From Candidatus Zixiibacteriota bacterium (lineage in GTDB: Bacteria > Zixibacteria > MSB-5A5 > GN15 > FEB-12): 64,000 nt of DNA. The DNA is taken from positions 372,001 through 436,000 of the forward strand of contig JAGNLV010000004.1 in assembly GCA_017999435.1 (NCBI GenBank). The letters are read 5' to 3'. Of the stretch, positions 1 to 64,000 are shown piece after piece. The notes below the pieces were generated by a model. The model worked only from the letters and a program-made list of their open reading frames with translations. It did not search any database and had not been told where the DNA came from. The translations under genes were made by a program, and so were the position numbers. Positions within the stretch are counted from its first letter, which is position 1. Each line of letters begins with the position of its first letter.

Positions 1-686
1 CAGAACCAGAACGCCAGCCCCTGCACGACCAATCCGAGGAAGAGGAGGGCGACGACCCCCCGCACCGGCAGCGCCGTCACCCCGGCCAGGCCGGCCGATC
101 CGAACATGAGGGTGAGAATGACCGCCGCCGAGACCGAGAGCACAAGGAACGGCGTCACCAGCGGTCCGCACCGCCGGGAGAGGTCGCGGGTGAGGATGGT
201 GAACACCGCCCAGGTGTGGGCCGAGGCAAATACGAGCCAGTCCCCGGCGCTCTGCAGCCACCCGAGCGTAAACAGGCGCCCCTGCGACACCAACAGCAGC
301 ACGCCGGTCGTGGCCACGGCGATCCCCGCCGCCGCCTTGGCCGACAGGCGCTCCTTCAGAAACACCGCCGACAGGACCGCCAGCACGAGCGGGGTCACCG
401 CGATCAGCCACCCGGTGTTGGTCGCCGTGGTGTACTGCATCCCGATCACCTGCACGAGGAAATGGATGGTGATCGCGGCCGCCGCCGCCAGAATCCAGGG
501 ATACTCCGCGCGCGGCACCCGGATCGGCCGCCGCTTGGCCAGGAGCACGGCCCCCATAACCGGAAGCCCGAGCAGGTAGCGCAGGCCGATCACCTGCAGC
601 GGGGTGAGGTACGCCAGGCAGATCTTGGTCGCCACAAACGACCATCCCCAGACACACACGGTGAGCACCAAGAGGAGGCGAATCAT
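1..686 (-). CDS. EamA/DMT-family transporter, C-terminus beyond window edge
   Basis: Inner-membrane protein of the drug/metabolite transporter (EamA) superfamily; substrate unknown. The reverse-strand translation begins MIRLLLVLTVCVWGWSF and continues as a series of hydrophobic helices separated by short charged loops. It contains the WGWSF and GLRYL patterns usual in helices 1-2 of this family and a KERLSAKAAAG stretch before helix 5. The frame is open to base 1, so about 229 residues are visible and the C-terminal end is missing. Two adjacent ATG codons occur; the second (686) is 5 nt from a GGAG and is preferred over the one at 689. Transport role is inferred from family only. Confidence 0.85.
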   Translation of the reverse strand, partial: MIRLLLVLTVCVWGWSFVATKICLAYLTPLQVIGLRYLLGLPVMGAVLLAKRRPIRVPRAEYPWILAAAAAITIHFLVQVIGMQYTTATNTGWLIAVTPLVLAVLSAVFLKERLSAKAAAGIAVATTGVLLLVSQGRLFTLGWLQSAGDWLVFASAHTWAVFTILTRDLSRRCGPLVTPFLVLSVSAAVILTLMFGSAGLAGVTALPVRGVVALLFLGLVVQGLAFWF

Positions 687-920
687 CATTTCTCCACACT
701 GCACCGGGGAATGTGACGGGCAATTACCGCTCCGCCCGCTCCCTTGTCAAATGGAATCGCCGCCCCTCGGGGGGGGACCGATTCCCCGCTTGCGCCGCCC
801 GGCGGCGTGACCGATATTGGCGCAGCTTCCCATACCGGGCAAGGGAGCCGCCCCGCCGTCCGGCCTGCGCCGCGCCGCGGGTGCGCGAAATCTTCGGTCG
901 CTGTCAGCGGAAAGGACACC

Positions 921-1652
921 ATGGGATTGATCGCCGACGCACTCGTCTGGAAAGGCAACCGCCTGGAGGCGCGAGTGCTGTACTCCCGCGCGGGCGTGGC
1001 CCAGCACATTCTCGTGCGCACCGACCGTTCCGGCATCCTCGTCGACACCGGCGACGGCTGTCTGCGCGATCTTCTGGCCGCCGGAATTCGGCTGGATTCG
1101 CTCGGCGGTCTGCTCTACACGCACGGCCACTTCGACCATGTGGGGGGGCTCCACACGCTCCTCGGGTTTCTCCGCATGATCGGCCGCACCGCTCCGCTCC
1201 CCATCTGCGCCCCCGACCGCTGCACCGAGGTGTTCGCCCTCGCCCACACTTTCCGCCGCTGTTACCCCGATCACCTTCCCTACCCCCTGGTGCTGCGCGA
1301 GCTCCACCCGCACGAGCGGTTCGAGCTCGCGGGGCTGCCGATCGAGGCGTACCCGATGGCCCACGCCGGGAGCATCGACCGCGGCGGCATTCTCGATCCC
1401 ATCCCCGCCTTCGGCTACCGCATCACTTTGGAGGGAGAGACAATCGCCATCACCGGCGACACCGGCCTGTGCGATGAGGTCAAGGATCTGGTCCGCGGCG
1501 CCGACCTCGCGATCATCGAAGCGACCTTCGCCGACGACGACCGGTGTGAACCGGAGATGCTCGCACGCGTGCACCTGTCGGAGTCGCTGGCCCGCGACCT
1601 CGGCACCCTGGCCAAGTCCTACCTGCTGATTCACCGGGCGGAGCGATCGTGA
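921..1652 (+). CDS. Metallo-beta-lactamase fold hydrolase (RNase Z-like)
   Basis: A 243-residue cytoplasmic protein of the metallo-beta-lactamase superfamily. It shows the di-metal motif THGHFDHVGG (H68, H70, D72, H73), a later ITGDTG segment that supplies the bridging aspartate, and an AHAG segment with a metal-ligand histidine. The arrangement resembles RNase Z/ElaC-like and other small hydrolases of the fold, but the substrate cannot be told from the sequence. The frame is open further upstream; ATG 921 is chosen because GGAAAGG lies 5 nt before it and the protein then starts at the usual position before the first strand. It stands alone on the plus strand, convergent with the HtrA-like gene. 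Confidence 0.8.
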   Translation: MGLIADALVWKGNRLEARVLYSRAGVAQHILVRTDRSGILVDTGDGCLRDLLAAGIRLDSLGGLLYTHGHFDHVGGLHTLLGFLRMIGRTAPLPICAPDRCTEVFALAHTFRRCYPDHLPYPLVLRELHPHERFELAGLPIEAYPMAHAGSIDRGGILDPIPAFGYRITLEGETIAITGDTGLCDEVKDLVRGADLAIIEATFADDDRCEPEMLARVHLSESLARDLGTLAKSYLLIHRAERS

Positions 1653-1719
1653 GGAGGGCACAGGTATCCGGTGCCGGTGGGAGCGAGCGAGAGCGGGGCG
1701 GCGCGCGAGATTGACGATC

Positions 1720-2898
1720 CTAGCGGAGCCGCTTCTGGAGATCTTCGAGCGCCCGCTGGAGCCGCTCCACCTCCTTCCGCAGGGAATCGGTGACCTCGGC
1801 GGGGTCGCTCACTCCCGGCTGCGGGGCGAAGAGATCCTCCCACCGCGGGTCATCGAGCCGCGCCGTCTCGAGCGCCACGACGTAGGGCATCTCGCGGCGC
1901 AGGTACCCGATCTCCACGCGCGTCCCCGGCGGGTTGTTGCGCACAAGGCTGCGCAGCTCTCCGGCCGATCCGACGGCGACGCCGTTGACGGCGAAGAGCA
2001 AGTCTCCCGGCGAGAGGCCGGCCCGGGCCGCGGGCGACCCCGCGGTCACCGAGGTCACGAGCACTCCCCGGTCGATGATCCGCCCCGGCGTCCGCCCCGA
2101 CTCCACCAAGGACGCCGGGTAGCGAATCTCCAGGCCGGGAGAGACATCGATATCCGCGATCTGCACCCCGACATAGCCGGCGTAGCGGTCGCCCTGAGCG
2201 ACGAGATGGGCCACGGCCTCGGGAATCTCCGAGGCGGGCACAGCCAGGCCGACTTCCGCGAAGCGTTCCCGGCCGATCCCGCCGGTGATGACGCCGACCA
2301 GCTCGCCGGCCATGTCGAACACTCCGCCCCCGACCGTCCCCGAGGTGATCGGCGCGGTGAACTGCATGATTCCGTCGTTGCGTAAGCCGCTGCAGAACCC
2401 GAGCGTGGGCGAGGCCCGCACGCCGTAGGCATTCCCGATCGCGATCACCATCTGCCCTGCACACTGGCGGTGCCGGCACAGCGCGGCCGGTACGCCGAGG
2501 GGGCGGTCAACAGCCAGTACGGCCAGTCCGGTGATGTAGTCCACGCCGCACAGCCTCGCCTCGAGTGTCTGGTCGTCATAGTGGACCAGGATCTGCTCGC
2601 GGCCGGCGACCGAGGAGGCCGAGGCCAGAACATGGCCGGCGCTGTCGTAGATGAGCCCCGAGGAGACGAGGGTGTGGATAGTCTGCCCCCCGGCCCCGCC
2701 CACCCCGCCGTACATTCGGGGCTGGATGGCTTCCACCGTCACGATCGAGCGGGAGGCGCGGTAAATGAGTTCGTTCACGCCGTCCTCCAGCCGGAGGAGC
2801 GGGCTGTCGGCGGCGCCGACCGATGAGATGGCAAAAAGAACCGCCAGTGCGCACGCCCGTGCGCGCTTGCTGGCGGTCAAAAACAGGTGCGTTAGCAT
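1720..2898 (-). CDS. HtrA/DegP-like protein with lost catalytic triad, one PDZ domain
   Basis: A 392-residue exported protein with a signal-like N-terminus (hydrophobic 15-30), a trypsin-fold domain (about 35-235), one PDZ domain (about 238-345) and a short C-terminal coiled coil (about 366-392). The HtrA landmarks are present (GHVLASASSV, VAIGNAYGV, GGGVFDMAGELVG) but the catalytic positions are altered. The histidine of the TNxHV motif aligns with S95, the aspartate of the TDLA motif with G124, and the serine of GNSGG with V189. It is therefore predicted to be proteolytically dead and may act as a sensor, scaffold or decoy in the envelope. It starts 3 nt after the anti-sigma stop codon, third in a sigma-antisigma operon. 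The alignment was made by eye. Confidence 0.82.
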   Translation of the reverse strand: MLTHLFLTASKRARACALAVLFAISSVGAADSPLLRLEDGVNELIYRASRSIVTVEAIQPRMYGGVGGAGGQTIHTLVSSGLIYDSAGHVLASASSVAGREQILVHYDDQTLEARLCGVDYITGLAVLAVDRPLGVPAALCRHRQCAGQMVIAIGNAYGVRASPTLGFCSGLRNDGIMQFTAPITSGTVGGGVFDMAGELVGVITGGIGRERFAEVGLAVPASEIPEAVAHLVAQGDRYAGYVGVQIADIDVSPGLEIRYPASLVESGRTPGRIIDRGVLVTSVTAGSPAARAGLSPGDLLFAVNGVAVGSAGELRSLVRNNPPGTRVEIGYLRREMPYVVALETARLDDPRWEDLFAPQPGVSDPAEVTDSLRKEVERLQRALEDLQKRLR

Positions 2899-2901
2899 TC
2901 G

Positions 2902-3585
2902 TCAGTAGGTCTGGTCAACCTCCCTCGCAGTGCCATCCGGCGTTTGGTACGACCGAATTACCGGACGAATCCGATAGACCTCCGACACGTAGGGCGAGGC
3001 CCCGGTCGTAGCCGCGACATTGGTCGCCCCATACGTCGGCAACCCGTGAAATTCAACCTGCGCGCCAACCGCCTGGGAAAGCCGGTTGAGCCGCTCGGCC
3101 CGGGCCATCTGCGCCGCCAGCGACCAATCCTTCTCCAGATTCACCGTCAGATTCGGATTGTGCGTCGGCTGCGCGGTCATGTACCGGGTCGAGGGATCGC
3201 CACCCAGGTCGGCCATTGCCGTCTGTGGCTCCTGACCGCCCGAGAGCATCATGATCCCGACCAGCGTCAGGACGCAGACGCTCACGGCGACCGGGGCCAC
3301 CGCCGCCCACCGGACCACCGGCGCGCGCTTCGGCAGGTAGGCCTTGGTGCGCGTTTCCGCGAAGCGCTCTTCCGCCAGCCGATGGAACAGCTTGGTGGTG
3401 AAGTCGGCCGACACCGTGCGCGCCTTCACCTGCTCGGCCGCGGCAAAGAGACTACGGTACTCGCTCTCCTCTCGGCGACATTCGGGGCAGGTCGATAGAT
3501 GCTCGCTCACCGCCAGTTTCCGCCGGCCGGAGAGTTCCTCTCTACAGTAGGCTGACAGGAAGGAGCGTGTTCTTCGACAGCGCAT
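2902..3585 (-). CDS. Zinc-finger anti-sigma factor with transmembrane segment
   Basis: A 227-residue membrane-anchored anti-sigma factor. The N-terminal domain carries the HxxxCxxC zinc-binding signature (HLSTCPEC, about residues 28-35) with an upstream Cys14 as probable fourth ligand, typical of ZAS-type anti-sigma factors. A single transmembrane helix follows (about 93-115), then a periplasmic region of about 110 residues with no recognised domain. The start overlaps the end of the sigma gene by 44 nt, and GGAGGG 5 nt before ATG 3585 supports it and suggests translational coupling. Its expected role is to hold the adjacent ECF sigma factor at the membrane until an envelope signal releases it. 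The downstream dead HtrA homologue may take part in sensing. Confidence 0.88.
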   Translation of the reverse strand: MRCRRTRSFLSAYCREELSGRRKLAVSEHLSTCPECRREESEYRSLFAAAEQVKARTVSADFTTKLFHRLAEERFAETRTKAYLPKRAPVVRWAAVAPVAVSVCVLTLVGIMMLSGGQEPQTAMADLGGDPSTRYMTAQPTHNPNLTVNLEKDWSLAAQMARAERLNRLSQAVGAQVEFHGLPTYGATNVAATTGASPYVSEVYRIRPVIRSYQTPDGTAREVDQTY

Positions 3586-4150
3586 TCTGACCCTCCAGTT
3601 TGGGTAAGAGCTTATCCCTGAGCATCAGGCGGGCCCGGTTCACTCGCGACTTGACCGTCCCCAACGGTATGCTCAGAATTCTTGCCACTTCTTCGTACGG
3701 CATCTCCTGAAGATCGCGGAGCATGAACGCCAGCCGGTACTTCTCCGGGAGTTCCTGCACCGCTTCGTCGATGACCTGGGGGAGGCGGCTGGGGAGTTTC
3801 ATCTCGACCGCGAACTCCGCCTCGTTCCCCTGCATCTCGGTGATGTCGTAATGTTTGAACCGCTTCCGCTTCCGCAACTCGTTGCGGGCGAGATTCAGTC
3901 CGATCGTATAGATCCAGGTTGAGAAACAGTGCTGGAAATTGAAGGACTGCCGATGCTGGTAGACGCGAATAAAGGTCTCCTGCACGATATCCTCGGCTTC
4001 CTCCTGCGATGACAACATGCGACCGATCACGTTCATCAGCCGGTCCTTGTACCGTTCGACCAACTCGTTAAAAGCCACCATGTCGCCGTCCTGCACCCGG
4101 TGCATGAGTTTGTAGTCGATCTCTTTCTCGGTCTCTTTGTTTTTCGCCAT
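3542..4150 (-). CDS. rpoE: ECF-type RNA polymerase sigma factor (sigma-E-like)
   Basis: A 202-residue sigma-70 family factor of the extracytoplasmic function class. Region 2 is seen in VERYKDRLMNVIGRML, EEAEDIVQETFIRVY and FSTWIYTIGLNLARNELRKR. Region 4 is seen in LPEKYRLAFMLRDLQEMPYEEVA followed by LGTVKSRVNRARLML, the helix-turn-helix that reads the -35 element. The open frame begins 87 nt further upstream, but ATG 4150 (MAKNKETEKE) gives the usual length and start. It is first in an operon with its anti-sigma factor and a catalytically dead HtrA homologue, which suggests control of an envelope-stress response. The gene symbol is by family analogy only. Confidence 0.92.
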   Translation of the reverse strand: MAKNKETEKEIDYKLMHRVQDGDMVAFNELVERYKDRLMNVIGRMLSSQEEAEDIVQETFIRVYQHRQSFNFQHCFSTWIYTIGLNLARNELRKRKRFKHYDITEMQGNEAEFAVEMKLPSRLPQVIDEAVQELPEKYRLAFMLRDLQEMPYEEVARILSIPLGTVKSRVNRARLMLRDKLLPKLEGQNALSKNTLLPVSLL

Positions 4151-4177
4151 CGTCGTCCCGTCCTTCGTGCTATGTCT

Positions 4178-4206
4178 CTGGTACCCGCCAGAGTCCTGGA
4201 AGTTCC
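4178..4206 (-). promoter_or_regulatory. Possible autoregulated ECF-sigma promoter
   Basis: On the minus strand an exact GGAACTT (4206-4200), identical to the sigma-E -35 consensus of Escherichia coli, lies about 50 bp before the sigma gene. Sixteen bases later comes TACCAGA, a weak match to an ECF -10 element. Autoregulation is typical for this class, but the -10 is not convincing. Confidence 0.35.
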
Positions 4207-4386
4207 ACAATCTTTCCTCGCGGCCCGCCATAAGCAACAGAAATTTAACAACTTACCGCAGCCGGCCAGGGGCCGTGCGGATCCCGCCGGGATTACGTCT
4301 CTTGGCCAGCCGCCGGTCCGTCGTCCCTAATACCCGTTCGAAGGCGCAATCTTCCCCGGCGGCGGCGGTGTGGACTTATTCGCTGC

Positions 4387-4414
4387 TTGACAATCCCGGC
4401 CGCCGTTGTACCTT
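4387..4414 (+). promoter_or_regulatory. Probable promoter of the class IV aminotransferase gene
   Basis: A perfect TTGACA (4387-4392) is followed after 16 bp by TACCTT (4409-4414). Transcription would begin near 4421, giving a leader of only about 11 nt before ATG 4432. Confidence 0.45.
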
Positions 4415-4431
4415 AGCCCCCTGAAAGCCAT

Positions 4432-5274
4432 ATGGTTAAGACGACCACCACGATTAACGGCCGACTGGTCCCCAAGCGGGAGGCCATAATCTCGGTCTTC
4501 GACAACTCGCTGCAGTACGCCGAGGGGCTGTTTGAGATGTTGCTGGCGGTGGACGATCGGCCAATTTTCCCCCGCGATCACCTCCGCCGCCTCCAGCGGG
4601 GATCGCGGGTTATCGGGCTCGAGCTGCCGGTCACACCGGCTCAGCTTGAGCGCTGGATGGTCAAGACGCTGCGGGCCCATCCGGCGCGCATCAAGAAACT
4701 CCGCCTGACCATCACCGCCGGCGAATCAGCCCGCTGGTTCGGCCGGCCCGGCCGGCCGCAGGTGATCCTCTCGGCCGGTCCGCACCGGATGCCGACCGTC
4801 CCGTTCCGTCTCTGGGTCTCCGATTTCCGAGTCGACCAAAATTCGATCCTCCACAGGATCAAGACGCTCTCCTACGCACTCCACGCCGCCGCCTTCCGCC
4901 AGGCGCACCGTCGGCGGTGCGACGACGCCCTCCTGCTCAACGAGCGCGACGAAGTTGCCGAGGTCACTTCGGCCAACATCTTCTGGGTCGACCGCGGAAC
5001 CATCTACACGCCGCCGCTCTCGTCAGGCTGTCTCGACGGCGTCACGCGCCGCATCGTGCTGCGCGAATGCCGCCGCCTGAAACTCCCCGTCGCCGAGCGA
5101 CCCGCCTTCCTGAGAGACCTCTGCGCCGCCGACGAGGTCTTCATTTCCAGTTCCACCAAGCTCGTGATCGGGGTCGGCGGCATCAGCGGGCCGGGCGGCG
5201 GCTGCACAATCCCCCAGGGACCCGTCACCGGGCAGCTCTTCCGTCACTTCCGCAAACTGGTCGGCCTTGACTGA
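4432..5274 (+). CDS. Class IV aminotransferase / aminodeoxychorismate lyase-like protein
   Basis: A 280-residue pyridoxal-phosphate enzyme of fold type IV, the family of branched-chain amino acid aminotransferase (IlvE), D-alanine aminotransferase and 4-amino-4-deoxychorismate lyase (PabC). The PLP lysine is K144 in the motif IKTLSY. The conserved E-x-T-SANIF element that contacts the cofactor pyridine is at 177-184. A GCLDGVTRR segment (199-207) matches the phosphate-binding region. Length is closest to PabC and to short aminotransferases; substrate cannot be assigned without neighbours from folate or branched-chain pathways, and none are present. It is monocistronic with its own promoter-like sequence just upstream. 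Confidence 0.82.
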   Translation: MVKTTTTINGRLVPKREAIISVFDNSLQYAEGLFEMLLAVDDRPIFPRDHLRRLQRGSRVIGLELPVTPAQLERWMVKTLRAHPARIKKLRLTITAGESARWFGRPGRPQVILSAGPHRMPTVPFRLWVSDFRVDQNSILHRIKTLSYALHAAAFRQAHRRRCDDALLLNERDEVAEVTSANIFWVDRGTIYTPPLSSGCLDGVTRRIVLRECRRLKLPVAERPAFLRDLCAADEVFISSSTKLVIGVGGISGPGGGCTIPQGPVTGQLFRHFRKLVGLD

Positions 5275-5375
5275 CCGGCGGGCGCGGCGCCTCCGATGTT
5301 TTTGTTGCTTTAGCCCCCCTGCCGGAGCTATTGCTTGCGGTAACTGATCATTCGGAGAGCAATCGAGGCCGGTGT

Positions 5376-6218
5376 ATGAAAGTCCGCTTTGTCTGTCTGT
5401 CCGCTGTTATCCTGTCAGTCGGGCTGTGCGCGCTGGCTCGGCCCGCGGCCGCGCAACCCCAGGAGCCCGTCCAGCGCGTCCCGCACGGCAGCACGAGCCT
5501 GTACGAACTGCCGCCCCGCTGGCTGGTCGACATCCCCACCGCCGGCACCCTCCCCCGCGGTTACTGGGACGTCGTCATCCGCCTCTCCCCGTACGGTGCG
5601 GCGACCGGCTACATCGATATCGGCCTCTCCAACCGCTTCCAGCTCGGGCTTTCCTACGGAGGCATCGACATCATCTCGGCCTCCAGTCCCGACTGGAACC
5701 CCGACATGGGCATCAACATCAAGTTCCGCGTGGTCGATGAGCTCGAGTACTTCCCCGCCGTCGCCCTCGGCTTCGCCTCGCAGGGGAGCGGGCCGTACAA
5801 CGACGATCTCAAGCGGTACACGTTCAAGTCGCGCGGCTTCTACGGCATCGTCAGCCGCAGCTTCTACTTCTACCAGTGGACGGCGGGCGGCCATTTCGGC
5901 GTCAACTACACGCTGGAGAACGACGTCGACGATGAATCGGACGTCAACTTCTTCGCCGGCTTCGACGCCACATTCAAGTACAACCTCGCGTTCTTCGCCG
6001 AGTGGGACGCGGCGCTCAATGACGACGCGAGCGCGCTCCCCGGCGGCGAGCCCTATACGTTCGCCGGCCGCGGCCGCGGCTACCTGAGCATGGCGGTGAA
6101 GTGGCTCTTCACCGATAATCTGCAGCTGGAGTTTATCGCCAAGGACCTGACGCTCAATCGCCGCGAATCCGACACCTTCTCCCGTGAAGTGCGGATCACG
6201 TATATCGATCGGTTTTGA
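5376..6218 (+). CDS. Predicted outer-membrane beta-barrel protein
   Basis: A 280-residue protein with an N-terminal signal peptide (MKVRFVCLSAVILSVG, cleavage near ARPAAA-Q). The mature part has amphipathic strands of alternating aromatic and small residues, such as YGIVSRSFYFYQWTAGGHFG and FAGFDATFKYNLAFFAEWD. The C-terminal residue is phenylalanine (TYIDRF), the usual signal for BAM-dependent insertion. No named family was recognised; it has the look of the YjbH/porin-like outer-membrane proteins common in FCB genomes. ATG 5376 is chosen because the signal peptide begins there. The gene is convergent with the creatininase-family gene 30 bp away. Confidence 0.7.
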   Translation: MKVRFVCLSAVILSVGLCALARPAAAQPQEPVQRVPHGSTSLYELPPRWLVDIPTAGTLPRGYWDVVIRLSPYGAATGYIDIGLSNRFQLGLSYGGIDIISASSPDWNPDMGINIKFRVVDELEYFPAVALGFASQGSGPYNDDLKRYTFKSRGFYGIVSRSFYFYQWTAGGHFGVNYTLENDVDDESDVNFFAGFDATFKYNLAFFAEWDAALNDDASALPGGEPYTFAGRGRGYLSMAVKWLFTDNLQLEFIAKDLTLNRRESDTFSREVRITYIDRF

Positions 6219-6248
6219 TGGCGCACGCGGGGCCGGCGCCGGCCGCCC

Positions 6249-6986
6249 CTACAGCCCGAACTTTCGCCACCGCCCGAGCACCATCGCCGCGAACTCCCCC
6301 ACCGCGTCGATCACTTTCTCCCGGTATTCCTTCGCCCGCCGGTCATCGAACTCCGGGTACCCCTCCCCCGCCTTGTACAGGAGGATGGTCCCCGGCACCG
6401 GGTAGACATCGGCCCCCGGATTAAACGTGTAGGCGAGATCCGGATCGTACCGCTCCCGGTCGGCCAGGGCGGGATCCATCGCCCAGATGTACGCCGTCTC
6501 GTCGGTCCCGGCGTGCCCGCCGATGTGGCCAAAGAAATTCTCGGTCATATCCGCGCACAGCTGCCACCAGTGGATGACCGCGATGTTCGCCCGGCGCTCG
6601 GCGTGGAAGGCGTACGCGACGTCTTTCAGGACGGCGTTATTGCCGCCGTGGCCGTTGATGACGATGACGTGGCGGAAGCCGGCGGCGGCCAGCGAGTCGA
6701 GCACGTCGCGAACGTAGGCGCCGAAGGTCTCCGGGCGGACGGTTGCGCCGCCGTTGTAGCGCAGGAGGGACTTCGTAATGCCGTAAGTGACCGTCGGCGC
6801 CACCAGTGCGTTGAGGCGCTCGGCGATATGGCCGGCGATGTCCTCGGGGATGTAGATATCGGTGCCGAGGCAGGCCGCGCCGTGCGCCTCCACCGTCCCC
6901 ACCGGCAGCACGGCCGTGTCAATCTCCGCCGGCACCAGTTCCCTGATGCGCAGCCAGCTCAGGCGCTGCAGGCGTCGTTCCACCAC
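6249..6986 (-). CDS. Creatininase-family amidohydrolase
   Basis: A 245-residue cytoplasmic metalloprotein of the creatininase/MftE family. The family's metal-binding motifs are clear: LPVGTVEAHGAACLGTD near 26-42, VINGHGGNN near 118-126, and a GHAGTDETA segment carrying a further glutamate ligand. Family members hydrolyse cyclic amides or trim peptides (creatininase, MftE) or open rings in riboflavin/F420-type pathways; the actual substrate is unknown. Two consecutive GTG codons (6986 and 6983) are the only sensible starts, directly abutting the TGA of the upstream DUF2064-like gene. The two proteins are therefore probably made from one transcript and may work together. Confidence 0.85.
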   Translation of the reverse strand: MVERRLQRLSWLRIRELVPAEIDTAVLPVGTVEAHGAACLGTDIYIPEDIAGHIAERLNALVAPTVTYGITKSLLRYNGGATVRPETFGAYVRDVLDSLAAAGFRHVIVINGHGGNNAVLKDVAYAFHAERRANIAVIHWWQLCADMTENFFGHIGGHAGTDETAYIWAMDPALADRERYDPDLAYTFNPGADVYPVPGTILLYKAGEGYPEFDDRRAKEYREKVIDAVGEFAAMVLGRWRKFGL

Positions 6987-7730
6987 TCACTCCATCCGCG
7001 AAAGCAGGCGCTCGATCACCAGCTCCGTCTCGCGGGCCGACAGCTCGTCTCCCTCGAAGCGAAACTGGTTGATGTCCCGCACCATGAGTTCCAGTTCGTC
7101 GGGATCCTCGACGCAGTACCAGATTTCCAGCTCCGCCCAGCGCAGCTCCTGCTCGGTGAACGCGTTCGACACGTCGTGGTAGATCGACGGCGATTTCCAG
7201 TCGAACTCGGACAGCTTCACCCGGTACTCCGACGACATTCCGATCACGTAGTATCGCCCCTCGGGGGTGGGCCCGAACACGGCGTCCGACTCCCGCAGCA
7301 TGCGCAGGGCGCGGCACATCTGGTCGGTCTTGACCGTGGGGGTCCGGCTGCCGATCACGAGCACGTGCCTGTAGCCGGCCGCGAAGGCGTCCTGAAACAC
7401 CTTCTCGATTCGCAGGCCCCACCGCTCCATCGGCAGCTTCACCCCCTGGAACCGATTTTTCAGCGCGGTCGCCCGCTTGCCGCTCGATTTCTTCCTGAGG
7501 TACTCCGTTATGATCCCGACCAATCGCTCGCGCTCCGGCAGTTCGGCATAGTACAGGCGCACGTCGACATCGGCATCGAGAGCGTGGTTGATCGTGTCGG
7601 TAATGAAAGCCTGGTGGAGAAAGCGCAGGGAATCGCCCTGGATGGCGCCGAGCTCCATCTGCGATCCGTCTTCAGTCGGCTCCTGGACGCACACGGCGAT
7701 GACTGAATCGTTCTTCTTTGTCCGGGCCAT
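6987..7730 (-). CDS. DUF2064-like nucleotide-sugar transferase-fold protein, variant motif
   Basis: A 247-residue protein. Residues 112-165 resemble the DUF2064/TIGR04282 glycosyltransferase-A-like family: an FQDAFAAGYRHVLVIGS segment, then a TP turn and later FGPTPEGRYYVIGM. In typical members the turn reads GSDCP or GSDSP, where the aspartate binds metal; here it reads GSRTP with R129, so standard activity is doubtful. Residues 55-110 also match the family pattern of a strand followed by an FQG-x-LPMERWGLRI segment. The gene abuts a creatininase-family gene downstream with no spacer. Function unknown; assignment is by motif reading only. Confidence 0.6.
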   Translation of the reverse strand: MARTKKNDSVIAVCVQEPTEDGSQMELGAIQGDSLRFLHQAFITDTINHALDADVDVRLYYAELPERERLVGIITEYLRKKSSGKRATALKNRFQGVKLPMERWGLRIEKVFQDAFAAGYRHVLVIGSRTPTVKTDQMCRALRMLRESDAVFGPTPEGRYYVIGMSSEYRVKLSEFDWKSPSIYHDVSNAFTEQELRWAELEIWYCVEDPDELELMVRDINQFRFEGDELSARETELVIERLLSRME

Positions 7731-7894
7731 ACGTCCCTTACGAGTTAGGGTCCTCTGTCACGCCGGAATATACATGCCGGGATTCGGCGGCGTCAAGGTT
7801 CGCCGAAAGAGAATTTCCGGAAAAGCGGTCGGGGAGAGCGGGCGCGCAAGCGCGCGGAGAGGGAGCGGGCCGCGGCGCCTGAAGCGGGGCGGGG

Positions 7895-9826
7895 TCAGCG
7901 CACGCCGGCCAGCGCCGCGATCATCTCGTCCGGCCCGACCACGCCGCGGAGCACCCGCCGCACCGTTCCCTGCGAATCCAGAAGGAGCGTCGTCGGCAGC
8001 GAGTAGTGGCTCATGCCGAAGCGCGCCATGAACGCTCTCGTGGCCTCGCTGTCGGCGCTCTCGAGCTGGACCTTGATCGGCACGAACCGCTCCGCCACCT
8101 TCGCGGCCACGTCCGGATTCCCGAAAGTCTTCTTCTCGAGCACGCGGCAATTCGCGCACCACGTCGCCCAGGTGTCGATGACCACCGGCTTTCCCTCGCC
8201 CTGGGCGCGCGCCAGGCCCCGCGGGAGATCGGTTTCCCAGGCGATCAGGTGCTGCGGCGGCGCCGCGGCGCCCGCGGCCGGGAGCCGCCGGGCGAGGTCG
8301 GGCAGCACCACCCCCGTCGACACCAGCACGCCCACGAGCAGCGCGATTCCGATCACGAGCGCGAGCACGCCGAGGAATTTCTTGAGCCGCGGGAAAAACG
8401 GCGAGCGCGGTGTCAGCCGGTCCATCCCCCCGCCGAACACGCCGTAGCCGACCAGGAGCAGCCCGGCCAGCAGCGCCGTCACCCACGGCGCCAGCAACGT
8501 CCGCAAAAAGTACAGCGCCATGAGCAGGAGGACGAACCCGAAGAACTTCTTCACCGACTCCATCCACTCCCCCGAACCCGGCAGCTTGCTGATGGCCGAG
8601 GAGAATGTGCCGATCAGCAGGTAGAGCGTCCCCAAACCCATCGCGAACACGAACAGCACGAGGAACCCGATCACGGGCGAGCCGCTGGTCGCAACGTAGA
8701 TGAGGATCCCGGCGACAAAGGGACCGACGCAGGGAGACACGACGAGCGCAGCCACCACGCCCAGGACCATGACGCCGAAGAGGCCGCCCCCGCCCGCCCG
8801 TGCGCCGAGCTTGCTGCGCAGCGCCAGCGGCACCTGCAATTCGTACAGCCCGAACATCGAGAGCGCAAATACGATGAAGACGGCCACGATGGCGATGACC
8901 ACCGGCGGACTGGCCAGCCACGCCCCGAACACCCCGCCCACGAGCGAGACGATCAGCCCCATGACGCCGTACACCACCGCCATCGACACGACGTACACGA
9001 GCGAGAGCCCGAACCCCCGCCCCATCGACCGCTCCCGCCCCGCGAACACGCTCACCGTTATCGGGATCATCGGGTAGGTGCAGGGCGAGAACGAGAGCAA
9101 AAGCCCGGTGATAAAGGCGAGTCCGAGCGCGAGGAAGTAGCCCCAGAACCCGTGTTCGCGCACGAGCCGCGCCAGGTCGCTCTCCTCCTCCGCCGGCGCG
9201 TCCGCTCCGGAGCGGCTCTCCAAGGTATCCGTCGCCGGGGCCGCCGGGGTCGCCGGGGCCGCCGTTGTGCCGAAGATCGCCTCGTTGGCCGGAACCCCCC
9301 CGCTCGCGACCGGCACCCGGAGGGCGGCCGCGACTGTCTGGGGCGCACGGCACTCAATGTCGTTGCAAGGCTGGTAGGTGACCCGGACCGCCAGGGTCGC
9401 CGACCCGGCCGCGCCGGCCGAGACGGCAATCGTGAAGGGGATGATGGTGCGGCCGCTGTAGACATCCATCGTGTCGCCCAGCAGCAGGACCGGCTGCCCC
9501 GCCGGGTACGCCGGACGGCCCGGGGTGATTCCCGGAACGGTGTCGAACTCCACCTTCGCAGGAATCAGGTACTCGTCGCGGGGATGCGCCGAGTTGACGT
9601 GCCACGGCGGCGGGATGTCCAGCACGACCGCCGCAGTGCAGGATTCCCCTGCCGCCGCCGCCGTCACCGACAGGACCGTCGAGACCGCGATGTTCGGTTC
9701 CTCGGCCCCTCCGCCGAAATCCATTTGTCCGCCCGACACGGGCGCCGCGAGCATGAGGGCGAGGGCGGGAACAAGGGAGAGGAGCATGAAGGAACGGCGG
9801 CTCCGCCGCCGGTCTGATCCATTCAT
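7895..9826 (-). CDS. dsbD: Thiol:disulfide interchange protein DsbD
   Basis: A 643-residue inner-membrane protein that carries electrons from cytoplasmic thioredoxin to periplasmic thiols. Three domains are visible. The N-terminal periplasmic immunoglobulin-like domain (about 35-180) has the cysteine pair C154/C159 in PCNDIEC. The central membrane domain with about eight helices (225-505) has its two redox cysteines C249 (SPCTYP) and C365 (SPCVGP). The C-terminal thioredoxin domain has CANC (C556/C559). ATG 9826 is chosen; an in-frame ATG at 9874 would add 16 residues before the signal peptide. Thioredoxin (trxA) lies 2.5 kb upstream on the same strand. A probable use is c-type cytochrome maturation, which fits the multiheme cytochrome later in the window. 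Confidence 0.93.
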   Translation of the reverse strand: MNGSDRRRSRRSFMLLSLVPALALMLAAPVSGGQMDFGGGAEEPNIAVSTVLSVTAAAAGESCTAAVVLDIPPPWHVNSAHPRDEYLIPAKVEFDTVPGITPGRPAYPAGQPVLLLGDTMDVYSGRTIIPFTIAVSAGAAGSATLAVRVTYQPCNDIECRAPQTVAAALRVPVASGGVPANEAIFGTTAAPATPAAPATDTLESRSGADAPAEEESDLARLVREHGFWGYFLALGLAFITGLLLSFSPCTYPMIPITVSVFAGRERSMGRGFGLSLVYVVSMAVVYGVMGLIVSLVGGVFGAWLASPPVVIAIVAVFIVFALSMFGLYELQVPLALRSKLGARAGGGGLFGVMVLGVVAALVVSPCVGPFVAGILIYVATSGSPVIGFLVLFVFAMGLGTLYLLIGTFSSAISKLPGSGEWMESVKKFFGFVLLLMALYFLRTLLAPWVTALLAGLLLVGYGVFGGGMDRLTPRSPFFPRLKKFLGVLALVIGIALLVGVLVSTGVVLPDLARRLPAAGAAAPPQHLIAWETDLPRGLARAQGEGKPVVIDTWATWCANCRVLEKKTFGNPDVAAKVAERFVPIKVQLESADSEATRAFMARFGMSHYSLPTTLLLDSQGTVRRVLRGVVGPDEMIAALAGVR

Positions 9827-9898
9827 AGTGCTGTCAATCCTGGCTGAACACTCCGCCGTCTGTCGGCGTCCCATCCGCAGAACGCCTCGTCGAGGGTT

Positions 9899-11125
9899 TT
9901 ACGCCTGACGGTCCTTCCGGGTCCGCAACTGCGCGATAACTTCGGTCTTGATCAGGTGGGCGAGTTTGTCGGCATCGAGCTTGCCGACAATTTTCGCGGC
10001 GATCCGTTCGGCCAGTTCGGCCGCCAGTTGCCGGGTGAAGAGCGCCACCCGGTCGGGCGTCACGTTCTCGACCACCTCTTCCCACGAAGCCGCCTCCGCC
10101 TTCCGGGGAGGCGTCTCCTGGAGCGTGAGGCTCTCGGGCTCCTCGGCCTGGAAGCGCTCGATTTCCCGCTTGAATTCGTCGATGAAGCGCTCCACTCCGG
10201 CGGTTTCCCCCTTCTTTCGCGAATCGGGATAGGTTGCCGGGTTGAAGCGCTCCAGGGTGGAGGCCGGGTCGGTGAAGGTGAGTTCTTCGGCCGGCGCCGG
10301 ACCGGCCGCGGGGCGCGCCGTTCCGCTCTCCGCCGGGGCGTTGGCCTCGCGCTGCATTTCGCTGACAAACCAGTGGTAATCGTGGGCCGAGTCGGAGTCC
10401 GAGCCGGATCCGCCGGAAAATTCGCCCGGTCCGCTCAGCCCGTACTGATTCGGGAGGATGTCGAGCCCGCCGGTATCGTCGGCCGCCGGCGGCGCCGTCC
10501 GCGCCACCTTGCCGGTTCCCGGCCGGCGAATGTCGGTCGCTTCCTCGGTGATCATGATGGACTCGACGCGGCCCGTCCTGTTCGCGTCATCGTTGTCGTC
10601 GCCGCGCCCGTAGGCGGCTATCCCCTCCTCGCGGGACAGCCCGCGCAGGGCGCCGGTCTGCTGCGTCCGTTCCATCACCTCCGACGCGGTGACGTCGATC
10701 GGCCCGGTCGCGCCCATCCCGAGGGCGCTGTCCAGCAGGTCATCGCTGAACGCCTCGAGCGGATCGCCCGCGCCGCCCGACTGCACAAACGCGGTCACCC
10801 GGTCCAGCAGATCGCGGGGGTGAAAAGGAGATGCGATCACCGCCCCGGCCGCCACTCCCGGCACCTCCCGGCCCGCCTCGGCGATCACCAGCACGGGAGC
10901 TCGGGAGCCCTGGGTACCGTCGGCGGCGCTCCGGTAGAGCGGGGCGTCCTGATATATGAGGTCGGCTCCCACGAGCACGAGGTCCGGTTTTCCGGTCTGG
11001 AGCACCTGCACGGCCGCGTCGCTCTCGGTGACCGCCACCACGTCGTAGCCGTGCTGGCGCAGGATCGTCTCCGCCACACTCCGGGTCGCATCGGACCGTT
11101 CCGCCAGCAATACTTTTTTTCGCAT
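9899..11125 (-). CDS. Receiver-like protein lacking the phospho-acceptor aspartate
   Basis: A 408-residue cytoplasmic protein. Residues 1-115 read as a CheY-type receiver fold (KVLLAERSD, PDLVLVGADL, then a PVLVIAEAG strand). The phosphorylated aspartate of the LLD motif is replaced by G53 and the acidic pair near residue 9 is reduced to E9, so phosphorylation looks impossible. A long low-complexity acidic/proline linker (about 120-350) follows. The C-terminal 45 residues form an amphipathic helix with repeated LAAELAERIAAKIV pattern, as seen at the end of FrzS-like and related polarity/regulator proteins. It precedes dsbD and follows the rhomboid gene in a minus-strand run. Role unknown. Confidence 0.65.
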   Translation of the reverse strand: MRKKVLLAERSDATRSVAETILRQHGYDVVAVTESDAAVQVLQTGKPDLVLVGADLIYQDAPLYRSAADGTQGSRAPVLVIAEAGREVPGVAAGAVIASPFHPRDLLDRVTAFVQSGGAGDPLEAFSDDLLDSALGMGATGPIDVTASEVMERTQQTGALRGLSREEGIAAYGRGDDNDDANRTGRVESIMITEEATDIRRPGTGKVARTAPPAADDTGGLDILPNQYGLSGPGEFSGGSGSDSDSAHDYHWFVSEMQREANAPAESGTARPAAGPAPAEELTFTDPASTLERFNPATYPDSRKKGETAGVERFIDEFKREIERFQAEEPESLTLQETPPRKAEAASWEEVVENVTPDRVALFTRQLAAELAERIAAKIVGKLDADKLAHLIKTEVIAQLRTRKDRQA

Positions 11126-11130
11126 TCTCG

Positions 11131-11955
11131 CTACTTGTCTTCCCCGGGCTTGCCCGATAGCTGCGATGACGCCTCTTCGAGGAACCTCCGTTCCTCCGGC
11201 GTGAGGTTGTCGATGCCGACCTCGTTGATTTTGTCGAGGATGGCGTCGACCCGTTTCATTATGTCCTCGGCCCTTTCCCTGTTTTTTTGAAGCTTGGCCT
11301 CCTGGCGGCGATGACGCAAGTTTTTAATTGAGCGCCCGAAGCGCAGCCACCGCCAGTCGGTCTTCATGTAGACGACCGCGAACAGCGCACCGCCCAGGTG
11401 CGCCATGTGCGCGATGCTCGGTCCCCCGGCGAGAAACACGAGCACGATCATCCCGGGAATGGCGTACTTGACCTTGACCGGCACCAGAAAGTAGATATAC
11501 AGCAGCCGGTTGGGGAACATGAACCAGTAGGCCACGAGCACGCCGTAGATCGCGGCCGAGGCGCCCACAGTCACCGCCGCCTGTCCGGAGTTCAGCGCCA
11601 GCGTGGCCGCCCCGCCCGACAACCCGGCCAGCAGGTAGAAGCGCCGGAACGCGCCGGTCCCCCACGTCTGCTCGATTTCGGTCCCGAACATCCACAGCGC
11701 GAACATGTTGAAAGCGACGTGGAGGAACCCGCCGTGGAGGAACATGTAGGTCAGCGGGGTATGCAGCCAGATCGGAAACTCGCGGAAGAACCGGGCCGGG
11801 GTGAGCCCGAGGTAGGAGGTGATCACCGGGAAGATGAGTTGGAGAACGTACATCCCCCCATTGACAATAAACATCCACTTGATCCAGGGGGAGACTCCGC
11901 CCGGACCAAAACTCATCCCGCGCGCCGGCCCGTCGTATTGCTGATACTGCCTCAT
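11131..11955 (-). CDS. Rhomboid-family intramembrane serine protease
   Basis: A 274-residue membrane protein of the rhomboid family (PF01694), which cleaves substrates within the membrane. Six helices are predicted. The catalytic serine is S133 in GASAAIYG and the catalytic histidine H186 in the AHLGG motif; the conserved HGGFLHVAFNM element (residues 74-84) precedes them. The soluble C-terminal 75 residues are charged and helical (KLQKNRERAEDIMKRVDAIL), probably a coiled coil. The frame is open upstream, but ATG 11955 (MRQYQQYDGP) begins the protein at the usual place, with no strong ribosome binding site. Substrate unknown. Confidence 0.88.
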   Translation of the reverse strand: MRQYQQYDGPARGMSFGPGGVSPWIKWMFIVNGGMYVLQLIFPVITSYLGLTPARFFREFPIWLHTPLTYMFLHGGFLHVAFNMFALWMFGTEIEQTWGTGAFRRFYLLAGLSGGAATLALNSGQAAVTVGASAAIYGVLVAYWFMFPNRLLYIYFLVPVKVKYAIPGMIVLVFLAGGPSIAHMAHLGGALFAVVYMKTDWRWLRFGRSIKNLRHRRQEAKLQKNRERAEDIMKRVDAILDKINEVGIDNLTPEERRFLEEASSQLSGKPGEDK

Positions 11956-12100
11956 CCGTCTTAGATATCGGTTGCCGTGCCGGATCCGATCATGAGCGCA
12001 TCCGTCAATTTCTGTCGGGCGCTTCTTTCCGTACCGCCTCGTCGGTTGTATCCTGTTGATCCCGTTTATCTTCCACCGGAAGATCACAGCGCCCGGGCAG

Positions 12101-12193
12101 TCAGCCCGCGCCGAATTTGGGCAGGACTCGCGTGATCAGCACCAGCCAGACAACCAGAAAAACCGCCAGAACTGCGATGTCGTACCAACTCAT
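12101..12193 (-). CDS. Possible 30-residue single-helix membrane protein
   Basis: A small open frame in the 423-bp gap between trxA and the rhomboid gene. It encodes MSWYDIAVLAVFLVVWLVLI followed by TRVLPKFGAG: one hydrophobic helix with charged residues on the C-terminal side. GGAGG lies 13 nt before the ATG, rather far. The hydrophobic composition in an otherwise charged-coding, G+C-rich region argues for a real gene, but no homologue is known to me. The rest of this gap holds the trxA terminator and about 145 bp (11956-12100) in which I see nothing. Confidence 0.45.
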   Translation of the reverse strand: MSWYDIAVLAVFLVVWLVLITRVLPKFGAG

Positions 12194-12317
12194 ATACTAG
12201 CGCTGTCCTCCGGGAAAAATCAAGTCCATTGTCCGCGCTCTCGGCACGGGCCGTCTGCTTCTGTAATCGGCGGCCCCCGCCAAAAGTTCCGCGCGGGGCC
12301 GCCGGAGGGGTGGGCGC

Positions 12318-12349
12318 AAAAACGCCGACGGCTTCAGTGGCCGCCGGCG
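12318..12349 (-). terminator. Intrinsic terminator of trxA
   Basis: On the minus strand a 10-bp G+C stem (12349-12340 with 12332-12323, one G-U pair) with a 7-nt loop is followed by five T residues (12322-12318), 30 bp after the trxA stop codon. Confidence 0.85.
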
Positions 12350-12378
12350 CCTGTGCCTGCACTGCCGAGAATCGAATT

Positions 12379-12705
12379 CTAGGCGAGAACTTTCTCCAAC
12401 CGCTGCGTCAACTGCGACTTCGGAATCGCCCCCACCACCCGATCCAGTTCCTCGCCGTTCTTAAAGAAGATCAGCGAGGGAATCGACATGATCCCGAACT
12501 TGCGCGCCACTTCGGTATTCGAATCCACGTCGATCTTGGCGACCTTCACCCGGTCGGCATACTCCCGGGCGACTTCCTCGAGGATGGGCGCGATCATTTT
12601 GCACGGTCCGCACCAGGTCGCCCAGAAGTCGACGATCACCGGCTTGTCGGCCTGAATCACTTCCTGCTCGAATGAATCATCGGTCACCGTAATCGGCTTG
12701 CTCAT
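12379..12705 (-). CDS. trxA: Thioredoxin
   Basis: A 108-residue cytoplasmic thioredoxin of canonical length. The redox motif WCGPC is at 31-35 (C32, C35), preceded by VIVDFWATW, and the conserved cis-proline loop is in IMSIPSLIFF. It reduces disulfides in cytoplasmic proteins and is the expected electron donor to DsbD, encoded 2.5 kb downstream on the same strand. GGAGGACTACAGTC before the ATG gives a good ribosome binding site. A strong intrinsic terminator lies just after the gene, so it is probably a single-gene transcript. Confidence 0.96.
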   Translation of the reverse strand: MSKPITVTDDSFEQEVIQADKPVIVDFWATWCGPCKMIAPILEEVAREYADRVKVAKIDVDSNTEVARKFGIMSIPSLIFFKNGEELDRVVGAIPKSQLTQRLEKVLA

Positions 12706-12846
12706 GACTGTAGTCCTCCGTATCTGTCAGGCGTCACCACGTTGTCTGCTGTAACACATCTTCGCGCCGGCGGTTCCTTCGGCGCTTCCGGCGCAAGACA
12801 CAATGATATCGCCCGTGTCTCGGCCCGCCAAGCGAAATCCGCCGGC

Positions 12847-15800
12847 CTAAGCGGAGCCGTTCGGTCGGCTTTCGATCGGCGCTCGCTCGGCCGCGCCCCC
12901 GCTTGCCCGCGCGAACGTCCGCACCTGTTCGGCAAACGCCTCGAGGCGCGTCTCCTCCCCCGAGTCGCGAAGTCCCTCGTAGCTGATATTCAGCCAGGGG
13001 ACCTGCCCGAGATCCTCGGCGACCCGGCGCGACAGCGACGACACGATGGTGCCGGGCATGCAGTTGAACGGCATGGCGTTCACGATCCCGGCCGCCCCTT
13101 CCTGCACCATCTCGATCGCCTTGCCGATCGAGAGGATCGCCTCCCCCTTGAAATCGATCGACAGGTAGCGGCTTGCCAGTTTCATCACGCGCTCGACCGG
13201 GTAGTCGTGCCGCAGGTCAAACTCTTCGCTCATGGCCGCCAGAATTCTGTGCTCCATCCGCGTCTGCGATATCACCTGGAGCGTTCCCTTGAGCGTGTTC
13301 CTCCAGTCGCGCTCCAGCCACGAGTCGCGGCGGAACGTCAGGGAGGTGTAGAGGGGCCATTCGGTGAAAGTAGCCAGCCGCACCTCAATCCCCTGCTGTT
13401 CGAGTTTTCCGATGAGGTGGTTGTTCGAAAAGCGATTGTGCCGGAGATAGATCTCGCCGACCAGGCCCACGAGCGGCCGGTCCGGTCCCTCCGCCCGCAA
13501 TTGTCGGAACGCCCGCGCCGCCTCCCGTCCGAGCTCCGTGAGCGATTCGTCGTGCACCAGCGCGCGATCCATGCGCGCGAGAAAATGGTAGTACACCTTC
13601 TCCGCCTCCCCCGGCGTGCGCTCGTACGGCCGCGTCCGCAGCAGCATTTTCTGGAGGCCGTCCACGAACACCAGCCCCCGCCAGGCGGTCTTCCGGAAAT
13701 CCGTCCCCTGCAGCCCGAACCCGTCTTCGTATCCATCCTTCGAATTGGGCGAATAGATCGGCACGTCGGTGAACCCGAGATCATCGAGCACCATGCGGTG
13801 AAAGGGCGAGTACAGACCGAACCGGCACGGTCCGTCGGCCCCCGGCATGAAGAAAACCGAGCGCTTGCGGTCGAAATCCGGCCGCCGCACGCGCCGGATG
13901 AACTCCCCGGTGGTCACGACGCAGGGGAAGCACTCCTTGCCCGAGGTGAACTTCTTGCCGTACTCGAGCGTCAACTCGTCCGGCTCGTCGAGGACTTCAG
14001 CCGTCAGCCCGTAGCGCGCGAAGGCCGCCCGGAGGGCGTAGGCGTGGTCGCACATGTTCGGGATATAGATCGTCTTTTCGAAGGGGCGGAATTCGTCGCG
14101 CCCCACACTGAAACTGCCGACCGGTGGCGTGTACCGGTAGAACCGAAGGGAGTCGACGAAGGCCTCGCACCGCGTCACCAGTCCTGCATCCGCCGAGTGC
14201 TCGTCCAATTCCAGTTGAAGGTACGGCTTCCCCGCCATCTGCTTGCGGAAGAAGTGGGTGATGAAGGAGTCCGGTCCGCACCCGAACGAGGTGATGTAGA
14301 CGGCAAAGAGACCGGGGTGTTTCCGGATGAAGTCGGCCGCCTGGAGGATCCGCCGGCCGTAGCGCCAGTACATATAGGGGAACTCGGAATCCGCCTGCTC
14401 CGCCGGGAGGAAGTCGATCGGGATCGCCCGGTAGCCGAGGTTGCGGAGCTTGTCCGGCAGGTCCAGCGACAGCCGCCGGTCGAACCCGTTGTAGGGGCGG
14501 CTGACCACGACCAGCATCCGCTCGTCGGCGCCCAGCTCGCGCAGGGCCCGCTCTCCCGCCTCCCGCACGCCCTGCCGGTAGGACCGGTAGGCTTTCAGGC
14601 CCGCGGCCACCGAGCGGTTGAATTCCCGCTCCGAGAGCCCGAATTCCCGGACCAGTCCTTTGAGTTTCTGCTGCAGCACGGCCACCGAGTGGCTCAGCGA
14701 AATCTGCGCGCTGACGAATTTCACCCCTTCGGCGGCAAAATCAAACCGCGCCTCCAGCTGCGACCCGATGCTCTGCACGTAGGGGCAGATGTAGGCCCCC
14801 TCGGCGTCGTCCTCATCCTGGTCCGCCACCTTGATGAGCGACGGCAGGAAGATGTAATCCACCTTGCGCTGCAGCAGGGCGTTCACGTGCCCGTAGACGA
14901 GCTTGATCGGGAAGCACGTTTCGGCGGTGAACAGCTCGAGCGCGTCGTCCACGATCGCCCCGCTCGACATCCCCGACCGCACCACCTGGAATCCGGCGGA
15001 CTCGAAGAACGCCTTCCAGAACGGGTAGTACTCGTAGAAGTGGAGCACCATCGGAATCCCCACCCGTCCGCGCCAGCGGGCGGGCGCGGGGACCTCGACA
15101 TACCGTCGGAACAACAGCCGCTGGCGCCAGGTCAGGTAGTCCGGCGGCAACGGCCGGTCGTCGCGGCGGCTCACGTCGTACCTCTCGCACCGCGCACCGT
15201 AGAAGAGCGGCTCCTCTCCCTCGATTTCCACCTTGTGGATCTCGCACTGGTTGGAGCAGTCCTCGCAGGCGAAAGAGGAGAGGTCGTAGCGCCGTTTGTG
15301 CAGATCGAACCCTTTGAAGCGGGTGCGGAAGCCCGGTTCGGCGACTTTCTCCATGGCCAGGATCGCCGCCCCGATCGCCCCCGTGACGTCGTGGTGCGGC
15401 GGCACGGTGACGGTCTTGCCCGTGAGGTTTTCGAAAGCCGCCACCACGGCCTTGTTCCAGGCCACTCCGCCCTGGAAGAAGATGCGGTCTCCGATTCGGC
15501 GGTCCCCGACCACCTTGGTGAGGTAGTTGGCGGCGATAGAGTAGGCCAGGCCGGCGAGCAGATCGTCCTTCCCGGCCCCCGTCCGCTGGTGGGCCACGAG
15601 GTCGGACTCCATGAAGACCGTGCAGCGCTCCCCGCACCCGACGGGGCACTTTGCGCCCAGCGCCCGCTCGCCGAACTCCCGCTCGATGTTGATGTCGAGT
15701 TTCTCCGCCTGCTCCTGCAGGAACGATCCGGTCCCGGCCGCGCACGCCTTGTTCATCTCGAAGTCCACGACCGCCCGGTCGTCGATCGAGATATACTTGG

Positions 15801-17070
15801 AATCCTGTCCGCCGATCTCGAAGATGGTGTCGACGGTCGGGTCGATGTTGACGGCGGCCGTCGCCTGGGCCGTGATTTCATTGCGCACGACGTCGGCCCC
15901 GACAAAGTCGCCGGTCAGGTATCTGCCCGAACCGGTTGTTCCGACCGCTTTCACCCGGACCCGGCCGCCCACCTCGGCGCCGATTTCCTCGATTCCCCGG
16001 CGCACGGCCTCGATCGGCCGCCCCTCGGTCATGAGGTAGCGCCGGGCGATCACGCGGCGGTCGGCGTCGATCAGGACCACGTTGGTCGAGAGCGACCCGA
16101 CGTCGATTCCGAGAAACACCTCGCGCCCCTCGATGTCGCTCGGCCGGTCGGCCAGCGTCACACCGTAGTGCTTGCTCTCCGGCGCGCGAAAAGCGAGGGC
16201 GGGCCGCCCCGATTCCGCGACCGCCCGAAACCGGTGGTAGGAGGCGATCCGGTCGGGCGGGAACTCGCAGAGGGCGTCGCCGTCCTCGGCCGCCAGGAGG
16301 GCCGCGCCGAGCGCGCCGATGACCTCGAAGTGTTCCGGGACGATCAGTTCGCCCGGGGCGAGGCCGAGGATTTCGGTGAAGGCCCGGATCATTCCGGGGT
16401 TGTGCGCCACCCCCCCCTCGAACGCGATCGGCCGGTCGAACCGTTTCCCCCGCGCGATCGAACTCTTGAAATTGCGCGCCACGGCGAAACACAGCCCGGC
16501 CACGATGTCGTAGTCGGGCGTGGCGATCTGCTGCAGGTGGATCATGTCCGATTTGGCGAAGACCGAGCACCGCCCGGCGATGCGCGGCGGCTTCTTCGAC
16601 TTCAGCGCCAACCGGCCGAACTCATCCTCGATCGAAATCTTCAGCCGCCCCGCCTGCTGGTCGAGAAACGACCCCGTGCCCGCCGCGCACTGCGCATTCA
16701 TGGCGAAATCGCTCACCGTCCGCCGCCGTCCGTCCAGCACCAGCAGCTTGGAGTCTTCGCCCCCCATCTCGATGGCGGTCCGCACGTCCGGGCAGACATG
16801 GAAATTGCCCGCGGCGATCGAGGCGATCTCGCCGAAGAATTTCCCGCCCAGAATCCCCTGCGCGGTCTTGCCGCCAATGCCCGTCAGCCCCAGCGCCACC
16901 GGGCGTCCCACCAGGTCGGCGTGGTCTTCCCGAAGGATGCGCTGCAGGGTTTCGAACGGTCCGCCGCGGAATCGCTCGTAGCGCTTGCGGACCGCCCCCC
17001 CATCGTCCAGTCGAACAGTCTTCACCGTGACCGAGCCGATGTCGATGCCAAGTACTGTCGGAGTGAACAT
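12847..17070 (-). CDS. 2-hydroxyacyl-CoA dehydratase activase-type protein, two ASKHA modules plus DUF2229
   Basis: A 1407-residue protein of the BadF/BadG/HgdC ATPase family. Module 1 (about 6-265) starts with LGIDIGSVTVKTV, with C128 in CAAGTGSF and C168 in GRCSVF. Module 2 (about 318-600) starts with LGIDVGSLSTNVV, with C443 in ACAAGTGSF and C475/C479/C483 before TVFMESD. In activator dimers such cysteines hold one [4Fe-4S] cluster between subunits; two modules in one chain could supply both halves. The rest resembles DUF2229 and the dehydratase D-component (CFPIKLVYGHVN near 700, SFGCGPDSF). ATG 17070 directly precedes the first module; the longer frame adds low-complexity sequence. Known relatives drive ATP-dependent low-potential electron transfer. 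No dehydratase subunit gene is adjacent, so the substrate is unknown. Confidence 0.85.
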   Translation of the reverse strand: MFTPTVLGIDIGSVTVKTVRLDDGGAVRKRYERFRGGPFETLQRILREDHADLVGRPVALGLTGIGGKTAQGILGGKFFGEIASIAAGNFHVCPDVRTAIEMGGEDSKLLVLDGRRRTVSDFAMNAQCAAGTGSFLDQQAGRLKISIEDEFGRLALKSKKPPRIAGRCSVFAKSDMIHLQQIATPDYDIVAGLCFAVARNFKSSIARGKRFDRPIAFEGGVAHNPGMIRAFTEILGLAPGELIVPEHFEVIGALGAALLAAEDGDALCEFPPDRIASYHRFRAVAESGRPALAFRAPESKHYGVTLADRPSDIEGREVFLGIDVGSLSTNVVLIDADRRVIARRYLMTEGRPIEAVRRGIEEIGAEVGGRVRVKAVGTTGSGRYLTGDFVGADVVRNEITAQATAAVNIDPTVDTIFEIGGQDSKYISIDDRAVVDFEMNKACAAGTGSFLQEQAEKLDINIEREFGERALGAKCPVGCGERCTVFMESDLVAHQRTGAGKDDLLAGLAYSIAANYLTKVVGDRRIGDRIFFQGGVAWNKAVVAAFENLTGKTVTVPPHHDVTGAIGAAILAMEKVAEPGFRTRFKGFDLHKRRYDLSSFACEDCSNQCEIHKVEIEGEEPLFYGARCERYDVSRRDDRPLPPDYLTWRQRLLFRRYVEVPAPARWRGRVGIPMVLHFYEYYPFWKAFFESAGFQVVRSGMSSGAIVDDALELFTAETCFPIKLVYGHVNALLQRKVDYIFLPSLIKVADQDEDDAEGAYICPYVQSIGSQLEARFDFAAEGVKFVSAQISLSHSVAVLQQKLKGLVREFGLSEREFNRSVAAGLKAYRSYRQGVREAGERALRELGADERMLVVVSRPYNGFDRRLSLDLPDKLRNLGYRAIPIDFLPAEQADSEFPYMYWRYGRRILQAADFIRKHPGLFAVYITSFGCGPDSFITHFFRKQMAGKPYLQLELDEHSADAGLVTRCEAFVDSLRFYRYTPPVGSFSVGRDEFRPFEKTIYIPNMCDHAYALRAAFARYGLTAEVLDEPDELTLEYGKKFTSGKECFPCVVTTGEFIRRVRRPDFDRKRSVFFMPGADGPCRFGLYSPFHRMVLDDLGFTDVPIYSPNSKDGYEDGFGLQGTDFRKTAWRGLVFVDGLQKMLLRTRPYERTPGEAEKVYYHFLARMDRALVHDESLTELGREAARAFRQLRAEGPDRPLVGLVGEIYLRHNRFSNNHLIGKLEQQGIEVRLATFTEWPLYTSLTFRRDSWLERDWRNTLKGTLQVISQTRMEHRILAAMSEEFDLRHDYPVERVMKLASRYLSIDFKGEAILSIGKAIEMVQEGAAGIVNAMPFNCMPGTIVSSLSRRVAEDLGQVPWLNISYEGLRDSGEETRLEAFAEQVRTFARASGGAAERAPIESRPNGSA

Positions 17071-17138
17071 GCCGGCAAAGAACGGCGGCGGCGCGCACGG
17101 GGCAAGTCTTTTTGCGCGGGCCGGCGCGCCGTTTCCCG

Positions 17139-17166
17139 TTGTCTTTTTGCCGCCGCCGCCTATATT
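17139..17166 (+). promoter_or_regulatory. Probable promoter of the dtd-to-rlmH operon
   Basis: TTGTCT (17139-17144), 16 bp, then TATATT (17161-17166) in the 121-bp space between the divergent activase and dtd genes. A start near 17173 leaves about 20 nt before the dtd ATG. Confidence 0.55.
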
Positions 17167-17191
17167 CAGGGACTTAAGTGGAGACTGTCCG

Positions 17192-17644
17192 ATGAGAGTT
17201 GTCCTCCAGCGCACGACCGGCTGCGAAGTCCGGATCGGCGGCCGCCTTCATGCCGCCGCGGGTCCGGGCCTGCTGCTCTTGTTCGGCACCGTCAGCGGCG
17301 ACGCCGAGGCTTCGTGCGCCTGGCTCGCGGACAAGATCGTCAACCTGCGCATTTTTGAGGACGAGGCCGGCAAGATGAACCGCTCGGCGCTGGAGGTGGG
17401 CGCCGAGATGATGGTCGTTTCGCAGTTCACGCTCTACGCCGATACCCGCCGCGGCCGCCGGCCCTCGTTCGACGGCGCGATGGCGCCCGACCGGGCGGAG
17501 CAGTTGTACGACCGTTTCGTGGAACTTCTCCGGGACACCGGCCTCACCGTCGCCACGGGCGTGTTCGGCGCCCACATGGACGTCAGCCTCACCAACCATG
17601 GCCCGGTTACATTTATCCTCGAACATGGCGTACCCGCAGCTTGA
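17192..17644 (+). CDS. dtd: D-aminoacyl-tRNA deacylase
   Basis: A 150-residue cytoplasmic enzyme that hydrolyses D-aminoacyl-tRNA (and misacylated glycyl-tRNA), recycling tRNA. The two signature motifs that form the cross-subunit active site are intact: SQFTL (VVSQFTLYAD) and the GP-cis-proline motif in NHGPVTF near the C-terminus. The length is normal. ATG 17192 begins the typical MRVVLQRT start, with GGAG 9 nt upstream. It is the first gene of a plus-strand operon; its last 20 nt overlap the maf gene. Confidence 0.95.
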   Translation: MRVVLQRTTGCEVRIGGRLHAAAGPGLLLLFGTVSGDAEASCAWLADKIVNLRIFEDEAGKMNRSALEVGAEMMVVSQFTLYADTRRGRRPSFDGAMAPDRAEQLYDRFVELLRDTGLTVATGVFGAHMDVSLTNHGPVTFILEHGVPAA

Positions 17645-18239
17645 GCGGCTCGCGCGCCGCCGCCGGCTCGTCCTGGGGTCCAGGTCGCCGCGGCGCCTCA
17701 CCCTGCTTCGCGGCATGGGCGTGGCATTCGACCAGTTGATCCCGGAGGTCGAGGAGCGCCGCCTCCCCGGCGAGCCTCCGCTTGCCTACGCCTGCCGACT
17801 GGCCGAGGACAAGGCGCGCTGGCTCATGCCCCGCCTGGCCCCGGATCAGGTCGGGCTCACCTGCGACACGATCGTCATTCTGGGCGACGACGTCCTGGAG
17901 AAACCGTCCGACAGCGCCGAGGCGCTGGCCATTCTCTCCGCCCTCTCGGGCACGCGCCACGTGGTCTCCACGGCGATCGCCTGGACCGCCGACCGCCGAT
18001 TGCTCGCCTCCGGCTACGAGACCACCGAGGTGTATTTCCGGCCGGTCACCGCCGCCCAGCTTCGCGACTACATCGCCACCGGCGAGCCGATGGACAAAGC
18101 GGGGGCCTACGGCATTCAGGGAATGGGGGCGTTTTTAGTTGACAGAATTGATGGGAATCTGGATACTGTCATAGGTCTCCCTCGAACGCTCGTCGAGCAG
18201 CTCGCCGGAGAAGCGATCAGTCAGTTGGAACATCTGTAA
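17625..18239 (+). CDS. maf: Maf-family nucleotide pyrophosphatase
   Basis: A 204-residue Maf/YceF-type nucleoside triphosphate pyrophosphatase, which removes modified or non-canonical nucleotides. The N-terminal catalytic signature is GSRSPRR after a hydrophobic strand (LVLGSRSPRRLTLL). The conserved CDTIVIL segment carries the metal-binding aspartate, and KPSDSAEA plus the YxATGEPMDKAGAYGIQG region complete the family pattern. The protein starts at ATG 17625 inside the end of dtd, pointing to coupled translation. Substrate preference (dTTP/UTP versus m7GTP) cannot be read reliably. Confidence 0.93.
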   Translation: MAYPQLERLARRRRLVLGSRSPRRLTLLRGMGVAFDQLIPEVEERRLPGEPPLAYACRLAEDKARWLMPRLAPDQVGLTCDTIVILGDDVLEKPSDSAEALAILSALSGTRHVVSTAIAWTADRRLLASGYETTEVYFRPVTAAQLRDYIATGEPMDKAGAYGIQGMGAFLVDRIDGNLDTVIGLPRTLVEQLAGEAISQLEHL

Positions 18240-18249
18240 GATACTGCAC

Positions 18250-19173
18250 ATGGGTGAGTTAGAGACAAAATTTGGAGAATTGCTCAAGCTGGAGCGGGAA
18301 CGCCAGGGGATGCGGCTTGAGGATCTCGCCGCCAGCCTCCGGATTTCCGAGGCCAACTTGCGGGCGCTGGAGGCGGGCAACCCGGCCGCCCTTCCCTCGC
18401 CGGTCTATTTCAATCTGTTTGCCAAGACCTACGCCGAGTCTCTCGGTATCGACTATGCGGCCACCATGGATGCCATCAAAGCCGACATGACTGAGATAGA
18501 GGTTCCGGAACCGCGGAAGGCGAAGAAAGGCAAGGCGCAGCCGGCGCCGCAAGCGGCCCCGCCGCCCCCTCCGTCGGCCGCCGAATCGTTCGCCGAGTCG
18601 GCGGCGGCCGAACCGGCCGCCGCGGGCAGGAAGGGCCGCACGCTGGTGGTCATCGGGTCGGTCGCGGCCGCTCTCGTCATCTTGGCGGGCGGATACTTCG
18701 CGGTCACCCAGTTGCTCCGCGCCGACAGCACGCAGCCGGTCGACGCAAGCGAGGAGGCGCGTCTGCAGACCGCGTACCGCAACTACAATTGGACCGTTCC
18801 TCCCTACCGGCCCTCCGACTCGCTGCGCCTGCGGCTGAACTCGAAGGGGGATGCCTGGACGACGGTCTTTGCCGACGGCGACACGTCCGTCGTCCGCAAC
18901 CTGAGGCCCCAGGAGGACGTGCTCATATCGGCGCGCCACCGGCTGCTGGTGTCGATCGCCGTCCCCTCCAAAGTGACCGTCGAGCTGAACGGCCGCCCGG
19001 TTGACCTGGCCTCGCCGGAGACCGGGCGCATCTCGCTGGTGGAGATTACACAGGCCAATCTGGATTCCATTTTCACCGCTGCGCGCCCCGACACCGCCGA
19101 TACTCTCGCGCCCGCCGATTCCGGCGGCGCTCCGGCGGCGCCGGCCCCGCCCGCGGGAGGAGCGACGCCCTGA
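18250..19173 (+). CDS. RodZ-like helix-turn-helix membrane protein
   Basis: A 307-residue bitopic protein. An N-terminal helix-turn-helix of the HTH_25 type (about 8-70: LLKLERERQGMRLEDLAASL) is cytoplasmic. An alanine/proline-rich linker (85-128) leads to one transmembrane helix (131-154). The extracytoplasmic part (about 180-270) matches the DUF4115 beta domain of RodZ (SDSLRLRLNSKGDAWTTVFADG). RodZ links MreB to the elongation machinery, but FCB and Gram-positive homologues are often of unproven function. It sits between maf and a GT9-like gene in the dtd-smc-ftsY operon, starting 10 nt after the maf stop. Confidence 0.85.
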   Translation: MGELETKFGELLKLERERQGMRLEDLAASLRISEANLRALEAGNPAALPSPVYFNLFAKTYAESLGIDYAATMDAIKADMTEIEVPEPRKAKKGKAQPAPQAAPPPPPSAAESFAESAAAEPAAAGRKGRTLVVIGSVAAALVILAGGYFAVTQLLRADSTQPVDASEEARLQTAYRNYNWTVPPYRPSDSLRLRLNSKGDAWTTVFADGDTSVVRNLRPQEDVLISARHRLLVSIAVPSKVTVELNGRPVDLASPETGRISLVEITQANLDSIFTAARPDTADTLAPADSGGAPAAPAPPAGGATP

Positions 19174-19174
19174 C

Positions 19175-19792
19175 ATGTTGGCCGGCATAAAGAGATTCAC
19201 AGCGCGCTCCCAGTTGAGCCGCCTGCGCAAGCAGATGACGCCGGGGACATTCCAGTACCCCGAGGCTCTCCGCACGGTGCGCAAAATCCTCGTCTGTCTC
19301 CCCGCCGAGCTCCGCGAGCTGACGACCGTGAAGCAGTTCCTTCCGGAAATCCGTGACCTGTTCAAGACCGCCGACATCACCCTGCTCACCGCCCCCGGCC
19401 TTCAGATCGCCGACATCTTCCCCCGCAAAGGGTTCAACATCCTCACCCCGTCGGCCGACCAGCTCAACTGGAGCGGGCTGGCCCGGAAGAGCTATCTGAA
19501 GTTTCTCCAGGACTACCGCTTCGACGTCGTGATCGACTTCGGTCTGGAGGCGACCGATTTCACCTCGAGCGTGCTCCTCTCGCTGCCCCAGGCGGTGCGC
19601 ATCGGGCGCGGCAACCACCTCGGCTGCCCCTACTACAACCTGCAAATCAAGACGCGGTACCTGCGGGATGAGCGCAACATCTACCGGTCTCTTCTCGACA
19701 CGCTGCGGCTGTTGATCGACGGTCGTCCGAAAGACGAACCGGCCGGACCGCCCCCCGATGATCGGAGGCATGGTGTATCTCAAGAAACTTGA
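19175..19792 (+). CDS. Short GT9 (heptosyltransferase)-like protein, N-terminal half only
   Basis: A 205-residue protein resembling the N-terminal Rossmann domain of ADP-heptose:LPS heptosyltransferases (GT9). It shows a VRKILVCLP strand, a FLPEIRDLFKTADITLL segment, a YRFDVVIDFGLEATDFTSS motif and a VRIGRG turn. The C-terminal nucleotide-binding domain of a full-length GT-B enzyme (about 330-350 residues) is absent, so it is either a dedicated half protein or a decayed gene. It begins 1 nt after the rodZ-like stop and overlaps smc by 23 nt, so it has been kept in the operon without disrupting it. No function is claimed. Confidence 0.6.
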   Translation: MLAGIKRFTARSQLSRLRKQMTPGTFQYPEALRTVRKILVCLPAELRELTTVKQFLPEIRDLFKTADITLLTAPGLQIADIFPRKGFNILTPSADQLNWSGLARKSYLKFLQDYRFDVVIDFGLEATDFTSSVLLSLPQAVRIGRGNHLGCPYYNLQIKTRYLRDERNIYRSLLDTLRLLIDGRPKDEPAGPPPDDRRHGVSQET

Positions 19793-22700
19793 TATCCTCG
19801 GCTTCAAATCGTTCGCCAACAAAACTACAGTCCACTTTTCCCACGGCATCACGGCCGTCGTCGGGCCCAACGGCTGCGGCAAGACCAACATTCTCGACTC
19901 GCTGCGCTGGGTCCTTGGCGAACAGAAAACCTCCCTCCTCCGAGGCGCCAAGATGGAGGAGGTCATATTCAACGGCACGGCCGAGGTCAAGCCGATGGGC
20001 ATGGCCGAGGTCTCGCTCACGGTTGTCAACGACCGCGGCATTCTCCCGACCGAGTATTCCGAGGTTCAGATCACGCGCCGCCTCTTCCGCAGCGGGGAAT
20101 CGGAATACCTCCTCAACCGCGTTCCCTGCCGCCTCCGGGACATCCAGGAGCTCTTCTACGACACCGGCGTGGGGGCCCACTCCTACTCAGTCATCCAGCA
20201 GGACATGATCGATGCCGTCATTTCCGACAAAGCCGAGGAGCGCCGTTTCCTCTTCGAGGAGGCGGCCGGCATCACCAAGTACAAACAGCGCAAGCGCATA
20301 GCGCTGCGGAAGCTCGAGGCCACCGAGAACGACCTCCTGCGCCTCAAGGACATCTACGCCGAGGTCCAGACCCAGGTTCGCTCGCTCAAGCGCCAGTACC
20401 GCAAGGCCGAGCGCTACCAGCAGGAGCTCGACCAGGTGAAGGCCTGGGAGTTGTATCTCGGCGCCCGCCGCGTCCGGGCGATCGAGGCGGAGAAGCGCGA
20501 GCTGCGCGCCGTCCTCGATGAACTCGCCGACGGCATGACCCGGGGCCAGACGACGGTCGACCGCCTCTCGGCCGACATCGAATCCGAGCGCCGGCGGCAG
20601 ACCGAGCTGGAGCACCACCTGGTGGAGATCGGCGCCGCGGTCTACGAGGTGACCGAACGCGCCCACGCTCTGGAAAAGGAAATCTCCGTTCTGACCGAGA
20701 AGCGCCACAGCGCGCGCGCCCTCGTCGAGCGCAACGAGCGCGAGCTGGCGGCCATGCGCGAGCGGGCCGCGGTTCTCGACCGGCAGCAGTCCGAGGCCAC
20801 CGCCCTGGGCGAGCGGCAGCGCGCCGAGTTCGAGGACACCGCCCGGCAGGTGGCCGACGCCGAGAACGCCCAGGCGGAGGCCGACCGCAACCTCCTGGCC
20901 GCCCGCGCCTCGCGCGAAACCGAGAACCGCAGCCTCCTCGAACTCGAGGGCAAGCTCTCCTCGGGCAAAGCCGAGGAAGACACCCTCCGCGAACAGGAGC
21001 AGGAACTGGCCGCGCTTCTGGAGGACTTCCGCGGACAAATGGAGAGCCATCGCGGCGAGGCGCAGACGGCAGCCGATCAACTCGCCGCGGCCCGGCAGAA
21101 GCTCGCCGACGTGACGGCGCGCAAGGCCTCGGCCGAGCAGGCGCTCGCCGATCTCACGGTTCGGCTCGAATCCCTCCTTGACCTCAGCGGCGAACTGGCC
21201 GAGGAGCTCTCCTCGCTGGCCGCCTCGCTCGAGGCCGGCCAGGCGCGCAAGCATCTCCTTGAGGACATGATCCTGCAATTCGACGGGTACAAGTCGGGCG
21301 TGGTCGCCGTGCTCGAGGAGGCGGACCGCTGGGAGGGCGTCCTCGGCACGGTCGCCGACCGCTTCGTACCGCAGGACGGTCTGGAGATCGCGGCCGAGGC
21401 GGCCCTCGGCGACATGGCGGGGTACCTGATCTGCGACCGCCGCGAGACGGCCGAGCGGATCATCGACCACCTCCGCGCCGAGAGCCGGGGCCGCATCGGC
21501 ATCCTCGTGCCTGATACCGGCATGCTCAATCCGGTCACGCGCCGGCCCGACCTCTCGGCCTACCCGCAGTTCATCGGCTGGCTCGACCAGTTCATCTCGA
21601 CAGCCGACAACCTGCGCCCGCTCATGGAGGCCGTTCTCGCCCGCACCGCGGTATTCGCCGCCGGCCAGGACCCGGCGCCCATTCTCGAACGCCTCCCCTT
21701 CGGCTTCCAGGCGGTGTCCACGGACGGCCGGGTGTATGCCAAGAACATCATCGCCGGCGGCTCCGATGACGCTTTTCCGCTGTTCCGGCGCAAGGAGAAG
21801 GTGGCCGAGCAGCAGCGGGAGATCGACGAGCTCCAGGCCCGGCAGGCTGACACCCACCGCCGCAAGAACGAGGTGACGGCGCAGATCGCCGCCGCCCGGG
21901 CCGAGTCGGGATCGCTCGCCCGGGGGATCGAGGATATCGCCGAAGAAATGGAAGCGGCCCGCGCCGCCATCGCCGAAATCGAGTTCCGTCAGCGCACGCT
22001 GCAGGCCGATCTCGAGCGCATGGACCGCGAGCGCCGCCAGGCCGGCGACAAGCTCGAACGCATCCGCCACCGGCAGTACAGCCTCGGCCTCGATCACAGC
22101 CGCCTGGCGGGTCAGAAGGACAGCCTGGTGAGCACGATGACGGCTACCGACGAGCGTCTGGCCGACCTCGAGCGTGCCGCCGTGCTGGCCGCCGATCGGG
22201 TCTCCCGCCTGCAGGTCGCGGCGGTCGAGGCCCGCAGCCGCATCGAGCAGACCGAAAGCCGCCGGACCCACGTCGCGGAGTTGCTCGATGAGATCGCCCG
22301 CGCCACGGCCGAGAAGACCGAGGAGATCGGCCGCGCCGAACAGGAGATTTCCGACAGCGCCCGGCGCATCAATGAGCTCGAGGCCGCGCTCCGCGAGACA
22401 TTCGCGGAACGCACCCGCGTCACCGATCAGCAGGCGGCCCTCCGCGCCGAGCAGGCCGAGATTATGGACCGGCTCACCGGCTGCGAGAAACAGCTCAAGG
22501 AACTCCGCGCCGAACGGGAATCCCTCTCCGACCGCCGCCACGAAAAGGAGATGCGCCTGAACACGCTGGAGTCGGAGGCCCGCGCCATCGGCGACCGCGT
22601 CCGCGAGGACTACGGAGTCGACGTCGCCGCGATCGAGGCGCCCAAGCCCGACCCGGCCGTCGACGATCAGGATGCCGTCCACATCCTCGCCGAGCAGAAA

Positions 22701-23513
22701 GAGCGCCTCAAAGAGTTCGGCGCGGTCAACCTCCTGGCTCTCGAAGAATACAAGACGGCCGCCGAGCGGGAGAAATTCCTCGGCGAGCAGCTCACCGACC
22801 TCACGACCGCCCGCAACGACCTGCAGACGACGATCAACAAGATCAACCAGACGGCCCGCAAGCTCTTCCACGACACCTTCGAACAGGTGCGCGGCAACTT
22901 CCGCAAGCTCTTTGTCGAGCTCTTCTCGGGCGGCGAGGCCGACATCCGCATGATCGATCCCGACGATCCGCTGGAGAGCGACATCGACATCACGGCCCGC
23001 CCGCGGGGCAAGAAACTCCTTTCGATCACGATGATGTCGGGCGGCGAGCGGGCCCTCACCGCCATCTCCCTCCTCTTCTCGCTCTACATGGTCAAACCCT
23101 CGCCGTTCTGCATTCTCGATGAGATCGACGCGCCGCTCGACGATGCCAACTGCCGGCGCTTCCTCCGCATCATCGACACTTTCTCCGCGCAGACGCAGTT
23201 CATCATCATCACCCACAACAAGATCACGATGGCGGCGGCGGACAATCTCTACGGCGTGACCATGGGACAACCCGGCATCTCGCAGCTCGTCGCCGTTCGC
23301 TTCAGTTCCGACGACGCGGGCACTACGACGGTCGACACCGAGCGGCCGATCGAGATCGGGGCGCGCGCAGGCGCCGGGGAACCGGAACCGCCGCGCCCGC
23401 GCCCGTCCACAAAGGACCGGGAGCCGGAACCGGAATTCGAGCTGCCCCAGGTGATCCGCGACCGCCTCCAACAACCGGCGGCTCCGGACGCCGAATCCGA
23501 TAACGCGAGTTGA
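19770..23513 (+). CDS. smc: Chromosome segregation protein SMC
   Basis: A 1247-residue SMC protein, the ATPase of bacterial condensin that compacts and helps separate chromosomes. The head is split. The N-terminal part has Walker A GPNGCGKTN (32-40). The C-terminal part has the ABC signature MSGGERALTAISL and Walker B FCILDEIDAPLDD near 1085-1130. Between them lie two long coiled-coil arms and a hinge (about 500-650, from DGYKSGVVAVLEEAD). The last 90 residues are a proline/glutamate-rich tail not usual in SMC. ATG 19770 is given; GTG 19773 (starting MYLKKLDILGFKSF, with GGAGG 3 nt upstream) matches family starts even better. scpA and scpB are not in the window. Confidence 0.96.
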   Translation: MVYLKKLDILGFKSFANKTTVHFSHGITAVVGPNGCGKTNILDSLRWVLGEQKTSLLRGAKMEEVIFNGTAEVKPMGMAEVSLTVVNDRGILPTEYSEVQITRRLFRSGESEYLLNRVPCRLRDIQELFYDTGVGAHSYSVIQQDMIDAVISDKAEERRFLFEEAAGITKYKQRKRIALRKLEATENDLLRLKDIYAEVQTQVRSLKRQYRKAERYQQELDQVKAWELYLGARRVRAIEAEKRELRAVLDELADGMTRGQTTVDRLSADIESERRRQTELEHHLVEIGAAVYEVTERAHALEKEISVLTEKRHSARALVERNERELAAMRERAAVLDRQQSEATALGERQRAEFEDTARQVADAENAQAEADRNLLAARASRETENRSLLELEGKLSSGKAEEDTLREQEQELAALLEDFRGQMESHRGEAQTAADQLAAARQKLADVTARKASAEQALADLTVRLESLLDLSGELAEELSSLAASLEAGQARKHLLEDMILQFDGYKSGVVAVLEEADRWEGVLGTVADRFVPQDGLEIAAEAALGDMAGYLICDRRETAERIIDHLRAESRGRIGILVPDTGMLNPVTRRPDLSAYPQFIGWLDQFISTADNLRPLMEAVLARTAVFAAGQDPAPILERLPFGFQAVSTDGRVYAKNIIAGGSDDAFPLFRRKEKVAEQQREIDELQARQADTHRRKNEVTAQIAAARAESGSLARGIEDIAEEMEAARAAIAEIEFRQRTLQADLERMDRERRQAGDKLERIRHRQYSLGLDHSRLAGQKDSLVSTMTATDERLADLERAAVLAADRVSRLQVAAVEARSRIEQTESRRTHVAELLDEIARATAEKTEEIGRAEQEISDSARRINELEAALRETFAERTRVTDQQAALRAEQAEIMDRLTGCEKQLKELRAERESLSDRRHEKEMRLNTLESEARAIGDRVREDYGVDVAAIEAPKPDPAVDDQDAVHILAEQKERLKEFGAVNLLALEEYKTAAEREKFLGEQLTDLTTARNDLQTTINKINQTARKLFHDTFEQVRGNFRKLFVELFSGGEADIRMIDPDDPLESDIDITARPRGKKLLSITMMSGGERALTAISLLFSLYMVKPSPFCILDEIDAPLDDANCRRFLRIIDTFSAQTQFIIITHNKITMAAADNLYGVTMGQPGISQLVAVRFSSDDAGTTTVDTERPIEIGARAGAGEPEPPRPRPSTKDREPEPEFELPQVIRDRLQQPAAPDAESDNAS

Positions 23514-23521
23514 CCGCGCCC

Positions 23522-24460
23522 ATGGCCTTGTTCAATCCGCTCGACAAGCTCAAGAATTCGCTGGCCCGCACCAAGGACAAGCTCCTCGGCCGGCTCAGCG
23601 AGGTTGTTCGCCGGCGCGCCATCGACGACGATCTCCTTGAGGACATTGAGGAGATCCTCGTCCAGGCCGATGTTGGCCTGCCCGCCACCGAACGCCTCAT
23701 TGCCCGCGTGAAAGAGGCCGCGCGGGAGCGGCGGCTCACCGAGGGGGACCAGATTATCGACCTGCTCAAGGAGGAGATCGTCGCGATCCTCTCCCGCACC
23801 GGCCGCCCGCTGTTTCCCCCGGGCGAACCCCGGCCGGCCGTTTGGCTCATCGTGGGCGTCAACGGCGTCGGCAAGACCACCACTATCGGAAAACTGGCCA
23901 CGCTTTTCTCGCGCGAGGGGAAGAAGGTCAGCATCGCCGCCTGCGACACGTTCCGCGCGGCCGCAATCGACCAGATTTCGATCTGGGCGGAGCGCAGCCG
24001 CGTGGCCCTCATCCGCCCGCAGGAGGGCTCCGATCCGGCGGCGGTGGCTTTCGACGCGGCCCGGGCCGCCCATGCCCGCGGGCTGGACCTCCTGCTTGTC
24101 GACACCGCCGGCCGTCTGCACACGAAGTCCAACCTGATGGAGGAGCTGAAGAAGATCCGGCGCGTGATCGCCAAGGCCGCCCCCGAGGCCGCGATCTCCA
24201 CCCGCCTCATCCTCGACGGTTCCACCGGCCAAAACGCCCTGTCGCAGGTCAGGGTCTTTACCGACGCGGTCGGCTGCGACGGCCTCATTGTCACCAAGCT
24301 CGACGGCACCGCCAAAGGAGGCGTGATGATCGCCGTCGCCCAGGAACTCAACGTCCCCGTCGATTTCATCGGCCTCGGCGAGGGGATCGACGACATCCAG
24401 CGGTTCAACCCGCGCGAGTACACGGAGGCCCTCTTTGCCGACGAGCCGGCTAAGCGTTGA
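23522..24460 (+). CDS. ftsY: Signal recognition particle receptor FtsY
   Basis: A 312-residue SRP-family GTPase that docks the ribosome-SRP complex at the membrane. The N domain (about 1-95) is a helical bundle. The G domain has GVNGVGKTTT (112-121), DTFRAAAIDQ, DTAGRLHTKSNLMEEL near 200 and TKLDGTAKGG near 265. The C-terminal GLGEGIDDIQRFNP is diagnostic for FtsY. The N-terminal acidic A domain found in Escherichia coli is absent, as in many phyla. ATG 23522 is chosen, 9 nt after the smc stop. The smc-ftsY order is a common bacterial arrangement. Confidence 0.96.
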   Translation: MALFNPLDKLKNSLARTKDKLLGRLSEVVRRRAIDDDLLEDIEEILVQADVGLPATERLIARVKEAARERRLTEGDQIIDLLKEEIVAILSRTGRPLFPPGEPRPAVWLIVGVNGVGKTTTIGKLATLFSREGKKVSIAACDTFRAAAIDQISIWAERSRVALIRPQEGSDPAAVAFDAARAAHARGLDLLLVDTAGRLHTKSNLMEELKKIRRVIAKAAPEAAISTRLILDGSTGQNALSQVRVFTDAVGCDGLIVTKLDGTAKGGVMIAVAQELNVPVDFIGLGEGIDDIQRFNPREYTEALFADEPAKR

Positions 24461-24839
24461 GACGCACGCGCGCGAGGAGATGATCGACGTCACCGCGCAG
24501 GTCCGCCGCGCCGTCCGGGAATCGGGCGTCGCCTCGGGCATCGCCGTCTGCTTCGTGCCGCACACGACCGCGGCGGTCACCATCAACGAGAACGCCGACC
24601 CCGACGTGGCCCGCGACATTCTCTACAAGCTGGACAAGGAGATCCCGGCGGCCGACGGCTACCGCCACGCCGAGGGGAATTCCGACGCCCACGTCAAGAG
24701 CACGCTGGTCGGGGTCTCGGCGCACGTGCTGATCGAGGGCGGCGACCTGGTCCTCGGCGCCTGGCAGGGAATCTACTTCTGCGAGTTCGACGGCCCCCGC
24801 CGCCGCCACCTTATCGTCAGAGTGATGTCCGGTGCTTAA
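24435..24839 (+). CDS. YjbQ/UPF0047-family protein
   Basis: A 134-residue protein of the YjbQ (UPF0047) family, described in some databases as secondary thiamine-phosphate synthase; the physiological role is unsettled. Family motifs are intact: CFVPHTTAAVTINENADPDV, then HAEGNSDAHVKSTLVG, and the closing GAWQGIYFCEFDGPRRR. The start is a TTG (24435) that overlaps the end of ftsY by 26 nt and gives the typical SVETHAREEMIDVT beginning; ATG 24480 is the alternative. It overlaps rlmH by 8 nt. A second, divergent member of the family is at 34378-34794. Confidence 0.85.
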   Translation: MPTSRLSVETHAREEMIDVTAQVRRAVRESGVASGIAVCFVPHTTAAVTINENADPDVARDILYKLDKEIPAADGYRHAEGNSDAHVKSTLVGVSAHVLIEGGDLVLGAWQGIYFCEFDGPRRRHLIVRVMSGA

Positions 24840-25302
24840 CATCACCGTTCTTGCCGTCGGCAGGGACAAGGACCGCTGGGTATCGGAGGCGGTCGCGCAC
24901 TACGAGAAACTTCTTGCCCGCTGGTGCCGTCTCGCCTGGCGCATCGTGCCGTCGCCGAAGCATTCGGCCGCGCTCTCTCCCGAGGAGATCCGCCGGGCGG
25001 AGTCGGCGCGCCTGCGGGCGGCGCTCGGTCCCGGGTACATCGCGGCCCTCGCGGCCTCCGGCCGGACGGTCGACAGCCCGGCTTTCGCCCGGCTCCTCGA
25101 GCGCTGGCACACGGTGTCGGGGAGCAACCTCACTTTCGTCATCGGCGGTCCCCACGGTCTCGACCGGGACCTGCTCTCTCGCGCCGACACGGTTCTCTCC
25201 CTCTCCCCGCTCACTTTTTCGCACCAGCTCGTGCGGCTCATCCTGCTGGAGCAGCTCTACCGAGCCTTCTCCATTCTCCACGGGACCGACTACCACAAGT
25301 AG
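24832..25302 (+). CDS. rlmH: 23S rRNA pseudouridine-1915 N3-methyltransferase
   Basis: A 156-residue SPOUT-class methyltransferase that uses S-adenosylmethionine to methylate pseudouridine 1915 of 23S rRNA in the ribosome. The knot region is intact: FVIGGPHGLDRDLLSRAD and the strongly conserved end LTFSHQLVRLILLEQLYRA with closing YHK. A GTG start (24832) overlaps the upstream gene by 8 nt. It is the last gene of the dtd-to-rlmH operon; a GGGCGG-tccgg-CCGCCC hairpin follows its stop codon but lacks a T run. Confidence 0.95.
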   Translation: MLNITVLAVGRDKDRWVSEAVAHYEKLLARWCRLAWRIVPSPKHSAALSPEEIRRAESARLRAALGPGYIAALAASGRTVDSPAFARLLERWHTVSGSNLTFVIGGPHGLDRDLLSRADTVLSLSPLTFSHQLVRLILLEQLYRAFSILHGTDYHK

Positions 25303-25354
25303 GGCGGTCCGGCCGCCCGCGGAGCGCGGCCTCGTCGGGCCCGGCGCGGCGCGG

Positions 25355-25933
25355 TCAGAACTTCCGGCTGCCCCGCTGGGTCAGCGGCATCGCTTTCGCG
25401 CACAGGGGGCACTCCGCCGGATCCCAGCTCTCGGCCGCCACGGTCGCCAGCGCGGCGAACGGATAGTCAAACCTGACCTTCCCGTTCGACCGATCGAGCA
25501 TGAGCCGCAGCCCGACGATCTCGGCGCCGTACCGGCGGACCAGGGCGATCACCTCGTCCACCGACGTTCCGGTCGTCAGCACGTCATCGACAATCGCCAC
25601 CTTCTGCCCCGGCTCGAGGTGAAACCCCCGCTTGAACACCCGCCCCTTGCCGTCGTCCGCCGCCTCCGCGTAGATCGCTTCCACGCCGAGGTACCGCGCG
25701 ACATCGTAGGCCAGGATGATCCCCCCGGTCGTCGGCCCGACAATCGTCCGGACACCCGTGGTACGGAGCGTGTCGGCCATGCGCGCGCACAGCCTGGTGC
25801 AGAGCGCGGGTTGTTTGAGCAGCGTGAACTTTTCATAGTACACGTCCGAGTGCCGTCCCGAGGTCAGCTTGAAATGCCCGGTCAGAAGCGCCCCGGACTC
25901 CTTGAACAGGTTCACCACGTCATCCTGGCTCAT
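25355..25933 (-). CDS. pyrE: Orotate phosphoribosyltransferase
   Basis: A 192-residue enzyme of pyrimidine synthesis that joins orotate to PRPP to give orotidine monophosphate. The PRPP-binding signature VAIVDDVLTTGTSVDEVI is exact, and the N-terminal GHFKLTSGRHSDVYYEKF and TIVGPTTGGIILAYDVA segments match the longer, single-domain OPRTase type seen in archaea and many bacteria. GGAGG precedes ATG 25933, which overlaps the acpS stop codon (ATGA), so the two are translationally coupled. A C-terminal CPLC motif (near residue 180) is an added feature in this subtype. No other pyr gene is adjacent. Confidence 0.93.
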   Translation of the reverse strand: MSQDDVVNLFKESGALLTGHFKLTSGRHSDVYYEKFTLLKQPALCTRLCARMADTLRTTGVRTIVGPTTGGIILAYDVARYLGVEAIYAEAADDGKGRVFKRGFHLEPGQKVAIVDDVLTTGTSVDEVIALVRRYGAEIVGLRLMLDRSNGKVRFDYPFAALATVAAESWDPAECPLCAKAMPLTQRGSRKF

Positions 25934-26304
25934 GAATCCTCCGTTATGACCGCCACGGCGGCGGCATGCGTTCGCTCGTGTGTGATTGACAGGAAACACC
26001 GCGCGCGGCCCAGGGCCGCCCGGATGTCATCGGGCAGCGAGAGCACCGGCTGTCCGGAGGCGTCGTTGGTGATTGCGATCGCGCGGTAGGCCGGGCGCTC
26101 GCTCAGCCGGTAGCCGAGGGCTTTGATGACCGCCTCTTTCGCGGCGAAGCGCCCGGCCAAAAACACAGACTTGTCGTGTCGACGATTGAGGATGGCGAGT
26201 TCCTCCGCCCCCAAGATGCGTTCGGCGAAACGGTTGCCCCAGGTTCGGAGATCCCGTTCCATCCGCGCGACTTCCACAATGTCCAGTCCGATTGCCTGAA
26301 TCAT
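25930..26304 (-). CDS. acpS: Holo-[acyl-carrier-protein] synthase
   Basis: A 124-residue enzyme that transfers 4'-phosphopantetheine from CoA to apo-acyl carrier protein, needed for fatty acid synthesis. Motifs: GLDIVEVARME (metal-binding aspartate) at the N-terminus, FLAGRFAAKEAVIKALG (second metal/CoA motif) and LSITHERTHAAAVAV at the C-terminus, where usual members read SISH. Length is normal. It is the first gene of a two-gene unit with pyrE. Confidence 0.93.
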   Translation of the reverse strand: MIQAIGLDIVEVARMERDLRTWGNRFAERILGAEELAILNRRHDKSVFLAGRFAAKEAVIKALGYRLSERPAYRAIAITNDASGQPVLSLPDDIRAALGRARCFLSITHERTHAAAVAVITEDS

Positions 26305-26413
26305 ACTCTTTTCCGCGGCTGAGGCCGGCGAGGGAAGATAGGCAGCGGCGCGATTTCCCGCAACAGAGTCAAAAAACTAATTGCTTCCGGCGCCGATGGG
26401 ACGTACCATACAA

Positions 26414-26641
26414 GTGACGGGGAGAGAGAAATGTAATTTGAAAACCTCTTACACTGGACTAATGAAGGTCGTCTCTTCGTCGCTGCGCACACGCCGTGAC
26501 CCGTCCTTTGGACGGTAGCGAAAGCAAGACGCGGGAAGTGACTGTAAAAACCCTTTACCGTACCGTAATGGTGTGAGTCCTTTCAAATTCCGTGGCTCTC
26601 GACCCGCAAAAGTAAACCGGCCCACTCGTGGGCCGGTTTTT
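26414..26641 (+). ncRNA. Candidate structured non-coding RNA
   Basis: The 470-bp gap between acpS and the DUF4153 gene holds no convincing reading frame but looks like an RNA gene of about 225 nt. TTGCTT-17-TACCAT (26380-26408) forms a possible promoter. The body contains a perfect CCGTCC-ttt-GGACGG hairpin followed by a GC-gaaa-GC tetraloop. A strong terminator closes the region. I could not match it to tmRNA, RNase P RNA, SRP RNA or a riboswitch by eye. 6S RNA by size is conceivable but unproven. Strand is inferred from the terminator T run. Confidence 0.4.
26615..26641 (+). terminator. Intrinsic terminator of the candidate RNA
   Basis: A 10-bp stem AACCGGCCCA / TGGGCCGGTT (26615-26624 and 26629-26638) with a CTCG loop and a run of five T (26637-26641). 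Confidence 0.85.
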
Positions 26642-26708
26642 CTTGTTATCGCCGAGTTCGAGTCCGGCTCCCGACCCGCCCCCCGCCCGGCAGCCGAAAA
26701 GTTGTAAG

Positions 26709-26737
26709 TTGCCGTACCACTGCGGTCTTCGTATAAA
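26709..26737 (+). promoter_or_regulatory. Promoter of the DUF4153 gene
   Basis: TTGCCG (26709-26714), 17 bp, TATAAA (26732-26737); start predicted near 26744, followed by an AGGAAGGA ribosome binding site. Confidence 0.65.
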
Positions 26738-26774
26738 ACCCGCAGACAGAGAATTACTCGAGGAAGGAATCGAT

Positions 26775-28586
26775 ATGAAACTGCCGTCGCTGGCACAGCT
26801 TGCGGCCGAGTATGGCCGGACGATTCGGCGTTTTCCCCTTGTGCTGGTCTGCGCGCTGCTGGGAACCCTGGCGGCCTTGATTCTTGTGGATCAGGAGGGC
26901 AGCCGCGAGGCGTCGGTTCTCTACAACATCCTCCTGACCGCCATCCTTGCCCTTCCCGTGATGACGGCCGTGAAGCTGGCCGCAGAGAGGAGCAGCGCAC
27001 CCGCGAGCAGCGCCTGGCCGGCTCAGGCGGCGGCCGCCGCCCTGCTGGTGGTGTACGCCGCCACCGTTCCGACCGACCTCCCCCGCGCACCTCTGGTGCA
27101 TCTCCTGCGTTTCTTTGCGCTGGGGATCGGGTGCACGCTCCTGGCCTCGGTGTGGCCGTTCCGGCAGAAAGGGGAGGACAACCGCTTCTGGCATTTCACC
27201 AGCCTGGTCGTCTTCCGAATCATGCTCGCGGGGGCGTTCGCGCTGGTCCTCTTCGCCGGCCTGGCGCTGGCGCTGGCCGCGCTGGACAATCTCTTCGGCA
27301 TGGCGATACCGTCGAAGCGGTATGCGGAACTCTGGATCCTTACCCTCGGGCTCTTTGCCGTCCCCTATGTTTTGGCCGGACTGCCCGAGGATTGGAGCGC
27401 GCTCGGGACGGGGAGCGATTATCCCCGGCCGCTGAAGGTGCTGGGGCAGTATGTTCTCCCGCCTCTCGTCGCGGTCTACTTCGTGATCCTCTACGCCTAC
27501 ATCGCCAAGATCATCGTCACCTGGAGCTGGCCGCAGGGCTGGGTGGGGCGGCTGATCATCGGCTTCTCCGCGACCGGCATCCTCGCCCTCTCGGTGCTCG
27601 ATCCCATGCGCGAGAGGACGGAGTCCCTGTGGATAAAGAGAGCGTCCCGTTGGTTCTACCTGATCCTCCTCCCCCTCATCGTCGTCCTCTTCCTGGCGCT
27701 CTGGCGGCGCATCTCCGAGTACGGTCTGACCGAGGGGAGGTATCTGGGCCTGGCCGTGGGCGTCTGGCTGGCCGTCATCGCCGCGTACTTCCTTCTCAGC
27801 CGTTCCAAGAGCATCAGGATGATCCCCGCTTCCCTCTGCGCCTTCGCCTTTTTGATCTCAGTCGGTCCCTGGGGAATGTTCAGCGTCTCGGAGCAGAGCC
27901 AGATCCGGAGACTCCGGGGGATGCTGACTGCCGATTCGATCCTGGTGAACGGCGCGGTGACAAAGGCGCCGGCCCCGGTTCCCGCCGATCACGAGGTCCA
28001 GATCAGCGCGATTCTCATCTACTTGTACGAGGTGCACGGCTTCTCCGCCCTGGAGCCGTGGTTCGGCGAGACCCTCCGCGCGGACACGGAGGATGCCGGG
28101 AATCGGTTCAAGGGGCCGGAGTACGTCGCCGAACTTCTGGGCATCGAGTTCCATCCATACGATACGCCCGGGCGGGAGCAGTACTTCGCGGTCCGCATTG
28201 ATCCGCAGACTCCGATTTCGGTCGCCGGATACGACCACATGCTGCGGGCCGGCTACGGCGGGCGGGCGGCTGCGCCGAGTCCGGCCGGCGAGCCGGTCGC
28301 CGGCGCAATCGAGACGGCCGCCGATTCCGTGGTCGTGAGATTCGTGCTCGACAGCACGACCACCGATTCCGTCACCGTTTCGCTTCGCCCGCTGATCGAC
28401 CGGATCGTCGCGGCGCGGGCAGACGCCCGCGGTTCGGAGATCTCCGGCGAGGAGGCGATGATCGAAAACGAAACGGGAGGAGTCAAGGTCAAGGTGGTCA
28501 TGCTGCAGGCGGACATCCGCCGGGACGACAGCATCACCGTGCTGAACTCGTACGATGCCCTGATTCTCTATTCGCGCAGGAAGTAA
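26775..28586 (+). CDS. DUF4153-type polytopic membrane protein
   Basis: A 603-residue inner-membrane protein. The first about 390 residues form roughly 11-12 hydrophobic helices, including WFYLILLPLIVVLFLALWRRISEYGLTEGRYLG, which is the most conserved block of DUF4153 proteins. The C-terminal 200 residues are soluble and include a YLYEVHGFSALEPWFG segment. Function of the family is not known. ATG 26775 has AGGAAGGA 6 nt upstream and a good promoter precedes it. It is monocistronic and convergent with the frr operon. Confidence 0.78.
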   Translation: MKLPSLAQLAAEYGRTIRRFPLVLVCALLGTLAALILVDQEGSREASVLYNILLTAILALPVMTAVKLAAERSSAPASSAWPAQAAAAALLVVYAATVPTDLPRAPLVHLLRFFALGIGCTLLASVWPFRQKGEDNRFWHFTSLVVFRIMLAGAFALVLFAGLALALAALDNLFGMAIPSKRYAELWILTLGLFAVPYVLAGLPEDWSALGTGSDYPRPLKVLGQYVLPPLVAVYFVILYAYIAKIIVTWSWPQGWVGRLIIGFSATGILALSVLDPMRERTESLWIKRASRWFYLILLPLIVVLFLALWRRISEYGLTEGRYLGLAVGVWLAVIAAYFLLSRSKSIRMIPASLCAFAFLISVGPWGMFSVSEQSQIRRLRGMLTADSILVNGAVTKAPAPVPADHEVQISAILIYLYEVHGFSALEPWFGETLRADTEDAGNRFKGPEYVAELLGIEFHPYDTPGREQYFAVRIDPQTPISVAGYDHMLRAGYGGRAAAPSPAGEPVAGAIETAADSVVVRFVLDSTTTDSVTVSLRPLIDRIVAARADARGSEISGEEAMIENETGGVKVKVVMLQADIRRDDSITVLNSYDALILYSRRK

Positions 28587-28647
28587 CGGCGGCGTTTGGC
28601 CGGTTCGCGGCCGCGCGCCGCGAGGTCCGGGCGGGCCCGTCTCCCCG

Positions 28648-28684
28648 AAAAAAAAAGAAGGCAGGAGGGTGTAACCTTCTGCCT
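28648..28684 (-). terminator. Intrinsic terminator after frr
   Basis: On the minus strand a 10-bp stem (28684-28675 with 28668-28659) and 6-nt loop are followed by TCTTTTTTTTT. It ends the rpsB-tsf-pyrH-frr transcript. Confidence 0.9.
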
Positions 28685-28708
28685 GTCAATGCTTTGCATG
28701 GACGGATA

Positions 28709-29266
28709 CTAGACCTCCATGACCTCCTTCTCCTTGACCGTCAGGAGAGAATCGATCTCTTTGATGTGCTCATCGGTCAGCTTCTGCACCTTGTCCAGGC
28801 TCTTGCGCATCTCATCCTCGGAGATTTTCGAGTCCTTCTCCGCCTGTTTGAGATGTTCGTTCGCGTCGCGCCGAATGTTGCGCACGGCGACGCGGGCCTC
28901 TTCCGCCAGGTGCTTGCACTGTTTCACCAGCGTTCTGCGCCGTTCCTCATTGAGCGCCGGGATCGGCACGCGGATGATTTGTCCGTCCACCATCGGGTTG
29001 AACCCGAGGTCGGCGGCCTGGATCCCCTTGACCACGTTGCCGACCGTCGACTTGTCGAACGGCGTCACCACCAGCAGCCGCGGCTCGGGGGCCGTCACCG
29101 TGGCCACCTGGTTGAGGGGCATCTGGGTGCCGTAAGCTTCGACAGTAACGGTGTCCAGCAGGTGCGGCGAGGCCTTTCCCGTGCGGACGGTTCCGAATTC
29201 GCGCTTGAGCGTCTCGATCGTCTTGTGCATCCGGTCGTGGGCGTCTTTCTCGATCTTGTCAACCAT
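28709..29266 (-). CDS. frr: Ribosome recycling factor
   Basis: A 185-residue cytoplasmic protein that, with EF-G, splits the post-termination ribosome. The sequence is canonical in length and motif: REFGTVRTGKASPHLLD, VEAYGTQMPLNQVATV, VPIPALNEERRRTLVK and VRNIRRDANEHLKQAEKD. It is last in the operon rpsB-tsf-pyrH-frr, 31 bp after pyrH, and is followed by a strong terminator. Confidence 0.97.
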   Translation of the reverse strand: MVDKIEKDAHDRMHKTIETLKREFGTVRTGKASPHLLDTVTVEAYGTQMPLNQVATVTAPEPRLLVVTPFDKSTVGNVVKGIQAADLGFNPMVDGQIIRVPIPALNEERRRTLVKQCKHLAEEARVAVRNIRRDANEHLKQAEKDSKISEDEMRKSLDKVQKLTDEHIKEIDSLLTVKEKEVMEV

Positions 29267-29297
29267 ATCGGTGCCTCCCTCAATGGCACGTTGCGTG

Positions 29298-30026
29298 TTA
29301 TCCCGCCGACGTCACCAGCGTCCCGACGTCTTCCCCGAGCACCGTGCGGCGGAGATTGCCGGGACGGTGCAGGTCCACGATACGCAGGGGGATTTGGTTT
29401 TCTTTCAGAAGCGAGATCGCCGTGGCATCGATCACCCGCAGCTCCCGCGTGAGAATGTCCATGTACGACAGCCGGGGGTAGAACGTCGCCTTCGCGTCCT
29501 TGCGCGGATCGGCCGAGTACACCCCGTCGACATTGGTCGCCTTGATCATGAGGTCCGCCCCCACCTCCATGGCGCGCAGCGAGGCCGCGGTATCGGTGGA
29601 GAAATACGGGCTGCCGGTGCCGGCCGCGAAGATGACGACCCGCCCCTTCTCCATGTGCCGCACCGCGCGCCGCCGGATGAACGGTTCGGCGAAGGCTTCC
29701 AGTTTGACCGCCGACATAACGCGGGTGTAGACGCCCATGTGCTCGAGCGTGTCCATCATCGCCAGGGCGTTGATCACGGTGGCGAGCATCCCCATGTTGT
29801 CGGCGGTCACCCGGTCCATGCCGAGCTCGGTGGCCGCCAGGCCGCGGAAAATGTTCCCGCCCCCGACCACGATGCCGATCTCGCACCGGAGCTGCTTGAC
29901 TTCTATGATTTGGCCGCAGACGGCTTCGACGGTGGGGCTGTCGATGCCGAACTCGCGGGCGCCCATGAGCGCCTCGCCCGAGATTTTGATGAGAACCCGC
30001 TTGTATAACGGCGCGTCTGTGTCCAT
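29298..30026 (-). CDS. pyrH: Uridylate kinase
   Basis: A 242-residue hexameric UMP kinase of the amino acid kinase fold, making UDP from UMP and ATP. Visible motifs: VLIKISGEALMG (phosphate-binding), GIVVGGGNIFRG, and GTGSPYFSTDTAASLRA near 135. It lies 3 nt from tsf and 31 bp from frr in the classical translation operon; the order rpsB-tsf-pyrH-frr is widely conserved. Confidence 0.97.
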   Translation of the reverse strand: MDTDAPLYKRVLIKISGEALMGAREFGIDSPTVEAVCGQIIEVKQLRCEIGIVVGGGNIFRGLAATELGMDRVTADNMGMLATVINALAMMDTLEHMGVYTRVMSAVKLEAFAEPFIRRRAVRHMEKGRVVIFAAGTGSPYFSTDTAASLRAMEVGADLMIKATNVDGVYSADPRKDAKATFYPRLSYMDILTRELRVIDATAISLLKENQIPLRIVDLHRPGNLRRTVLGEDVGTLVTSAG

Positions 30027-30029
30027 ACG

Positions 30030-30623
30030 CTACTCACCGAGCCGGAACCGTGCGAAGCGCCGCACCTTCATGTTCTCTCCCAGCCGCGCGATCGTCTCCT
30101 TGAGGTACTCCTCGATCGTCTTGTCGGCGTCCTTCACGAACGGCTGCTCCATGAGCACGACTTCGCCGAAGTATTTCTCGATCCGGCCGTCGACGATCTT
30201 GTCGACGATCTTCTCCGGCTTTCCCTCTTTGAGCGTCTGGTGCCGGTAGATTTCGCGTTCCTTGGCGATGAGCGCCGGATCGACCTCGTCCCGGCTCACC
30301 ACCAGGGGGGCGCTGGCCGCGATGTGCATGGCGATGTTGCGCGCGAATTCTTTGAGCTGGTCGGTCCGCGCGACGAAATCGGTTTCGCAGTTGACCTCCA
30401 CCATCACGCCGAGCTTGTCGCCCGGGTGGACGTAGGTGGCGATGACGCCTTCGGCGGTCGCCCGGCCCTCCTTCTTGGCCGCCTTGGAGATTCCCTGCTC
30501 GCGCAGGTAGTCGATCGCTTTGCTGAGGTCCCCGTGCGTCTCGGTCAGGGCCTTCTTGCAGTCCATCATGCCGGCCCCGGTTTTTTCCCGAAGCTCTTTC
30601 ACCAGTTGTGCGCTTATGTCCAT
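30030..30623 (-). CDS. tsf: Translation elongation factor Ts
   Basis: A 197-residue guanine nucleotide exchange factor for EF-Tu. Motifs: LREKTGAGMMDCKKAL (N-terminal UBA-like domain), EGRATAEGVIATYVH and VNCETDFVARTDQLKEF (core). The length corresponds to the short, single-subdomain type rather than the 280-residue proteobacterial one. ATG 30623 (MDISAQLVKE) is chosen over the longer open frame, which would run into the end of rpsB. It starts 13 nt after the rpsB stop. Confidence 0.96.
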   Translation of the reverse strand: MDISAQLVKELREKTGAGMMDCKKALTETHGDLSKAIDYLREQGISKAAKKEGRATAEGVIATYVHPGDKLGVMVEVNCETDFVARTDQLKEFARNIAMHIAASAPLVVSRDEVDPALIAKEREIYRHQTLKEGKPEKIVDKIVDGRIEKYFGEVVLMEQPFVKDADKTIEEYLKETIARLGENMKVRRFARFRLGE

Positions 30624-30636
30624 GTGTCGAACCTTC

Positions 30637-31425
30637 TTACTCAGCTTGGTCTTTATTCGCGACGTCGTGTCGGCCGGCCGCCGGGGAGTGGCCATTACCC
30701 GGCGCTCCTTCACGCTCCGACGCCGCGAGCATCTCGGTCACCACCGTGCTCTTGGCCTCCACCGCCGCGTCGACCAGCGCGTGCATCAGGATCCGGATCG
30801 ACTTGATCGCGTCGTCGTTGCCGGCGATCGGGAAATCGATCAGGTCGGGATCGGCGTTGGTGTCGACGATGCCGATGATGGGGATCCCCAGCTTGTGGGC
30901 CTCGGCCACCGCGATTCGCTCCTTGCGGGCGTCGACGATCACGACCAGCCCCGGGAGGTGGCCCATCTCCTTGATCCCGCCGAGGTACTTCTGGAGCTTT
31001 CCCGCCTCGTGCTCGATGCGGGAGCGTTCTTTCTTGGAGAACTTCTCGAGCGTCCCGTCCACCCGCATCTTCTCAATATCTTTGAGTTTTTTGACCGAGT
31101 GCTTGATCGTCTGGAAATTGGTCAGCATGCCGCCGAGCCAGCGTTCGGTGACGTAGTAGCCGCCGCAGCGGGCGGACTCTTCCTTGATCACGTCCTGGGC
31201 CTGTTTTTTGGTTCCGATGAAGAGGACGGATTTCCCCTTGCCCACCGTTTCCGCCATTTTGCGGCGGGCCTGTTCCAGGGCGTTGACGGTTTTCTGCAGG
31301 TCGATGATGTAGATGCCGTTGCGGGCGGCGAAGATGAACGGCTTCATTTTGGGGTTCCACCGGCGCGTCTGATGGCCAAAATGGACCCCGGCCTCGAGCA
31401 AATCCTTTACCTGGGGACTAACCAT
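30637..31425 (-). CDS. rpsB: 30S ribosomal protein S2
   Basis: A 262-residue ribosomal protein S2. Motifs: [53 protein letters not shown] and the C-terminal [21 protein letters not shown]. The last about 30 residues are a charged extension without known role. It opens the operon with tsf, pyrH and frr. Confidence 0.97.
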
Positions 31426-31519
31426 GGAATGCCTTCGTGTTGAGCGGTTAGGTCTTTACCCCGACATCGCCTCGACCCGGACCCGCGGATTCGGGGACCG
31501 CCGGATCGATCCGTCGGGA

Positions 31520-31546
31520 TTGTATATTTTCCCGCCGAGGCGGGAA
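31520..31546 (-). promoter_or_regulatory. Palindrome next to a -10-like box upstream of rpsB
   Basis: In the 142-bp space between rpsI and rpsB a perfect TTCCCGCC / GGCGGGAA palindrome (31529-31546, 2-nt centre) directly precedes TATACA (minus strand, 31525-31520), about 95 bp before rpsB. No good -35 is seen, so regulation of rpsB here is only a possibility. Confidence 0.3.
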
Positions 31547-31567
31547 TGGCAAATCTTCGTACCCGGC

Positions 31568-31960
31568 TTAGCGCTTCGAGTACTGGAACCGTTTGCGGGC
31601 TTTCGGGCGGCCGTACTTCTTGCGCTCCACCTCGCGGGGGTCGCGCGTGAGCAGGCCGTTCTGGCGCAGCGTCGGCCGGAAATCTTCATTCAGACGGGCC
31701 AGCGCCCGGGCCACCGCCAGCCGCACCGCCCCCGCCTGGCCGCTCAGTCCACCCCCGCTGGCCCGGCACACGACCGCCACCTTCCCGGACATCTCGGTGA
31801 TCGTGAGGGCCTCGGTGGCGTGGACCACCAGCGGATCGCGTTTCAGATAGGCGGCGATGTCGGACCCGTTGATCGTGAAACCGCCGTCTCCGTTGGTGAT
31901 CACGGCGCGGGCGACACTGCATTTGCGACGTCCCGTCGCGGCGTACTCAGTCTTCTCCAT
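31568..31960 (-). CDS. rpsI: 30S ribosomal protein S9
   Basis: A 130-residue S9. Motifs: ATGRRKCSVARAVI, GGGLSGQAGAVRLAVARAL and the invariant C-terminal end KARKRFQYSKR, whose last basic residues contact the P-site tRNA. ATG 31960 is preferred to a TTG two codons upstream. It follows rplM by 16 bp, the usual L13-S9 pair. Confidence 0.97.
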   Translation of the reverse strand: MEKTEYAATGRRKCSVARAVITNGDGGFTINGSDIAAYLKRDPLVVHATEALTITEMSGKVAVVCRASGGGLSGQAGAVRLAVARALARLNEDFRPTLRQNGLLTRDPREVERKKYGRPKARKRFQYSKR

Positions 31961-31976
31961 GGGCAAACGTCAAACT

Positions 31977-32408
31977 CTACAGCTTATAAGGTTCCGGTTT
32001 CTGCGCCTGGTGGCGGTGCTCGCCATCGGCGTACACGTGCAGTTTCTTGATCATCTTCCGGCCCAGCCGGTTTTTCGGCAGCATCCGCCGCACCGCCAGC
32101 CGGAACGTCTCCTCGGGTTTTTGCCGAAGCATGGTGGAGAGACTCGTGCTCCGCAGTCCGCCCGGATAGCCCGAAAACCGGTAGTACGTCTTCTGCCGGG
32201 GCTTGTTTTTCCCGGTCACCCGGATGCTGCGGGCGTTGACCACGACGACGTGGTCGCCGGCGTCCAGGTGGGGCGTGAAGATGGGCTTGTTCTTGCCGCG
32301 CAGTATGTTCGCCACCTGCACCGCCGCCCGTCCGAGGATGTGCCCTTCGACATCCACCACCCACCACTTCCGGTTGTTCGGGTCAACTTTCGGAATAAAC
32401 GTCTTCAT
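31977..32408 (-). CDS. rplM: 50S ribosomal protein L13
   Basis: A 143-residue L13. Motifs: WWVVDVEGHILGRAA, HLDAGDHVVVVNA, KTYYRFSGYPGGLRS and AVRRMLPKNRLGRKM. Length and order are canonical. It starts a short rplM-rpsI operon with an excellent promoter about 50 bp upstream. Confidence 0.97.
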   Translation of the reverse strand: MKTFIPKVDPNNRKWWVVDVEGHILGRAAVQVANILRGKNKPIFTPHLDAGDHVVVVNARSIRVTGKNKPRQKTYYRFSGYPGGLRSTSLSTMLRQKPEETFRLAVRRMLPKNRLGRKMIKKLHVYADGEHRHQAQKPEPYKL

Positions 32409-32456
32409 CTCTATATTCTCATAACCTCATAGTTTTCACCGTCAAGACAGCCTGCA

Positions 32457-32484
32457 AGTATACTGCATTCCGCGTCAATGTCAA
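32457..32484 (-). promoter_or_regulatory. Promoter of rplM-rpsI
   Basis: Minus strand: perfect TTGACA (32484-32479), 16 bp, TATACT (32462-32457). Predicted start about 40 nt before the rplM ATG. The best sigma-70-type promoter in the window. Confidence 0.8.
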
Positions 32485-32600
32485 TACGGTTCAGCAAAAT
32501 AATTGGCCTGGCCTTCGGACCGCCGCCTCCCCGGGGCAGTTCCACTGGGCGAGACGCAACTTGTTGGGAATCAACCGATAGCAGGACCGCTCCCAGCCCC

Positions 32601-33347
32601 TCACGTCCCCGAGCGCGGCACCCGAGGCCTTTTCCGCCGGAGCTTGAACCGGGGATCGTAGCGCCGGTTGGCCGAGCAGTAGGTGCACGAGGCCTGCACC
32701 AGCCTCCGCTGACGGGGGTACTCCGCCCCGCACCCGGGACACTCGTAGACATACTTCGGGGGCCGCCGGAGATTCGGGTGTTCCCGCGCTTTCAGCGAGG
32801 CGCCGATCCGGACCGCCTCCGCCTTGAATTTCGCGTCGTGGTGGTAGTGGCGGATATGGATCATCTCGTGCTTGAGCGTATCTTCGAGGTCCTGAGGAAA
32901 AATCTCGTGGTACCGCCGCCCGATCTTGATCAGCCGTCGGTTTGGTGAATACGATCCGGCACAGGTCATCCGCGTCGAATACTCGATTTTCACCCGCGGC
33001 AACCTCCCCCCGAAATACTTCCAGTTGTAGTAGTCGAACAGCCGATAGAGTTCATCGAGCCCCGGCAGCTCGCTGGTCGGCCTGGCGGCCGCGCCGTCGG
33101 TCCGCGCCGCCACCTCGGGGCGCGCGGCCTGGGTCGCCTGCCGGATTTTCGTATCGACCGTAGCCGGCGGCGGGGGGGCGAGCGTCTCAAACTGAAACAG
33201 CTCGTAGTTGCACGCGCGCATCGCCGTTTTTTGCCGCTTGCTGTCCACTCTCGCCTTCACCTGTGTATCCGTGATGTATAAGCTATCGGCATTCCGAATC
33301 TCAACATTAAACGCCCGGCCGCGGGCGGCGCTCGTGTCCGGGTTCAC
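32601..33347 (-). CDS. SprT-like zinc metalloprotein
   Basis: A 248-residue cytoplasmic protein of the SprT/Spartan-like family. The zinc-protease motif HEMIH (H160, E161, H164) follows a LKH helix, and two CxxC pairs (C203/C206, C221/C224) form a C-terminal zinc ribbon. The domain begins around residue 95 (ELPGLDELYRLFDYYNWKYFGGRLP). Eukaryotic relatives cleave DNA-protein crosslinks, but bacterial SprT roles are largely unknown. The N-terminal 90 residues have no recognised domain, and the GTG start at 33347 is uncertain; a start at 33221 (MRACNYELF) is possible. It follows mtnA by 7 nt and is probably last in the fadD-yjbQ-mtnA-sprT transcript. Confidence 0.75.
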   Translation of the reverse strand: MNPDTSAARGRAFNVEIRNADSLYITDTQVKARVDSKRQKTAMRACNYELFQFETLAPPPPATVDTKIRQATQAARPEVAARTDGAAARPTSELPGLDELYRLFDYYNWKYFGGRLPRVKIEYSTRMTCAGSYSPNRRLIKIGRRYHEIFPQDLEDTLKHEMIHIRHYHHDAKFKAEAVRIGASLKAREHPNLRRPPKYVYECPGCGAEYPRQRRLVQASCTYCSANRRYDPRFKLRRKRPRVPRSGT

Positions 33348-33354
33348 GGGAGGA

Positions 33355-34362
33355 TCACCCCGGGGCCCGGCCCCCCGGTTTGATTCCCTGGTCAGTAATA
33401 TAATACGTCACCAACTGAAACGGGGTCACATCGAACGCCGGCGAATACACTTTGACCCCCTCGGGAGCGGTCCTCCGGCCGAATCCGCCCGTCACTTCGT
33501 CGGCGGCCCGTTCCTCGATCGGGATCTGCTCCCCGGCGGCCGTGTTTTCATCGAATGTCGAATACGGCGCCGCCACGCAGAACGGGACGCCGTGCCGGGC
33601 GGCCAGCACGGCCAGGGGATACGTGCCGATCTTGTTGGCCGCGTCGCCGTTGCGCGCGATCCGGTCGGCCCCCACAATCACGTGCTGCACTTTCCCCTGC
33701 CGCAGGACGGTCGCGGCCGCGCTGTCGCAGATGAGAGTCACGTCCACTCCGGCCTGGAGCAGTTCCCAGGCCGTGAGCCGCGCTCCCTGCAAAAGCGGCC
33801 GGGTCTCATCGGCATACACCCGCGGCCGTTTGCCGGCCTCCTGGGCCGCGTAGATCACCGCGAGCGCGGTGCCCTTCCCCCCGGTGGCCAGGGCGCCCGC
33901 GTTGCAGTGCGTCAGGATTCCGTCCCCCGGCTTGATCAGGTCGGCGCCGTATTGCCCGATGCGCTCGCAGAGCCGGCGGTCCTCGTCGTGGATCGCCTCC
34001 GCTTCCTCCCACAGGATCGCGAGCGCCTCCCGGCGGGTCAGCGGCGGCGCCTGGCGCACACGCCTCATCACGCGGTCGACCGCCCAGGCCAGATTTACGG
34101 CTGTCGGGCGCGCCGCTTTCACCTCGTCGGCCGCGCGCTCGAGGTGGGAGAGCGCGAAGTCCGCCGCCTTTTCGACCGCCAGCGCGAGCGCGTAGGCGGC
34201 CGCGATCCCGATCGCCGGCGCCCCGCGCACATCGAGCCGCCGGATCGCCGCGATCACGTCCCGGTAGTCGTCCAGCTCCAGGTAACTGAACGCCAGCGGG
34301 AGCTTGGATTGCTCGATCACCCTGATCTTCTTCCCGATCCGCTGAATCGCCTCTACCGCCAT
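33355..34362 (-). CDS. mtnA: S-methyl-5-thioribose-1-phosphate isomerase
   Basis: A 335-residue enzyme of the methionine salvage pathway converting methylthioribose-1-phosphate to methylthioribulose-1-phosphate. It belongs to the eIF2B-like fold. Motifs: LDVRGAPAIGIAAAYALAL, ILTHCNAGALATGGKGTAL with the active-site cysteine, VYADETRPLLQGARLTAWEL and GADRIARNGDAANKIGTYPLA with the catalytic aspartate. No other mtn gene is in the window. It lies between a SprT-like and a YjbQ-like gene in the same direction. Confidence 0.94.
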   Translation of the reverse strand: MAVEAIQRIGKKIRVIEQSKLPLAFSYLELDDYRDVIAAIRRLDVRGAPAIGIAAAYALALAVEKAADFALSHLERAADEVKAARPTAVNLAWAVDRVMRRVRQAPPLTRREALAILWEEAEAIHDEDRRLCERIGQYGADLIKPGDGILTHCNAGALATGGKGTALAVIYAAQEAGKRPRVYADETRPLLQGARLTAWELLQAGVDVTLICDSAAATVLRQGKVQHVIVGADRIARNGDAANKIGTYPLAVLAARHGVPFCVAAPYSTFDENTAAGEQIPIEERAADEVTGGFGRRTAPEGVKVYSPAFDVTPFQLVTYYITDQGIKPGGRAPG

Positions 34363-34377
34363 GTTGTCAGGCCCCCG

Positions 34378-34794
34378 CTACTCGCCGATAATCTGCACGG
34401 CCAGCCGCCGCCGGCGCGCCTTGTTGTCGAAATCAAGAAACACGACCTGCTGCCACGTGCCGAGCGCTAGTTTTCCCGCCGTGAACGGAACGGTGAGATC
34501 CGGCCCGATGAGCGCCGAGCGAAGATGCGCAAACCCGTTGCCGTCGTGCCAGGTCCGGTCGTGGTGGTAGCTCCGGTCCGACGGCACAATCCGCTCGAGC
34601 AGTTCCGGAAGGTCCTTCTGCAGGCCCGGTTCGAATTCGATGGTGGTCAGTCCGCCGGTTGATCCGGGACAAAAGACGGTGACAATCCCCGACCCAATTC
34701 CCGACGCGCGCACGAGATCGGACAGTTGCGCGGTGATATCGACGAGGTCGCAGAACCCGGCCGATTCCAGCGCGATTTCCGCCGCGTGAACCAT
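34378..34794 (-). CDS. Divergent YjbQ/UPF0047-family protein
   Basis: A 138-residue paralogue of the YjbQ-like protein at 24435. It keeps the family frame (DLVDITAQL, WHDGNGFAHLRSALIG, GTWQQVVFLDFDNKARRRRL), but the PHTT motif of the first copy reads PGST here and is followed by an IEFEPGLQKDL segment. This PGST form is a separate branch of the family, so the two copies are probably not redundant. It is 20 bp downstream of the acyl-CoA synthetase gene and 15 bp upstream of mtnA. Biochemical role unsettled. Confidence 0.82.
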   Translation of the reverse strand: MVHAAEIALESAGFCDLVDITAQLSDLVRASGIGSGIVTVFCPGSTGGLTTIEFEPGLQKDLPELLERIVPSDRSYHHDRTWHDGNGFAHLRSALIGPDLTVPFTAGKLALGTWQQVVFLDFDNKARRRRLAVQIIGE

Positions 34795-34814
34795 AGTATC
34801 TCCGCCCGCTCTCC

Positions 34815-36473
34815 CTATTGGTACAGGTACCGCTTCACCTTCTTGGAGGACGTCTTTTCCAGTTCTTTCTCCCGTATCTCGCACCCGGTGATTCGCTTGT
34901 ACGCCGCCACGCGGTTGTTGACGTCCTGCACCGTGTCCTCGATCGCCTGCCGCACCCGGTCGGCGTCCGGGTTTTCCGGATCGATCCCGAGTTCGGCGGC
35001 AAGGTTGTCGAGCGCGGGCACGATGATCGCCCGCACTTCCTCCCCCTGCTTGCCCGCCTTCGCTCTCCCGAACACCACGCACTCCTGCACCCGGCCCGAG
35101 GCCAGCAGCTGCTCCTCGAGCTCTTCGGGATAGATGTTTTTCCCCGCCGCCGACACGATCACGTTCTTCTTCCTCCCCGTGATCCATAGGTGGCCATGGC
35201 GGAAGCGCCCGAGGTCGCCGGTAAAGAGCCATCCGTCGCGCATGAGCGCCGCGGTCGCCTCGGGATTGTCCCGGTAGCCGATGGTATTGGCCTCGCTGCG
35301 GACCGTGATTTCGCCGACACCCGACTTGTCGGCGCCCTCGATACGCACTTCCACGTTGCGCAGCGGGGGCCCAACCGACCCGAAGCGAATGTTGTCGGGC
35401 CGGTTGACCGAGATCACGGGCGAGCACTCCGACATGCCATACCCTTCCATAAAATCGAATCCGATGAGGTTGAAGAAGCGGGTGATGGCCGCCGGCATGG
35501 CCGCCCCGCCGGAGACGAACATCCGGATCGAGTCCAGCCCGGCTTTCGCCCGCAGCGGCGCGAAGAGTTTCTTGCCCAGCTTGATCCCGACCTGCCACGC
35601 CGCGCCCGAGGCGGCGTACATTGTCCGGAAGGCCGCCCGCCGACCCGGCGGCGCCGCTGCGATCCCCCGCCGGATCGAATGGTACATCTTTTCGAACAGG
35701 AGCGGCACCCCGCACATGACGGTCGCCCGGCTGCGGCCGATATCTTCAAGTATTTCTTTTGACCGCAGCGCGCGCGCGTAGACGACCGTGCAGCCGGTCA
35801 TGAGCGGGGTGAGCAGTCCGCAGGTCATTTCGAAAGTGTGGTGCAAGGGCAGCACCGACAGGAAAACGTCGCTCTCGTCGAACCGCAGCGAGTCCTGGAT
35901 CGCGCCCAGGTTGGCCAGCAGGTTGCGATGGGTGAGCTGCACTCCCTTCGGCGTCCCGGTCGTGCCGGAGGTATAGATGAGCACAGCCACGTCCGCCGGC
36001 GCGGCCGCCCCGCTTTCCGCCGGGTCCGGGGAGGGGCCCCCGGCCTCCCACACGCCCTCCAGCGGGATGACCGTCACGCCGGGCAGTTCCCGGGCCGGCT
36101 TGTCAAAGGCCCGCGAGGCCACAACCCGCGCCAGACGGCAGTGGCCGGCCAGATAACCCATCTCCTGCGGCTTGAGAGTTCCGTCGATCGGCACAACAGT
36201 CCCGCCCGCCGCCAGGATCGCCAGGTGCGCAATTCCCCACTCGGGACGATTCTCCGCAAGCAGCCCGACCTCGGTGCCGCGGGTCACGCCCTGCGCCCGG
36301 AGTTCGCGGGCAAACCGGCGTACGGCCGCGGCCGCTTCCGCGTAGGTGTACGCTCTCCCCCGTCCCCCTTCGGCCCGGAAAGCCGTCCGCTCGGCATGGG
36401 CAGCCGCCGAGGCGAAGAAAGCCTCGGGAAGAGAACTATCAGCCCGGGCGCTGTCGCTGGCGTGGTCCGACAT
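34815..36473 (-). CDS. Long-chain acyl-CoA synthetase / AMP-ligase
   Basis: A 552-residue adenylate-forming enzyme of the FadD-type family, activating a carboxylic acid (probably fatty) with ATP to acyl-AMP and then CoA thioester. The AMP-binding P-loop YTSGTTGTPKG (167-177) is intact, followed by FMEGYGMSECSPVIS, DGWLFTGDLGRF and GRKKNVIVSAAGKNIYPEELE. The last motif holds the arginine and hinge region; the C-terminal catalytic lysine is in TSSKKVKRY. Length and the YGMSE motif match the long-chain group, but chain length is inference. It is the first gene of the four-gene minus-strand run ending with the SprT-like gene. Confidence 0.9.
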   Translation of the reverse strand: MSDHASDSARADSSLPEAFFASAAAHAERTAFRAEGGRGRAYTYAEAAAAVRRFARELRAQGVTRGTEVGLLAENRPEWGIAHLAILAAGGTVVPIDGTLKPQEMGYLAGHCRLARVVASRAFDKPARELPGVTVIPLEGVWEAGGPSPDPAESGAAAPADVAVLIYTSGTTGTPKGVQLTHRNLLANLGAIQDSLRFDESDVFLSVLPLHHTFEMTCGLLTPLMTGCTVVYARALRSKEILEDIGRSRATVMCGVPLLFEKMYHSIRRGIAAAPPGRRAAFRTMYAASGAAWQVGIKLGKKLFAPLRAKAGLDSIRMFVSGGAAMPAAITRFFNLIGFDFMEGYGMSECSPVISVNRPDNIRFGSVGPPLRNVEVRIEGADKSGVGEITVRSEANTIGYRDNPEATAALMRDGWLFTGDLGRFRHGHLWITGRKKNVIVSAAGKNIYPEELEEQLLASGRVQECVVFGRAKAGKQGEEVRAIIVPALDNLAAELGIDPENPDADRVRQAIEDTVQDVNNRVAAYKRITGCEIREKELEKTSSKKVKRYLYQ

Positions 36474-36607
36474 GTCGCCAATGTAGAATCGGCGGTGAAG
36501 CGCGCAAGGGAAAAGTCCGGTCGGCCTCTCCGGAAAGGCCCCAAAGGCAGCCGCCGGAGCGCACGCCCCGGCGGCCGGATGTCACTCTCCCGGCGGATGC
36601 CGGGGGG

Positions 36608-38707
36608 TTACTCGACGGTCACTTTGTAGGAGAGGATGACGCCCCCCCGCGGGTCGGTGTCGGTGAACGTCAGGTTGACGTCACCCGGGGCGGCGGGGGC
36701 GGTCCACACGAATCCGCCGGCTTCCCCGTTTCCGTTGGTTTCCTGCGAGATTCCGCTGACCGTTCCGCCGGAGGCGCTCAGCACGATCGTATGGTCCCCC
36801 AGCGGGTTGCCGAATCGATCGCGGATTTCCACGGAATAGCGGGCCTGCTCCCCCGGACCCACTTTTGCCGGCCCCGAGGTGACCATGCAGTTGGCCGTGT
36901 AGGCTGTTCCGGTCAACATCGAGACCGGGTAGGCCGCCATGGCCCCGCCCGACCAGTAGTACACGATGTCGACGGCTCCGATGCCGTTGTCCTGCCCCCC
37001 GGTGAGCGAGAAATCGTTCGAGAGGGTGCTCGAGGTGATTTTGACCCGTGCGCTTGACATGTTGCAGCCGTCTTCGAGCGTGCCGGCTTCGACCTGAAGG
37101 TAGTTGGCGTCGGCCTCAAACGGCGTTCCGTCGAGCACGAAATTCCCGTTGAGATCGGCCGCCGAGACCCACACGACAGCCTTGCTCGCGCCGTCGGCCA
37201 AGATCGAACCCGGCACGCCGGCCGCCCAGATGGTGTCGGGAAGGTGGGAATTGATGAAATAGCAGGTGTCCACCACCGTCCCGCCGGCCGTTTCGGCCGC
37301 CACCATGACCTGTCCGTCGGCCCCCACGCCGGCCTGCGTCCCGGAAATCCAGACAGTCGAGGCGACCCCTTCGAGATCGCGGGTGCGGGCCTCGTGCGAT
37401 TTCATGCTCCCCTCGTCGGTGGTGAAGTACACCGCCGTGTTGTCGACCACGGGATTCATGTAGACGTCGGAGACGACCGCGACGATACCGACCTCCCGGC
37501 CGACATTGTCCCAGTAGTCGATGTTACAGACGTCGGCGCCGACCACGAGGTGCGCGGGCGGACCGGCCGAGACCATAACCTGGGCGGCGTTGGAGAGGAT
37601 CGTGTCGCAGTACGCCCGGATTCGCACCGTCCCGGCCGCCGTGCCCGACTGGATTGGCGCCTGCGCCGTCCCCTGGCTGTTCGTCACGGCGCTGTACGGG
37701 CCGTACCCCGCCGTGTCGAGCCGCTCCCCGCCTCCCGGACCATCGGTGATAATGAACGAAATCGGCAGTCCCTCGGGCACCGGATTGCCCCACCCGTCGT
37801 AGGCGGTGGCGGACAGGACCGCGGTCTCCATGCCGCCGGTGGCGCGGACCGCGAGGTTGATGCTGTCGGAGTGCAGGAAGATCGAGCTGATGCGCGCATT
37901 CGGCGAGAGCTGCAGCGCCTTGTCCGCGCTGCCGCCGATCGTCTCGTCCCCGATAGTCGCCTTGACATACACCGTCCCGGCGCTGTTGCCGGCCACGAAC
38001 ACCGCCTGCGCCTGGCCGGTCCCGCCGGACACCGGGATGCTCGAGGGAATCTGCCCCATTGCGTCCCAGTTCCCGTTTCCGTTTACGTCAAACACCAGAG
38101 AGTCGATTCCGGGCGTCCAGATGCCGTTGGCGTCCTTGTCCGCGAATTTCTCCCCCGCCGCAAATACAATGGGCGTCCCGTCCGGCACCGGCTGGCCGAG
38201 CGCCTGGCGCGCCGTCACCGTCACCAGGCTTGTATCCGTCCCGTTGGCCAGGAGCAGCCCGGGCGCGACGGTGATTGCGACGCTGCCGGTCCCCTGTTGC
38301 GAGGAGGTCACCACGACGCCGGTGGAGGCGGTGCGCACTGCGGAGCCGATCTCCGTGCTGGCCGAGAGGGCGACCGTTCCCGCCTGTGCAGCCGTGAATA
38401 TGGTCGCCGCCACCCCGTCGGCGTCCGTCGCCGCGCTGGGCGGCGTGAAATAGCCGGCCCCGGCCGGTTGGACCGCGAACGTCACCACCAGATCGGCGAT
38501 CGGCGCTCCGCCGTTCCTGACGGTTGCTTCCACGACGGTCGAGGCGTTGACGGCCACCGTCGAGGGACTAGCGGACACCGTGACCGTCGGCAGCGCCACA
38601 CCGCCGCCGTCGTCGTTGTTCGAGGAACAGCCGCCGAGGAAGGCGGCTGCCCACGCCGCCGCGAGCGCCGCGAGGGCGGCGCGGCATCGAAAGATACGCT
38701 TGGCCAT
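36608..38707 (-). CDS. Lipoprotein with tandem bacterial Ig-like (invasin-type) domains
   Basis: A 699-residue secreted lipoprotein. The signal peptide ends in the lipobox LGGC (C27). The rest is a chain of about six Ig-like beta domains of the Big_1/invasin type, recognisable by repeats such as VTVSASPSTVAVNASTVVEATV, DGVAATIFTAAQAGTVALSA and GEAGGFVWTAPAAPGDVNLTF, each with the ‘extra-stuff plus VW/TT’ pattern. It is presumably surface-exposed and adhesive or structural. It lies directly downstream of pilQ but behind a terminator. No enzymatic motif is seen. Confidence 0.8.
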   Translation of the reverse strand: MAKRIFRCRAALAALAAAWAAAFLGGCSSNNDDGGGVALPTVTVSASPSTVAVNASTVVEATVRNGGAPIADLVVTFAVQPAGAGYFTPPSAATDADGVAATIFTAAQAGTVALSASTEIGSAVRTASTGVVVTSSQQGTGSVAITVAPGLLLANGTDTSLVTVTARQALGQPVPDGTPIVFAAGEKFADKDANGIWTPGIDSLVFDVNGNGNWDAMGQIPSSIPVSGGTGQAQAVFVAGNSAGTVYVKATIGDETIGGSADKALQLSPNARISSIFLHSDSINLAVRATGGMETAVLSATAYDGWGNPVPEGLPISFIITDGPGGGERLDTAGYGPYSAVTNSQGTAQAPIQSGTAAGTVRIRAYCDTILSNAAQVMVSAGPPAHLVVGADVCNIDYWDNVGREVGIVAVVSDVYMNPVVDNTAVYFTTDEGSMKSHEARTRDLEGVASTVWISGTQAGVGADGQVMVAAETAGGTVVDTCYFINSHLPDTIWAAGVPGSILADGASKAVVWVSAADLNGNFVLDGTPFEADANYLQVEAGTLEDGCNMSSARVKITSSTLSNDFSLTGGQDNGIGAVDIVYYWSGGAMAAYPVSMLTGTAYTANCMVTSGPAKVGPGEQARYSVEIRDRFGNPLGDHTIVLSASGGTVSGISQETNGNGEAGGFVWTAPAAPGDVNLTFTDTDPRGGVILSYKVTVE

Positions 38708-38790
38708 AGTCTCACCCGGTCCTTGTCTGTTTACCGTTTGGCTTTCGGCCTGCCGGCCGGGGCGCCCGCGGTCGCGCGGAGCGCCAAGGG

Positions 38791-38825
38791 AAAAGGCCCC
38801 GTCGGTTACCCGCCTGGGGCCTTTT
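38791..38825 (-). terminator. Intrinsic terminator of the pilM-pilQ operon
   Basis: A perfect 10-bp stem AAAAGGCCCC / GGGGCCTTTT (38791-38800 and 38816-38825) with a 15-nt loop, 24 bp after the pilQ stop codon on the minus strand, ends in four T residues. It could also act weakly in the other direction. Confidence 0.75.
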
Positions 38826-38848
38826 CACATTGATGCGCCGGCTCTCCG

Positions 38849-40135
38849 TTACTTTTTCATCGCCAGATCGTTCTCCACGATCGTCGGCGTCACGAAGATC
38901 ACGAGGTCGCGCACCTCGTTCCGGCTCTGGGTGAACTTGAACAGCCGGCCCAAAAGCGGGATGTCCTTCAGCAGCGGCACGCCCACTTCGGCGTCGACCT
39001 TGTCTTCCGTCGTCAGACCGCCGATGACCGCCGTCTGGCCGTTCTCGACGATCACGTGGGTCTCGGCGTTGTTGGTGTTGATCACCACGCCGTTGGGGTC
39101 GAACTCGTAGGTCGAGCGCTCCGGCCGCAGGTGCATGAGGATCTGGTTCTCGGCCGTGATGTGCGGCGTCACCGTGAGAATCGTGCCGACTTCCTCGAAC
39201 ACGATCACGACGTTGCCGGACTCGTCAAACTGCTTGACCGGGATCTTCTGGCCCATCTGAATGCGGGCTTCCTTGTTGTCGATCGTGGTGATCTCCGGGT
39301 GCGCCACGATCTTGCCGCGCCCGCTGTTCACGATGGCTTTCACGACCGCCTCGGCGTTCCAGTTCGGTCCGAGGGCGTGCACGGTGTACCGCCCGGCGTA
39401 ATCGGCGCTCCGGGCCGTAAGCACTTCGCCCGTCTGCCCGATGTTCACGTGGCCGCCGTCGGTCGCCGTCGAACCCGTCACGCTCCAGTCGACGCCCAGT
39501 TCCTCAAGGTCTTCCGTGAATATCTCCAGCAGCTGGGTCGAGATCTTGATCTGCTGGGCCGGCTGGTCGAGCTGGGAGATATAGGCGAGTACGGCATCCA
39601 TGTTGGTCGGGACTTCCTGCACGATAATCGAGTTCGAGCGCGGATCGCTCGTCGCCTGCCCGCGCACCGTCAACAGCGACTTCACGGCCGCGACGATGTC
39701 GTCCGAGGTCGAGTTTGAAATGTGGACGATCTTGGTCTGCAGGGGGACGAGTTCTTTGGTCTCGGCGAGGTGGCGGTTCTGCTCGCTCACTTCCTTGCGG
39801 TAGTCCTCGGCCGGGAGGACGCGGATGTACCCCTCCTTCTCATCGACGACGGCGAGGTTGTAGGTGCGGCCGATGATGTCCAGGGCAGTCCGCCAGGGCA
39901 CATCAACCAGCCGGATGGTCACCGTTCCCTCGACCTCGGGAGCCACGACGACGTTGACGCCGCCGTAGTCGGCCAGGAAGTTCACCACTGACCGGATTTC
40001 CGCAGCCTGAAACTGCAGGTTCTTGATCGGTTCTCCGGGCGTGCCGGCGTTCTGAGCGGCGGCCGGCACGGCCACGGCGACCGCCAGCAGTATGGGCAGC
40101 AGCCGCCGCATGAGTTTGTCACAAGCGTTCCACAT
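38849..40135 (-). CDS. pilQ: Type IV pilus secretin PilQ, without AMIN domain
   Basis: A 428-residue outer-membrane secretin that forms the channel for type IV pili. A signal peptide (about 1-25) precedes an STN-like N domain (IKNLQFQAAEIRSVVNFLAD), one N1-type domain (VPLQTKIVHISNSTSDDIVAAV with SDPRSNSIIVQEVP) and the secretin domain (about 190-425), with VAHPEITTIDNKEARIQMG, VTPHITAENQI and VPLLKDIPLLGRLF near the end. It is short compared with proteobacterial PilQ (about 700) because the N-terminal AMIN domains are missing; an AMIN domain is instead found in the next gene. ATG 40135 overlaps no gene and follows the AMIN-PilP stop by 16 bp. Confidence 0.93.
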   Translation of the reverse strand: MWNACDKLMRRLLPILLAVAVAVPAAAQNAGTPGEPIKNLQFQAAEIRSVVNFLADYGGVNVVVAPEVEGTVTIRLVDVPWRTALDIIGRTYNLAVVDEKEGYIRVLPAEDYRKEVSEQNRHLAETKELVPLQTKIVHISNSTSDDIVAAVKSLLTVRGQATSDPRSNSIIVQEVPTNMDAVLAYISQLDQPAQQIKISTQLLEIFTEDLEELGVDWSVTGSTATDGGHVNIGQTGEVLTARSADYAGRYTVHALGPNWNAEAVVKAIVNSGRGKIVAHPEITTIDNKEARIQMGQKIPVKQFDESGNVVIVFEEVGTILTVTPHITAENQILMHLRPERSTYEFDPNGVVINTNNAETHVIVENGQTAVIGGLTTEDKVDAEVGVPLLKDIPLLGRLFKFTQSRNEVRDLVIFVTPTIVENDLAMKK

Positions 40136-40151
40136 TATGCGCACCTGCCTT

Positions 40152-41732
40152 TCAGTTTTCGCTTTCGAGGTTGAGGGCGACGGTTCGACTCCAGCCGTAC
40201 TCAAATATCTGGAAGAACACGCGGTCGGTCTGGATCCTCAGGACATACCCCTTCTGGATCTTGTCCCCCTCGCGGAGGATGTAACCGTACCCGTCCTTGT
40301 CTTCAAACAGCGCGCTGTTGCCGAGGGGCGACTGCAGCACGCCCACCAGCCGCAAACCCTCGACGTTGGGGATGCGCCGTTCGATCGGGCTGTTGTACTG
40401 CTTCGTCTCGTCGATCAGCGTCTGGAACGGATCGCGCCGTCCGCCCGGTTCGTACTTGATCACCAGGCGCGTCGGGAACTCCGCCACCAGCGTCCCCTTG
40501 ATCTTGGTCGGATCGGTGGGCGAGCGGCGGAACCGGGCGGTGCCGCGGGCCGCGGCCTCGTCGGACGGCGACTCGTCGTCTGACGACTCGACCGCCGGTT
40601 CGAGATCCTCCGGCTCCGGCACGTCCTCATCCTCCTCCGGTTCGGCCGATTCCTCCGCGGTCGGCGGGGTCGGCGCCGGGGTCGCGGGCGCGGCCTGCGG
40701 GGTCACCGTCGCCGTGCTCGCCAAGGGCTTGGGCGCAGGCGGCGGGGCTGTCGGCGAGGGCTTCGGGGCCGCGGTCACGGACGCCGGGGGCGGCGTAGTC
40801 GACGGCTTGCCGGCGGTCGGCGCCGGCGTCGCCGCCGGCTTGGCGGTCGGCGTCGGTTGCGGCGCGTTCGCCTCGGACACCCGCATCGGCTCCGGCGGTT
40901 CCGGCTTGATGTCCGGCTTCCGCGGAACGTCCGCCGTGATCGTATCCGGTTTGGCGACCGAGGGCAGCGCGGGTTTCGGCGTCGGCGCACCCGCAGCCGG
41001 CTTGGGCGTCTCCGCCGTCTTGGGCGGGGCGGCCGCTTTGGGAGCCTCGGCGGTCGGCGGGGTCGCGCTGGGCGTCTGCACCCGGCTCGGCGCCGGCGGG
41101 GCGGATTCGGTCTTCGTGGCCGCTACGGCCGCCGGCGGGGCCGCCTGCTCCGGATTGGCCAGGCTCGCCGCCCGGTCGGTGTTGATTGACTGATTCACCT
41201 CCGCCGTCGTCTTGTGCGACGGGGGCGGGGGCATGGTCGGCCGGGCCTCGGCCGGGGCCTGGGCTACGGCCGGCGGGGCCGGCTTGGCCTGCCCGACCAG
41301 CCAGGTCTTGCTCGACCAGGCCGCAAACTGCTTTCCCTCCGGATCCGGGAACGACACCGTGATCCCGGTCGCATCGGAGGCGATTTTGTACACGCTCTCG
41401 CGGGTCATGTCGAACACGAGGCGCACGACCTGCTCGGGCTGCACGGCGAACTGGCTCGTGCGGATTTTCGTCACCGGGCAGGCCGGCAGCTCGAAGAAAT
41501 CCTTCTGCCCCAACTGGTGTGTCGCCGCGAGCACGTCGACGATCACCCGGAAGGGCCGGCCGTCCTTGGCGGGCTCAGGCTGGTGCGAGAACCGGACCGC
41601 TCCCTGCACGTCGATGCGCGCCACGGTATACCCGTCCTGCCAGGTCAGCCCGACGTTCGTCACCTGGGCGGCGAACGCAGAGCCCGCAGCCAAAATGACA
41701 AGCGTGCAAACCAGTGCTACTGCATTCTTCAT
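40152..41732 (-). CDS. AMIN-PilP fusion, pilus assembly protein
   Basis: A 526-residue secreted protein. A signal peptide (about 1-21, AFA-A) leads to an AMIN domain (about 25-130: VARIDVQGAVRFSHQPEP, PFRVIVDVLAATHQLG), which in other species binds peptidoglycan at the N-terminus of PilQ. A long alanine/proline/threonine-rich linker (about 150-395) follows, including repeats rich in PKPA and TPAP. The C-terminal domain (about 410-526) matches PilP: GGRRDPFQTLIDE, VEGLRLVGVLQSP, ALFEDKDGYGYILREGDKI. PilP is normally a separate lipoprotein; here no lipobox is present. ATG 41732 follows AGTGAGG. Gene position between pilO and pilQ agrees with the usual pilM-N-O-P-Q order. Confidence 0.88.
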   Translation of the reverse strand: MKNAVALVCTLVILAAGSAFAAQVTNVGLTWQDGYTVARIDVQGAVRFSHQPEPAKDGRPFRVIVDVLAATHQLGQKDFFELPACPVTKIRTSQFAVQPEQVVRLVFDMTRESVYKIASDATGITVSFPDPEGKQFAAWSSKTWLVGQAKPAPPAVAQAPAEARPTMPPPPSHKTTAEVNQSINTDRAASLANPEQAAPPAAVAATKTESAPPAPSRVQTPSATPPTAEAPKAAAPPKTAETPKPAAGAPTPKPALPSVAKPDTITADVPRKPDIKPEPPEPMRVSEANAPQPTPTAKPAATPAPTAGKPSTTPPPASVTAAPKPSPTAPPPAPKPLASTATVTPQAAPATPAPTPPTAEESAEPEEDEDVPEPEDLEPAVESSDDESPSDEAAARGTARFRRSPTDPTKIKGTLVAEFPTRLVIKYEPGGRRDPFQTLIDETKQYNSPIERRIPNVEGLRLVGVLQSPLGNSALFEDKDGYGYILREGDKIQKGYVLRIQTDRVFFQIFEYGWSRTVALNLESEN

Positions 41733-41748
41733 CGGGTACCTCACTTAA

Positions 41749-42369
41749 TTACAGAACGAGTTCACTGAGACGTTCCGATTCCTTGACAAAGTATGTCGAC
41801 AGGCTGAACTTCGCCGTCACCGTCTCCTTCTTCGACAGGTCGGTCAGCCCCGTCTTTTCATCCTTGGCCGGTTTGTTCACCATGAGCTTCATCGCGTTGA
41901 CGTCCACACCGGACACGTTGGCGATGAAGGGGAAGTTGGCGACGTAGCCGATGAAGCCTCCGAAATCATGGTAGGTACCGGTCATTTCGATATCGAAGGA
42001 CGCCACATTATAGAAGTCCTCCGGTCGGATCGCGCGCGGCTGCACGCGCGTGATGCGCGTGCCCGTCAGCGAGGAGGCCGTGTGGAGCTGCACGAGCAGC
42101 GACGGGATCTGTTTGACCTCGGGGAGCAGGGCCTCGATTTCGTGGTACCGCTTCATCAGATCCGTGTACTCCTGCTGCAGGGCATCCAGCGACTTGGCCT
42201 TGAGCTCCACGTTGCGCAGGTTCGTCGTGATCGTCTCGAACTCCTGGCTCTTCAGCTCGATCTTGCTGTCGTACGGGACGTACAACCGCGAGTACCAGAA
42301 GTAGGCCACGATGAAGAAGGCCAGCACGGCCAGCGCGATCTTCTGCGTCTTTGAGTCTTTGAAATCCAT
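41749..42369 (-). CDS. pilO: Type IV pilus inner-membrane protein PilO
   Basis: A 206-residue bitopic protein: a short cytoplasmic N-terminus, one transmembrane helix (about 10-28), a coiled coil (about 38-80) and a ferredoxin-like periplasmic domain (about 85-200) seen in SLLVQLHTASSLTGTRIT and FDIEMTGTYHDFGGFIGYVANF. It pairs with PilN in the alignment complex linking PilM and PilQ. It sits between pilN and the AMIN-PilP gene with spacings of 12 and 16 bp. Length is typical. Confidence 0.9.
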   Translation of the reverse strand: MDFKDSKTQKIALAVLAFFIVAYFWYSRLYVPYDSKIELKSQEFETITTNLRNVELKAKSLDALQQEYTDLMKRYHEIEALLPEVKQIPSLLVQLHTASSLTGTRITRVQPRAIRPEDFYNVASFDIEMTGTYHDFGGFIGYVANFPFIANVSGVDVNAMKLMVNKPAKDEKTGLTDLSKKETVTAKFSLSTYFVKESERLSELVL

Positions 42370-42381
42370 AGCCTATCTTCC

Positions 42382-43146
42382 TCAGTTTAAGCTCTTGTGG
42401 CGCGCCGGCGCGGCCTGCTCGGTCTGCTCCGCTTCCGCCTGCGCCACCAGCCCCTGGAGTTCTTCTTCCGAAAGATAGTGCAGCTGGGCCGAGAGGACGA
42501 AGTTGTAGGCCCGGTACTCGCCGAGCTGCGTTTCCTTCGTCGACACCAGCTCCACCTCTTCAAAGTAATCCGACCGCATGGTGTTGATCATAAACGAGGC
42601 GAGGGCGTTCAGGGTAAAGGCGTACCCCTCGACCTCGACCGGCATCACTTTCGGGACGCTCGGGGTGGTGGTTGCCGGGGCCGCATTCGGCTGACCGGCC
42701 TGGCCCGCCGGTGCGGGCTGCCCGGCCGGGGCGCCCGCTTCGGCGGCCGCCATCTTGGCCGTGTCCGCCAACGGCGCCTTCTCGGTAAAGCGCGCCAGCC
42801 AGACGAACTCCGGCACGTTGGCGCTGATATCCTCGAGGATCCGGACCCAAGACGACCGGTGGCTGTCGAGGCGCTCCACGGCCGCCATCCGGGCCGAAAT
42901 CTTCGCCTTCACATCCGTCAGAGCGTCGACCAGCTTGATGTCCTTTTCCAGCATGGCGGCCCGCTGGCGCGCTTTGACGATCCCGTCCTCCAGCGAGGAG
43001 AGCTGGTTCATCTGGTACACGGTCACGCCCACCAGCATCAGCACCACCCCGGCCGCCGCGACGACCGCGTAGAGGCCGGTCTTGCCGAAGGAGAAGCTGG
43101 CCTGCTTCTTCCTGTATCCCTTGGGCAGCAGGTTGATTTCTATCAT
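42382..43146 (-). CDS. pilN: Type IV pilus inner-membrane protein PilN
   Basis: A 254-residue protein whose N-terminus, IEINLLPKGYRKKQ, is the conserved PilM-binding INLLP motif. A transmembrane helix (about 25-48) and a coiled coil (about 50-90) follow, then a periplasmic domain. An alanine/proline/glutamine-rich insert (about 130-165) and a tail of glutamine/glutamate make it a little longer than usual (about 180-210). It directly follows pilM by 7 bp. Confidence 0.9.
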   Translation of the reverse strand: MIEINLLPKGYRKKQASFSFGKTGLYAVVAAAGVVLMLVGVTVYQMNQLSSLEDGIVKARQRAAMLEKDIKLVDALTDVKAKISARMAAVERLDSHRSSWVRILEDISANVPEFVWLARFTEKAPLADTAKMAAAEAGAPAGQPAPAGQAGQPNAAPATTTPSVPKVMPVEVEGYAFTLNALASFMINTMRSDYFEEVELVSTKETQLGEYRAYNFVLSAQLHYLSEEELQGLVAQAEAEQTEQAAPARHKSLN

Positions 43147-43153
43147 GGTCGAC

Positions 43154-44206
43154 CTACCTCACCTTCCGCATGGCCAGTCCTACCGATACCGCCAGCAGCG
43201 GCGCAATTTTCTCTGGCTGGATGTATTGGAAAAGCTCCGGATCGTAGTCGATCTTCCGAAGCGGATTCGCGATTTCCAGGGGGATGCTGAGTTTGGACTG
43301 CAGCAGTTCCGGCAGGTAGGGCGTCAGCGCACCGCCGCCCGAGAGCACGATCCAGTCGATCGTGTCCACCCGCGACTGCGACTTGAAGTAGGAGAAGGCC
43401 AGCTCGATCCCGGCCAGAAGCTCATCGGAGGCCGAGACGATCGTCGCCTTAAACATGTCCTGGTCGATCGAATCGGTCATCTCTCCCTTGATCGCCTTGC
43501 TCGTCAGCTCCGGATTCAGCCGGAACTCCTTCTGCACGGCGTTGAATATCTCCCGCGTCCCGGCCGACACGTCGCGCGTCGAGTGGTAGAGGCCGTCCAC
43601 GAGGTACGTGAGGTTCGTCACGTCGGCGCCGATATTCACCAGCGCCGTCACCTTGGACGGGTCCACCTCGTAGTTGTACTGGTAGGCGTTGTAGATCGCC
43701 AGCGCGTCGTCGTCGACCACGACCGGCCGCAGCCCGCAGTCCTCGATCATCTCCATCTGCATCTGCAGGAATTCCTTGCGGGCGGCCACCAGCAGCACGT
43801 CCATCTTGTTCGCCGCGTCGTCGACTTTCACCACGTGGTAGTCGAGCGACACGTCGTCGACGTCGAACGGCGCCCGCTGTTCGGTTTCGAACAGGATGGC
43901 CTGCTCGGCCTCGGCCCCCGTCTTCTTGTCGATCGTGAACCGGTCGGTGATCACGCCGTGGCCGGACAACGAGATGACCACGTTCTTGATCTTCGGGTCC
44001 GTCTGGTCGATCAGCGACTGGATGTTGAAGATGACTGCTTCCCGGTCCCGGATTTCGTCGGCGACGATCGCCTCGGGGGGCAGTTCGCGGATCCCGATCG
44101 CGCTCACCGCATACCCCGACTTGGTGTGATCCAGCTTCACCAGCTTGATGCTGCTGGCGCCGATGTCCAGACCGACCGTGCTTTTGCTTGCTCGAGCGAA
44201 TGGCAT
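43154..44206 (-). CDS. pilM: Type IV pilus cytoplasmic protein PilM
   Basis: A 350-residue FtsA/actin-fold ATPase-like protein that binds PilN on the cytoplasmic side. Motifs: STVGLDIGASSIKLVKLDHT (phosphate 1), TALVNIGADVTNLTYLVDG (phosphate 2) and WIVLSGGGALTPYLPELL (adenosine). ATG 44206 (MPFARASKSTVGLDIG) is the natural start; the frame is open 171 nt further upstream without coding character. It opens the pilM-N-O-AMIN/P-Q operon. Confidence 0.93.
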   Translation of the reverse strand: MPFARASKSTVGLDIGASSIKLVKLDHTKSGYAVSAIGIRELPPEAIVADEIRDREAVIFNIQSLIDQTDPKIKNVVISLSGHGVITDRFTIDKKTGAEAEQAILFETEQRAPFDVDDVSLDYHVVKVDDAANKMDVLLVAARKEFLQMQMEMIEDCGLRPVVVDDDALAIYNAYQYNYEVDPSKVTALVNIGADVTNLTYLVDGLYHSTRDVSAGTREIFNAVQKEFRLNPELTSKAIKGEMTDSIDQDMFKATIVSASDELLAGIELAFSYFKSQSRVDTIDWIVLSGGGALTPYLPELLQSKLSIPLEIANPLRKIDYDPELFQYIQPEKIAPLLAVSVGLAMRKVR

Positions 44207-44410
44207 ATGCAACTCTTCGGTTAGGGGAGTGATTCTTTTCTTTCTCTTTGTATCGGCACGATCCGCCGCCGATTTATCCCTCGTCTCGCAAGGTTTGATC
44301 GCCGGCCGCTTCTTCTCATATGGCAACCTGTTCAGAGTCTGATACTTTATCGGCGGCTTCCCCCAACCCTTTACCATTATTTCCGGCCCGTTCTGCCGCC
44401 CGTGCCAATG

Positions 44411-44443
44411 AAAAAGGCCCCCCTCCGAGAGCGGAAGGAGGCC
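44411..44443 (-). terminator. Intrinsic terminator between pseudopilin and pilM genes
   Basis: A stem of 12 bp (44443-44432 with 44427-44416; two C/A positions on the plus strand become G-U pairs in the minus-strand RNA) followed by five T (44415-44411). It isolates the pseudopilin gene from the pil operon. Confidence 0.8.
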
Positions 44444-44467
44444 TCGCGGCCCGACCGGGCCATGTCT

Positions 44468-44974
44468 TCAGTAGTAGCTGGTGGAACTCTGGACCCGCCC
44501 CGTCGAGGCCAGAATATTGTGGGAGGCGATCCCGACCATAGCCTCCGTGGAGGCCAGGCAGACGACGTTTCCGCCCCCCGTGAACCGCGCCGAACCGTTT
44601 GGCGCAAAGCAGATTACGTCGCCCACAACATCGGTGCCGAGAAAGTTGAACTCAGGCGGCAAGGTGTCGGCGCGAAGGACCGAATCACCGGTGTCGAACT
44701 GATTCAAAGTCGGGCTGACCAGATCCTTGAAGAGGTAGACAACCCGATGCGTGCCATCAAAATACACGCCGTACTGATCCTTGTCCGTGATCGCCGAGCT
44801 GCGGGCGAGCCGAAGGGTGGAGGTCAGGTCGCGATTGACGCTCCGAAACCGGATTCGGTCCATTGCCCCGTCAAAGCGCGGCACGGCCAGGGAGGCGACG
44901 ATGCCGATGATAACAACCGTCACCATCATCTCCAGCAACGTGATGCCCCGGCTTGATGTGCGCAGGTTTTTCAT
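44468..44974 (-). CDS. Type IV pseudopilin (GspH/PilE type)
   Basis: A 168-residue pilin-like protein. A class III signal (prepilin) sequence ends in RG followed by ITLLEMMVTVVIIGIVASLA: cleavage after G10, with the conserved glutamate at position 5 of the mature protein. A C-terminal domain (about 40-168) has the DRIRFRSVNRDLTSTLRLARSSAI segment typical of GspH/FimT-type pseudopilins, with a cysteine pair (CFAPNG, NVVCLA) near the end. It lies just upstream of pilM but behind its own terminator. A minor pilin or a secretion pseudopilin are both possible. Confidence 0.85.
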   Translation of the reverse strand: MKNLRTSSRGITLLEMMVTVVIIGIVASLAVPRFDGAMDRIRFRSVNRDLTSTLRLARSSAITDKDQYGVYFDGTHRVVYLFKDLVSPTLNQFDTGDSVLRADTLPPEFNFLGTDVVGDVICFAPNGSARFTGGGNVVCLASTEAMVGIASHNILASTGRVQSSTSYY

Positions 44975-45201
44975 AAGTAACCTCTGGCTTATCTGCGGCG
45001 CCGGACCGACCGGTCGCCGGTGCTTGCTTTCAACTTCACGCGCGCTGTGTGCAGCATGAGCCGTGCCCCGCCGCCGGGATTTCTCTCCGGCCGCCTCATC
45101 CTACGCTCTCTCCTGTCCGATAACGCCTTAGAGGCCATCCTCGGACCCGGCGGCGGCCCGGCGGAACATTTCGCGCGCCGCCGCCCTTAAGAACTGTGGG
45201 A

Positions 45202-45225
45202 CCGCTCCCATACTGGTGGGAGCGG
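45202..45225. repeat. 9-bp inverted repeat upstream of the subtilase promoter
   Basis: CCGCTCCCA, 6 nt, TGGGAGCGG, 13 bp before the -35 box. There is no T run after it, so an operator or other binding site is more likely than a terminator. The rest of the 369-bp gap between pseudopilin and subtilase shows no gene. Confidence 0.5.
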
Positions 45226-45237
45226 GACAATTTCCCG

Positions 45238-45265
45238 TTGACGGATTACGAGAACGGGCTATCTT
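45238..45265 (+). promoter_or_regulatory. Probable promoter of the subtilase gene
   Basis: TTGACG (45238-45243), 16 bp, TATCTT (45260-45265); start near 45272, leaving about 70 nt of leader before ATG 45344. Confidence 0.55.
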
Positions 45266-45343
45266 GAACTCGTACCGACGTGTTCAGACCGAGACAAATC
45301 CGCCGTGGTTCATGGCATAAACTGCGCTGAAAGGAAGTACTGC

Positions 45344-47725
45344 ATGTCACGCTCTCGGCTCCGCGATCTCCTCACCTGTGCCGTTACAACCGCCGCCCTG
45401 GTCGCGGCTGTCGCGTTTTCCGCCTCGGCTGCCGACCGCCCGGCCATGCTGCTGACCGACCAGCCGGTCGTTCAGGCGAAAGCGGCGCCGGTCCTGTCCG
45501 ACCGCGCCCGTGCCTATCTGGCCGGGCAGGCCGCCGACACGGTCGGCGTGTGGGTGTTTTTCACCGACAAGGGTATCCGCACGAAAGACGAATTCAGCGC
45601 CCGCGCCGCCTCGGTGGCGATGACCGACAAGGTGCTGCAGCGCCGGGCCAAAGTTGACCGCGACCGCGTCCTCTTCGCCGACCTGCCGGTAGCGGCCGGC
45701 TACGTGGACGCCGTGGTGGCGGCCGGCGGCCACCACCGCCGCACCTCCCGGTGGCTCAATGCCGCCAGCTTCGACCTCCCCGCGGCCGATCTCGCCGCCG
45801 TGGCCGCGCTTCCCTTTGTCGCGGAAATCCGCCCGGTCGCCGTCTTCAAGCGCTCTCTGCCCGACCTCTCGGAGGTTCGCTCCGACGGGCCGGGGTCGGC
45901 GGCCCTCGCCCCCGACGCGCTCAACTACGGCTACGCGCAGGCCCAGCTTGAACAAATCAACGTGCCCGCCGTCCACGAGAAGGGACTCGACGGCTCGGGC
46001 GTCACGCTGGCCGTCTTTGACACCGGCTTCCGCAAGACCCACGAGGTGTTCGCCAACGCGTTCGCCGAGGGCCGGGTGCTTGCCGAATGGGATTTCGTTT
46101 TCAACGACGGCAACACCGATTATGAGCCCAGTGTCGACTGGTCCTCCTCCACCAGCCACGGCACTCTCACCTGGTCGACGAGCGGCGGCTACAAGTCCGG
46201 CCGGATCATCGGCCCCGCCTACAGAGCCAACTTCCTCCTCGCCAAGACGGAAGACGTCCGCAGCGAAACCTCGGTGGAAGAGGACAACTGGGTGGCCGCG
46301 CTGGAGTGGGCCGACACGCTGGGTGCCGACGTCATCACCTCCTCGCTCGGGTACTCCGACTGGTACTCTTACAGCGACATGGACGGGCAGACCTGCATCA
46401 CGACTATCGCCGCCGCCACCGCGGCCGGTCTGGGCATCGTGGTCGTCAACTCCATGGGCAATGAGGGTCCCGGCTCGGGGACGCTCACGGCGCCGGCCGA
46501 CGCTCACCCGATCATCGCCTGCGGCGCGGTCGACATCAACGGCAGCATCGCCGGCTTTTCCTCGCGCGGTCCCACGTATGACGGGCGCATGAAACCCGAG
46601 GTGGTGGCCTGCGGCGTGTCGACCTCGGCCGCGACCAACGGCTCCGACGTCAGCTACGGGACCGCCAGCGGCACTTCGCTATCGACGCCGCTCGTGGCCG
46701 GCGCGGCGGTCCTGCTGGTGCAGGCCCAGCCCTCGTTCACGCCCGAGATGATCCGCCTCGCCCTCATGCAGACCGCCGACCGGGCCTCCAGTCCCGACAA
46801 CACCTACGGCTGGGGCCTCATCGATGCCGATGCCGCGACCTCATGGGGCGTGAGCATGGCGGCCGATTCCACCATCAACAACGGCCCGCTCAAGGTGCAT
46901 TTCACCGGCACCTCCGCTCTGGGTCCGACCAGTTGGCTGTGGCGTTTTGGCGACGGCGACTCGGCGACCGTGCAGAACCCCGCGCACACCTACAGCAACC
47001 CCGGCGCCTACGACGTCTCCCTCACGGTGGAGACGTCGGAGTTCGGCCAACTCACGACCAGCCGCCCCCACTTCATCATCATCCTTGGCGACACGGCCCA
47101 CTACGGTTCCGACTCGACCTTCGCCGGGAGCGACCTGGTGGTTTCGATCAACGTGACCAACTCCCAACCGCTTGCGCGCCTGGTCGTCCCCCTCACTTTC
47201 GGCAGCGCCGCCTGGCTCACTTTCGACTCGGTCACGCGGGGCGACCGCACGGCCTATTTCGAGCGTTTGAATCCGCTGAATTCGAACGATCTCACGCGCG
47301 AGTACGTGTACGAACTCCTCGCCGACTTCGGCGGGGGCTCGCCGCCGCTCGCGCCGGGGTCGGGCGAGGTGCTCAAGCTCTGGTTCTCGACCGACGAGCT
47401 CGCCCTGGGCGGGCAGAGCATCCTGATCGACAGCATCGCCTCCCCCTACGTCATTTCGTTCGAGGCCGGTTACCTGACCTACTCCCCGACGGTCGCCGCC
47501 GGCACCGGCGCCCTCATCGACGTCATGCGGGGGGATGTCAACTATGACCATGATCTCAGCATTGCGGACGTCACGCACCTGGTCGCCCATTTCTACCGGG
47601 GCGGGCCGCCGCCGGTCTGCCTTCAGGCGGGGGATGTCAACCGCGACTTCATGATGAGCGTGGCGGACCTCACCTACTATGTCGCCTATCTCTTCCGGGG
47701 CGGGCCGCCCCCGCCGACGCCGTGA
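45344..47725 (+). CDS. Secreted subtilisin-like protease with PKD and dockerin-like regions
   Basis: A 793-residue exported serine protease. Signal peptide (about 1-29), inhibitor-like propeptide (about 30-190) and an S8 catalytic domain with D226 (FDTGF), H272 (TSHGTLT) and S445 (SGTSLSTPLVAG) all present. A PKD-like beta domain (about 505-585: WRFGDGDSATVQNPAHTYS) and a cohesin-like region (about 590-720) follow. The C-terminal 60 residues hold two dockerin-type calcium loops, GDVNYDHDLSIADV and GDVNRDFMMSVADL, each ending in YRGGPPP or FRGGPPP, a tail characteristic of candidate Zixibacteria proteins. ATG 45344 has GAAAGGAAG upstream. Degradation of external protein or peptides is likely. 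Confidence 0.92.
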   Translation: MSRSRLRDLLTCAVTTAALVAAVAFSASAADRPAMLLTDQPVVQAKAAPVLSDRARAYLAGQAADTVGVWVFFTDKGIRTKDEFSARAASVAMTDKVLQRRAKVDRDRVLFADLPVAAGYVDAVVAAGGHHRRTSRWLNAASFDLPAADLAAVAALPFVAEIRPVAVFKRSLPDLSEVRSDGPGSAALAPDALNYGYAQAQLEQINVPAVHEKGLDGSGVTLAVFDTGFRKTHEVFANAFAEGRVLAEWDFVFNDGNTDYEPSVDWSSSTSHGTLTWSTSGGYKSGRIIGPAYRANFLLAKTEDVRSETSVEEDNWVAALEWADTLGADVITSSLGYSDWYSYSDMDGQTCITTIAAATAAGLGIVVVNSMGNEGPGSGTLTAPADAHPIIACGAVDINGSIAGFSSRGPTYDGRMKPEVVACGVSTSAATNGSDVSYGTASGTSLSTPLVAGAAVLLVQAQPSFTPEMIRLALMQTADRASSPDNTYGWGLIDADAATSWGVSMAADSTINNGPLKVHFTGTSALGPTSWLWRFGDGDSATVQNPAHTYSNPGAYDVSLTVETSEFGQLTTSRPHFIIILGDTAHYGSDSTFAGSDLVVSINVTNSQPLARLVVPLTFGSAAWLTFDSVTRGDRTAYFERLNPLNSNDLTREYVYELLADFGGGSPPLAPGSGEVLKLWFSTDELALGGQSILIDSIASPYVISFEAGYLTYSPTVAAGTGALIDVMRGDVNYDHDLSIADVTHLVAHFYRGGPPPVCLQAGDVNRDFMMSVADLTYYVAYLFRGGPPPPTP

Positions 47726-47761
47726 CGGCGCCTGCCCGCTCGCTCGCAACCACAAATGCCG

Positions 47762-47797
47762 CGGCCGGTGTCTTTTCAGACACCGGCCGGTTTTTTT
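47762..47797 (+). terminator. Intrinsic terminator of the subtilase gene
   Basis: A perfect 12-bp stem (47762-47773 with 47778-47789), 4-nt loop, then seven T after two G (47791-47797), 36 bp after the stop codon. Confidence 0.92.
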
Positions 47798-47815
47798 GCG
47801 GATGCGCCTCCCGCG

Positions 47816-48916
47816 CTAGATCGTGAACTTCCCATTCCGGTAGATCACTTTCCCGTCGGCCAGAACCTCGGCGTCCTTGCGCATGTCGCAGATCATGTCC
47901 CAGTGGAGTGCGCTGACGTTTTTTCCTCCCGCCTCGGCGAAGGCCCGGCCGAGAGCCATGTGGAGCGTCCCGCCGATCTTCTCGTCGAACAGGATGTCTT
48001 TGGAGAAGCGGTCGATGTCGTAGTTGGTGCCGATCGCGATCTCCCCGACATACCGTGCCCCCTTGTCCATGTTGAGCATGCCCGTGAGGTACGCCTGGTT
48101 CTTCGCCGCCGACTCTTTCACCACCTTCCCCTTCTTCAGCTCCAGGCGCACGTCCTCGACCTCGCGCCCGACATAAATGGCCGGGAAGGAGAACCGGATG
48201 ACGCCTTCGGCCGAATCTTCAATCGGGCAGGTGAACACCTCGCCGTCCGGGAAATTCTCCGTCCCCGCGCAGTTGATCCATTTCCGCCCCTTGACCCGCA
48301 TCTTCAGGTCGGTGTCGGCGGACCGGATATGCAGGCGGTCCGTCCGGTTGAGGATTTTCACCAGCCGGTCCTGCTCCTTTTTGACTTTGGTCCAGTGTTT
48401 CACCGGGTCGCCGCTGGTGACGTGGCCGGCCCGGTAGACGAAGTTTTCCCACTCGGCGAGCGACATGCTCGCTTCCTGCGCCTCGGCCTGCGCCGGGAAG
48501 AGCGTGCCGCACCAGCGCAGCGACTTGGTCTCCATCCGCTTGAACAGCTTGTCCGACAGCGGCCGCTGGCACTTCCGCTGCAGCGCCTGCCGTTTGGGAT
48601 CGACCCCCGACAGGTGGCGCGTGTTGGCCGTCCCCCAGATGTGCAGAAACACATCCATCGTGTTCACCTCGGTCCGTGCGATCGGAGAGATGTACGCAAA
48701 CTGGGCGTCGGTTCCCTTCTTCAGGAAGATCTCGTCGTGCTGCGGGATAATGACCCGCACATAGGGAATGGCCCCGATGCGCACGGCCTCCTCAAACACG
48801 GCCGTCATCAGCGGCAGCGTCACATACTCCCCCTGGATCTTGAGCAGTTCCCCCTTCTTGAGCCGCAGCGAATAGTGCACGAGCACCTGGGCAAGTTTCT
48901 CGGTCCGCGGGTCCAT
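47816..48916 (-). CDS. M29-family metallo-aminopeptidase
   Basis: A 366-residue cytoplasmic aminopeptidase of MEROPS family M29 (AmpS, PepS, aminopeptidase T type). Family landmarks: N-terminal KLAQVLVHYSLRLKKGELL, FTCPIEDSAEGVIRFSF, GEIAIGTNYDI, DEKIGGTLHMALGRAFAEAGGKN and LHWDMICDM with the metal-binding glutamate/histidine/aspartate residues. It removes N-terminal residues from peptides using two metal ions. It is monocistronic and convergent with the subtilase gene. Confidence 0.92.
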   Translation of the reverse strand: MDPRTEKLAQVLVHYSLRLKKGELLKIQGEYVTLPLMTAVFEEAVRIGAIPYVRVIIPQHDEIFLKKGTDAQFAYISPIARTEVNTMDVFLHIWGTANTRHLSGVDPKRQALQRKCQRPLSDKLFKRMETKSLRWCGTLFPAQAEAQEASMSLAEWENFVYRAGHVTSGDPVKHWTKVKKEQDRLVKILNRTDRLHIRSADTDLKMRVKGRKWINCAGTENFPDGEVFTCPIEDSAEGVIRFSFPAIYVGREVEDVRLELKKGKVVKESAAKNQAYLTGMLNMDKGARYVGEIAIGTNYDIDRFSKDILFDEKIGGTLHMALGRAFAEAGGKNVSALHWDMICDMRKDAEVLADGKVIYRNGKFTI

Positions 48917-49186
48917 ACGTCGCTCCTGGTCAAAGTGGTTGTATCGCCAGTACCTTCAGTCTGGGTCGCGCAGGGCAATAACGGCCTCCGCGTCCGGTTT
49001 GTAAAGCTCCCGCCGTCACTTTCCGGGCCCCGCCGCCGGCGGGCCGCGGCTGATATTCCCCTTGACCGAATCCTTTCCCCGGTTCTATCGTAGGAGTGAG
49101 CGGAGACCGGGAATCCGGGGCCCGCGCCCGGCGACGAACGTGTGCGCAGGCAGTGCGCCGGGGCGCCCCAGACAGGAGGTGTGTCC

Positions 49187-49537
49187 ATGAACGAATCCGC
49201 CGTCTATGTCTCGCCGTCGACCGCCCGCAGCCTCTGGCAGGAGTACCGCATTTACGAACGCCATGTCGAGTTCGACACCCACATCGGCACCGTCACCATC
49301 CCGTTCGACAACATCGAGAGCGTCGAGGTGCAGGGGTCGGATGTCAAGGCGCTCCTGAGAGGCGACCTCAGGCTGAAAGGGTTCAAACCGGCGATCAAGC
49401 TCGACTGGGCGAATTTCACCGAACACGTGGTCCTCGACAAGAAGACCGGCGCGTGCAAGCGCTTCCTCTTCACCCCGCAGGACCCGCACGAATTCAAGGC
49501 CGTGCTCGACCGCCTGATGGCGAAGCACCGCGGCTGA
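49187..49537 (+). CDS. Small hypothetical protein, PH-like fold possible
   Basis: A 116-residue protein with no recognised family. It has alternating strands (TARSLWQEYRIYERHVEFDT, GTVTIPFDNIESVEVQG) and ends with a helix (DPHEFKAVLDRLMAKHR), a pattern like bacterial PH-domain proteins. The best evidence that it is real is a perfect AGGAGGT ribosome binding site 6 nt before ATG 49187. It stands alone between an M29 peptidase and the FG-GAP pair. Function unknown. Confidence 0.75.
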   Translation: MNESAVYVSPSTARSLWQEYRIYERHVEFDTHIGTVTIPFDNIESVEVQGSDVKALLRGDLRLKGFKPAIKLDWANFTEHVVLDKKTGACKRFLFTPQDPHEFKAVLDRLMAKHRG

Positions 49538-49757
49538 CACGGCGGCGGTCTGTCATTCATGGTGAGGTCGACTGCGTGCGGGGCGAGCTGTCTTTCACAT
49601 CGCGCCACGGAGTTCTCGCCCAACAACGCATAATTGCACGCCGAGACTGACGCAATCTCCGCCCGCGCGGATGATGTAACCTCACGTTTGTCCCCCCCCT
49701 TTTCCGCTCCGCGACGAAATCCGCGGCTCGGGTGGTACCCACCCCTCCACCATTTCC

Positions 49758-49785
49758 TTGACAAACTGCTTCTTTATGGTATGTA
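49758..49785 (+). promoter_or_regulatory. Promoter of the FG-GAP gene pair
   Basis: Perfect TTGACA (49758-49763), 16 bp, TATGTA (49780-49785). Start near 49792, only about 17 nt before ATG 49809. Confidence 0.7.
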
Positions 49786-49808
49786 TGAAGGAGCCATGAG
49801 GAGGCTTG

Positions 49809-51365
49809 ATGCGGTTTCTGCTTTGGCTATGCATCGCGGTGTTATCGTCGCCGTGTGCGGGGTTGGCCGCCGGCCCAGTCGTTATCGATACCCTAATCTC
49901 CGATACCGTCGCCAGTTGGTTCGGGATGAGCATTGTTCCTATCGGTGATCAGAACAATGACGGCTACGATGACTTTCTCACATTCGAGTTGCCGAGGAAG
50001 CTCTATCTGTGCCTCGGCGGCCCCGTAGAAACAGGGATCACGATCACACGCATTGACACGGCTGGATCCCCGTTAATCGGAAACCTGGGTGACATCAATG
50101 GCGACCATATCACCGATTTTGGGTGCCCCATCCGACTTTCCAGTATAGACAGTTATCGTCTGGGTGTTTGGTACGGCGGCTCGCCGCTAGATGACGGTCC
50201 TGATCTTGTATTTGGGGACTCTACGTATTTTCCAGGGGTTTCGGCCCCGGTGTTAGGAAACGACATCAATGGGAATGGTACGCTTGAGTTGATCAGCAGC
50301 CACTCCGACAATTGGGACTACCCGTTGCTGATGTTTTTCGAATTGGGAGGTCACGCTGATTCGATGCCCGATCTCTTGTTGAGGGCGCCAGGTACTAACA
50401 TGGCCATGGCCGATGGCGTCATCACGGGTGATTTTAACGGTGACAGCTTCGACGATCTAGTTACGAACATGCGAAGTATACTCAACGACTCCGTTAAGGG
50501 GGAGGTGCTGCTGTACTGGGGGGGACCGGGCTTCGACACTATCCCTGATGCTCGGATCACACGGCGAGGCGAGTACAGCTGGCTGTACGACACATTCGGC
50601 ACCCGTTTGGAGTCACTGACGGATGTCAACGGGGACGGCTGGGATGACTTCTTCATTCACTACAGGGGCGGCTCCGGTGATTCGCTCTCGTGGATTCACT
50701 TCGGCGGCCCCGCCTTCGACACGGTTCCGGATGTGATTCTCACCACTAGAAATCAAAAAGCCCGCCTTGCTGGTGATGTCAACCACGACGGTTACGCTGA
50801 CCTTATCACAGGGTACGCTACGTCTTTCTCCGGCCTCGGCTACGCCGACATCTACCTCGGTGGCCCTGACTTCGACAGCATCCCTGATGTCGTCATTGAC
50901 CACTCCATGTTTTCCGGCTACTATAACTATTTTGGACATGAGGTGGCCGGTATCGGCGACGTCAACGGCGACGGGATTGATGATTTTGCTGTAGCTTCAT
51001 CCCGCGGCAGCGGCTATCCCTGGGTCATCTTCATCTTTGCCGGCTGGGATGATGCCGTCAGCGTCGATGACACCCTCGACCCCGAACCCGCCCTCCCCAC
51101 CAACTTCACCTTAGACCAAAACTACCCCAACCCCTTCAACCCGATCACTACCATATCCTTTTCGCTGCCCCGCGCCGAGACTGTCACCTTGCGCATCCTT
51201 AACGCCCTTGGCCAGACGGTGGCGGTGCTGATAAACGAGCAGCGGCTGGGGCCGGGGGAACATGCGGTCGTGTGGGAGGCGGAGGGGTATGCCAGCGGGG
51301 TGTACCTGTACGAACTGGAGTACTCCAGCGGCCAGCAGAGCCGGAAGATGGTGCTGATTAAATGA
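49809..51365 (+). CDS. Secreted FG-GAP/calcium-loop protein with C-terminal sorting domain, copy 1
   Basis: A 518-residue exported protein. A signal peptide (MRFLLWLCIAVLSSPCAGLA) precedes seven FG-GAP-like repeats with DxNxDG calcium loops (DQNNDGYDD, DINGDHITD, DINGNGTLE, DFNGDSFDD, DVNGDGWDD, DVNHDGYAD, DVNGDGIDD), predicted to fold as a beta-propeller. The last about 85 residues are a PNPFNP-type domain like the type-A sorting domain of type IX secretion, ending GVYLYELEYSSGQQSRKM. AGGAGG lies before ATG 49809. Base composition is visibly less G+C-rich than in flanking genes. The stop overlaps an ATG of the region before copy 2. Likely a surface protein; a type IX system itself is not in the window. 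Confidence 0.85.
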   Translation: MRFLLWLCIAVLSSPCAGLAAGPVVIDTLISDTVASWFGMSIVPIGDQNNDGYDDFLTFELPRKLYLCLGGPVETGITITRIDTAGSPLIGNLGDINGDHITDFGCPIRLSSIDSYRLGVWYGGSPLDDGPDLVFGDSTYFPGVSAPVLGNDINGNGTLELISSHSDNWDYPLLMFFELGGHADSMPDLLLRAPGTNMAMADGVITGDFNGDSFDDLVTNMRSILNDSVKGEVLLYWGGPGFDTIPDARITRRGEYSWLYDTFGTRLESLTDVNGDGWDDFFIHYRGGSGDSLSWIHFGGPAFDTVPDVILTTRNQKARLAGDVNHDGYADLITGYATSFSGLGYADIYLGGPDFDSIPDVVIDHSMFSGYYNYFGHEVAGIGDVNGDGIDDFAVASSRGSGYPWVIFIFAGWDDAVSVDDTLDPEPALPTNFTLDQNYPNPFNPITTISFSLPRAETVTLRILNALGQTVAVLINEQRLGPGEHAVVWEAEGYASGVYLYELEYSSGQQSRKMVLIK

Positions 51366-51379
51366 AGAAGGGAGGCCTG

Positions 51380-52942
51380 ATGCGGTTTCTGCTTTGGCTA
51401 TGCATCGCGGTGTTATCGTCGCCGTGCGCGGGGTTGGCCGCCGGCCCAGTCGTTATCGATACCCTAATCTCTGATACCGTGGCGAGTTGGTTTGGCATGC
51501 GCATTGTACCGGTGGGAGATCAGAACGGAGACGGGTATGATGATTTTCTGACCTATGAGTTACCCAGAAAACTCTACCTCTGTTTGGGCGGACCCGCGGA
51601 GTTTGGCATCCAGTGTTCCAGGATTGACAATGAAACCACCAGCCTCTTTGGCAACTTATCGATGGTAAACGGCGACAGCATCCCAGACTTTGGAGGCATC
51701 CGCAACGCCCCAGGTGGCCGCCGACGCCTCGCGGTCTGGTATGGCGGAACTCCCCTTAGTGTCATTCCAGATTTGCTTTTAGGTGACGACACTGTGTATC
51801 CGGGGCAAGCTTTCCCCGTGTACGGTAACGACATCAACGGTAACGGTTCGCCTGAGTTAATCGCTGGCCATTACGATAACGCTCTCTTCCCCTCCCTGCT
51901 GTTTTTCGAACTTAATCAGGATTTAGACTCGACAGTAGATTTTCAACTATGGGCACCTGAACACCTCGATTATCCGGTATTCGGTCGCGCAATTCTAACG
52001 GGTGACTTCAATGGCGACGGGTGGGAGGACTTAGTCACGAACATGCTATTTAGTGCCCAGGCCGGCGTAAGTGATCAGGTGCTTCTATACTGGGGGGGGC
52101 CGGCCTTCGACACACTGCCAGACGCCAATATTGTCCGGAGTATGACGTACGATCCCGAGTACATTAGCTTTGGTCAGCGCCTCGAGCACTTGGGTGACCT
52201 TAACGGCGACGGGTGGGATGATTTTCTCATCAACTATGGGGAAGGCGGTTCCGAGGACTCATGCTCCTGGGTTCACTTTGGCGGCTCAGACTTTGATACC
52301 GTACCTGACATCACCATCTGCGATTGGGCATTAGAGGCCCGCCTGGCCGGTGACATCAACAATGACGGGTACGACGATCTCATCAAGGGGCGGTCAACCT
52401 CATTTCAGGCTATCGGTCAGGCCAATATCTACCTTGGTGGACCAAACGTCGACAGCATCCCCGATGTCGTCATTGACCACTCCATGTTTTCCGGCTACTA
52501 TAACTATTTTGGACATGAGGTGGCCGGGCTGGGCGATGTCAACGGGGATGGTATCGATGACTTTGCCGTGGCGTCGTCGCGAGGAGCCGGTTTCCCCTGG
52601 GTCATCTTCATCTTTGCCGGCTGGGACGATGCCGTCAGCGTCGATGACCCCCTCGACCCGGAACCCGCCCTCCCCACCAACTTCACCTTAGACCAAAACT
52701 ACCCCAATCCCTTCAATCCGAACACGACGATCCGCTTCTCTTTGCCTCATGCTGAGATGGTCAGCCTGCGCATCCTTAACGCCCTTGGCCAGACGGTGGC
52801 GGTGCTGGTGGATCAGCAGCGGCTCGGCGCCGGTGAGCACGAGGTGCTGTGGGACGCCACCGAGTATGCCAGCGGGGTGTACCTGTACGAACTGGAGTAC
52901 CCGGCCGGGAAGCAGAGCCGGAAGATGGTGGTGCTCAAATAA
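51380..52942 (+). CDS. Secreted FG-GAP/calcium-loop protein with C-terminal sorting domain, copy 2
   Basis: A 520-residue tandem paralogue of the preceding gene, 14 bp downstream. Its ATG 51380 (MRFLLWLCIAV) has GGGAGG upstream and gives the same signal peptide. The first about 97 bases differ from copy 1 at only two positions, then the middle diverges, while stretches near the 3' end are again identical (for example a run of about 60 bases ending GAGGTGGCCGG). Propeller repeats and PNPFNP domain are conserved. The two genes look like duplicated paralogues, one transcript, with mosaic sequence exchange. Function unknown; probably surface or adhesion. Confidence 0.85.
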   Translation: MRFLLWLCIAVLSSPCAGLAAGPVVIDTLISDTVASWFGMRIVPVGDQNGDGYDDFLTYELPRKLYLCLGGPAEFGIQCSRIDNETTSLFGNLSMVNGDSIPDFGGIRNAPGGRRRLAVWYGGTPLSVIPDLLLGDDTVYPGQAFPVYGNDINGNGSPELIAGHYDNALFPSLLFFELNQDLDSTVDFQLWAPEHLDYPVFGRAILTGDFNGDGWEDLVTNMLFSAQAGVSDQVLLYWGGPAFDTLPDANIVRSMTYDPEYISFGQRLEHLGDLNGDGWDDFLINYGEGGSEDSCSWVHFGGSDFDTVPDITICDWALEARLAGDINNDGYDDLIKGRSTSFQAIGQANIYLGGPNVDSIPDVVIDHSMFSGYYNYFGHEVAGLGDVNGDGIDDFAVASSRGAGFPWVIFIFAGWDDAVSVDDPLDPEPALPTNFTLDQNYPNPFNPNTTIRFSLPHAEMVSLRILNALGQTVAVLVDQQRLGAGEHEVLWDATEYASGVYLYELEYPAGKQSRKMVVLK

Positions 52943-52949
52943 CCCCCGT

Positions 52950-52982
52950 AAAAAAACCGGCGCCTCCTACGAGCGCCGGTTT
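52950..52982. terminator. Bidirectional intrinsic terminator
   Basis: A perfect 10-bp stem AAACCGGCGC / GCGCCGGTTT (52954-52963 and 52973-52982), 9-nt loop, lying between the convergent FG-GAP and CtpA genes. The minus-strand RNA ends in seven T residues, so termination of the CtpA gene is best supported; the FG-GAP transcript would use it less efficiently. Confidence 0.82.
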
Positions 52983-53008
52983 CCGAACTCTCATCCCTGC
53001 GTCGGCGA

Positions 53009-54829
53009 CTAATCCGCCTGGGCTTTCTTCTGCCCCTCCGTGATCAGCTTGGTGTACTGACCGCTCTGGAGTATCTCGACCGCCTTGCGCACAGCATCGT
53101 CGGTCCTCAGCACGATCTCCTCGTATACCCCGGTCTGCCCGGCGATGGCCGACACGATCTCCCGCTTGATCGTCCGGCGGATGTAGTCTTTCGACTCGTC
53201 GAAGTCGTGGCTCTTCTCCAGCTCGACCAGGGTGTTCAGGCTGTCGAGCACCTCGGCGAGGAGGTCGACCTTCTTCTCGCGCTCGGCCGTTTCCCGCAGT
53301 TTCTCCAGCGAGGCCTCCAGCGACGACGTGTAGTCGAACTTCTCCTTCTTGATGTACTGCCGGAAATCATCGAGCATCCCGTCGGTCACCTCGACGTCCG
53401 GCTTGACGCTCGGGTGGTCGGCGACATACTGGACGGCGTAGTTGAAGAACAGCCCCGACTGGTACAGGTTGATCTCGATCGGCTTCCAGGTTTCGCGGGC
53501 GATTTCGATATCAGGCACGATGCCGCCGCCGCCGTAGACAACCCGGCCGCCGTTCGTGTAGTAGATTTCCTCCGACGAGACGGCGAGGGAGTCGGCCGGC
53601 TTCTCGGGCGCCGCCTCGGTTTCCTCGTCCTCGAGGGCCGCGTGCGACCCCGGCTTGGCCTGTGTCTCCGGCTTCTGGATGCACCGTCCCGAGGGCACGT
53701 AGTACTTGGCCGTCGTGAGCTTGAGCGCCATGCTCCCATCCGACGAGATCGGGAAAATCTGCTGCACGAGCCCCTTGCCGTAGGTCGTGTTGCCCACGAT
53801 GAGGCCGCGGTCCCAGTCCTGCACGGCGCCGGCGACAATTTCCGAGGCTGAGGCCGTGCCTTCATCGACCAGGATCACCAGCGGCTTGTCCGGCGGGAAC
53901 AGCGGCGGGCGCTCCGCGCGATAGTGGCGCTCGGTGTTCTCAAAACGCCCTTTGGTGTAGACGATCTCGCGCCCCTCCTGCAAGAACAACTCGGCCGTCT
54001 CCTTAGCCTGATCGAGCAGTCCCCCGCCGTTGGAGCGCAGGTCGAACACCAGCGCCGTGATCCCCTTGCCGTTGAGATCGCTGATCGCCTGGCGCAGTTC
54101 GTGCGAGGTCTCCTCGGCGAACCGCGAGAGCCGCACGTACCCGATCGTCGTCCCCGGAATCACCCCGGCATAGTTCACCGACTTCAGTTCGATCAGCGCT
54201 CGTTCGAGCTCAAACTCGATCGGCTCCTCGATCCCGTTGCGCTTGATCGCCAGCTTGATCGACGTCCCGGCTTTGCCGCGCATCATTTTCGACGCCTCGG
54301 CCGAGGTCATCCCTTCCGTCGACTTCCCGTCGATCGCCCAGATGATATCCCCCGCCCGGAGACCCTTGTTGTAGGCGGGCGTCCCCTCGATCGGGGAGAT
54401 GATGACGATGCGGTCGTTGCGCTCGTCGATCTGCATCCCCAGCCCCTCGTACTTCCCGTGCGTCGACTCCATCAGGGCGTCGTACGAGCTCTTCTCCATG
54501 AGCACGCTGAAGCGGTCGAGATCCGAGAGCATCCCGTTGATGCCGGCCTTGATGATCTCCTCGGTGTTGACCTCCTCCATGTACTGATTGCGGATATTGA
54601 GCGCCGTATGGGTGAGCTTCTTCACGTCCATCAGGAAGGAGTCGCGGTCCTGGCGGCGGCTCTCGAGGGCGGCCGAGTCGGGCGTCTCTTCCAGGTTGAT
54701 GTGGAAGGTATCCGCCCAGAGCACCGGTTCTTTGGGGTCGGACTGCTGGGCCTCGCCGGAGCCCACGAACCAGATCAAGCCGAGCGCGAATACGGTGACG
54801 CCGAAGAGCTGAACTGTGAAGCGAACCAT
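53009..54829 (-). CDS. Carboxyl-terminal processing protease (S41, CtpA/Tsp type)
   Basis: A 606-residue exported serine protease. An N-terminal membrane segment (about 5-22) leads to a helical region, a PDZ domain (about 125-205: KYEGLGMQIDERNDRIVI, LRAGDIIWAIDGKSTEGM) and the S41 catalytic domain. The catalytic serine is S327 in GTASASEIVAGA and the lysine K352 in YGKGLVQ, 25 residues apart as in Tsp. About 225 residues after that form an extra charged helical C-terminus. ATG 54829 with TGGAGG 5 nt upstream is preferred to the ATG at 54862. It trims or degrades envelope proteins. Single gene with its own promoter and terminator. Confidence 0.94.
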   Translation of the reverse strand: MVRFTVQLFGVTVFALGLIWFVGSGEAQQSDPKEPVLWADTFHINLEETPDSAALESRRQDRDSFLMDVKKLTHTALNIRNQYMEEVNTEEIIKAGINGMLSDLDRFSVLMEKSSYDALMESTHGKYEGLGMQIDERNDRIVIISPIEGTPAYNKGLRAGDIIWAIDGKSTEGMTSAEASKMMRGKAGTSIKLAIKRNGIEEPIEFELERALIELKSVNYAGVIPGTTIGYVRLSRFAEETSHELRQAISDLNGKGITALVFDLRSNGGGLLDQAKETAELFLQEGREIVYTKGRFENTERHYRAERPPLFPPDKPLVILVDEGTASASEIVAGAVQDWDRGLIVGNTTYGKGLVQQIFPISSDGSMALKLTTAKYYVPSGRCIQKPETQAKPGSHAALEDEETEAAPEKPADSLAVSSEEIYYTNGGRVVYGGGGIVPDIEIARETWKPIEINLYQSGLFFNYAVQYVADHPSVKPDVEVTDGMLDDFRQYIKKEKFDYTSSLEASLEKLRETAEREKKVDLLAEVLDSLNTLVELEKSHDFDESKDYIRRTIKREIVSAIAGQTGVYEEIVLRTDDAVRKAVEILQSGQYTKLITEGQKKAQAD

Positions 54830-54862
54830 ACGGCCTCCAGACTCATTGAGAGTGACGAACAC

Positions 54863-54890
54863 AATGTATCGTAAATCGGAGACTTGTCAA
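54863..54890 (-). promoter_or_regulatory. Promoter of the CtpA-type gene
   Basis: Minus strand: perfect TTGACA (54890-54885), 16 bp, TACATT (54868-54863). Start near 54856, about 27 nt before ATG 54829. The remaining 281 bp up to 55171 hold only the palindrome at 55139. Confidence 0.65.
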
Positions 54891-55138
54891 GTTTGCGGAC
54901 TTTTTCCGAAGTACGCTGTATCTGCCTGCAAATTCTACGCTTAAGCCGGCGCAGCGGTTGCACCGAAACTGACCACCGGCGGATGGCGCATAAATAACTT
55001 CTTGCCTGCCGACTGCTTAGCACGTTAATACCACTGTATCGGTCATCGGCAACCGTTCCCGGAATCGGGGCGGCAGTCGCGCGGGCAACGCAACACGTTT
55101 CCCGATAAGGTATTAGCTGCAAGACTGGACGTTGTACC

Positions 55139-55156
55139 GGCAACAACATTGTTGCC
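55139..55156. promoter_or_regulatory. 18-bp palindrome before the signal-peptidase-like gene
   Basis: GGCAACAA-CA-TTGTTGCC, eight perfect base pairs on each side, ending 15 bp before ATG 55172. It could be an operator or a hairpin that occludes translation. No clear promoter was found with it. Confidence 0.4.
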
Positions 55157-55171
55157 TTTCTGAACAGTAGA

Positions 55172-55963
55172 ATGACGGGCAATCGACCAAAGTTCCGCAA
55201 CTCCCCCGCCGCAGCCCTTCTTCTGCATTTGCTGGCTCCGGGGTTCGGCCATTTTTACTGGCGGGAGTACCTCTTCGGCGTCTTCATTTTCCTGGTCCTC
55301 CTCATGGCCGGAGCGCTGTTCGTCCTCTCCCTTCTGATCGATCTCCCGTTCTATGGCCGGCTGATCATATACGGCCTTCCGATCATTTTCTATCTGATCT
55401 CTTTCGGCGACCTCTACCGGATCGCGCGGCGCGAGCATACCGCCCGTCCGCAGACGAGCCGCCGGGCGCTGGTGATCTGGTTGCTGGCCGCGGCCTATGA
55501 ACTGGTCTGGCCGCTGGCCCCGCTGAATTTCGCCCTCCTGAATGCTCCGTCGGTCTATGTCATGCGCGAGAACAACCTCGCCCCGGTATTCCGCGATGGC
55601 GACTTGCTGAAAGCTTCCCGCCTCGCCTACACCTTTCACACCTGGTTTGTCAACAAACCGATAGTTCACGCTCTACCGGACCGGTTCGCGGTGGTCCGGG
55701 TCACGGCCGAGGGCCGGGCGCTCACGGGGATCGTCCTCGGCCTCCCCGGCGAGGAGGTCGAAGTTGTCGACGGGGTGGTGGTGGTCGACGGCACTCCGCA
55801 GGTCGTTCCGACTACCGCGAGCCGCCTGCTCAACGGCGACTATCCGCTCACACAAGCCGGCGGCTACTCACTCCTGATCGCGCTCCCCGAATACGGCCGC
55901 ATCGCCCGGGTTTATGAGATTCCCCTGGGCGACCTGATCGGCAAGGTGGAGAAAGTATTGTGA
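55172..55963 (+). CDS. Membrane protein with signal-peptidase-like domain lacking catalytic residues
   Basis: A 263-residue protein. Residues 10-130 form three or four hydrophobic segments, starting with an APGFGHFYWREYLFGVF helix as in TM2/DUF5683-like and some signal peptidase homologues. Residues 126-263 resemble peptidase S26: ENNLAPVFRDGDLLKAS corresponds to the SxMxPTLxxGD region and TGIVLGLPGEEVEVVDGVVVVDG to the KRxxGLPGD region. The catalytic serine aligns with N135 and the lysine with G186, so peptidase activity is not expected. A DNP-like basic site for the third motif is also missing. Start by the only early ATG. Function unknown. Confidence 0.65.
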   Translation: MTGNRPKFRNSPAAALLLHLLAPGFGHFYWREYLFGVFIFLVLLMAGALFVLSLLIDLPFYGRLIIYGLPIIFYLISFGDLYRIARREHTARPQTSRRALVIWLLAAAYELVWPLAPLNFALLNAPSVYVMRENNLAPVFRDGDLLKASRLAYTFHTWFVNKPIVHALPDRFAVVRVTAEGRALTGIVLGLPGEEVEVVDGVVVVDGTPQVVPTTASRLLNGDYPLTQAGGYSLLIALPEYGRIARVYEIPLGDLIGKVEKVL

Positions 55964-56010
55964 ACGCCACGGCCGCCATGTGGCGGGAGCACAGCGCGAG
56001 ATGCGCTCGA

Positions 56011-56058
56011 GGTCTGGATCTTCGTGGGCCGGACGCTTTTCTTCCGTTCCGCAAACAC
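56011..56058 (+). repeat. Dispersed intergenic repeat, copy A
   Basis: A 48-bp unit of the form GGTCTGGATCTTCGTGGGCC followed by a GACGCTTTTCTTCCGTTCC core and CAAACAC. It is about 80 percent identical to copy B 111 bp away. It lies in the 247-bp gap before the HAD gene. Confidence 0.6.
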
Positions 56059-56121
56059 GCCCGTCAGGACCATGAAGGCCCTGAGCTACAGAAATCCGCG
56101 ATGACTCAGTGCCCTCTTGTA

Positions 56122-56169
56122 GGTCAGGACCCTTGTGGTCCTGACGCTCTTCTTCCGTTCCGCAAACAC
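56122..56169 (+). repeat. Dispersed intergenic repeat, copy B
   Basis: Second copy of the 48-bp unit, sharing the exact string CTTCCGTTCCGCAAACAC with copy A. It begins with a perfect 9-bp palindrome GTCAGGACC-cttgt-GGTCCTGAC that would form a hairpin. A degenerate third half-copy (GTCAGGACCATGAAGGCCCTGA) lies between the two at 56063-56084. Confidence 0.6.
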
Positions 56170-56210
56170 TTCCGGCGTGACCGCCACTATCCGGAGGCGG
56201 GCTACTGCCG

Positions 56211-56876
56211 ATGAGCCGGATCAAGAACCTCATTTTCGACCTCGACGGCACCCTGATCGACTCCTCCGAGGGCGTCGTGGCGGCATTCCACTACGCCTTC
56301 GCTGCCGCCGGCCTTCCGCTTCCGCCCGCCGAAGAAGTCAAGCGGTTTATTGGGTATCCGCTCGAGACAATGTTCGCGCACTTCACCGACTACTCCCCCG
56401 AACGCCTGAGGACGTACTTCCGCGAGAGAGCCGCCGAGACGATTGTCGCGTCGACGGTCCCGCTGCCGGAGGTTGAGCCGACGCTGGCGGCTCTCCGCGA
56501 CCGGGGTTTCCGCCTGGCCATTGCGACCACCAAGATCGTCGCCAACATCGAGGGGATCCTCGACAAGCTCGACTGGCGGGGGGTGTTCGAGGCCTACGCG
56601 GGCGGCAATGAAGTGCAGGCGGTCAAACCCGACCCGGAGATTTTCCGCCTGGTCCTCGCGCGGCTCGGCGCCGTTCCGCGAGAATCGCTTGTGATCGGCG
56701 ACACGATCAACGACATCCTCGCGGCGCAGGCGGTCCCGCTGCCGGTGATCGCGGTGGCCTCGCCGTGGGAACCGGCCGGCCGAGTCCTAGCCGCCTGCCC
56801 AGATTTCTTCCTCGACTCGATCTCCCAGCTCCCGCGTGTGCTCGACGAGATCAACACCCGCAGATCGCCGGGGTGA
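56211..56876 (+). CDS. HAD-superfamily phosphatase (phosphoglycolate phosphatase-like)
   Basis: A 221-residue cytoplasmic hydrolase of the haloacid dehalogenase superfamily. Motif I FDLDGTLID places the nucleophile and acid at D10 and D12; motif II is IATTK; motif III lysine is in KPDPEIF; motif IV is IGDTINDI. The helical cap (about 20-85) is of subfamily I, as in phosphoglycolate phosphatase (Gph) and PgmB. Exact substrate not known. Start ATG 56211; a weak CGGAGGCGGG lies about 15 nt before it. It stands downstream of the repeat pair. Confidence 0.88.
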   Translation: MSRIKNLIFDLDGTLIDSSEGVVAAFHYAFAAAGLPLPPAEEVKRFIGYPLETMFAHFTDYSPERLRTYFRERAAETIVASTVPLPEVEPTLAALRDRGFRLAIATTKIVANIEGILDKLDWRGVFEAYAGGNEVQAVKPDPEIFRLVLARLGAVPRESLVIGDTINDILAAQAVPLPVIAVASPWEPAGRVLAACPDFFLDSISQLPRVLDEINTRRSPG

Positions 56877-57022
56877 CGGTTGCTGCGCACGAGAGAGTTG
56901 GGCGCACAGCCGGCCCGAACAGACGTGTCCCCCTGAGCGGAGCCGGGGTCTCACACGGGCGGCGCAGTGCCTCCAAGAATAGTCCCACGCGGCTTCCTGC
57001 TCGCGGCGATTCGGTCGGGGAG

Positions 57023-57682
57023 CTACAACGTCACGTCGAGGATCTGCTCGCCGGTTTCGTCGGCCTGGGCCACGATGGAACCATCCGGCGCGACCACCAT
57101 CGAGGAACCGCCGAACCGGTTGACGCCGTCGCTGCCGACGGCGTTGACGCCGATCACGGTGGCGCCCAGTTCGCGGGCGCGCTGCGCCAGCAAGCGCCGC
57201 CAGTCTTCGATGCGCACTTGCGGAAAGGCCGCGGGGACGATCAGGTACGGGACGGCGAGTTCGGCGAGGCGGGCGAAGATGTCGTCGAAACGGAGATCAT
57301 AGCAGACGGCGACGCCGAAATCGCCGAAGGGCGTGACGAAGAGGCCGGGGACCTTCCCCGGCCGATAGATGCGATCCTCGCCGAACGGCGGGAAGAGATT
57401 GATCTTGTCGTAGACCCAGGTCTGGCGGTGCCGGCGGAAGAAGTAGGAATTGTACCGGCCCTCCACCTCGACGCGGACGGCGCCGAACATGACGCCCACC
57501 CCGAACGGCACGAGCCGCTGCAGGATCCGATCCACCGGTTCCACCGGCCGCGGCTCGTAGAGGCAGCCGGTGGCGGCGAGCTCGCCGAAGCAGACGAGGT
57601 CCATTCCGGCCCGGTCGGCCGCCTCGACCCACGGCACGAGATCGAGCTCAGCGATGTGTTTTTGTACGATACGCAGCTTCAC
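57023..57682 (-). CDS. Nitrilase-superfamily carbon-nitrogen hydrolase
   Basis: A 219-residue enzyme of the nitrilase (carbon-nitrogen hydrolase) superfamily. The catalytic triad is present: E34 (CFGELA), K93 (YDKINLF) and C127 (AVCYDLRF). Substrate may be an amide, deaminated glutathione or N-carbamoyl compound; it cannot be fixed. GTG 57682 is chosen (MKLRIVQKHI) because GGGAGA lies 6 nt upstream; an in-frame TTG 9 codons earlier is less likely. It is shorter than most members (about 260), mainly at the C-terminus. Convergent with the HAD gene. Confidence 0.85.
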   Translation of the reverse strand: MKLRIVQKHIAELDLVPWVEAADRAGMDLVCFGELAATGCLYEPRPVEPVDRILQRLVPFGVGVMFGAVRVEVEGRYNSYFFRRHRQTWVYDKINLFPPFGEDRIYRPGKVPGLFVTPFGDFGVAVCYDLRFDDIFARLAELAVPYLIVPAAFPQVRIEDWRRLLAQRARELGATVIGVNAVGSDGVNRFGGSSMVVAPDGSIVAQADETGEQILDVTL

Positions 57683-57821
57683 GGCGGCTCTCCCGGCGTC
57701 CACAGACAATACGGGACAGGGAACGTTTGCGTTAAGGTAGGGGGCGCAACGCGCCAGGCAAGTAAATAGCGCGGGAGGCGGAAAAACCGACTTAACAGAA
57801 GGAGTCGGCGGAAAGGGGGTA

Positions 57822-57842
57822 CCCCACAGCTCTGCGGTGGGG
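57822..57842. repeat. REP-like hairpin, copy 1
   Basis: CCCCACAGCTCTGCGGTGGG plus one G: a 21-bp element whose ends (CCCCAC / GTGGGG) pair. Its reverse complement recurs with one mismatch 112 bp away, the other side of the transposase remnant. The gap 57683-58119 otherwise holds only that remnant and a promoter-like site. Confidence 0.6.
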
Positions 57843-57850
57843 GCTTTGCG

Positions 57851-57985
57851 TTATTCACTCACAGTCATGTTCACCATGTCCACCCGCACGGGCACGTAGT
57901 GCCTTCCCAGGCAGGAATTGTAGCTCGACCATTTCCAGTCGGCAGGGCAACGGCCCACCGCAGAGCTGCGGGCGACCAGCCGCTC
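57851..57985 (-). pseudogene. Degenerate C-terminal fragment of a REP-associated (IS200-type) transposase
   Basis: On the minus strand an in-frame stretch of about 44 codons ending at TAA 57853 reads QGERLVAR then SSAVGRC then PADWKWSSYNSCLG and ends NMTVSE. The LVARP-DWxWSSY pattern is the hallmark C-terminal end of Y1 REP-associated tyrosine transposases. No start or catalytic HUH motif is present, and the seven-residue interruption is created by the second REP-like hairpin at 57954-57972. It is a decayed relic, not a functional gene. Assigned by pattern only. Confidence 0.5.
57954..57972. repeat. REP-like hairpin, copy 2 (inverted)
   Basis: CCCACCGCAGAGCTGCGGG, the reverse complement of copy 1 except one base. 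It lies within the transposase remnant, giving the inverted pair expected for a REPIN-like arrangement. Confidence 0.55.
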
Positions 57986-58049
57986 GCCTTGCGGCCGGCG
58001 AGGGGGTGCGACATCGGCGGAAGCCGCCCGCCGGCCGTTGAAAAATACC

Positions 58050-58078
58050 TTTAAACCCGGCCGGCTTTTCTCTATTAT
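58050..58078 (+). promoter_or_regulatory. Possible promoter of the substrate-binding/TolC fusion gene
   Basis: TTTAAA (58050-58055), 17 bp, TATTAT (58073-58078), with a start near 58085, 35 nt before ATG 58120. Confidence 0.45.
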
Positions 58079-58119
58079 CCCGGTACAATCGGAAAACCGT
58101 GCTCCGGAGATGTGGGTGT

Positions 58120-60483
58120 ATGCGCCGAGGTGAGCAAGTTGTGATGGTTCTTCTGTGTGCGATCGCGGCGGTTCTGTCTGTGGCCGCGCCGGCCGGGTCG
58201 GTCACTGTCCGCCTGGGCTATTTCGAGGCGGGGGAACACCCCCTGCACTATGTGCTTCGCGACGAATTCATCCGCCAGCTGGAGAACATGGCCCCGGCCG
58301 ACACGCAGTTCGTATTCATTCCGAACGGCTACCGGTCGGCCTCGTGGATACGGGACAGCAGCCGGGTGATGGCGGCGAGCCTGGCGCGCCAGGGGGGGAT
58401 TGACATACTGGTGGCGATCGGACCGTGGGTGGTCGAGGACCTTCTCGCGGCCGGCTACGCGGGGCCGATTCTCGGGGTGCGACAGATCGATCCGTTCGGC
58501 GCCGGGCTGATCGACTCCGGCGGGCGGCCCGCGGCGCCCAACCTGACGGTGCAGGACATGCCGGGGAAGATCGAGGACGATATCGGCGTGCTGCGGGCGA
58601 TCGCGCCGGTGAAGAAGCTCGGAGTGCTGTGGTTCGACACGGGGCCGGAGCGGGATTCGATCATCGCGCGGGCGGAGCGGCTGGGCGCACAGGCCGGGTT
58701 CGAAACGGTGACGGCGGACGGCTACGACGTGAACGGTACCTATGCCTTCTTCAAGGCGTTTTCCGCGCTGCCGCCGGATATCGACGGTCTGTATATCGGG
58801 CCGACCTGGGGAATGACCGTCACCGAGGCCGCCGATTTCTTCCGCATGGTGATGGGCCGGAAAGTCCCCCTCATGACGTGGGAGGGGCGGTACCAGGTCA
58901 CGCGGGGGGCGTTCGCGACCAACTACGCCTATGGGCTGGTTTCGGAGGCGCATTTCCAGGCGCTCAAGGCGCTGCGGATCGCGCGCGGCGAGCGGCCGGC
59001 CGATCTCCCGGTCCGGTTCCGGGGCGGGTCGGCGCTGGCGCTCAGCGGTCCGGCGATCCGGCGGCTCGAACTGCAGGTGCCGGCCGAGGCGCTGCTGTCG
59101 GGCGAACTGATCGACGACGAACCGCCGCCGGCGACCGAATGGTACACGCTGGCCGATGCGGTGGGGCGGGCCCTGCGGAGCAATCCGTCCTACCTGGCGA
59201 CCTACGATGCGATCGAGGCGGCGGTGCAGGGCGCCCGGGCGGCCGGGGCCGGGTACCTTCCGCAGGTGTCAGTCGAGGGGCAGGCCGGGGTGGTCGATCA
59301 CCACACCACCCACAACACGGTCGAACCGCTGGGGCGGCAACAGGCGCGCGCTTCGCTGGTACTCGACCAGACGATCTTCTCGCCGGCGCTGCTGAAGGCG
59401 CGGAAAGCGGCGGGGCAGCAGGAACGGGTGGCCGCCGCGGCCCAGCGCCAGGCGCGCCTCGATCTGGAACTCGCGGTCGAAACCGCCTGCCTCGGATACT
59501 TGCAGGCGCTCGACGAGCAGCGGGTGGAGCGGCGCTACCGGGAGCTGGTCGAGCGGACGCTCGAGTATGCGGCGGCCGAGTTCTACCTTCGGGATGAACG
59601 CGAGCCCGACCTGTCGCGCTGGCAGGACGAGCGCAACGACGCCATCACGCGGGTGCTGGAGGCGGAGAACAACGTGTACACCGGCCGCGTGCTATTGAAT
59701 CTGCTGTTCAACCTTCCGCCGGAGCGGCCGGTGGCGCTGGACACGAACCTGGTGACGGCCCGGCAGGTGGTGGGCGCCGATTACGAGGCCCTCTCCCCGC
59801 TGGCGGTTCAGCCGGACCGGCGGCAGCAGTTCGAATCATACCTCGTCGATCAGGCGCGGGCGGCCAGCCCGACGCTGGCCGGCGAGGATGCCCGGCTGGA
59901 GGTGCAGCGGACGCGGGTGGACGAGGCGACGGCCAGGCGATGGCCGACGCTTGATCTGCGGGCGGCGTTCAATATCGCCGACGAGATCGACGACGATCGG
60001 GGGATCATCGACGAGCGCACCGACACCTGGTCGGTGTTCGGGCGGATGAAACTGCCGCTGTATCTCGGCGGGGCGGTGGGGAAGGAACGGGCGCGGCTCA
60101 AAGCGAGCCTGAGCGAGATGGAGTATCGGCGGGATGCGCGGCTGCTGGAGGTCATGGCGAACATCCGGCGCGAGACCGGACGGTTGATCACGAATATTGC
60201 CGCGCTCACCCGCCACGGGCGGTCGGTTGAACTGGCGCTCCACGCCATGGGGCTGATCATCAACGACTACGAGGCGGGAAAACGGGATATGACGGCGTTG
60301 CTGGAGGCCTACCGCCACGCCCGCACCGCCGAGCTGACCGCTATCGGGACGCGCTATGAGTATCTGCGGGCGATGGCGCGGCTCGTCCACACCGTGGGCT
60401 GGTCCCCCTCGGAGAACCTGCGGGCTTTTCCCGAGGAGTTCCGGGAGCGGGCGCGGGAGGGACTGGCGCCGGCGGGGCAGTAG
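58120..60483 (+). CDS. Fusion of an ABC-type substrate-binding domain and a TolC-like outer-membrane protein
   Basis: A 787-residue exported protein. After a signal peptide (about 8-28) residues 30-315 match the ABC_sub_bind family (PF04392): FEAGEHPLHYVLRDEF, DILVAIGPWVVEDLLAAGY, IDGLYIGPTWGM and the closing LELQVPAEALLSGELI. Residues 325-780 read as a TolC-type outer-membrane factor: WYTLADAVGRALRSNPSYLA at its start, SVEGQAGVV, two long coiled-coil repeats with RARLKASLSEMEYRRDARLLEV, and NDYEAGKRDMTALLEAYR near the end. Substrate capture and trans-envelope efflux would thus be joined in one chain. ATG 58120 is used; MLRRCGC upstream is also open. No transporter pump gene is adjacent in the window. 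Confidence 0.85.
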   Translation: MRRGEQVVMVLLCAIAAVLSVAAPAGSVTVRLGYFEAGEHPLHYVLRDEFIRQLENMAPADTQFVFIPNGYRSASWIRDSSRVMAASLARQGGIDILVAIGPWVVEDLLAAGYAGPILGVRQIDPFGAGLIDSGGRPAAPNLTVQDMPGKIEDDIGVLRAIAPVKKLGVLWFDTGPERDSIIARAERLGAQAGFETVTADGYDVNGTYAFFKAFSALPPDIDGLYIGPTWGMTVTEAADFFRMVMGRKVPLMTWEGRYQVTRGAFATNYAYGLVSEAHFQALKALRIARGERPADLPVRFRGGSALALSGPAIRRLELQVPAEALLSGELIDDEPPPATEWYTLADAVGRALRSNPSYLATYDAIEAAVQGARAAGAGYLPQVSVEGQAGVVDHHTTHNTVEPLGRQQARASLVLDQTIFSPALLKARKAAGQQERVAAAAQRQARLDLELAVETACLGYLQALDEQRVERRYRELVERTLEYAAAEFYLRDEREPDLSRWQDERNDAITRVLEAENNVYTGRVLLNLLFNLPPERPVALDTNLVTARQVVGADYEALSPLAVQPDRRQQFESYLVDQARAASPTLAGEDARLEVQRTRVDEATARRWPTLDLRAAFNIADEIDDDRGIIDERTDTWSVFGRMKLPLYLGGAVGKERARLKASLSEMEYRRDARLLEVMANIRRETGRLITNIAALTRHGRSVELALHAMGLIINDYEAGKRDMTALLEAYRHARTAELTAIGTRYEYLRAMARLVHTVGWSPSENLRAFPEEFRERAREGLAPAGQ

Positions 60484-60634
60484 TCTTTTCCGGTCGCGGC
60501 GGCGGCCCCGGATCACTATCACACTTCGAGTACGCCGAGCGCGTGCTTTCCCCCTGGGCCTTGGCGGGCCCTCGTTTTCGGAAGGGAGGAGAGTGGATAC
60601 CATGCGCCGGTCTTTGGCTGTGTCGGACCCGGCC

Positions 60635-60666
60635 AAAAAAGAAGGAGAGCCCGCGGGCTCTCCTTC
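60635..60666 (-). terminator. Intrinsic terminator of the hexaheme cytochrome gene
   Basis: A near-perfect 11-12 bp stem GAAGGAGAGCC / GGCTCTCCTTC (60641-60651 and 60656-60666), CGCG loop, then TTTTTT on the minus strand (60640-60635), 24 bp after the cytochrome stop codon. The 206-bp gap 60484-60689 contains nothing else. Confidence 0.92.
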
Positions 60667-60689
60667 CCTAATTCAGCGGAAAAACGGGA

Positions 60690-61739
60690 TCACGGAGCCT
60701 GCACGTGGCACTGACCGCAGAGGATCTTGTAGTTGGTGCCGTCACCGTTCTCGCCCGGGTTGGCTTCGCCGGTGGCCCAGATGAGACCGAAGGCGCGGGT
60801 GTTGCCGTGCGCCTTGTGGCAGCTCATGCAGCTCGGGGTGAGCGTAGTCGGAGCGCCGGTCCAGGCCGCGCCCCAGGTGCCCCAGTTGCCGGTCGCCGAC
60901 ATGACCTGCACGCGGTAGGCCTGGCCGGTGAACTTGCTGAGGCTGGAGTGCCCGCCGGTGAGAGCGCCGATGTTGGCATCCGCGGTGGGGTGGCGCAGCC
61001 ACTCGGTCTGCGTCGGAGCGGCCGTGTTGCGCATGTTGGCGCTGCTCGACGAACCGTGGAAGTCGGTGTGGCACTGCTGGCAGAACGCGCCGTAGCCGGA
61101 CGCGGTCACGTTCGGCTCGTTGAACTGAACATTCTGCATATCATAGTGATTGCCGCCGTAGGTCGCGGACAGCTCGAAGATGTCCTTCGTCAGATCGTTG
61201 GTCCCGATGGCGTAGGTCATGTACGGGGTCGCCGGAGTGCCGTTGATGAAGATGTTGGCGTTCCGGTAGATGCTCTGACCGCCGGAGGTGCGACCGTGCT
61301 GCGTGTGGCAGTCGATGCAATTCAGACCGTGGTCATTGCTGAACGTGCCGCCCGGAGCCACGTCGGTCGAGCCGAGCGTGTGGCCGGCAGCGTCGTAGTA
61401 GGGAGCGACGTTGTCGCGGTTCAGGGCGCCCGCCTGGCGACCGTTGGCCGTCACGTTGCCGCCGTTCTCCGCCAGGACATCCGGAGCAAACGTCTGGTTG
61501 TCATGGCACGAGAGGCAGAGCGTGTTGACCTCGTTGCGCAGCAGGAAATGATAAGGACCATCGGCCCCAAGCCCGACCGTGATGCCGGAACCGTCGGCAT
61601 TGTAGCCGTGGGTCTGGCTGTAGTGCATCACGTGGCACTCGGCGCAGTTGAGGGTCGTGCCGGTGTGGTAGTCGCCGGCCAGCGCACCGCCGGCCAGAAG
61701 CGCCACCGCGGCAACTCCGAGCAGGAAGACAGTCTTCAT
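60690..61739 (-). CDS. Hexaheme c-type cytochrome, OmcS-like (extracellular electron transfer candidate)
   Basis: A 349-residue exported cytochrome: a signal peptide (1-21) and exactly six CxxCH motifs at 32-36, 75-79, 141-145, 220-224, 304-308 and 341-345. Order and surroundings resemble Geobacter OmcS as I recall it: a histidine before heme 1 (YHTG), CAECHVMH at heme 1, GHTLGSTDVAPGGT before heme 3, CHTDFHG then RHP after heme 4, CMSCHKAH at heme 5, and the last heme 4 residues from the end. Twelve further histidines (for example H25, H39, H64, H120, H228, H250, H311) could supply distal ligands. OmcS itself is about 430 residues. ATG 61739 has GGAGGAAAG upstream. A CRP/FNR-type site lies upstream and DsbD is encoded in the same window. 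Confidence 0.88.
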   Translation of the reverse strand: MKTVFLLGVAAVALLAGGALAGDYHTGTTLNCAECHVMHYSQTHGYNADGSGITVGLGADGPYHFLLRNEVNTLCLSCHDNQTFAPDVLAENGGNVTANGRQAGALNRDNVAPYYDAAGHTLGSTDVAPGGTFSNDHGLNCIDCHTQHGRTSGGQSIYRNANIFINGTPATPYMTYAIGTNDLTKDIFELSATYGGNHYDMQNVQFNEPNVTASGYGAFCQQCHTDFHGSSSSANMRNTAAPTQTEWLRHPTADANIGALTGGHSSLSKFTGQAYRVQVMSATGNWGTWGAAWTGAPTTLTPSCMSCHKAHGNTRAFGLIWATGEANPGENGDGTNYKILCGQCHVQAP

Positions 61740-62180
61740 GCTGCTTTCCTCCAGTTTCGTGAAAGCATACTTCCACGGGGTGGAATGGTGATAGTATGGG
61801 TGCATTGTGAGTGATTGGGCGAATCCGAAGTTTGGAGACCTGCGTGATCTATATTTGTGATTCCTGTCACAAGCGATGGTCGAATCATTCCGGTGGTTGG
61901 CCATTCTCGTTTCCAAGTTTCTCGATCAGGGAACTTCTCAGTGCGTAGACCTAAGTTGGTTCATCCGGTGATCTGCGTTCATAACTGGGCAAAGGATATC
62001 AATAAAGCTCCTATTTGTCAAGAACTAAATGACACTTAAATGACACAAAATATCATCATTGCTCCGAAATGAGACGTTAAGCCATTCCCTAACATCTACT
62101 TGAAAGTACAGATTCGTCCCGGCATATGTGTACATATTGGCAGGGATTAGATCCGGAGAATCCCGATATTCTGGGTTATC
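61740..62180. other. AT-richer intergenic region upstream of the cytochrome gene
   Basis: A 441-bp gap without a gene. It contains the CRP/FNR-type palindrome at 61855-61872, a CATACTAT -10-like box on the minus strand at 61798-61791 with no good -35, and a separate palindrome ATATGT-gt-ACATAT at 62124-62137. The lack of a -35 would fit a promoter that needs an activator. Terminator of the NHL gene: a weak GGGATT / AATCCC hairpin only. Confidence 0.6.
61855..61872. promoter_or_regulatory. CRP/FNR-family binding site
   Basis: TTGTGA-TTCCTG-TCACAA, a perfect palindrome matching the CRP consensus TGTGA-N6-TCACA. Its centre is about 124 bp before the cytochrome ATG, and about 78 bp before the start predicted from the CATACT -10 box, a position seen for class I activation. 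The only gene it could control on either strand is the cytochrome gene. Confidence 0.6.
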
Positions 62181-63170
62181 TTAGTCGATCACAAAGCGTT
62201 GGACGCGACCACCGGCTCGCTCCAGAACGTAAAACGCGGTACCATTGAAGGCAATATCCCCAGGGTAGCGAAACTCCCCCGGCTTCAGGCCGAAACCGCC
62301 GACGAACGCCAGAAACGCTCCGTTCGGACGGTACACCTTGACCACCTGCCGCAGACCGTCGGTCACCCAAACAGTCTTCTCCCCCGCCGTGTCGGTCATG
62401 ACAGCGATGCCAGAGGGGAAGGACAGGTCGGCCCGGTCGACATCGTGGCCGGCAAAACCGCGGAGGTACCGGCCGGAGAGATCGAAGAGTTTCACGGCCG
62501 GCTCGGCGTAGAGGTCGGTTACGTAGAGGGTGCTGTCATCGACGGTGAGGGCCATGATGGTGCGGAACGGGGACTGGGCGGGGTCATCGACGCCGATAGT
62601 CCGCTCCAGGGCGAAAGTCTGATCAAGGATGAGCACCCCCGCGACGTCGCCGGCGGTCGCCACGATGGTGCGGTCGCCGGGTCCGAGGGCAACCGCCTGC
62701 GGGCGGAGGGAGAGCGCCGTATCGCCCAGCAGGAGGTCGAGGCGGAGGCGTTCGAGCAGGGCGCCGCGAAAATCGAGCACGTCGAGACACTCGCTGTGGG
62801 TGTCGATGAGGATGATCTCGCCGCGGCTGTTGACCACCAGGTCCCGCGGCTGCCCCTTTACGGCCCGCCCGCTCGCGGGGTCGGGGACGAAGTGGAGAAA
62901 CGAGTACTTGGGCTGGAGGAGGGCGTCGTAGACGACGACGCGGTTGTTGCCGGCATCGGCGACGAACACTTCCTGCGCGTGGGGGTCGACGAAGAGGGCC
63001 ATGGGGCTGCGGAGCGGCTGGTCCCAGCCGTCATCGGCCGCCAGCGCGGTGATCGAGATGCGGGCGTTGAGCTCGTCGCCGGCGCTCTGCGCGCTCGCGG
63101 AGGGGGCGGCGCCCGCCAGGAGGGCGGCGAGGGCGGCGCCGGGCAGGCAAAGAAGGCGGTTACGGTTCAT
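62181..63170 (-). CDS. NHL-type beta-propeller protein, exported
   Basis: A 329-residue protein with a signal peptide (MNRNRLLCLPGAALAALLAG, then ASA-Q) and six NHL/SMP-30-like propeller repeats, for example LRSPMALFVDPHAQEVFVAD, NRVVVYDALL, GQPRDLVVNSRGEIILIDT, FPSGIAVMTDTAGEKTVWVTD and FRYPGDIAFNGTAFYVLE. No catalytic motif. It overlaps the end of the preceding lipoprotein gene by 11 nt, and lies upstream of the cytochrome gene. As I recall, NHL-repeat proteins are also encoded beside omcS in Geobacter, which would strengthen the link, but this needs checking. Likely acts in the periplasm or at the surface. Confidence 0.82.
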   Translation of the reverse strand: MNRNRLLCLPGAALAALLAGAAPSASAQSAGDELNARISITALAADDGWDQPLRSPMALFVDPHAQEVFVADAGNNRVVVYDALLQPKYSFLHFVPDPASGRAVKGQPRDLVVNSRGEIILIDTHSECLDVLDFRGALLERLRLDLLLGDTALSLRPQAVALGPGDRTIVATAGDVAGVLILDQTFALERTIGVDDPAQSPFRTIMALTVDDSTLYVTDLYAEPAVKLFDLSGRYLRGFAGHDVDRADLSFPSGIAVMTDTAGEKTVWVTDGLRQVVKVYRPNGAFLAFVGGFGLKPGEFRYPGDIAFNGTAFYVLERAGGRVQRFVID

Positions 63171-63741
63171 GGAACAGCCCGCCGATTTCGGCGACCGTTT
63201 TCTTGACCATCGCCAGAGCCAACTGGTCGGCGGAGCGGATGGCGCCGATGCCGAACACGATCTCGCCCTTGTCCCCGCGGCCGTTGTTCGCGGCCACCCA
63301 CACGGTTTCACCGGTCTTGCCGTCGAGCAGACGGCAGTTGTAGGAGACCGTGGGGACTACCCCGAGGAAGCGGTCGTCGCGCTGGTCGAACTCGAGCACC
63401 GATCCGACCAGGAGGTAGTCCAAACGGAGCAGGGCGCAGAGGCTGTCGATTTCGGCGCGCGTGATGCGGGTGGCGGAACGGATGCGGTACTGGCGGAGGC
63501 CGGCGTAGACGTCGCCGTGCTCGGCCAGGTCGATGCGGCCGAGACCGGCGAGGAGGGTCTGGAAGTGGGAGGTGACGATTTCGGCGGCGCTCTCGGTTCC
63601 GCTGAGGTTTTCAAACGGCAGAACCGCAACCCGGGCGCCGGCCGGGAGGAGTTCCTCGACGCGCGGGACGGCGGTCATCTGGGAGGCGCAGCCGCCCAGC
63701 ACAAGCATCAAGCCGGCGAGCAGGAGGCGAAAGAGTGCCAC
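63160..63741 (-). CDS. Lipoprotein with CsgG/LpoB-like domain
   Basis: A 193-residue lipoprotein. A signal peptide ends in the lipobox LGGC, followed by a CsgG/LpoB/FlgO-like fold: RVAVLPFENLSGTESAAEIV, LRLDYLLVGSVLEFD and RLLDGKTGETVWVAAN. GTG 63741 with GAGG 7 nt upstream is chosen, 4 nt after the stop of the preceding lipoprotein gene; an earlier in-frame TTG would overlap it. Family members act in outer-membrane secretion or envelope assembly. It overlaps the NHL gene, so the three are probably one transcript. Confidence 0.78.
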   Translation of the reverse strand: MALFRLLLAGLMLVLGGCASQMTAVPRVEELLPAGARVAVLPFENLSGTESAAEIVTSHFQTLLAGLGRIDLAEHGDVYAGLRQYRIRSATRITRAEIDSLCALLRLDYLLVGSVLEFDQRDDRFLGVVPTVSYNCRLLDGKTGETVWVAANNGRGDKGEIVFGIGAIRSADQLALAMVKKTVAEIGGLFHEP

Positions 63742-63745
63742 GGCG

Positions 63746-64000
63746 CTACCTCGCAATCTGTCCGAAGGCGCCGGCGACTTCCCGGCACACCTTGGTGGTC
63801 ATCTCCCCCAGCGTGTGGGTTTCGCCGAAGGAGAAGATGGGGAATTTGGGCCCCCCCTTGCGGCTGGTCTCGTAGGACCAGACGACCGCGCCGGTTTGGC
63901 AGTCGACAAAGCGGACGATGACGGCGACGAGGGGGAATTCAGTCTGGCCGGAGCGGACCATGCCGTACTGGGAGACGGCGCCGACGAAGATTCCCTCGAC
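63746..64000 (-). CDS. CsgG-like lipoprotein, N-terminus beyond window edge
   Basis: The C-terminal 84 residues of a protein whose start is outside the window. Readable segments: GIFVGAVSQYGMVRSG, FPLVAVIVRFVDCQTGAVVWSYETS, and a closing helix MTTKVCREVAGAFGQIAR. The RFVDCQTGAVVW pattern is the same as RLLDGKTGETVW in the adjacent lipoprotein, so it is probably a paralogue with the CsgG-like fold. It precedes that gene by 4 nt, in an apparent operon. Confidence 0.65.
   Translation of the reverse strand, partial: VEGIFVGAVSQYGMVRSGQTEFPLVAVIVRFVDCQTGAVVWSYETSRKGGPKFPIFSFGETHTLGEMTTKVCREVAGAFGQIAR

Follow-up and report, generated by a model that had tools for sequence, protein, structure and literature searches.

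TolC-type outer-membrane factors fused to a PF04392-type periplasmic binding domain in Zixibacteria and other phyla

In the usual view, TolC-type ducts are passive exits that adaptors and pumps open, and the hairpin tips of these outer-membrane factors (OMFs) are where the adaptors dock. In E. coli, the TolC collar has been described with an additional globular partner: YbjP, a separate lipoprotein, binds TolC 3:3 near the equatorial domain, between this domain and the membrane (PMC13082787, PMC13095208), and efflux proceeds without it (PMC13082787); the accessible portions of these reports mention no binding-protein fold for YbjP. Class-I periplasmic binding proteins of the PF04392 family form a separate group, and the solved members closest to the domain studied here, CD0873 (6hni), VC_1101 (3lkv) and SP1069 (3lft), hold tyrosine, phenylalanine and tryptophan, respectively, according to the accessible portion of the source (PMC6816091). 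Within the open-access literature searched, a coverage that leaves out most subscription journals, we found no description of a fusion of the two, and the one paper that contains both Pfam numbers (PF04392 and OEP) assigns them, in its accessible portion, to separate proteins. In that literature, the joining of these two known fold families in one OMF is undescribed.

Such a combination is encoded in the window analysed here, which is the whole 64-kb stretch of DNA. A single open frame on the + strand (58099-60483) gives 794 aa from a GTG at 58099 or 787 aa from the ATG at 58120, the GTG candidate start lying 21 bases 5' of the ATG. The features of the gene are as follows.

58120-60483, + strand: fusion gene for a signal peptide, a PF04392-type binding domain and a TolC-type OMF; 787 aa, with the earlier GTG at 58099 possible (794 aa); from Pfam, AlphaFold and Foldseek
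58120-58197, + strand: signal-peptide-like N-terminus without a lipobox; from sequence reading
58198-59133, + strand: class-I periplasmic binding domain of the PF04392 type; from Pfam, profile match and Foldseek
58420-58440, + strand: GPWVVED motif, at the site of ATPTAQA in the solved amino-acid binder 3lkv
58540-58551, + strand: NLTV motif, at the site of NVTG in 3lkv
59149-60399, + strand: outer-membrane factor with two OEP repeats, four predicted strands per protomer and two long helical hairpins; from Pfam, AlphaFold and Foldseek
59617-59622, + strand: Arg-Trp at the first periplasmic hairpin tip; from the alignment
60268-60279, + strand: Tyr-x-x-Gly at the second periplasmic hairpin tip; from the alignment

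Pfam OEP (PF02321) matched the fusion protein with an E-value of 2.1e-28 and 99.8 bits (cut-off 22) over two stretches, the best being residues 351-536; scores against NCBIfam TIGR01844 and TIGR01845 were under the family cut-offs. Pfam ABC_sub_bind (PF04392) matched residues 98-331 (794-aa numbering) with a score at the curated cut-off of 25.9 bits, just below it in the Pfam scan (24.5 bits) and above it in the genome search (27.1 bits), and profile comparison of the binding domain with the solved PF04392 binders gave E-values of 7e-21 to 3e-16. In an AlphaFold model of the window protein (input, the window protein and 63 relatives; mean pLDDT 83.6), which has the four barrel strands per protomer and the long periplasmic hairpins of the TolC fold, Foldseek gave TolC (1ek9) as a match for one part, at a TM by target of 0.83, and 3lft, 3lkv and 6hni as matches for a separate part (0.81-0.82). 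The model of a diverged relative from the clade called clade 2 below (pLDDT 90.6) matched the same two kinds of fold. Because both halves match solved folds in both models, the two domains are real. A preliminary description of this DNA had read the 787-residue frame as a PF04392-like domain followed by a full OMF and had proposed modelling the joined domains; the frame, Pfam and the models agree with that reading.

Like the TolC/OMF family (PF02321; TIGR01844, TIGR01845), the protein has two OEP repeats, predicted strands and helical hairpins, and its best solved matches are TolC-type ducts; linkage to pumps, another trait of that family, is seen in the sister clade 2. It differs in the ~310 additional N-terminal residues that make up the binding domain and in the erosion of the first hairpin tip in its own clade, clade 1. 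The binding domain shares the two-lobed class-I fold of CD0873, VC_1101 and SP1069 but is fused to an OMF. The arrangement recalls the extra globular protein in YbjP-TolC, although YbjP is a separate lipoprotein and the fusion lacks a lipobox (a lipobox-like motif occurs in 2 of the 46 aligned clade-1 rows).

The query matched 88 of 132 genomes of the phylum Zixibacteria. Clade-1 proteins are present in 51/54 genomes of the window's family and in 12/15 and 3/4 genomes of two sister families, making 66/73 in the three families with one further genome ambiguous, and in 0/7 genomes of a fourth family of the same order. As far as searched, clade 1 is limited to three families of one phylum and is near-universal there. 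Most of its proteins are full-length single frames, and the few fragments lie at contig ends; 46 full-length proteins align, the window's included, the other 45 being 25-44% identical to it. One relative is split (L070, in genome G058), and its break falls inside the OMF half, at about residue 429, not between the domains. Single-sequence scans of genome contigs and viral contigs found no relative, and a search of a plasmid collection returned four records, all matching the binding domain only.

Furthermore, some Zixibacteria genomes carry a second, diverged fusion, followed by genes for an adaptor and an AcrB-type RND pump. The set that represents this clade 2 consists of the best 80 of 155 relatives from a scan of one genome per species, and its members were retrieved via two OMF motifs, so that the sample is biased to proteins that keep the tip motifs. 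Sixty-six of the best 80 have a named phylum and come from at least 15 phyla, a spread that is a lower bound because of this retrieval. Pump genes (RND, HlyD-type or ABC-2) adjoin the fusion in 67 of the 70 loci of this set that could be assessed by neighbour search, the other 10 of the 80 ending too early. An RND gene lies within 2.5 kb in 51/80 loci, with an adaptor match in all of them but L122, where Pfam recognised the adaptor. An ABC-2 transporter with a HlyD-type adaptor is found in 10/80, an ABC-2 transporter whose adaptor is lost to the contig end in L153 and L164, and a partial set in four more (an ABC-2 permease in L151, a HlyD gene in L107 and an adaptor at the contig edge in L117 and L142). 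The neighbour search found no pump gene in L130, L136 and L166. Pfam on example loci confirms the pump families.

Clade-2 fusions thus resemble tripartite RND and ABC-2 exporters in adjoining MFP-RND or HlyD-ABC-2 genes, whereas the window's clade 1 has no such pump genes nearby. The ABC-2 exporter beside clade-2 fusions comprises a double-ATPase protein of ~910 aa, a permease and HlyD, and occurs in two gene orders (L146, L148, L150, L152, L154, L155, L157, L158; L115, L145). These two orders fall at separate points of the tree of OMF domains, as far as sampled, which makes a repeated exchange of the pump type probable. The preliminary description had looked for support in a conserved two-domain architecture and in linked RND or HlyD-type pumps; the architecture is indeed conserved, whereas the pumps are present beside clade 2 and missing beside clade 1 (0/49 loci).

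Did the two clades arise from one fusion? In a quick tree of the OMF domain (17 of the 46 clade-1 rows and 27 of the 69 clade-2 rows; SH-aLRT support only), a branch supported at 99% SH-aLRT separated the fused proteins of both clades from 21 stand-alone OMFs of the same phylum. The N-terminal domains of clades 1 and 2 aligned by hhalign with an E-value of 9.5e-41 and a score of 293 over 311 columns, compared with a score of 119 between clade 1 and the histidine-kinase-linked PF04392 proteins of the phylum. Both halves agree on a single origin of the fusion family, which is supported but not proven, because the stand-alone OMFs were narrowly sampled (22 proteins, 8 from the window's own genome and 14 chosen for resemblance to the query; one of the 22 was too short for the tree).

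The two clades differ in which half is better conserved. In clade 1, the mean identity is 0.399 for the N-terminal domain versus 0.276 for the OMF, with the N-terminal domain higher in 1033/1035 pairs, and 40/302 of its positions are conserved at ≥90% versus 9/417 in the OMF. In clade 2 the relation is reversed (0.395 versus 0.449; N-terminal domain higher in 164/1953 pairs). The Gly of the first hairpin tip is kept in 69/69 clade-2 proteins, 19/22 stand-alone OMFs and 18/46 clade-1 proteins, the window protein being among those that lost it; the first-tip RW in 69/69, 3/22 and 24/46, respectively; and the second-tip Y/F..G in 69/69, 20/22 and 35/46 (window included), the clade-2 counts being inflated by retrieval partly through those motifs and the alignment being uncertain within the eroded tip regions. 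Two proteins of one genus (L071:7084-8943 and L073:7278-9128; 619 and 616 aa) retain the N-terminal binding domain together with some of the helical stalk but have lost both barrel hairpins; the missing stretches, at profile positions ~358-446 and 600-696, are those that hold the barrel strands. A third genome of this genus has a full-length protein. These comparisons indicate that selection in clade 1 acts mainly on the binding domain, a constraint that could also reflect contact with another protein instead of a ligand.

Could the fused domain bind a ligand, and would it do so as a receptor for import or as a sensor? Where 3lkv has its ATPTAQ loop, the fused domain carries a GPWVVED type, and in place of NVTG an NLTV type; in the alignment, it shows none of the loop motifs seen in the solved binders of aromatic amino acids. 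To judge from the family, these two loops would contact the ligand in the solved proteins. Since the motifs have been replaced, the fused domain is unlikely to be an ordinary receptor for amino acids, and its ligand binding is to be taken as putative rather than proven. The replacements are themselves constrained: G, P and W of the GPWVVED-type motif and N and L of the NLTV-type motif are invariant in 46/46 clade-1 rows, and in this alignment the residues of the two loops rank with the most invariant ones anywhere in the clade-1 protein.

PF04392 matches, fused or not, occur in 103/129 genomes of the phylum. In 30/30 stand-alone loci (L222-L251), chosen as the best-scoring of these matches, the PF04392 gene adjoins a histidine kinase gene. 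The window's own genome has such a stand-alone gene outside the window (L215:4208-9324, G000 C4), followed by a kinase gene, whose product has HAMP and HisKA domains, and by receiver genes. This suggests that the stand-alone PF04392 proteins of the phylum are sensor-type binding proteins more than parts of importers. Furthermore, a lone CheY-like receiver gene lies upstream of the fusion, on the same strand and within two genes, in 17/49 clade-1 loci (L035, L043, L044, L046, L047, L051, L053, L055, L057-L061, L070, L071, L073, L081), though not just upstream of the fusion in the window. Together, these kinases and receivers suggest that the domain usually serves to sense ligands in this phylum. 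Of the two uses first proposed for the fusion, delivery of a captured ligand to the channel and sensing of a ligand to gate efflux, the latter appears to fit better, given the kinase loci and the absent amino-acid-binder motifs; its connection to efflux is weakened for the window protein by the eroded tip and by the barrel loss in two relatives.

We give about an even chance to the explanation that these proteins are an OMF family that originated within tripartite exporters and carries ligand-sensing domains of its own, and that clade 1 became separated from the pumps with its ligand-binding part dominant. Each TolC-type protomer would carry an N-terminal class-I periplasmic binding domain, and the trimer would hold three of them at the periplasmic collar of the channel, near the start of helix H1. 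The family's single origin would lie in RND- or ABC-2-type tripartite exporters, where it formed the exit duct. The most likely role of the binding domain in clade 2 is recognition of a small ligand in the periplasm; its closing on the ligand would set the state of the duct or adaptor, as a sensor or gate and not as an import receptor. The window's clade 1 would have been separated from its pump genes; because its binding domain appears to be the main target of selection, the window protein is most likely outer-membrane-anchored and ligand-responsive, with a channel that may be shared with unlinked pumps or partly vestigial. A bolder version is possible but doubtful: closure of the three collar domains on a ligand would open or load the channel, and in one lineage the sensor would have taken over, with the channel detached from the pump and the barrel stripped in two genomes, leading to an outer-membrane-anchored or even soluble receptor.

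Since the fusion occurs across many phyla and most copies lie beside pump genes, some efflux ducts may carry their own ligand sensor. If an OMF family with its own ligand-binding domain holds, ligand control would be directly testable at the duct, and the pump-free clade 1, with strong selection on the binding half, could reveal the role of the ligand apart from export.

Alternatively, the window protein might be an outer-membrane-tethered receptor or sensor whose TolC half is mainly an anchor or stalk and whose function is signalling, perhaps two-component, which we consider rather unlikely. The far better conservation of the N-terminal domain than of the OMF in clade 1, the eroded first tip, the loss of both barrel hairpins in two genomes, the kinases beside stand-alone PF04392 genes and the receiver genes upstream of the fusion would all be accounted for. 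However, the window copy retains a full OMF with four strands in the predicted model, most clade-1 members keep the second-tip motif, and an unsystematic look at the clade-1 neighbours noted no kinase gene beside the fusion.

Another alternative, which we regard as unlikely, is that the binding domain is a ligand-free structural collar that steadies the duct against either peptidoglycan or the outer membrane, as YbjP might. Its attachment at the N-terminus of the OMF and the loss of the cleft motifs of the amino-acid binders are consistent with such a collar, and YbjP offers a precedent, being placed between the equatorial domain and the membrane and dispensable for efflux in the accessible portions of the reports (PMC13082787; PMC13095208). 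On the other hand, hardly any clade-1 residues are more invariant than the replacement motifs at the two cleft loops, and the barrel-less variants L071 and L073 keep the domain though they have no barrel to brace.

Could the window protein instead be a shared, general TolC for pumps encoded elsewhere? The absence of an adjoining pump gene, remarked on in the preliminary description, extends to the whole 64-kb window, where no RND or adaptor gene was found, and to the clade: queries for RND, adaptor, HlyD and ABC-2 permease matched 0/49 clade-1 loci, window included, and 14/49 matched the double-ATPase ABC-2 query only, in stretches that fit ATPase domains. In the window's own genome, three RND-adaptor pairs lack an OMF gene in their vicinity, and the protein may possibly serve unlinked pumps as a general shared duct. 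That it is an ordinary exit duct for these three is nevertheless distinctly unlikely: the genome also has other OMFs, the first tip is eroded in clade 1, and the close relatives of the three pumps are scattered over the 129 genomes searched for each, in a distribution unlike that of clade 1. Because of this scatter, a dedicated unlinked partner is unlikely, and all three pumps were rejected as candidates, since none follows clade 1.

Uptake, in which ligands would enter via the channel and be caught by the binding domain for import, is very improbable, as an import receptor is disfavoured by the replaced binder motifs, by the linkage of the sister clade 2 to exporters and by the kinases that adjoin the stand-alone PF04392 genes; no import permease or ATPase gene was noted among the scanned neighbours of the window gene or among those of its relatives (clustered, with Pfam on samples), a further difference from the solved PF04392 binders. 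A frameshift or assembly artefact that fused two genes, named at the outset, together with homologues that always carry a stop between the domains, as grounds for abandoning the fusion, has a negligible probability: the same full-length single frame recurs in dozens of assemblies across the phylum, in the 46-protein alignment and in two diverged clades, and the sole split lies inside the OMF half.

Several other genes recur near clade-1 fusions. Divergent ABC exporter genes of ~600 aa, often paired, lie upstream of the fusion in 12/49 loci (L043, L050-L054, L058, L060, L061, L069, L071, L073). A conserved protein of ~370 aa, for which Pfam scans of two copies gave no match, is encoded directly upstream in 10 loci (L062, L065-L068, L072, L082, L084-L086). 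In the window, the fusion is adjoined on the opposite strand by a gene for a multihaem c-type cytochrome-like protein with paired CXXCH motifs (60690-61916, - strand). The window also contains two tandem, very similar genes (49806-51365 and 51362-52942), the second with FG-GAP repeats and a Por-type secretion tail.

Follow-up and report, generated by a model that had tools for sequence, protein, structure and literature searches.

A short OmcS-fold hexahaem cytochrome of Zixibacteria, encoded at the end of an osc-type gene cluster

Does a hexahaem cytochrome gene from a Candidatus Zixiibacteriota genome encode a subunit of extracellular filaments of the OmcS kind, or a cytochrome with another task? 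The gene lies in a window of 64,000 nucleotides (the whole stretch of DNA that was analysed; contig JAGNLV010000004.1, positions 372,001 to 436,000). The original prediction, made from the letters alone, had proposed a signal peptide, six CxxCH motifs and an OmcS-like order of histidines for its product, here called P0001. The features of the gene, in window coordinates, are as follows.

60690..61739, minus strand: OmcS-like hexahaem cytochrome P0001, 349 aa (coordinates include the stop)
About residues 1-21 of P0001: Sec signal, MKTVFLLGVAAVALLAGGALA followed by GDYH, with the mature protein starting at G22 (by eye)
61632..61646, minus strand: haem 1 motif CAECH
61623..61625, minus strand: codon of His39, the equivalent of OmcS His16
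61503..61517, minus strand: haem 2 motif CLSCH
61305..61319, minus strand: haem 3 motif CIDCH
61068..61082, minus strand: haem 4 motif CQQCH
60816..60830, minus strand: haem 5 motif CMSCH
60705..60719, minus strand: haem 6 motif CGQCH, at the C-terminus

The translated minus-strand ORF begins with the Sec-type signal that had been predicted and contains exactly six CxxCH motifs in its 349 residues, the last of them four residues before the C-terminus. The more specific motifs that had been listed are all present as well: YHTG before haem 1, CAECHVMH, GHTLGSTDVAPGGT before haem 3, CHTDFH and RHP around haem 4, CMSCHKAH, and a haem 6 near the C-terminus. Across the window, a degenerate haem pattern was observed seven times (2.1 expected from shuffles; none of 100 shuffles reached seven), and six of these seven matches lie in frame within the P0001 ORF.

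A single-sequence phmmer search of the PDB with P0001 did not find OmcS, and a profile was needed. With a profile of 21 relatives, OmcS was found with an E-value of 1.4e-7 (next entry 0.042); with a profile of 98 relatives (alignment A3) it was again first, with 1.6e-28, and led the next entry (2.7e-7) by 21 orders of magnitude. The homology to OmcS that had been claimed is thus borne out. The OmcS query sequence used in this work is identical to PDB 6EF8 across 407 residues. The monomer predicted by AlphaFold2 from the 98-sequence alignment has a pLDDT of 89.9 and a pTM of 0.87, and OmcS was the sole significant match to this model in Foldseek (E 2.5e-7). VIA-align superimposed 249 residues of the model on OmcS at 3.5 A (Z 13.7), followed by Mtr (Z 5.5) and OmcE (Z 3.9), in a comparison that covered few chains and did not include OmcZ. 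OmcE as the closest relative was ruled out by its profile E-value (6e-7 versus 1.6e-28 for OmcS) together with its Z of 3.9. Membership of P0001 in an OmcS-fold hexahaem family is well supported, and the OmcS fold of its monomer is predicted with confidence.

The histidines carry the comparison further. Fourteen are invariant among 21 Zixibacteria-type homologues of the same phylum. Twelve of them, namely H25, H36, H39, H79, H120, H145, H148, H224, H250, H308, H311 and H345, are also at least 90% conserved among 98 more diverse homologues. The ligand order was compared from two separate alignments, one of 32 OmcS-group sequences and one of the 98 non-OmcS homologues. Both have the same twelve-histidine order, in which a distal and a proximal position are repeated six times (P, the His of a CxxCH).

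OmcS: H2 P13 H16 P51 H110 P144 H147 P243 H257 P332 H335 P404
P0001: H25 P36 H39 P79 H120 P145 H148 P224 H250 P308 H311 P345

CxxCHxxH occurs at haems 1, 3 and 5 in the OmcS group and in the non-OmcS homologues. From this pattern, the twelve conserved histidines of P0001 would serve as haem ligands. The predicted OmcS-like order with a histidine after haem 1 also agrees with the separate alignments, in which H39 takes the place of OmcS His16, presumably the residue that ligates haem 5 of the neighbouring subunit. His39 is retained in 99% of 111 homologues. In OmcS, the subunit itself provides eleven axial ligands, and the twelfth, on haem 5, belongs to the neighbouring subunit (PMC6584659, PMC7096707). 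Blocks 21-30 and 41-50 of P0001 are highly conserved (0.79), yet their pLDDT values of 66 and 63 are the lowest in the mature monomer, a combination that would fit a contact completed by a second subunit.

A further histidine, His44 (window 61608-61610), is invariant in the 21 Zixibacteria-type sequences, occurs in about 65% of the non-OmcS relatives and is absent from the OmcS group. It is possibly a lineage-specific ligand or contact.

A tree built by a quick method places OmcS inside a starred Geobacterales clade of 17 sequences and P0001 inside a starred Zixibacteria set of 11, apart from the OmcS group. On sequence grounds, P0001 is thus assigned to a separate lineage of the OmcS family. 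As an OmcS orthologue it was rejected, since in this quick tree it falls outside the Geobacter OmcS/OmcT clade. One Geobacteraceae genome (G132) carries genes of both the OmcS group and the P0001 group. According to the MAG records, relatives span about a dozen phyla: Zixibacteria, Eisenbacteria, Latescibacterota, Krumholzibacteriota, Planctomycetota, Armatimonadota, Gemmatimonadota, Acidobacteriota, Myxococcota, Nitrospirota, Nitrospinota and Thermodesulfobacteriota. The named relatives support the earlier view that the window comes from a Zixibacteria-type genome. A tblastn search against plasmids gave no match and thus no sign of plasmid carriage.

Two relatives are singular. In a record titled Ignavibacterium sp. 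(L039), the gene is as in L009, with the same profile score and ORF length; L009 belongs to the same order as the window's genome, and L039 is probably a mislabelled MAG. At L096:1047-6632, an ORF of 1862 residues joins an OmcS-like hexahaem domain to fibronectin-like repeats and to a further hexahaem domain, of the kind found beside the barrel gene. This fusion protein is possibly a wire cap, and it indicates that the OmcS fold can serve in non-homopolymeric proteins.

P0001 is the last gene of a minus-strand cluster which, in the order of transcription, encodes a small secreted protein, a 42-haem cytochrome, an NHL protein, two hexahaem proteins, a beta-barrel, two lipoproteins, a second NHL protein and P0001, and which is followed by a terminator-like hairpin. 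The features of the cluster that were located are listed below.

60644..60663, minus strand: GGAGAGCCCGCGGGCTCTCC, hairpin and T run just past the P0001 stop (read from the sequence)
62181..63170, minus strand: NHL-repeat beta-propeller NHL1, OscK-like (Pfam NHL, E 8.5e-8; Geobacterales OscK, E 7e-7)
63160..63756, minus strand: lipoprotein with LpoB/GNA1162-type similarity, OscG counterpart
63749..64000, minus strand: OscF counterpart, with an ORF that runs beyond the window to about 64375
69255-72602 in window coordinates, past the window end (G000:C4:441255-444602): 42-haem cytochrome

The hairpin is likely an intrinsic terminator that closes the cluster. The cluster was compared with two Geobacterales omcS loci (L139 and L141), whose genes were assigned Osc names from their order, haem counts and domains; the naming and the proposed roles follow PMC13194489 (citing Shen et al. 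2025) and PMC12977616. The two lipoproteins match their Geobacterales counterparts OscF and OscG with E-values of 6e-19 and 1e-17, the two NHL proteins match OscK with 7e-7 and 2e-4, and the gene order OscE-OscF-OscG is conserved. By profile comparison, the barrel matches OscE with 95.7% probability (E 9e-9, 460 columns), and its structure model is a beta-barrel with about 28 long predicted strands. OscD, the propeller of the osc locus, had no match in the cluster, to which this search was confined. Neither did OscH, a prolyl isomerase; the sole hit of its query was to an ORF on a different contig (E 6.7e-9). P0001 stands alone at the cluster end, as omcS does at one end of the osc cluster. 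That the cluster is an osc-type locus is well supported.

Similar company is found elsewhere. Of 32 loci with wide flanks, a large multihaem gene is present in 16, an OscF/G-type lipoprotein in 18 and an NHL protein in 21; several of the loci that lack these companions come from genomes with another copy elsewhere. In the phylum, a P0001 homologue was found in 22 of 132 genomes and the 42-haem protein in 19. Both are present in 18 genomes, the hexahaem gene alone in four and the 42-haem gene alone in one, a co-occurrence for which the Fisher p of 2e-17 overstates the case because the genomes are related.

Other genes in the neighbourhood and the genome were noted. In many Zixibacteria genomes (L143, L144, L145, L064, L071), the gene after the OmcS-like one is a paralogue with seven CxxCH motifs, which was not seen beside P0001 in the window's genome. 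The convergent neighbour (window 58099-60483) fuses an ABC-type substrate-binding domain (a weak match, just below the cut-off) to a TolC-type outer-membrane efflux domain. A second multihaem cluster lies at G000:C2:4600-12200, with ORFs of 668, 990, 511 and 387 residues, one of which has a NapC/NirT domain; it is a candidate for the inner-membrane side of the electron chain.

The 42-haem protein is collinear with OscI (haems 1-26) followed by OscJ (haems 27-42), with the break between haems 26 and 27. The single-gene form, with 39-42 CxxCH motifs, occurs in Zixibacteria, Eisenbacteria, Latescibacterota, Krumholzibacteriota, Acidobacteriota and Anaeromyxobacter, and the split 26+16 form in Geobacterales, Planctomycetota, Nitrospinota and one Myxococcota MAG. 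A literature search pairing 42 haems with OmcS found no paper. One can picture a continuous line of haems leading outward from the inner membrane, first along a 42-haem rod of sufficient length to cross the periplasm, then through a barrel of MtrB size and two dedicated hexahaem adapters, and ending in an OmcS-like wire, with the 42-haem design (fused, or split at 26/27) being ancestral to the Geobacter OmcS system; we offer this picture tentatively and think it rather unlikely to hold as a whole. The conserved number raises the question of why there are exactly 42 haems.

What P0001 does with its haems can be proposed from these data. Polymerisation into extracellular filaments would be its most likely function, and a reasonably probable one, since P0001 keeps the subunit-bridging residue and its cluster keeps the export genes. 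The sequence cannot settle the matter, because OmcS paralogues with the same features are not known as wires: OmcT, OmcJ and OscC are not known as wire formers, and a sequence is not enough to class an OmcS-like hexahaem protein as a nanowire (PMC12977616). As a filament protein, P0001 would be exported through Sec and matured in the periplasm, and the osc-type machine encoded alongside (the OscE-like large barrel and the OscF/OscG-like lipoproteins) would move it across the outer membrane. Outside the cell, subunits would polymerise head to tail, with His39 of one subunit capping haem 5 of the previous one to give a continuous, presumably stacked line of bis-His haems. The 42-haem cytochrome and both accessory hexahaem proteins of the cluster would relay electrons to the wire, which would exchange them, in either direction, with minerals or partner cells.

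The same data have to be weighed against other roles. P0001 may be an OscC-like accessory that acts in an outer-membrane conduit as adapter, base or cap instead of forming the repeat unit of a wire. OscC (GSU2501) is invariably found together with the secretion block (PMC12977616), and PMC13194489 gives it as a periplasmic protein; several hexahaem proteins are encoded in the Zixibacteria locus, so that not all of them need be wire subunits, and the L096 protein joins the OmcS fold to other domains. However, a subunit that does not polymerise would have no obvious need for His39, which nearly all relatives keep, and the position of P0001 alone at the cluster end is that of omcS, so we regard an accessory role as possible but doubtful. 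It is improbable that P0001 works in the periplasm alone, as an electron carrier or as part of a redox enzyme of the tri- to hexahaem type, with no extracellular role. Pfam reports only the generic multihaem profiles Paired_CXXCH_1 and Cytochrome_C7 for P0001, and a Sec signal by itself indicates only the periplasm; but NCBIfam likewise gave no family above its cut-off beyond a generic doubled-CXXCH domain, the fold match is OmcS by a wide margin, and the gene adjoins an outer-membrane export set.

A wire, if formed, might also serve mainly for electron uptake, e.g. from Fe(II) oxidation or from partner cells, and not for electron disposal. A chain of bis-His haems can conduct either way, but the known OmcS system has been studied as a disposal route, and we consider this version very improbable. 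We thus retain the extracellular filament with the export path described above as the preferred reading.

The original prediction had also spoken of a lineage not generally credited with a filament-forming cytochrome. This is only partly right: porin-cytochrome operons like those of Geobacter had been predicted with FeGenie in Zixibacteria (PMC7005843), and a FeGenie paper had predicted iron cycling there (PMC8478452). Novelty is further limited because the osc machinery has been published as 'widespread and ancient', in the title of Shen et al. 2025 as cited in PMC13194489. The fused 42-haem protein, the lack of OscD and OscH in the cluster and the short subunit make the Zixibacteria locus a variant. 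If P0001 polymerises, OmcS-type wires would be common to about a dozen phyla, whose members are mostly uncultured, and not a speciality of Geobacter. The Zixibacteria version would then offer a short, distant homologue for testing the rules of subunit contact, with regard to which residues have changed and which have to be kept, above all His39. As a practical marker, the hexahaem gene combined with OscF/OscG and 42 haems should have a higher specificity than an OmcS profile by itself, which is unreliable for this purpose (PMC12977616).

Among known systems, the OmcE filament (PDB 7TFS) is built on a line of bis-His haems in which one His comes from another subunit (PMC9473688), a design predicted for P0001, and P0001 has a distant profile match to it; OmcE has four haems and a different fold. 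Among conduits, the cluster barrel most resembles MtrB of MtrAB (PDB 6R2Q; Z 18.8, 433 residues aligned), but the two have no sequence family in common and other porins follow closely (Z 17.8 downward), so that the match shows only a large barrel. With the osc cluster, the omcS companion genes GSU2501-GSU2493 (Shen et al. 2025, cited in PMC13194489 and PMC12977616), the Zixibacteria cluster shares the OscE-like barrel, OscF, OscG, the haem complement of OscI plus OscJ, OscK-like NHL proteins and OmcS-fold cytochromes. It differs in the fusion of OscI and OscJ, in the missing OscD and OscH, and in having two additional hexahaem proteins encoded between the NHL and barrel genes. Unlike OmcS (G. 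sulfurreducens GSU2504; PDB 6EF8, 6NEF), whose filament is known, P0001 is known here from its gene and a monomer model; it is shorter, as had been predicted (mature protein 328 versus 407 residues, about 80 fewer), has about 25% identity in the structural alignment, falls in a separate clade and carries, like other Zixibacteria-type sequences, the extra invariant His44. It has in common with OmcS the six CxxCH motifs in the same order, the twelve-histidine pattern, the predicted monomer fold, a haem 6 at the extreme C-terminus and the osc genes alongside.
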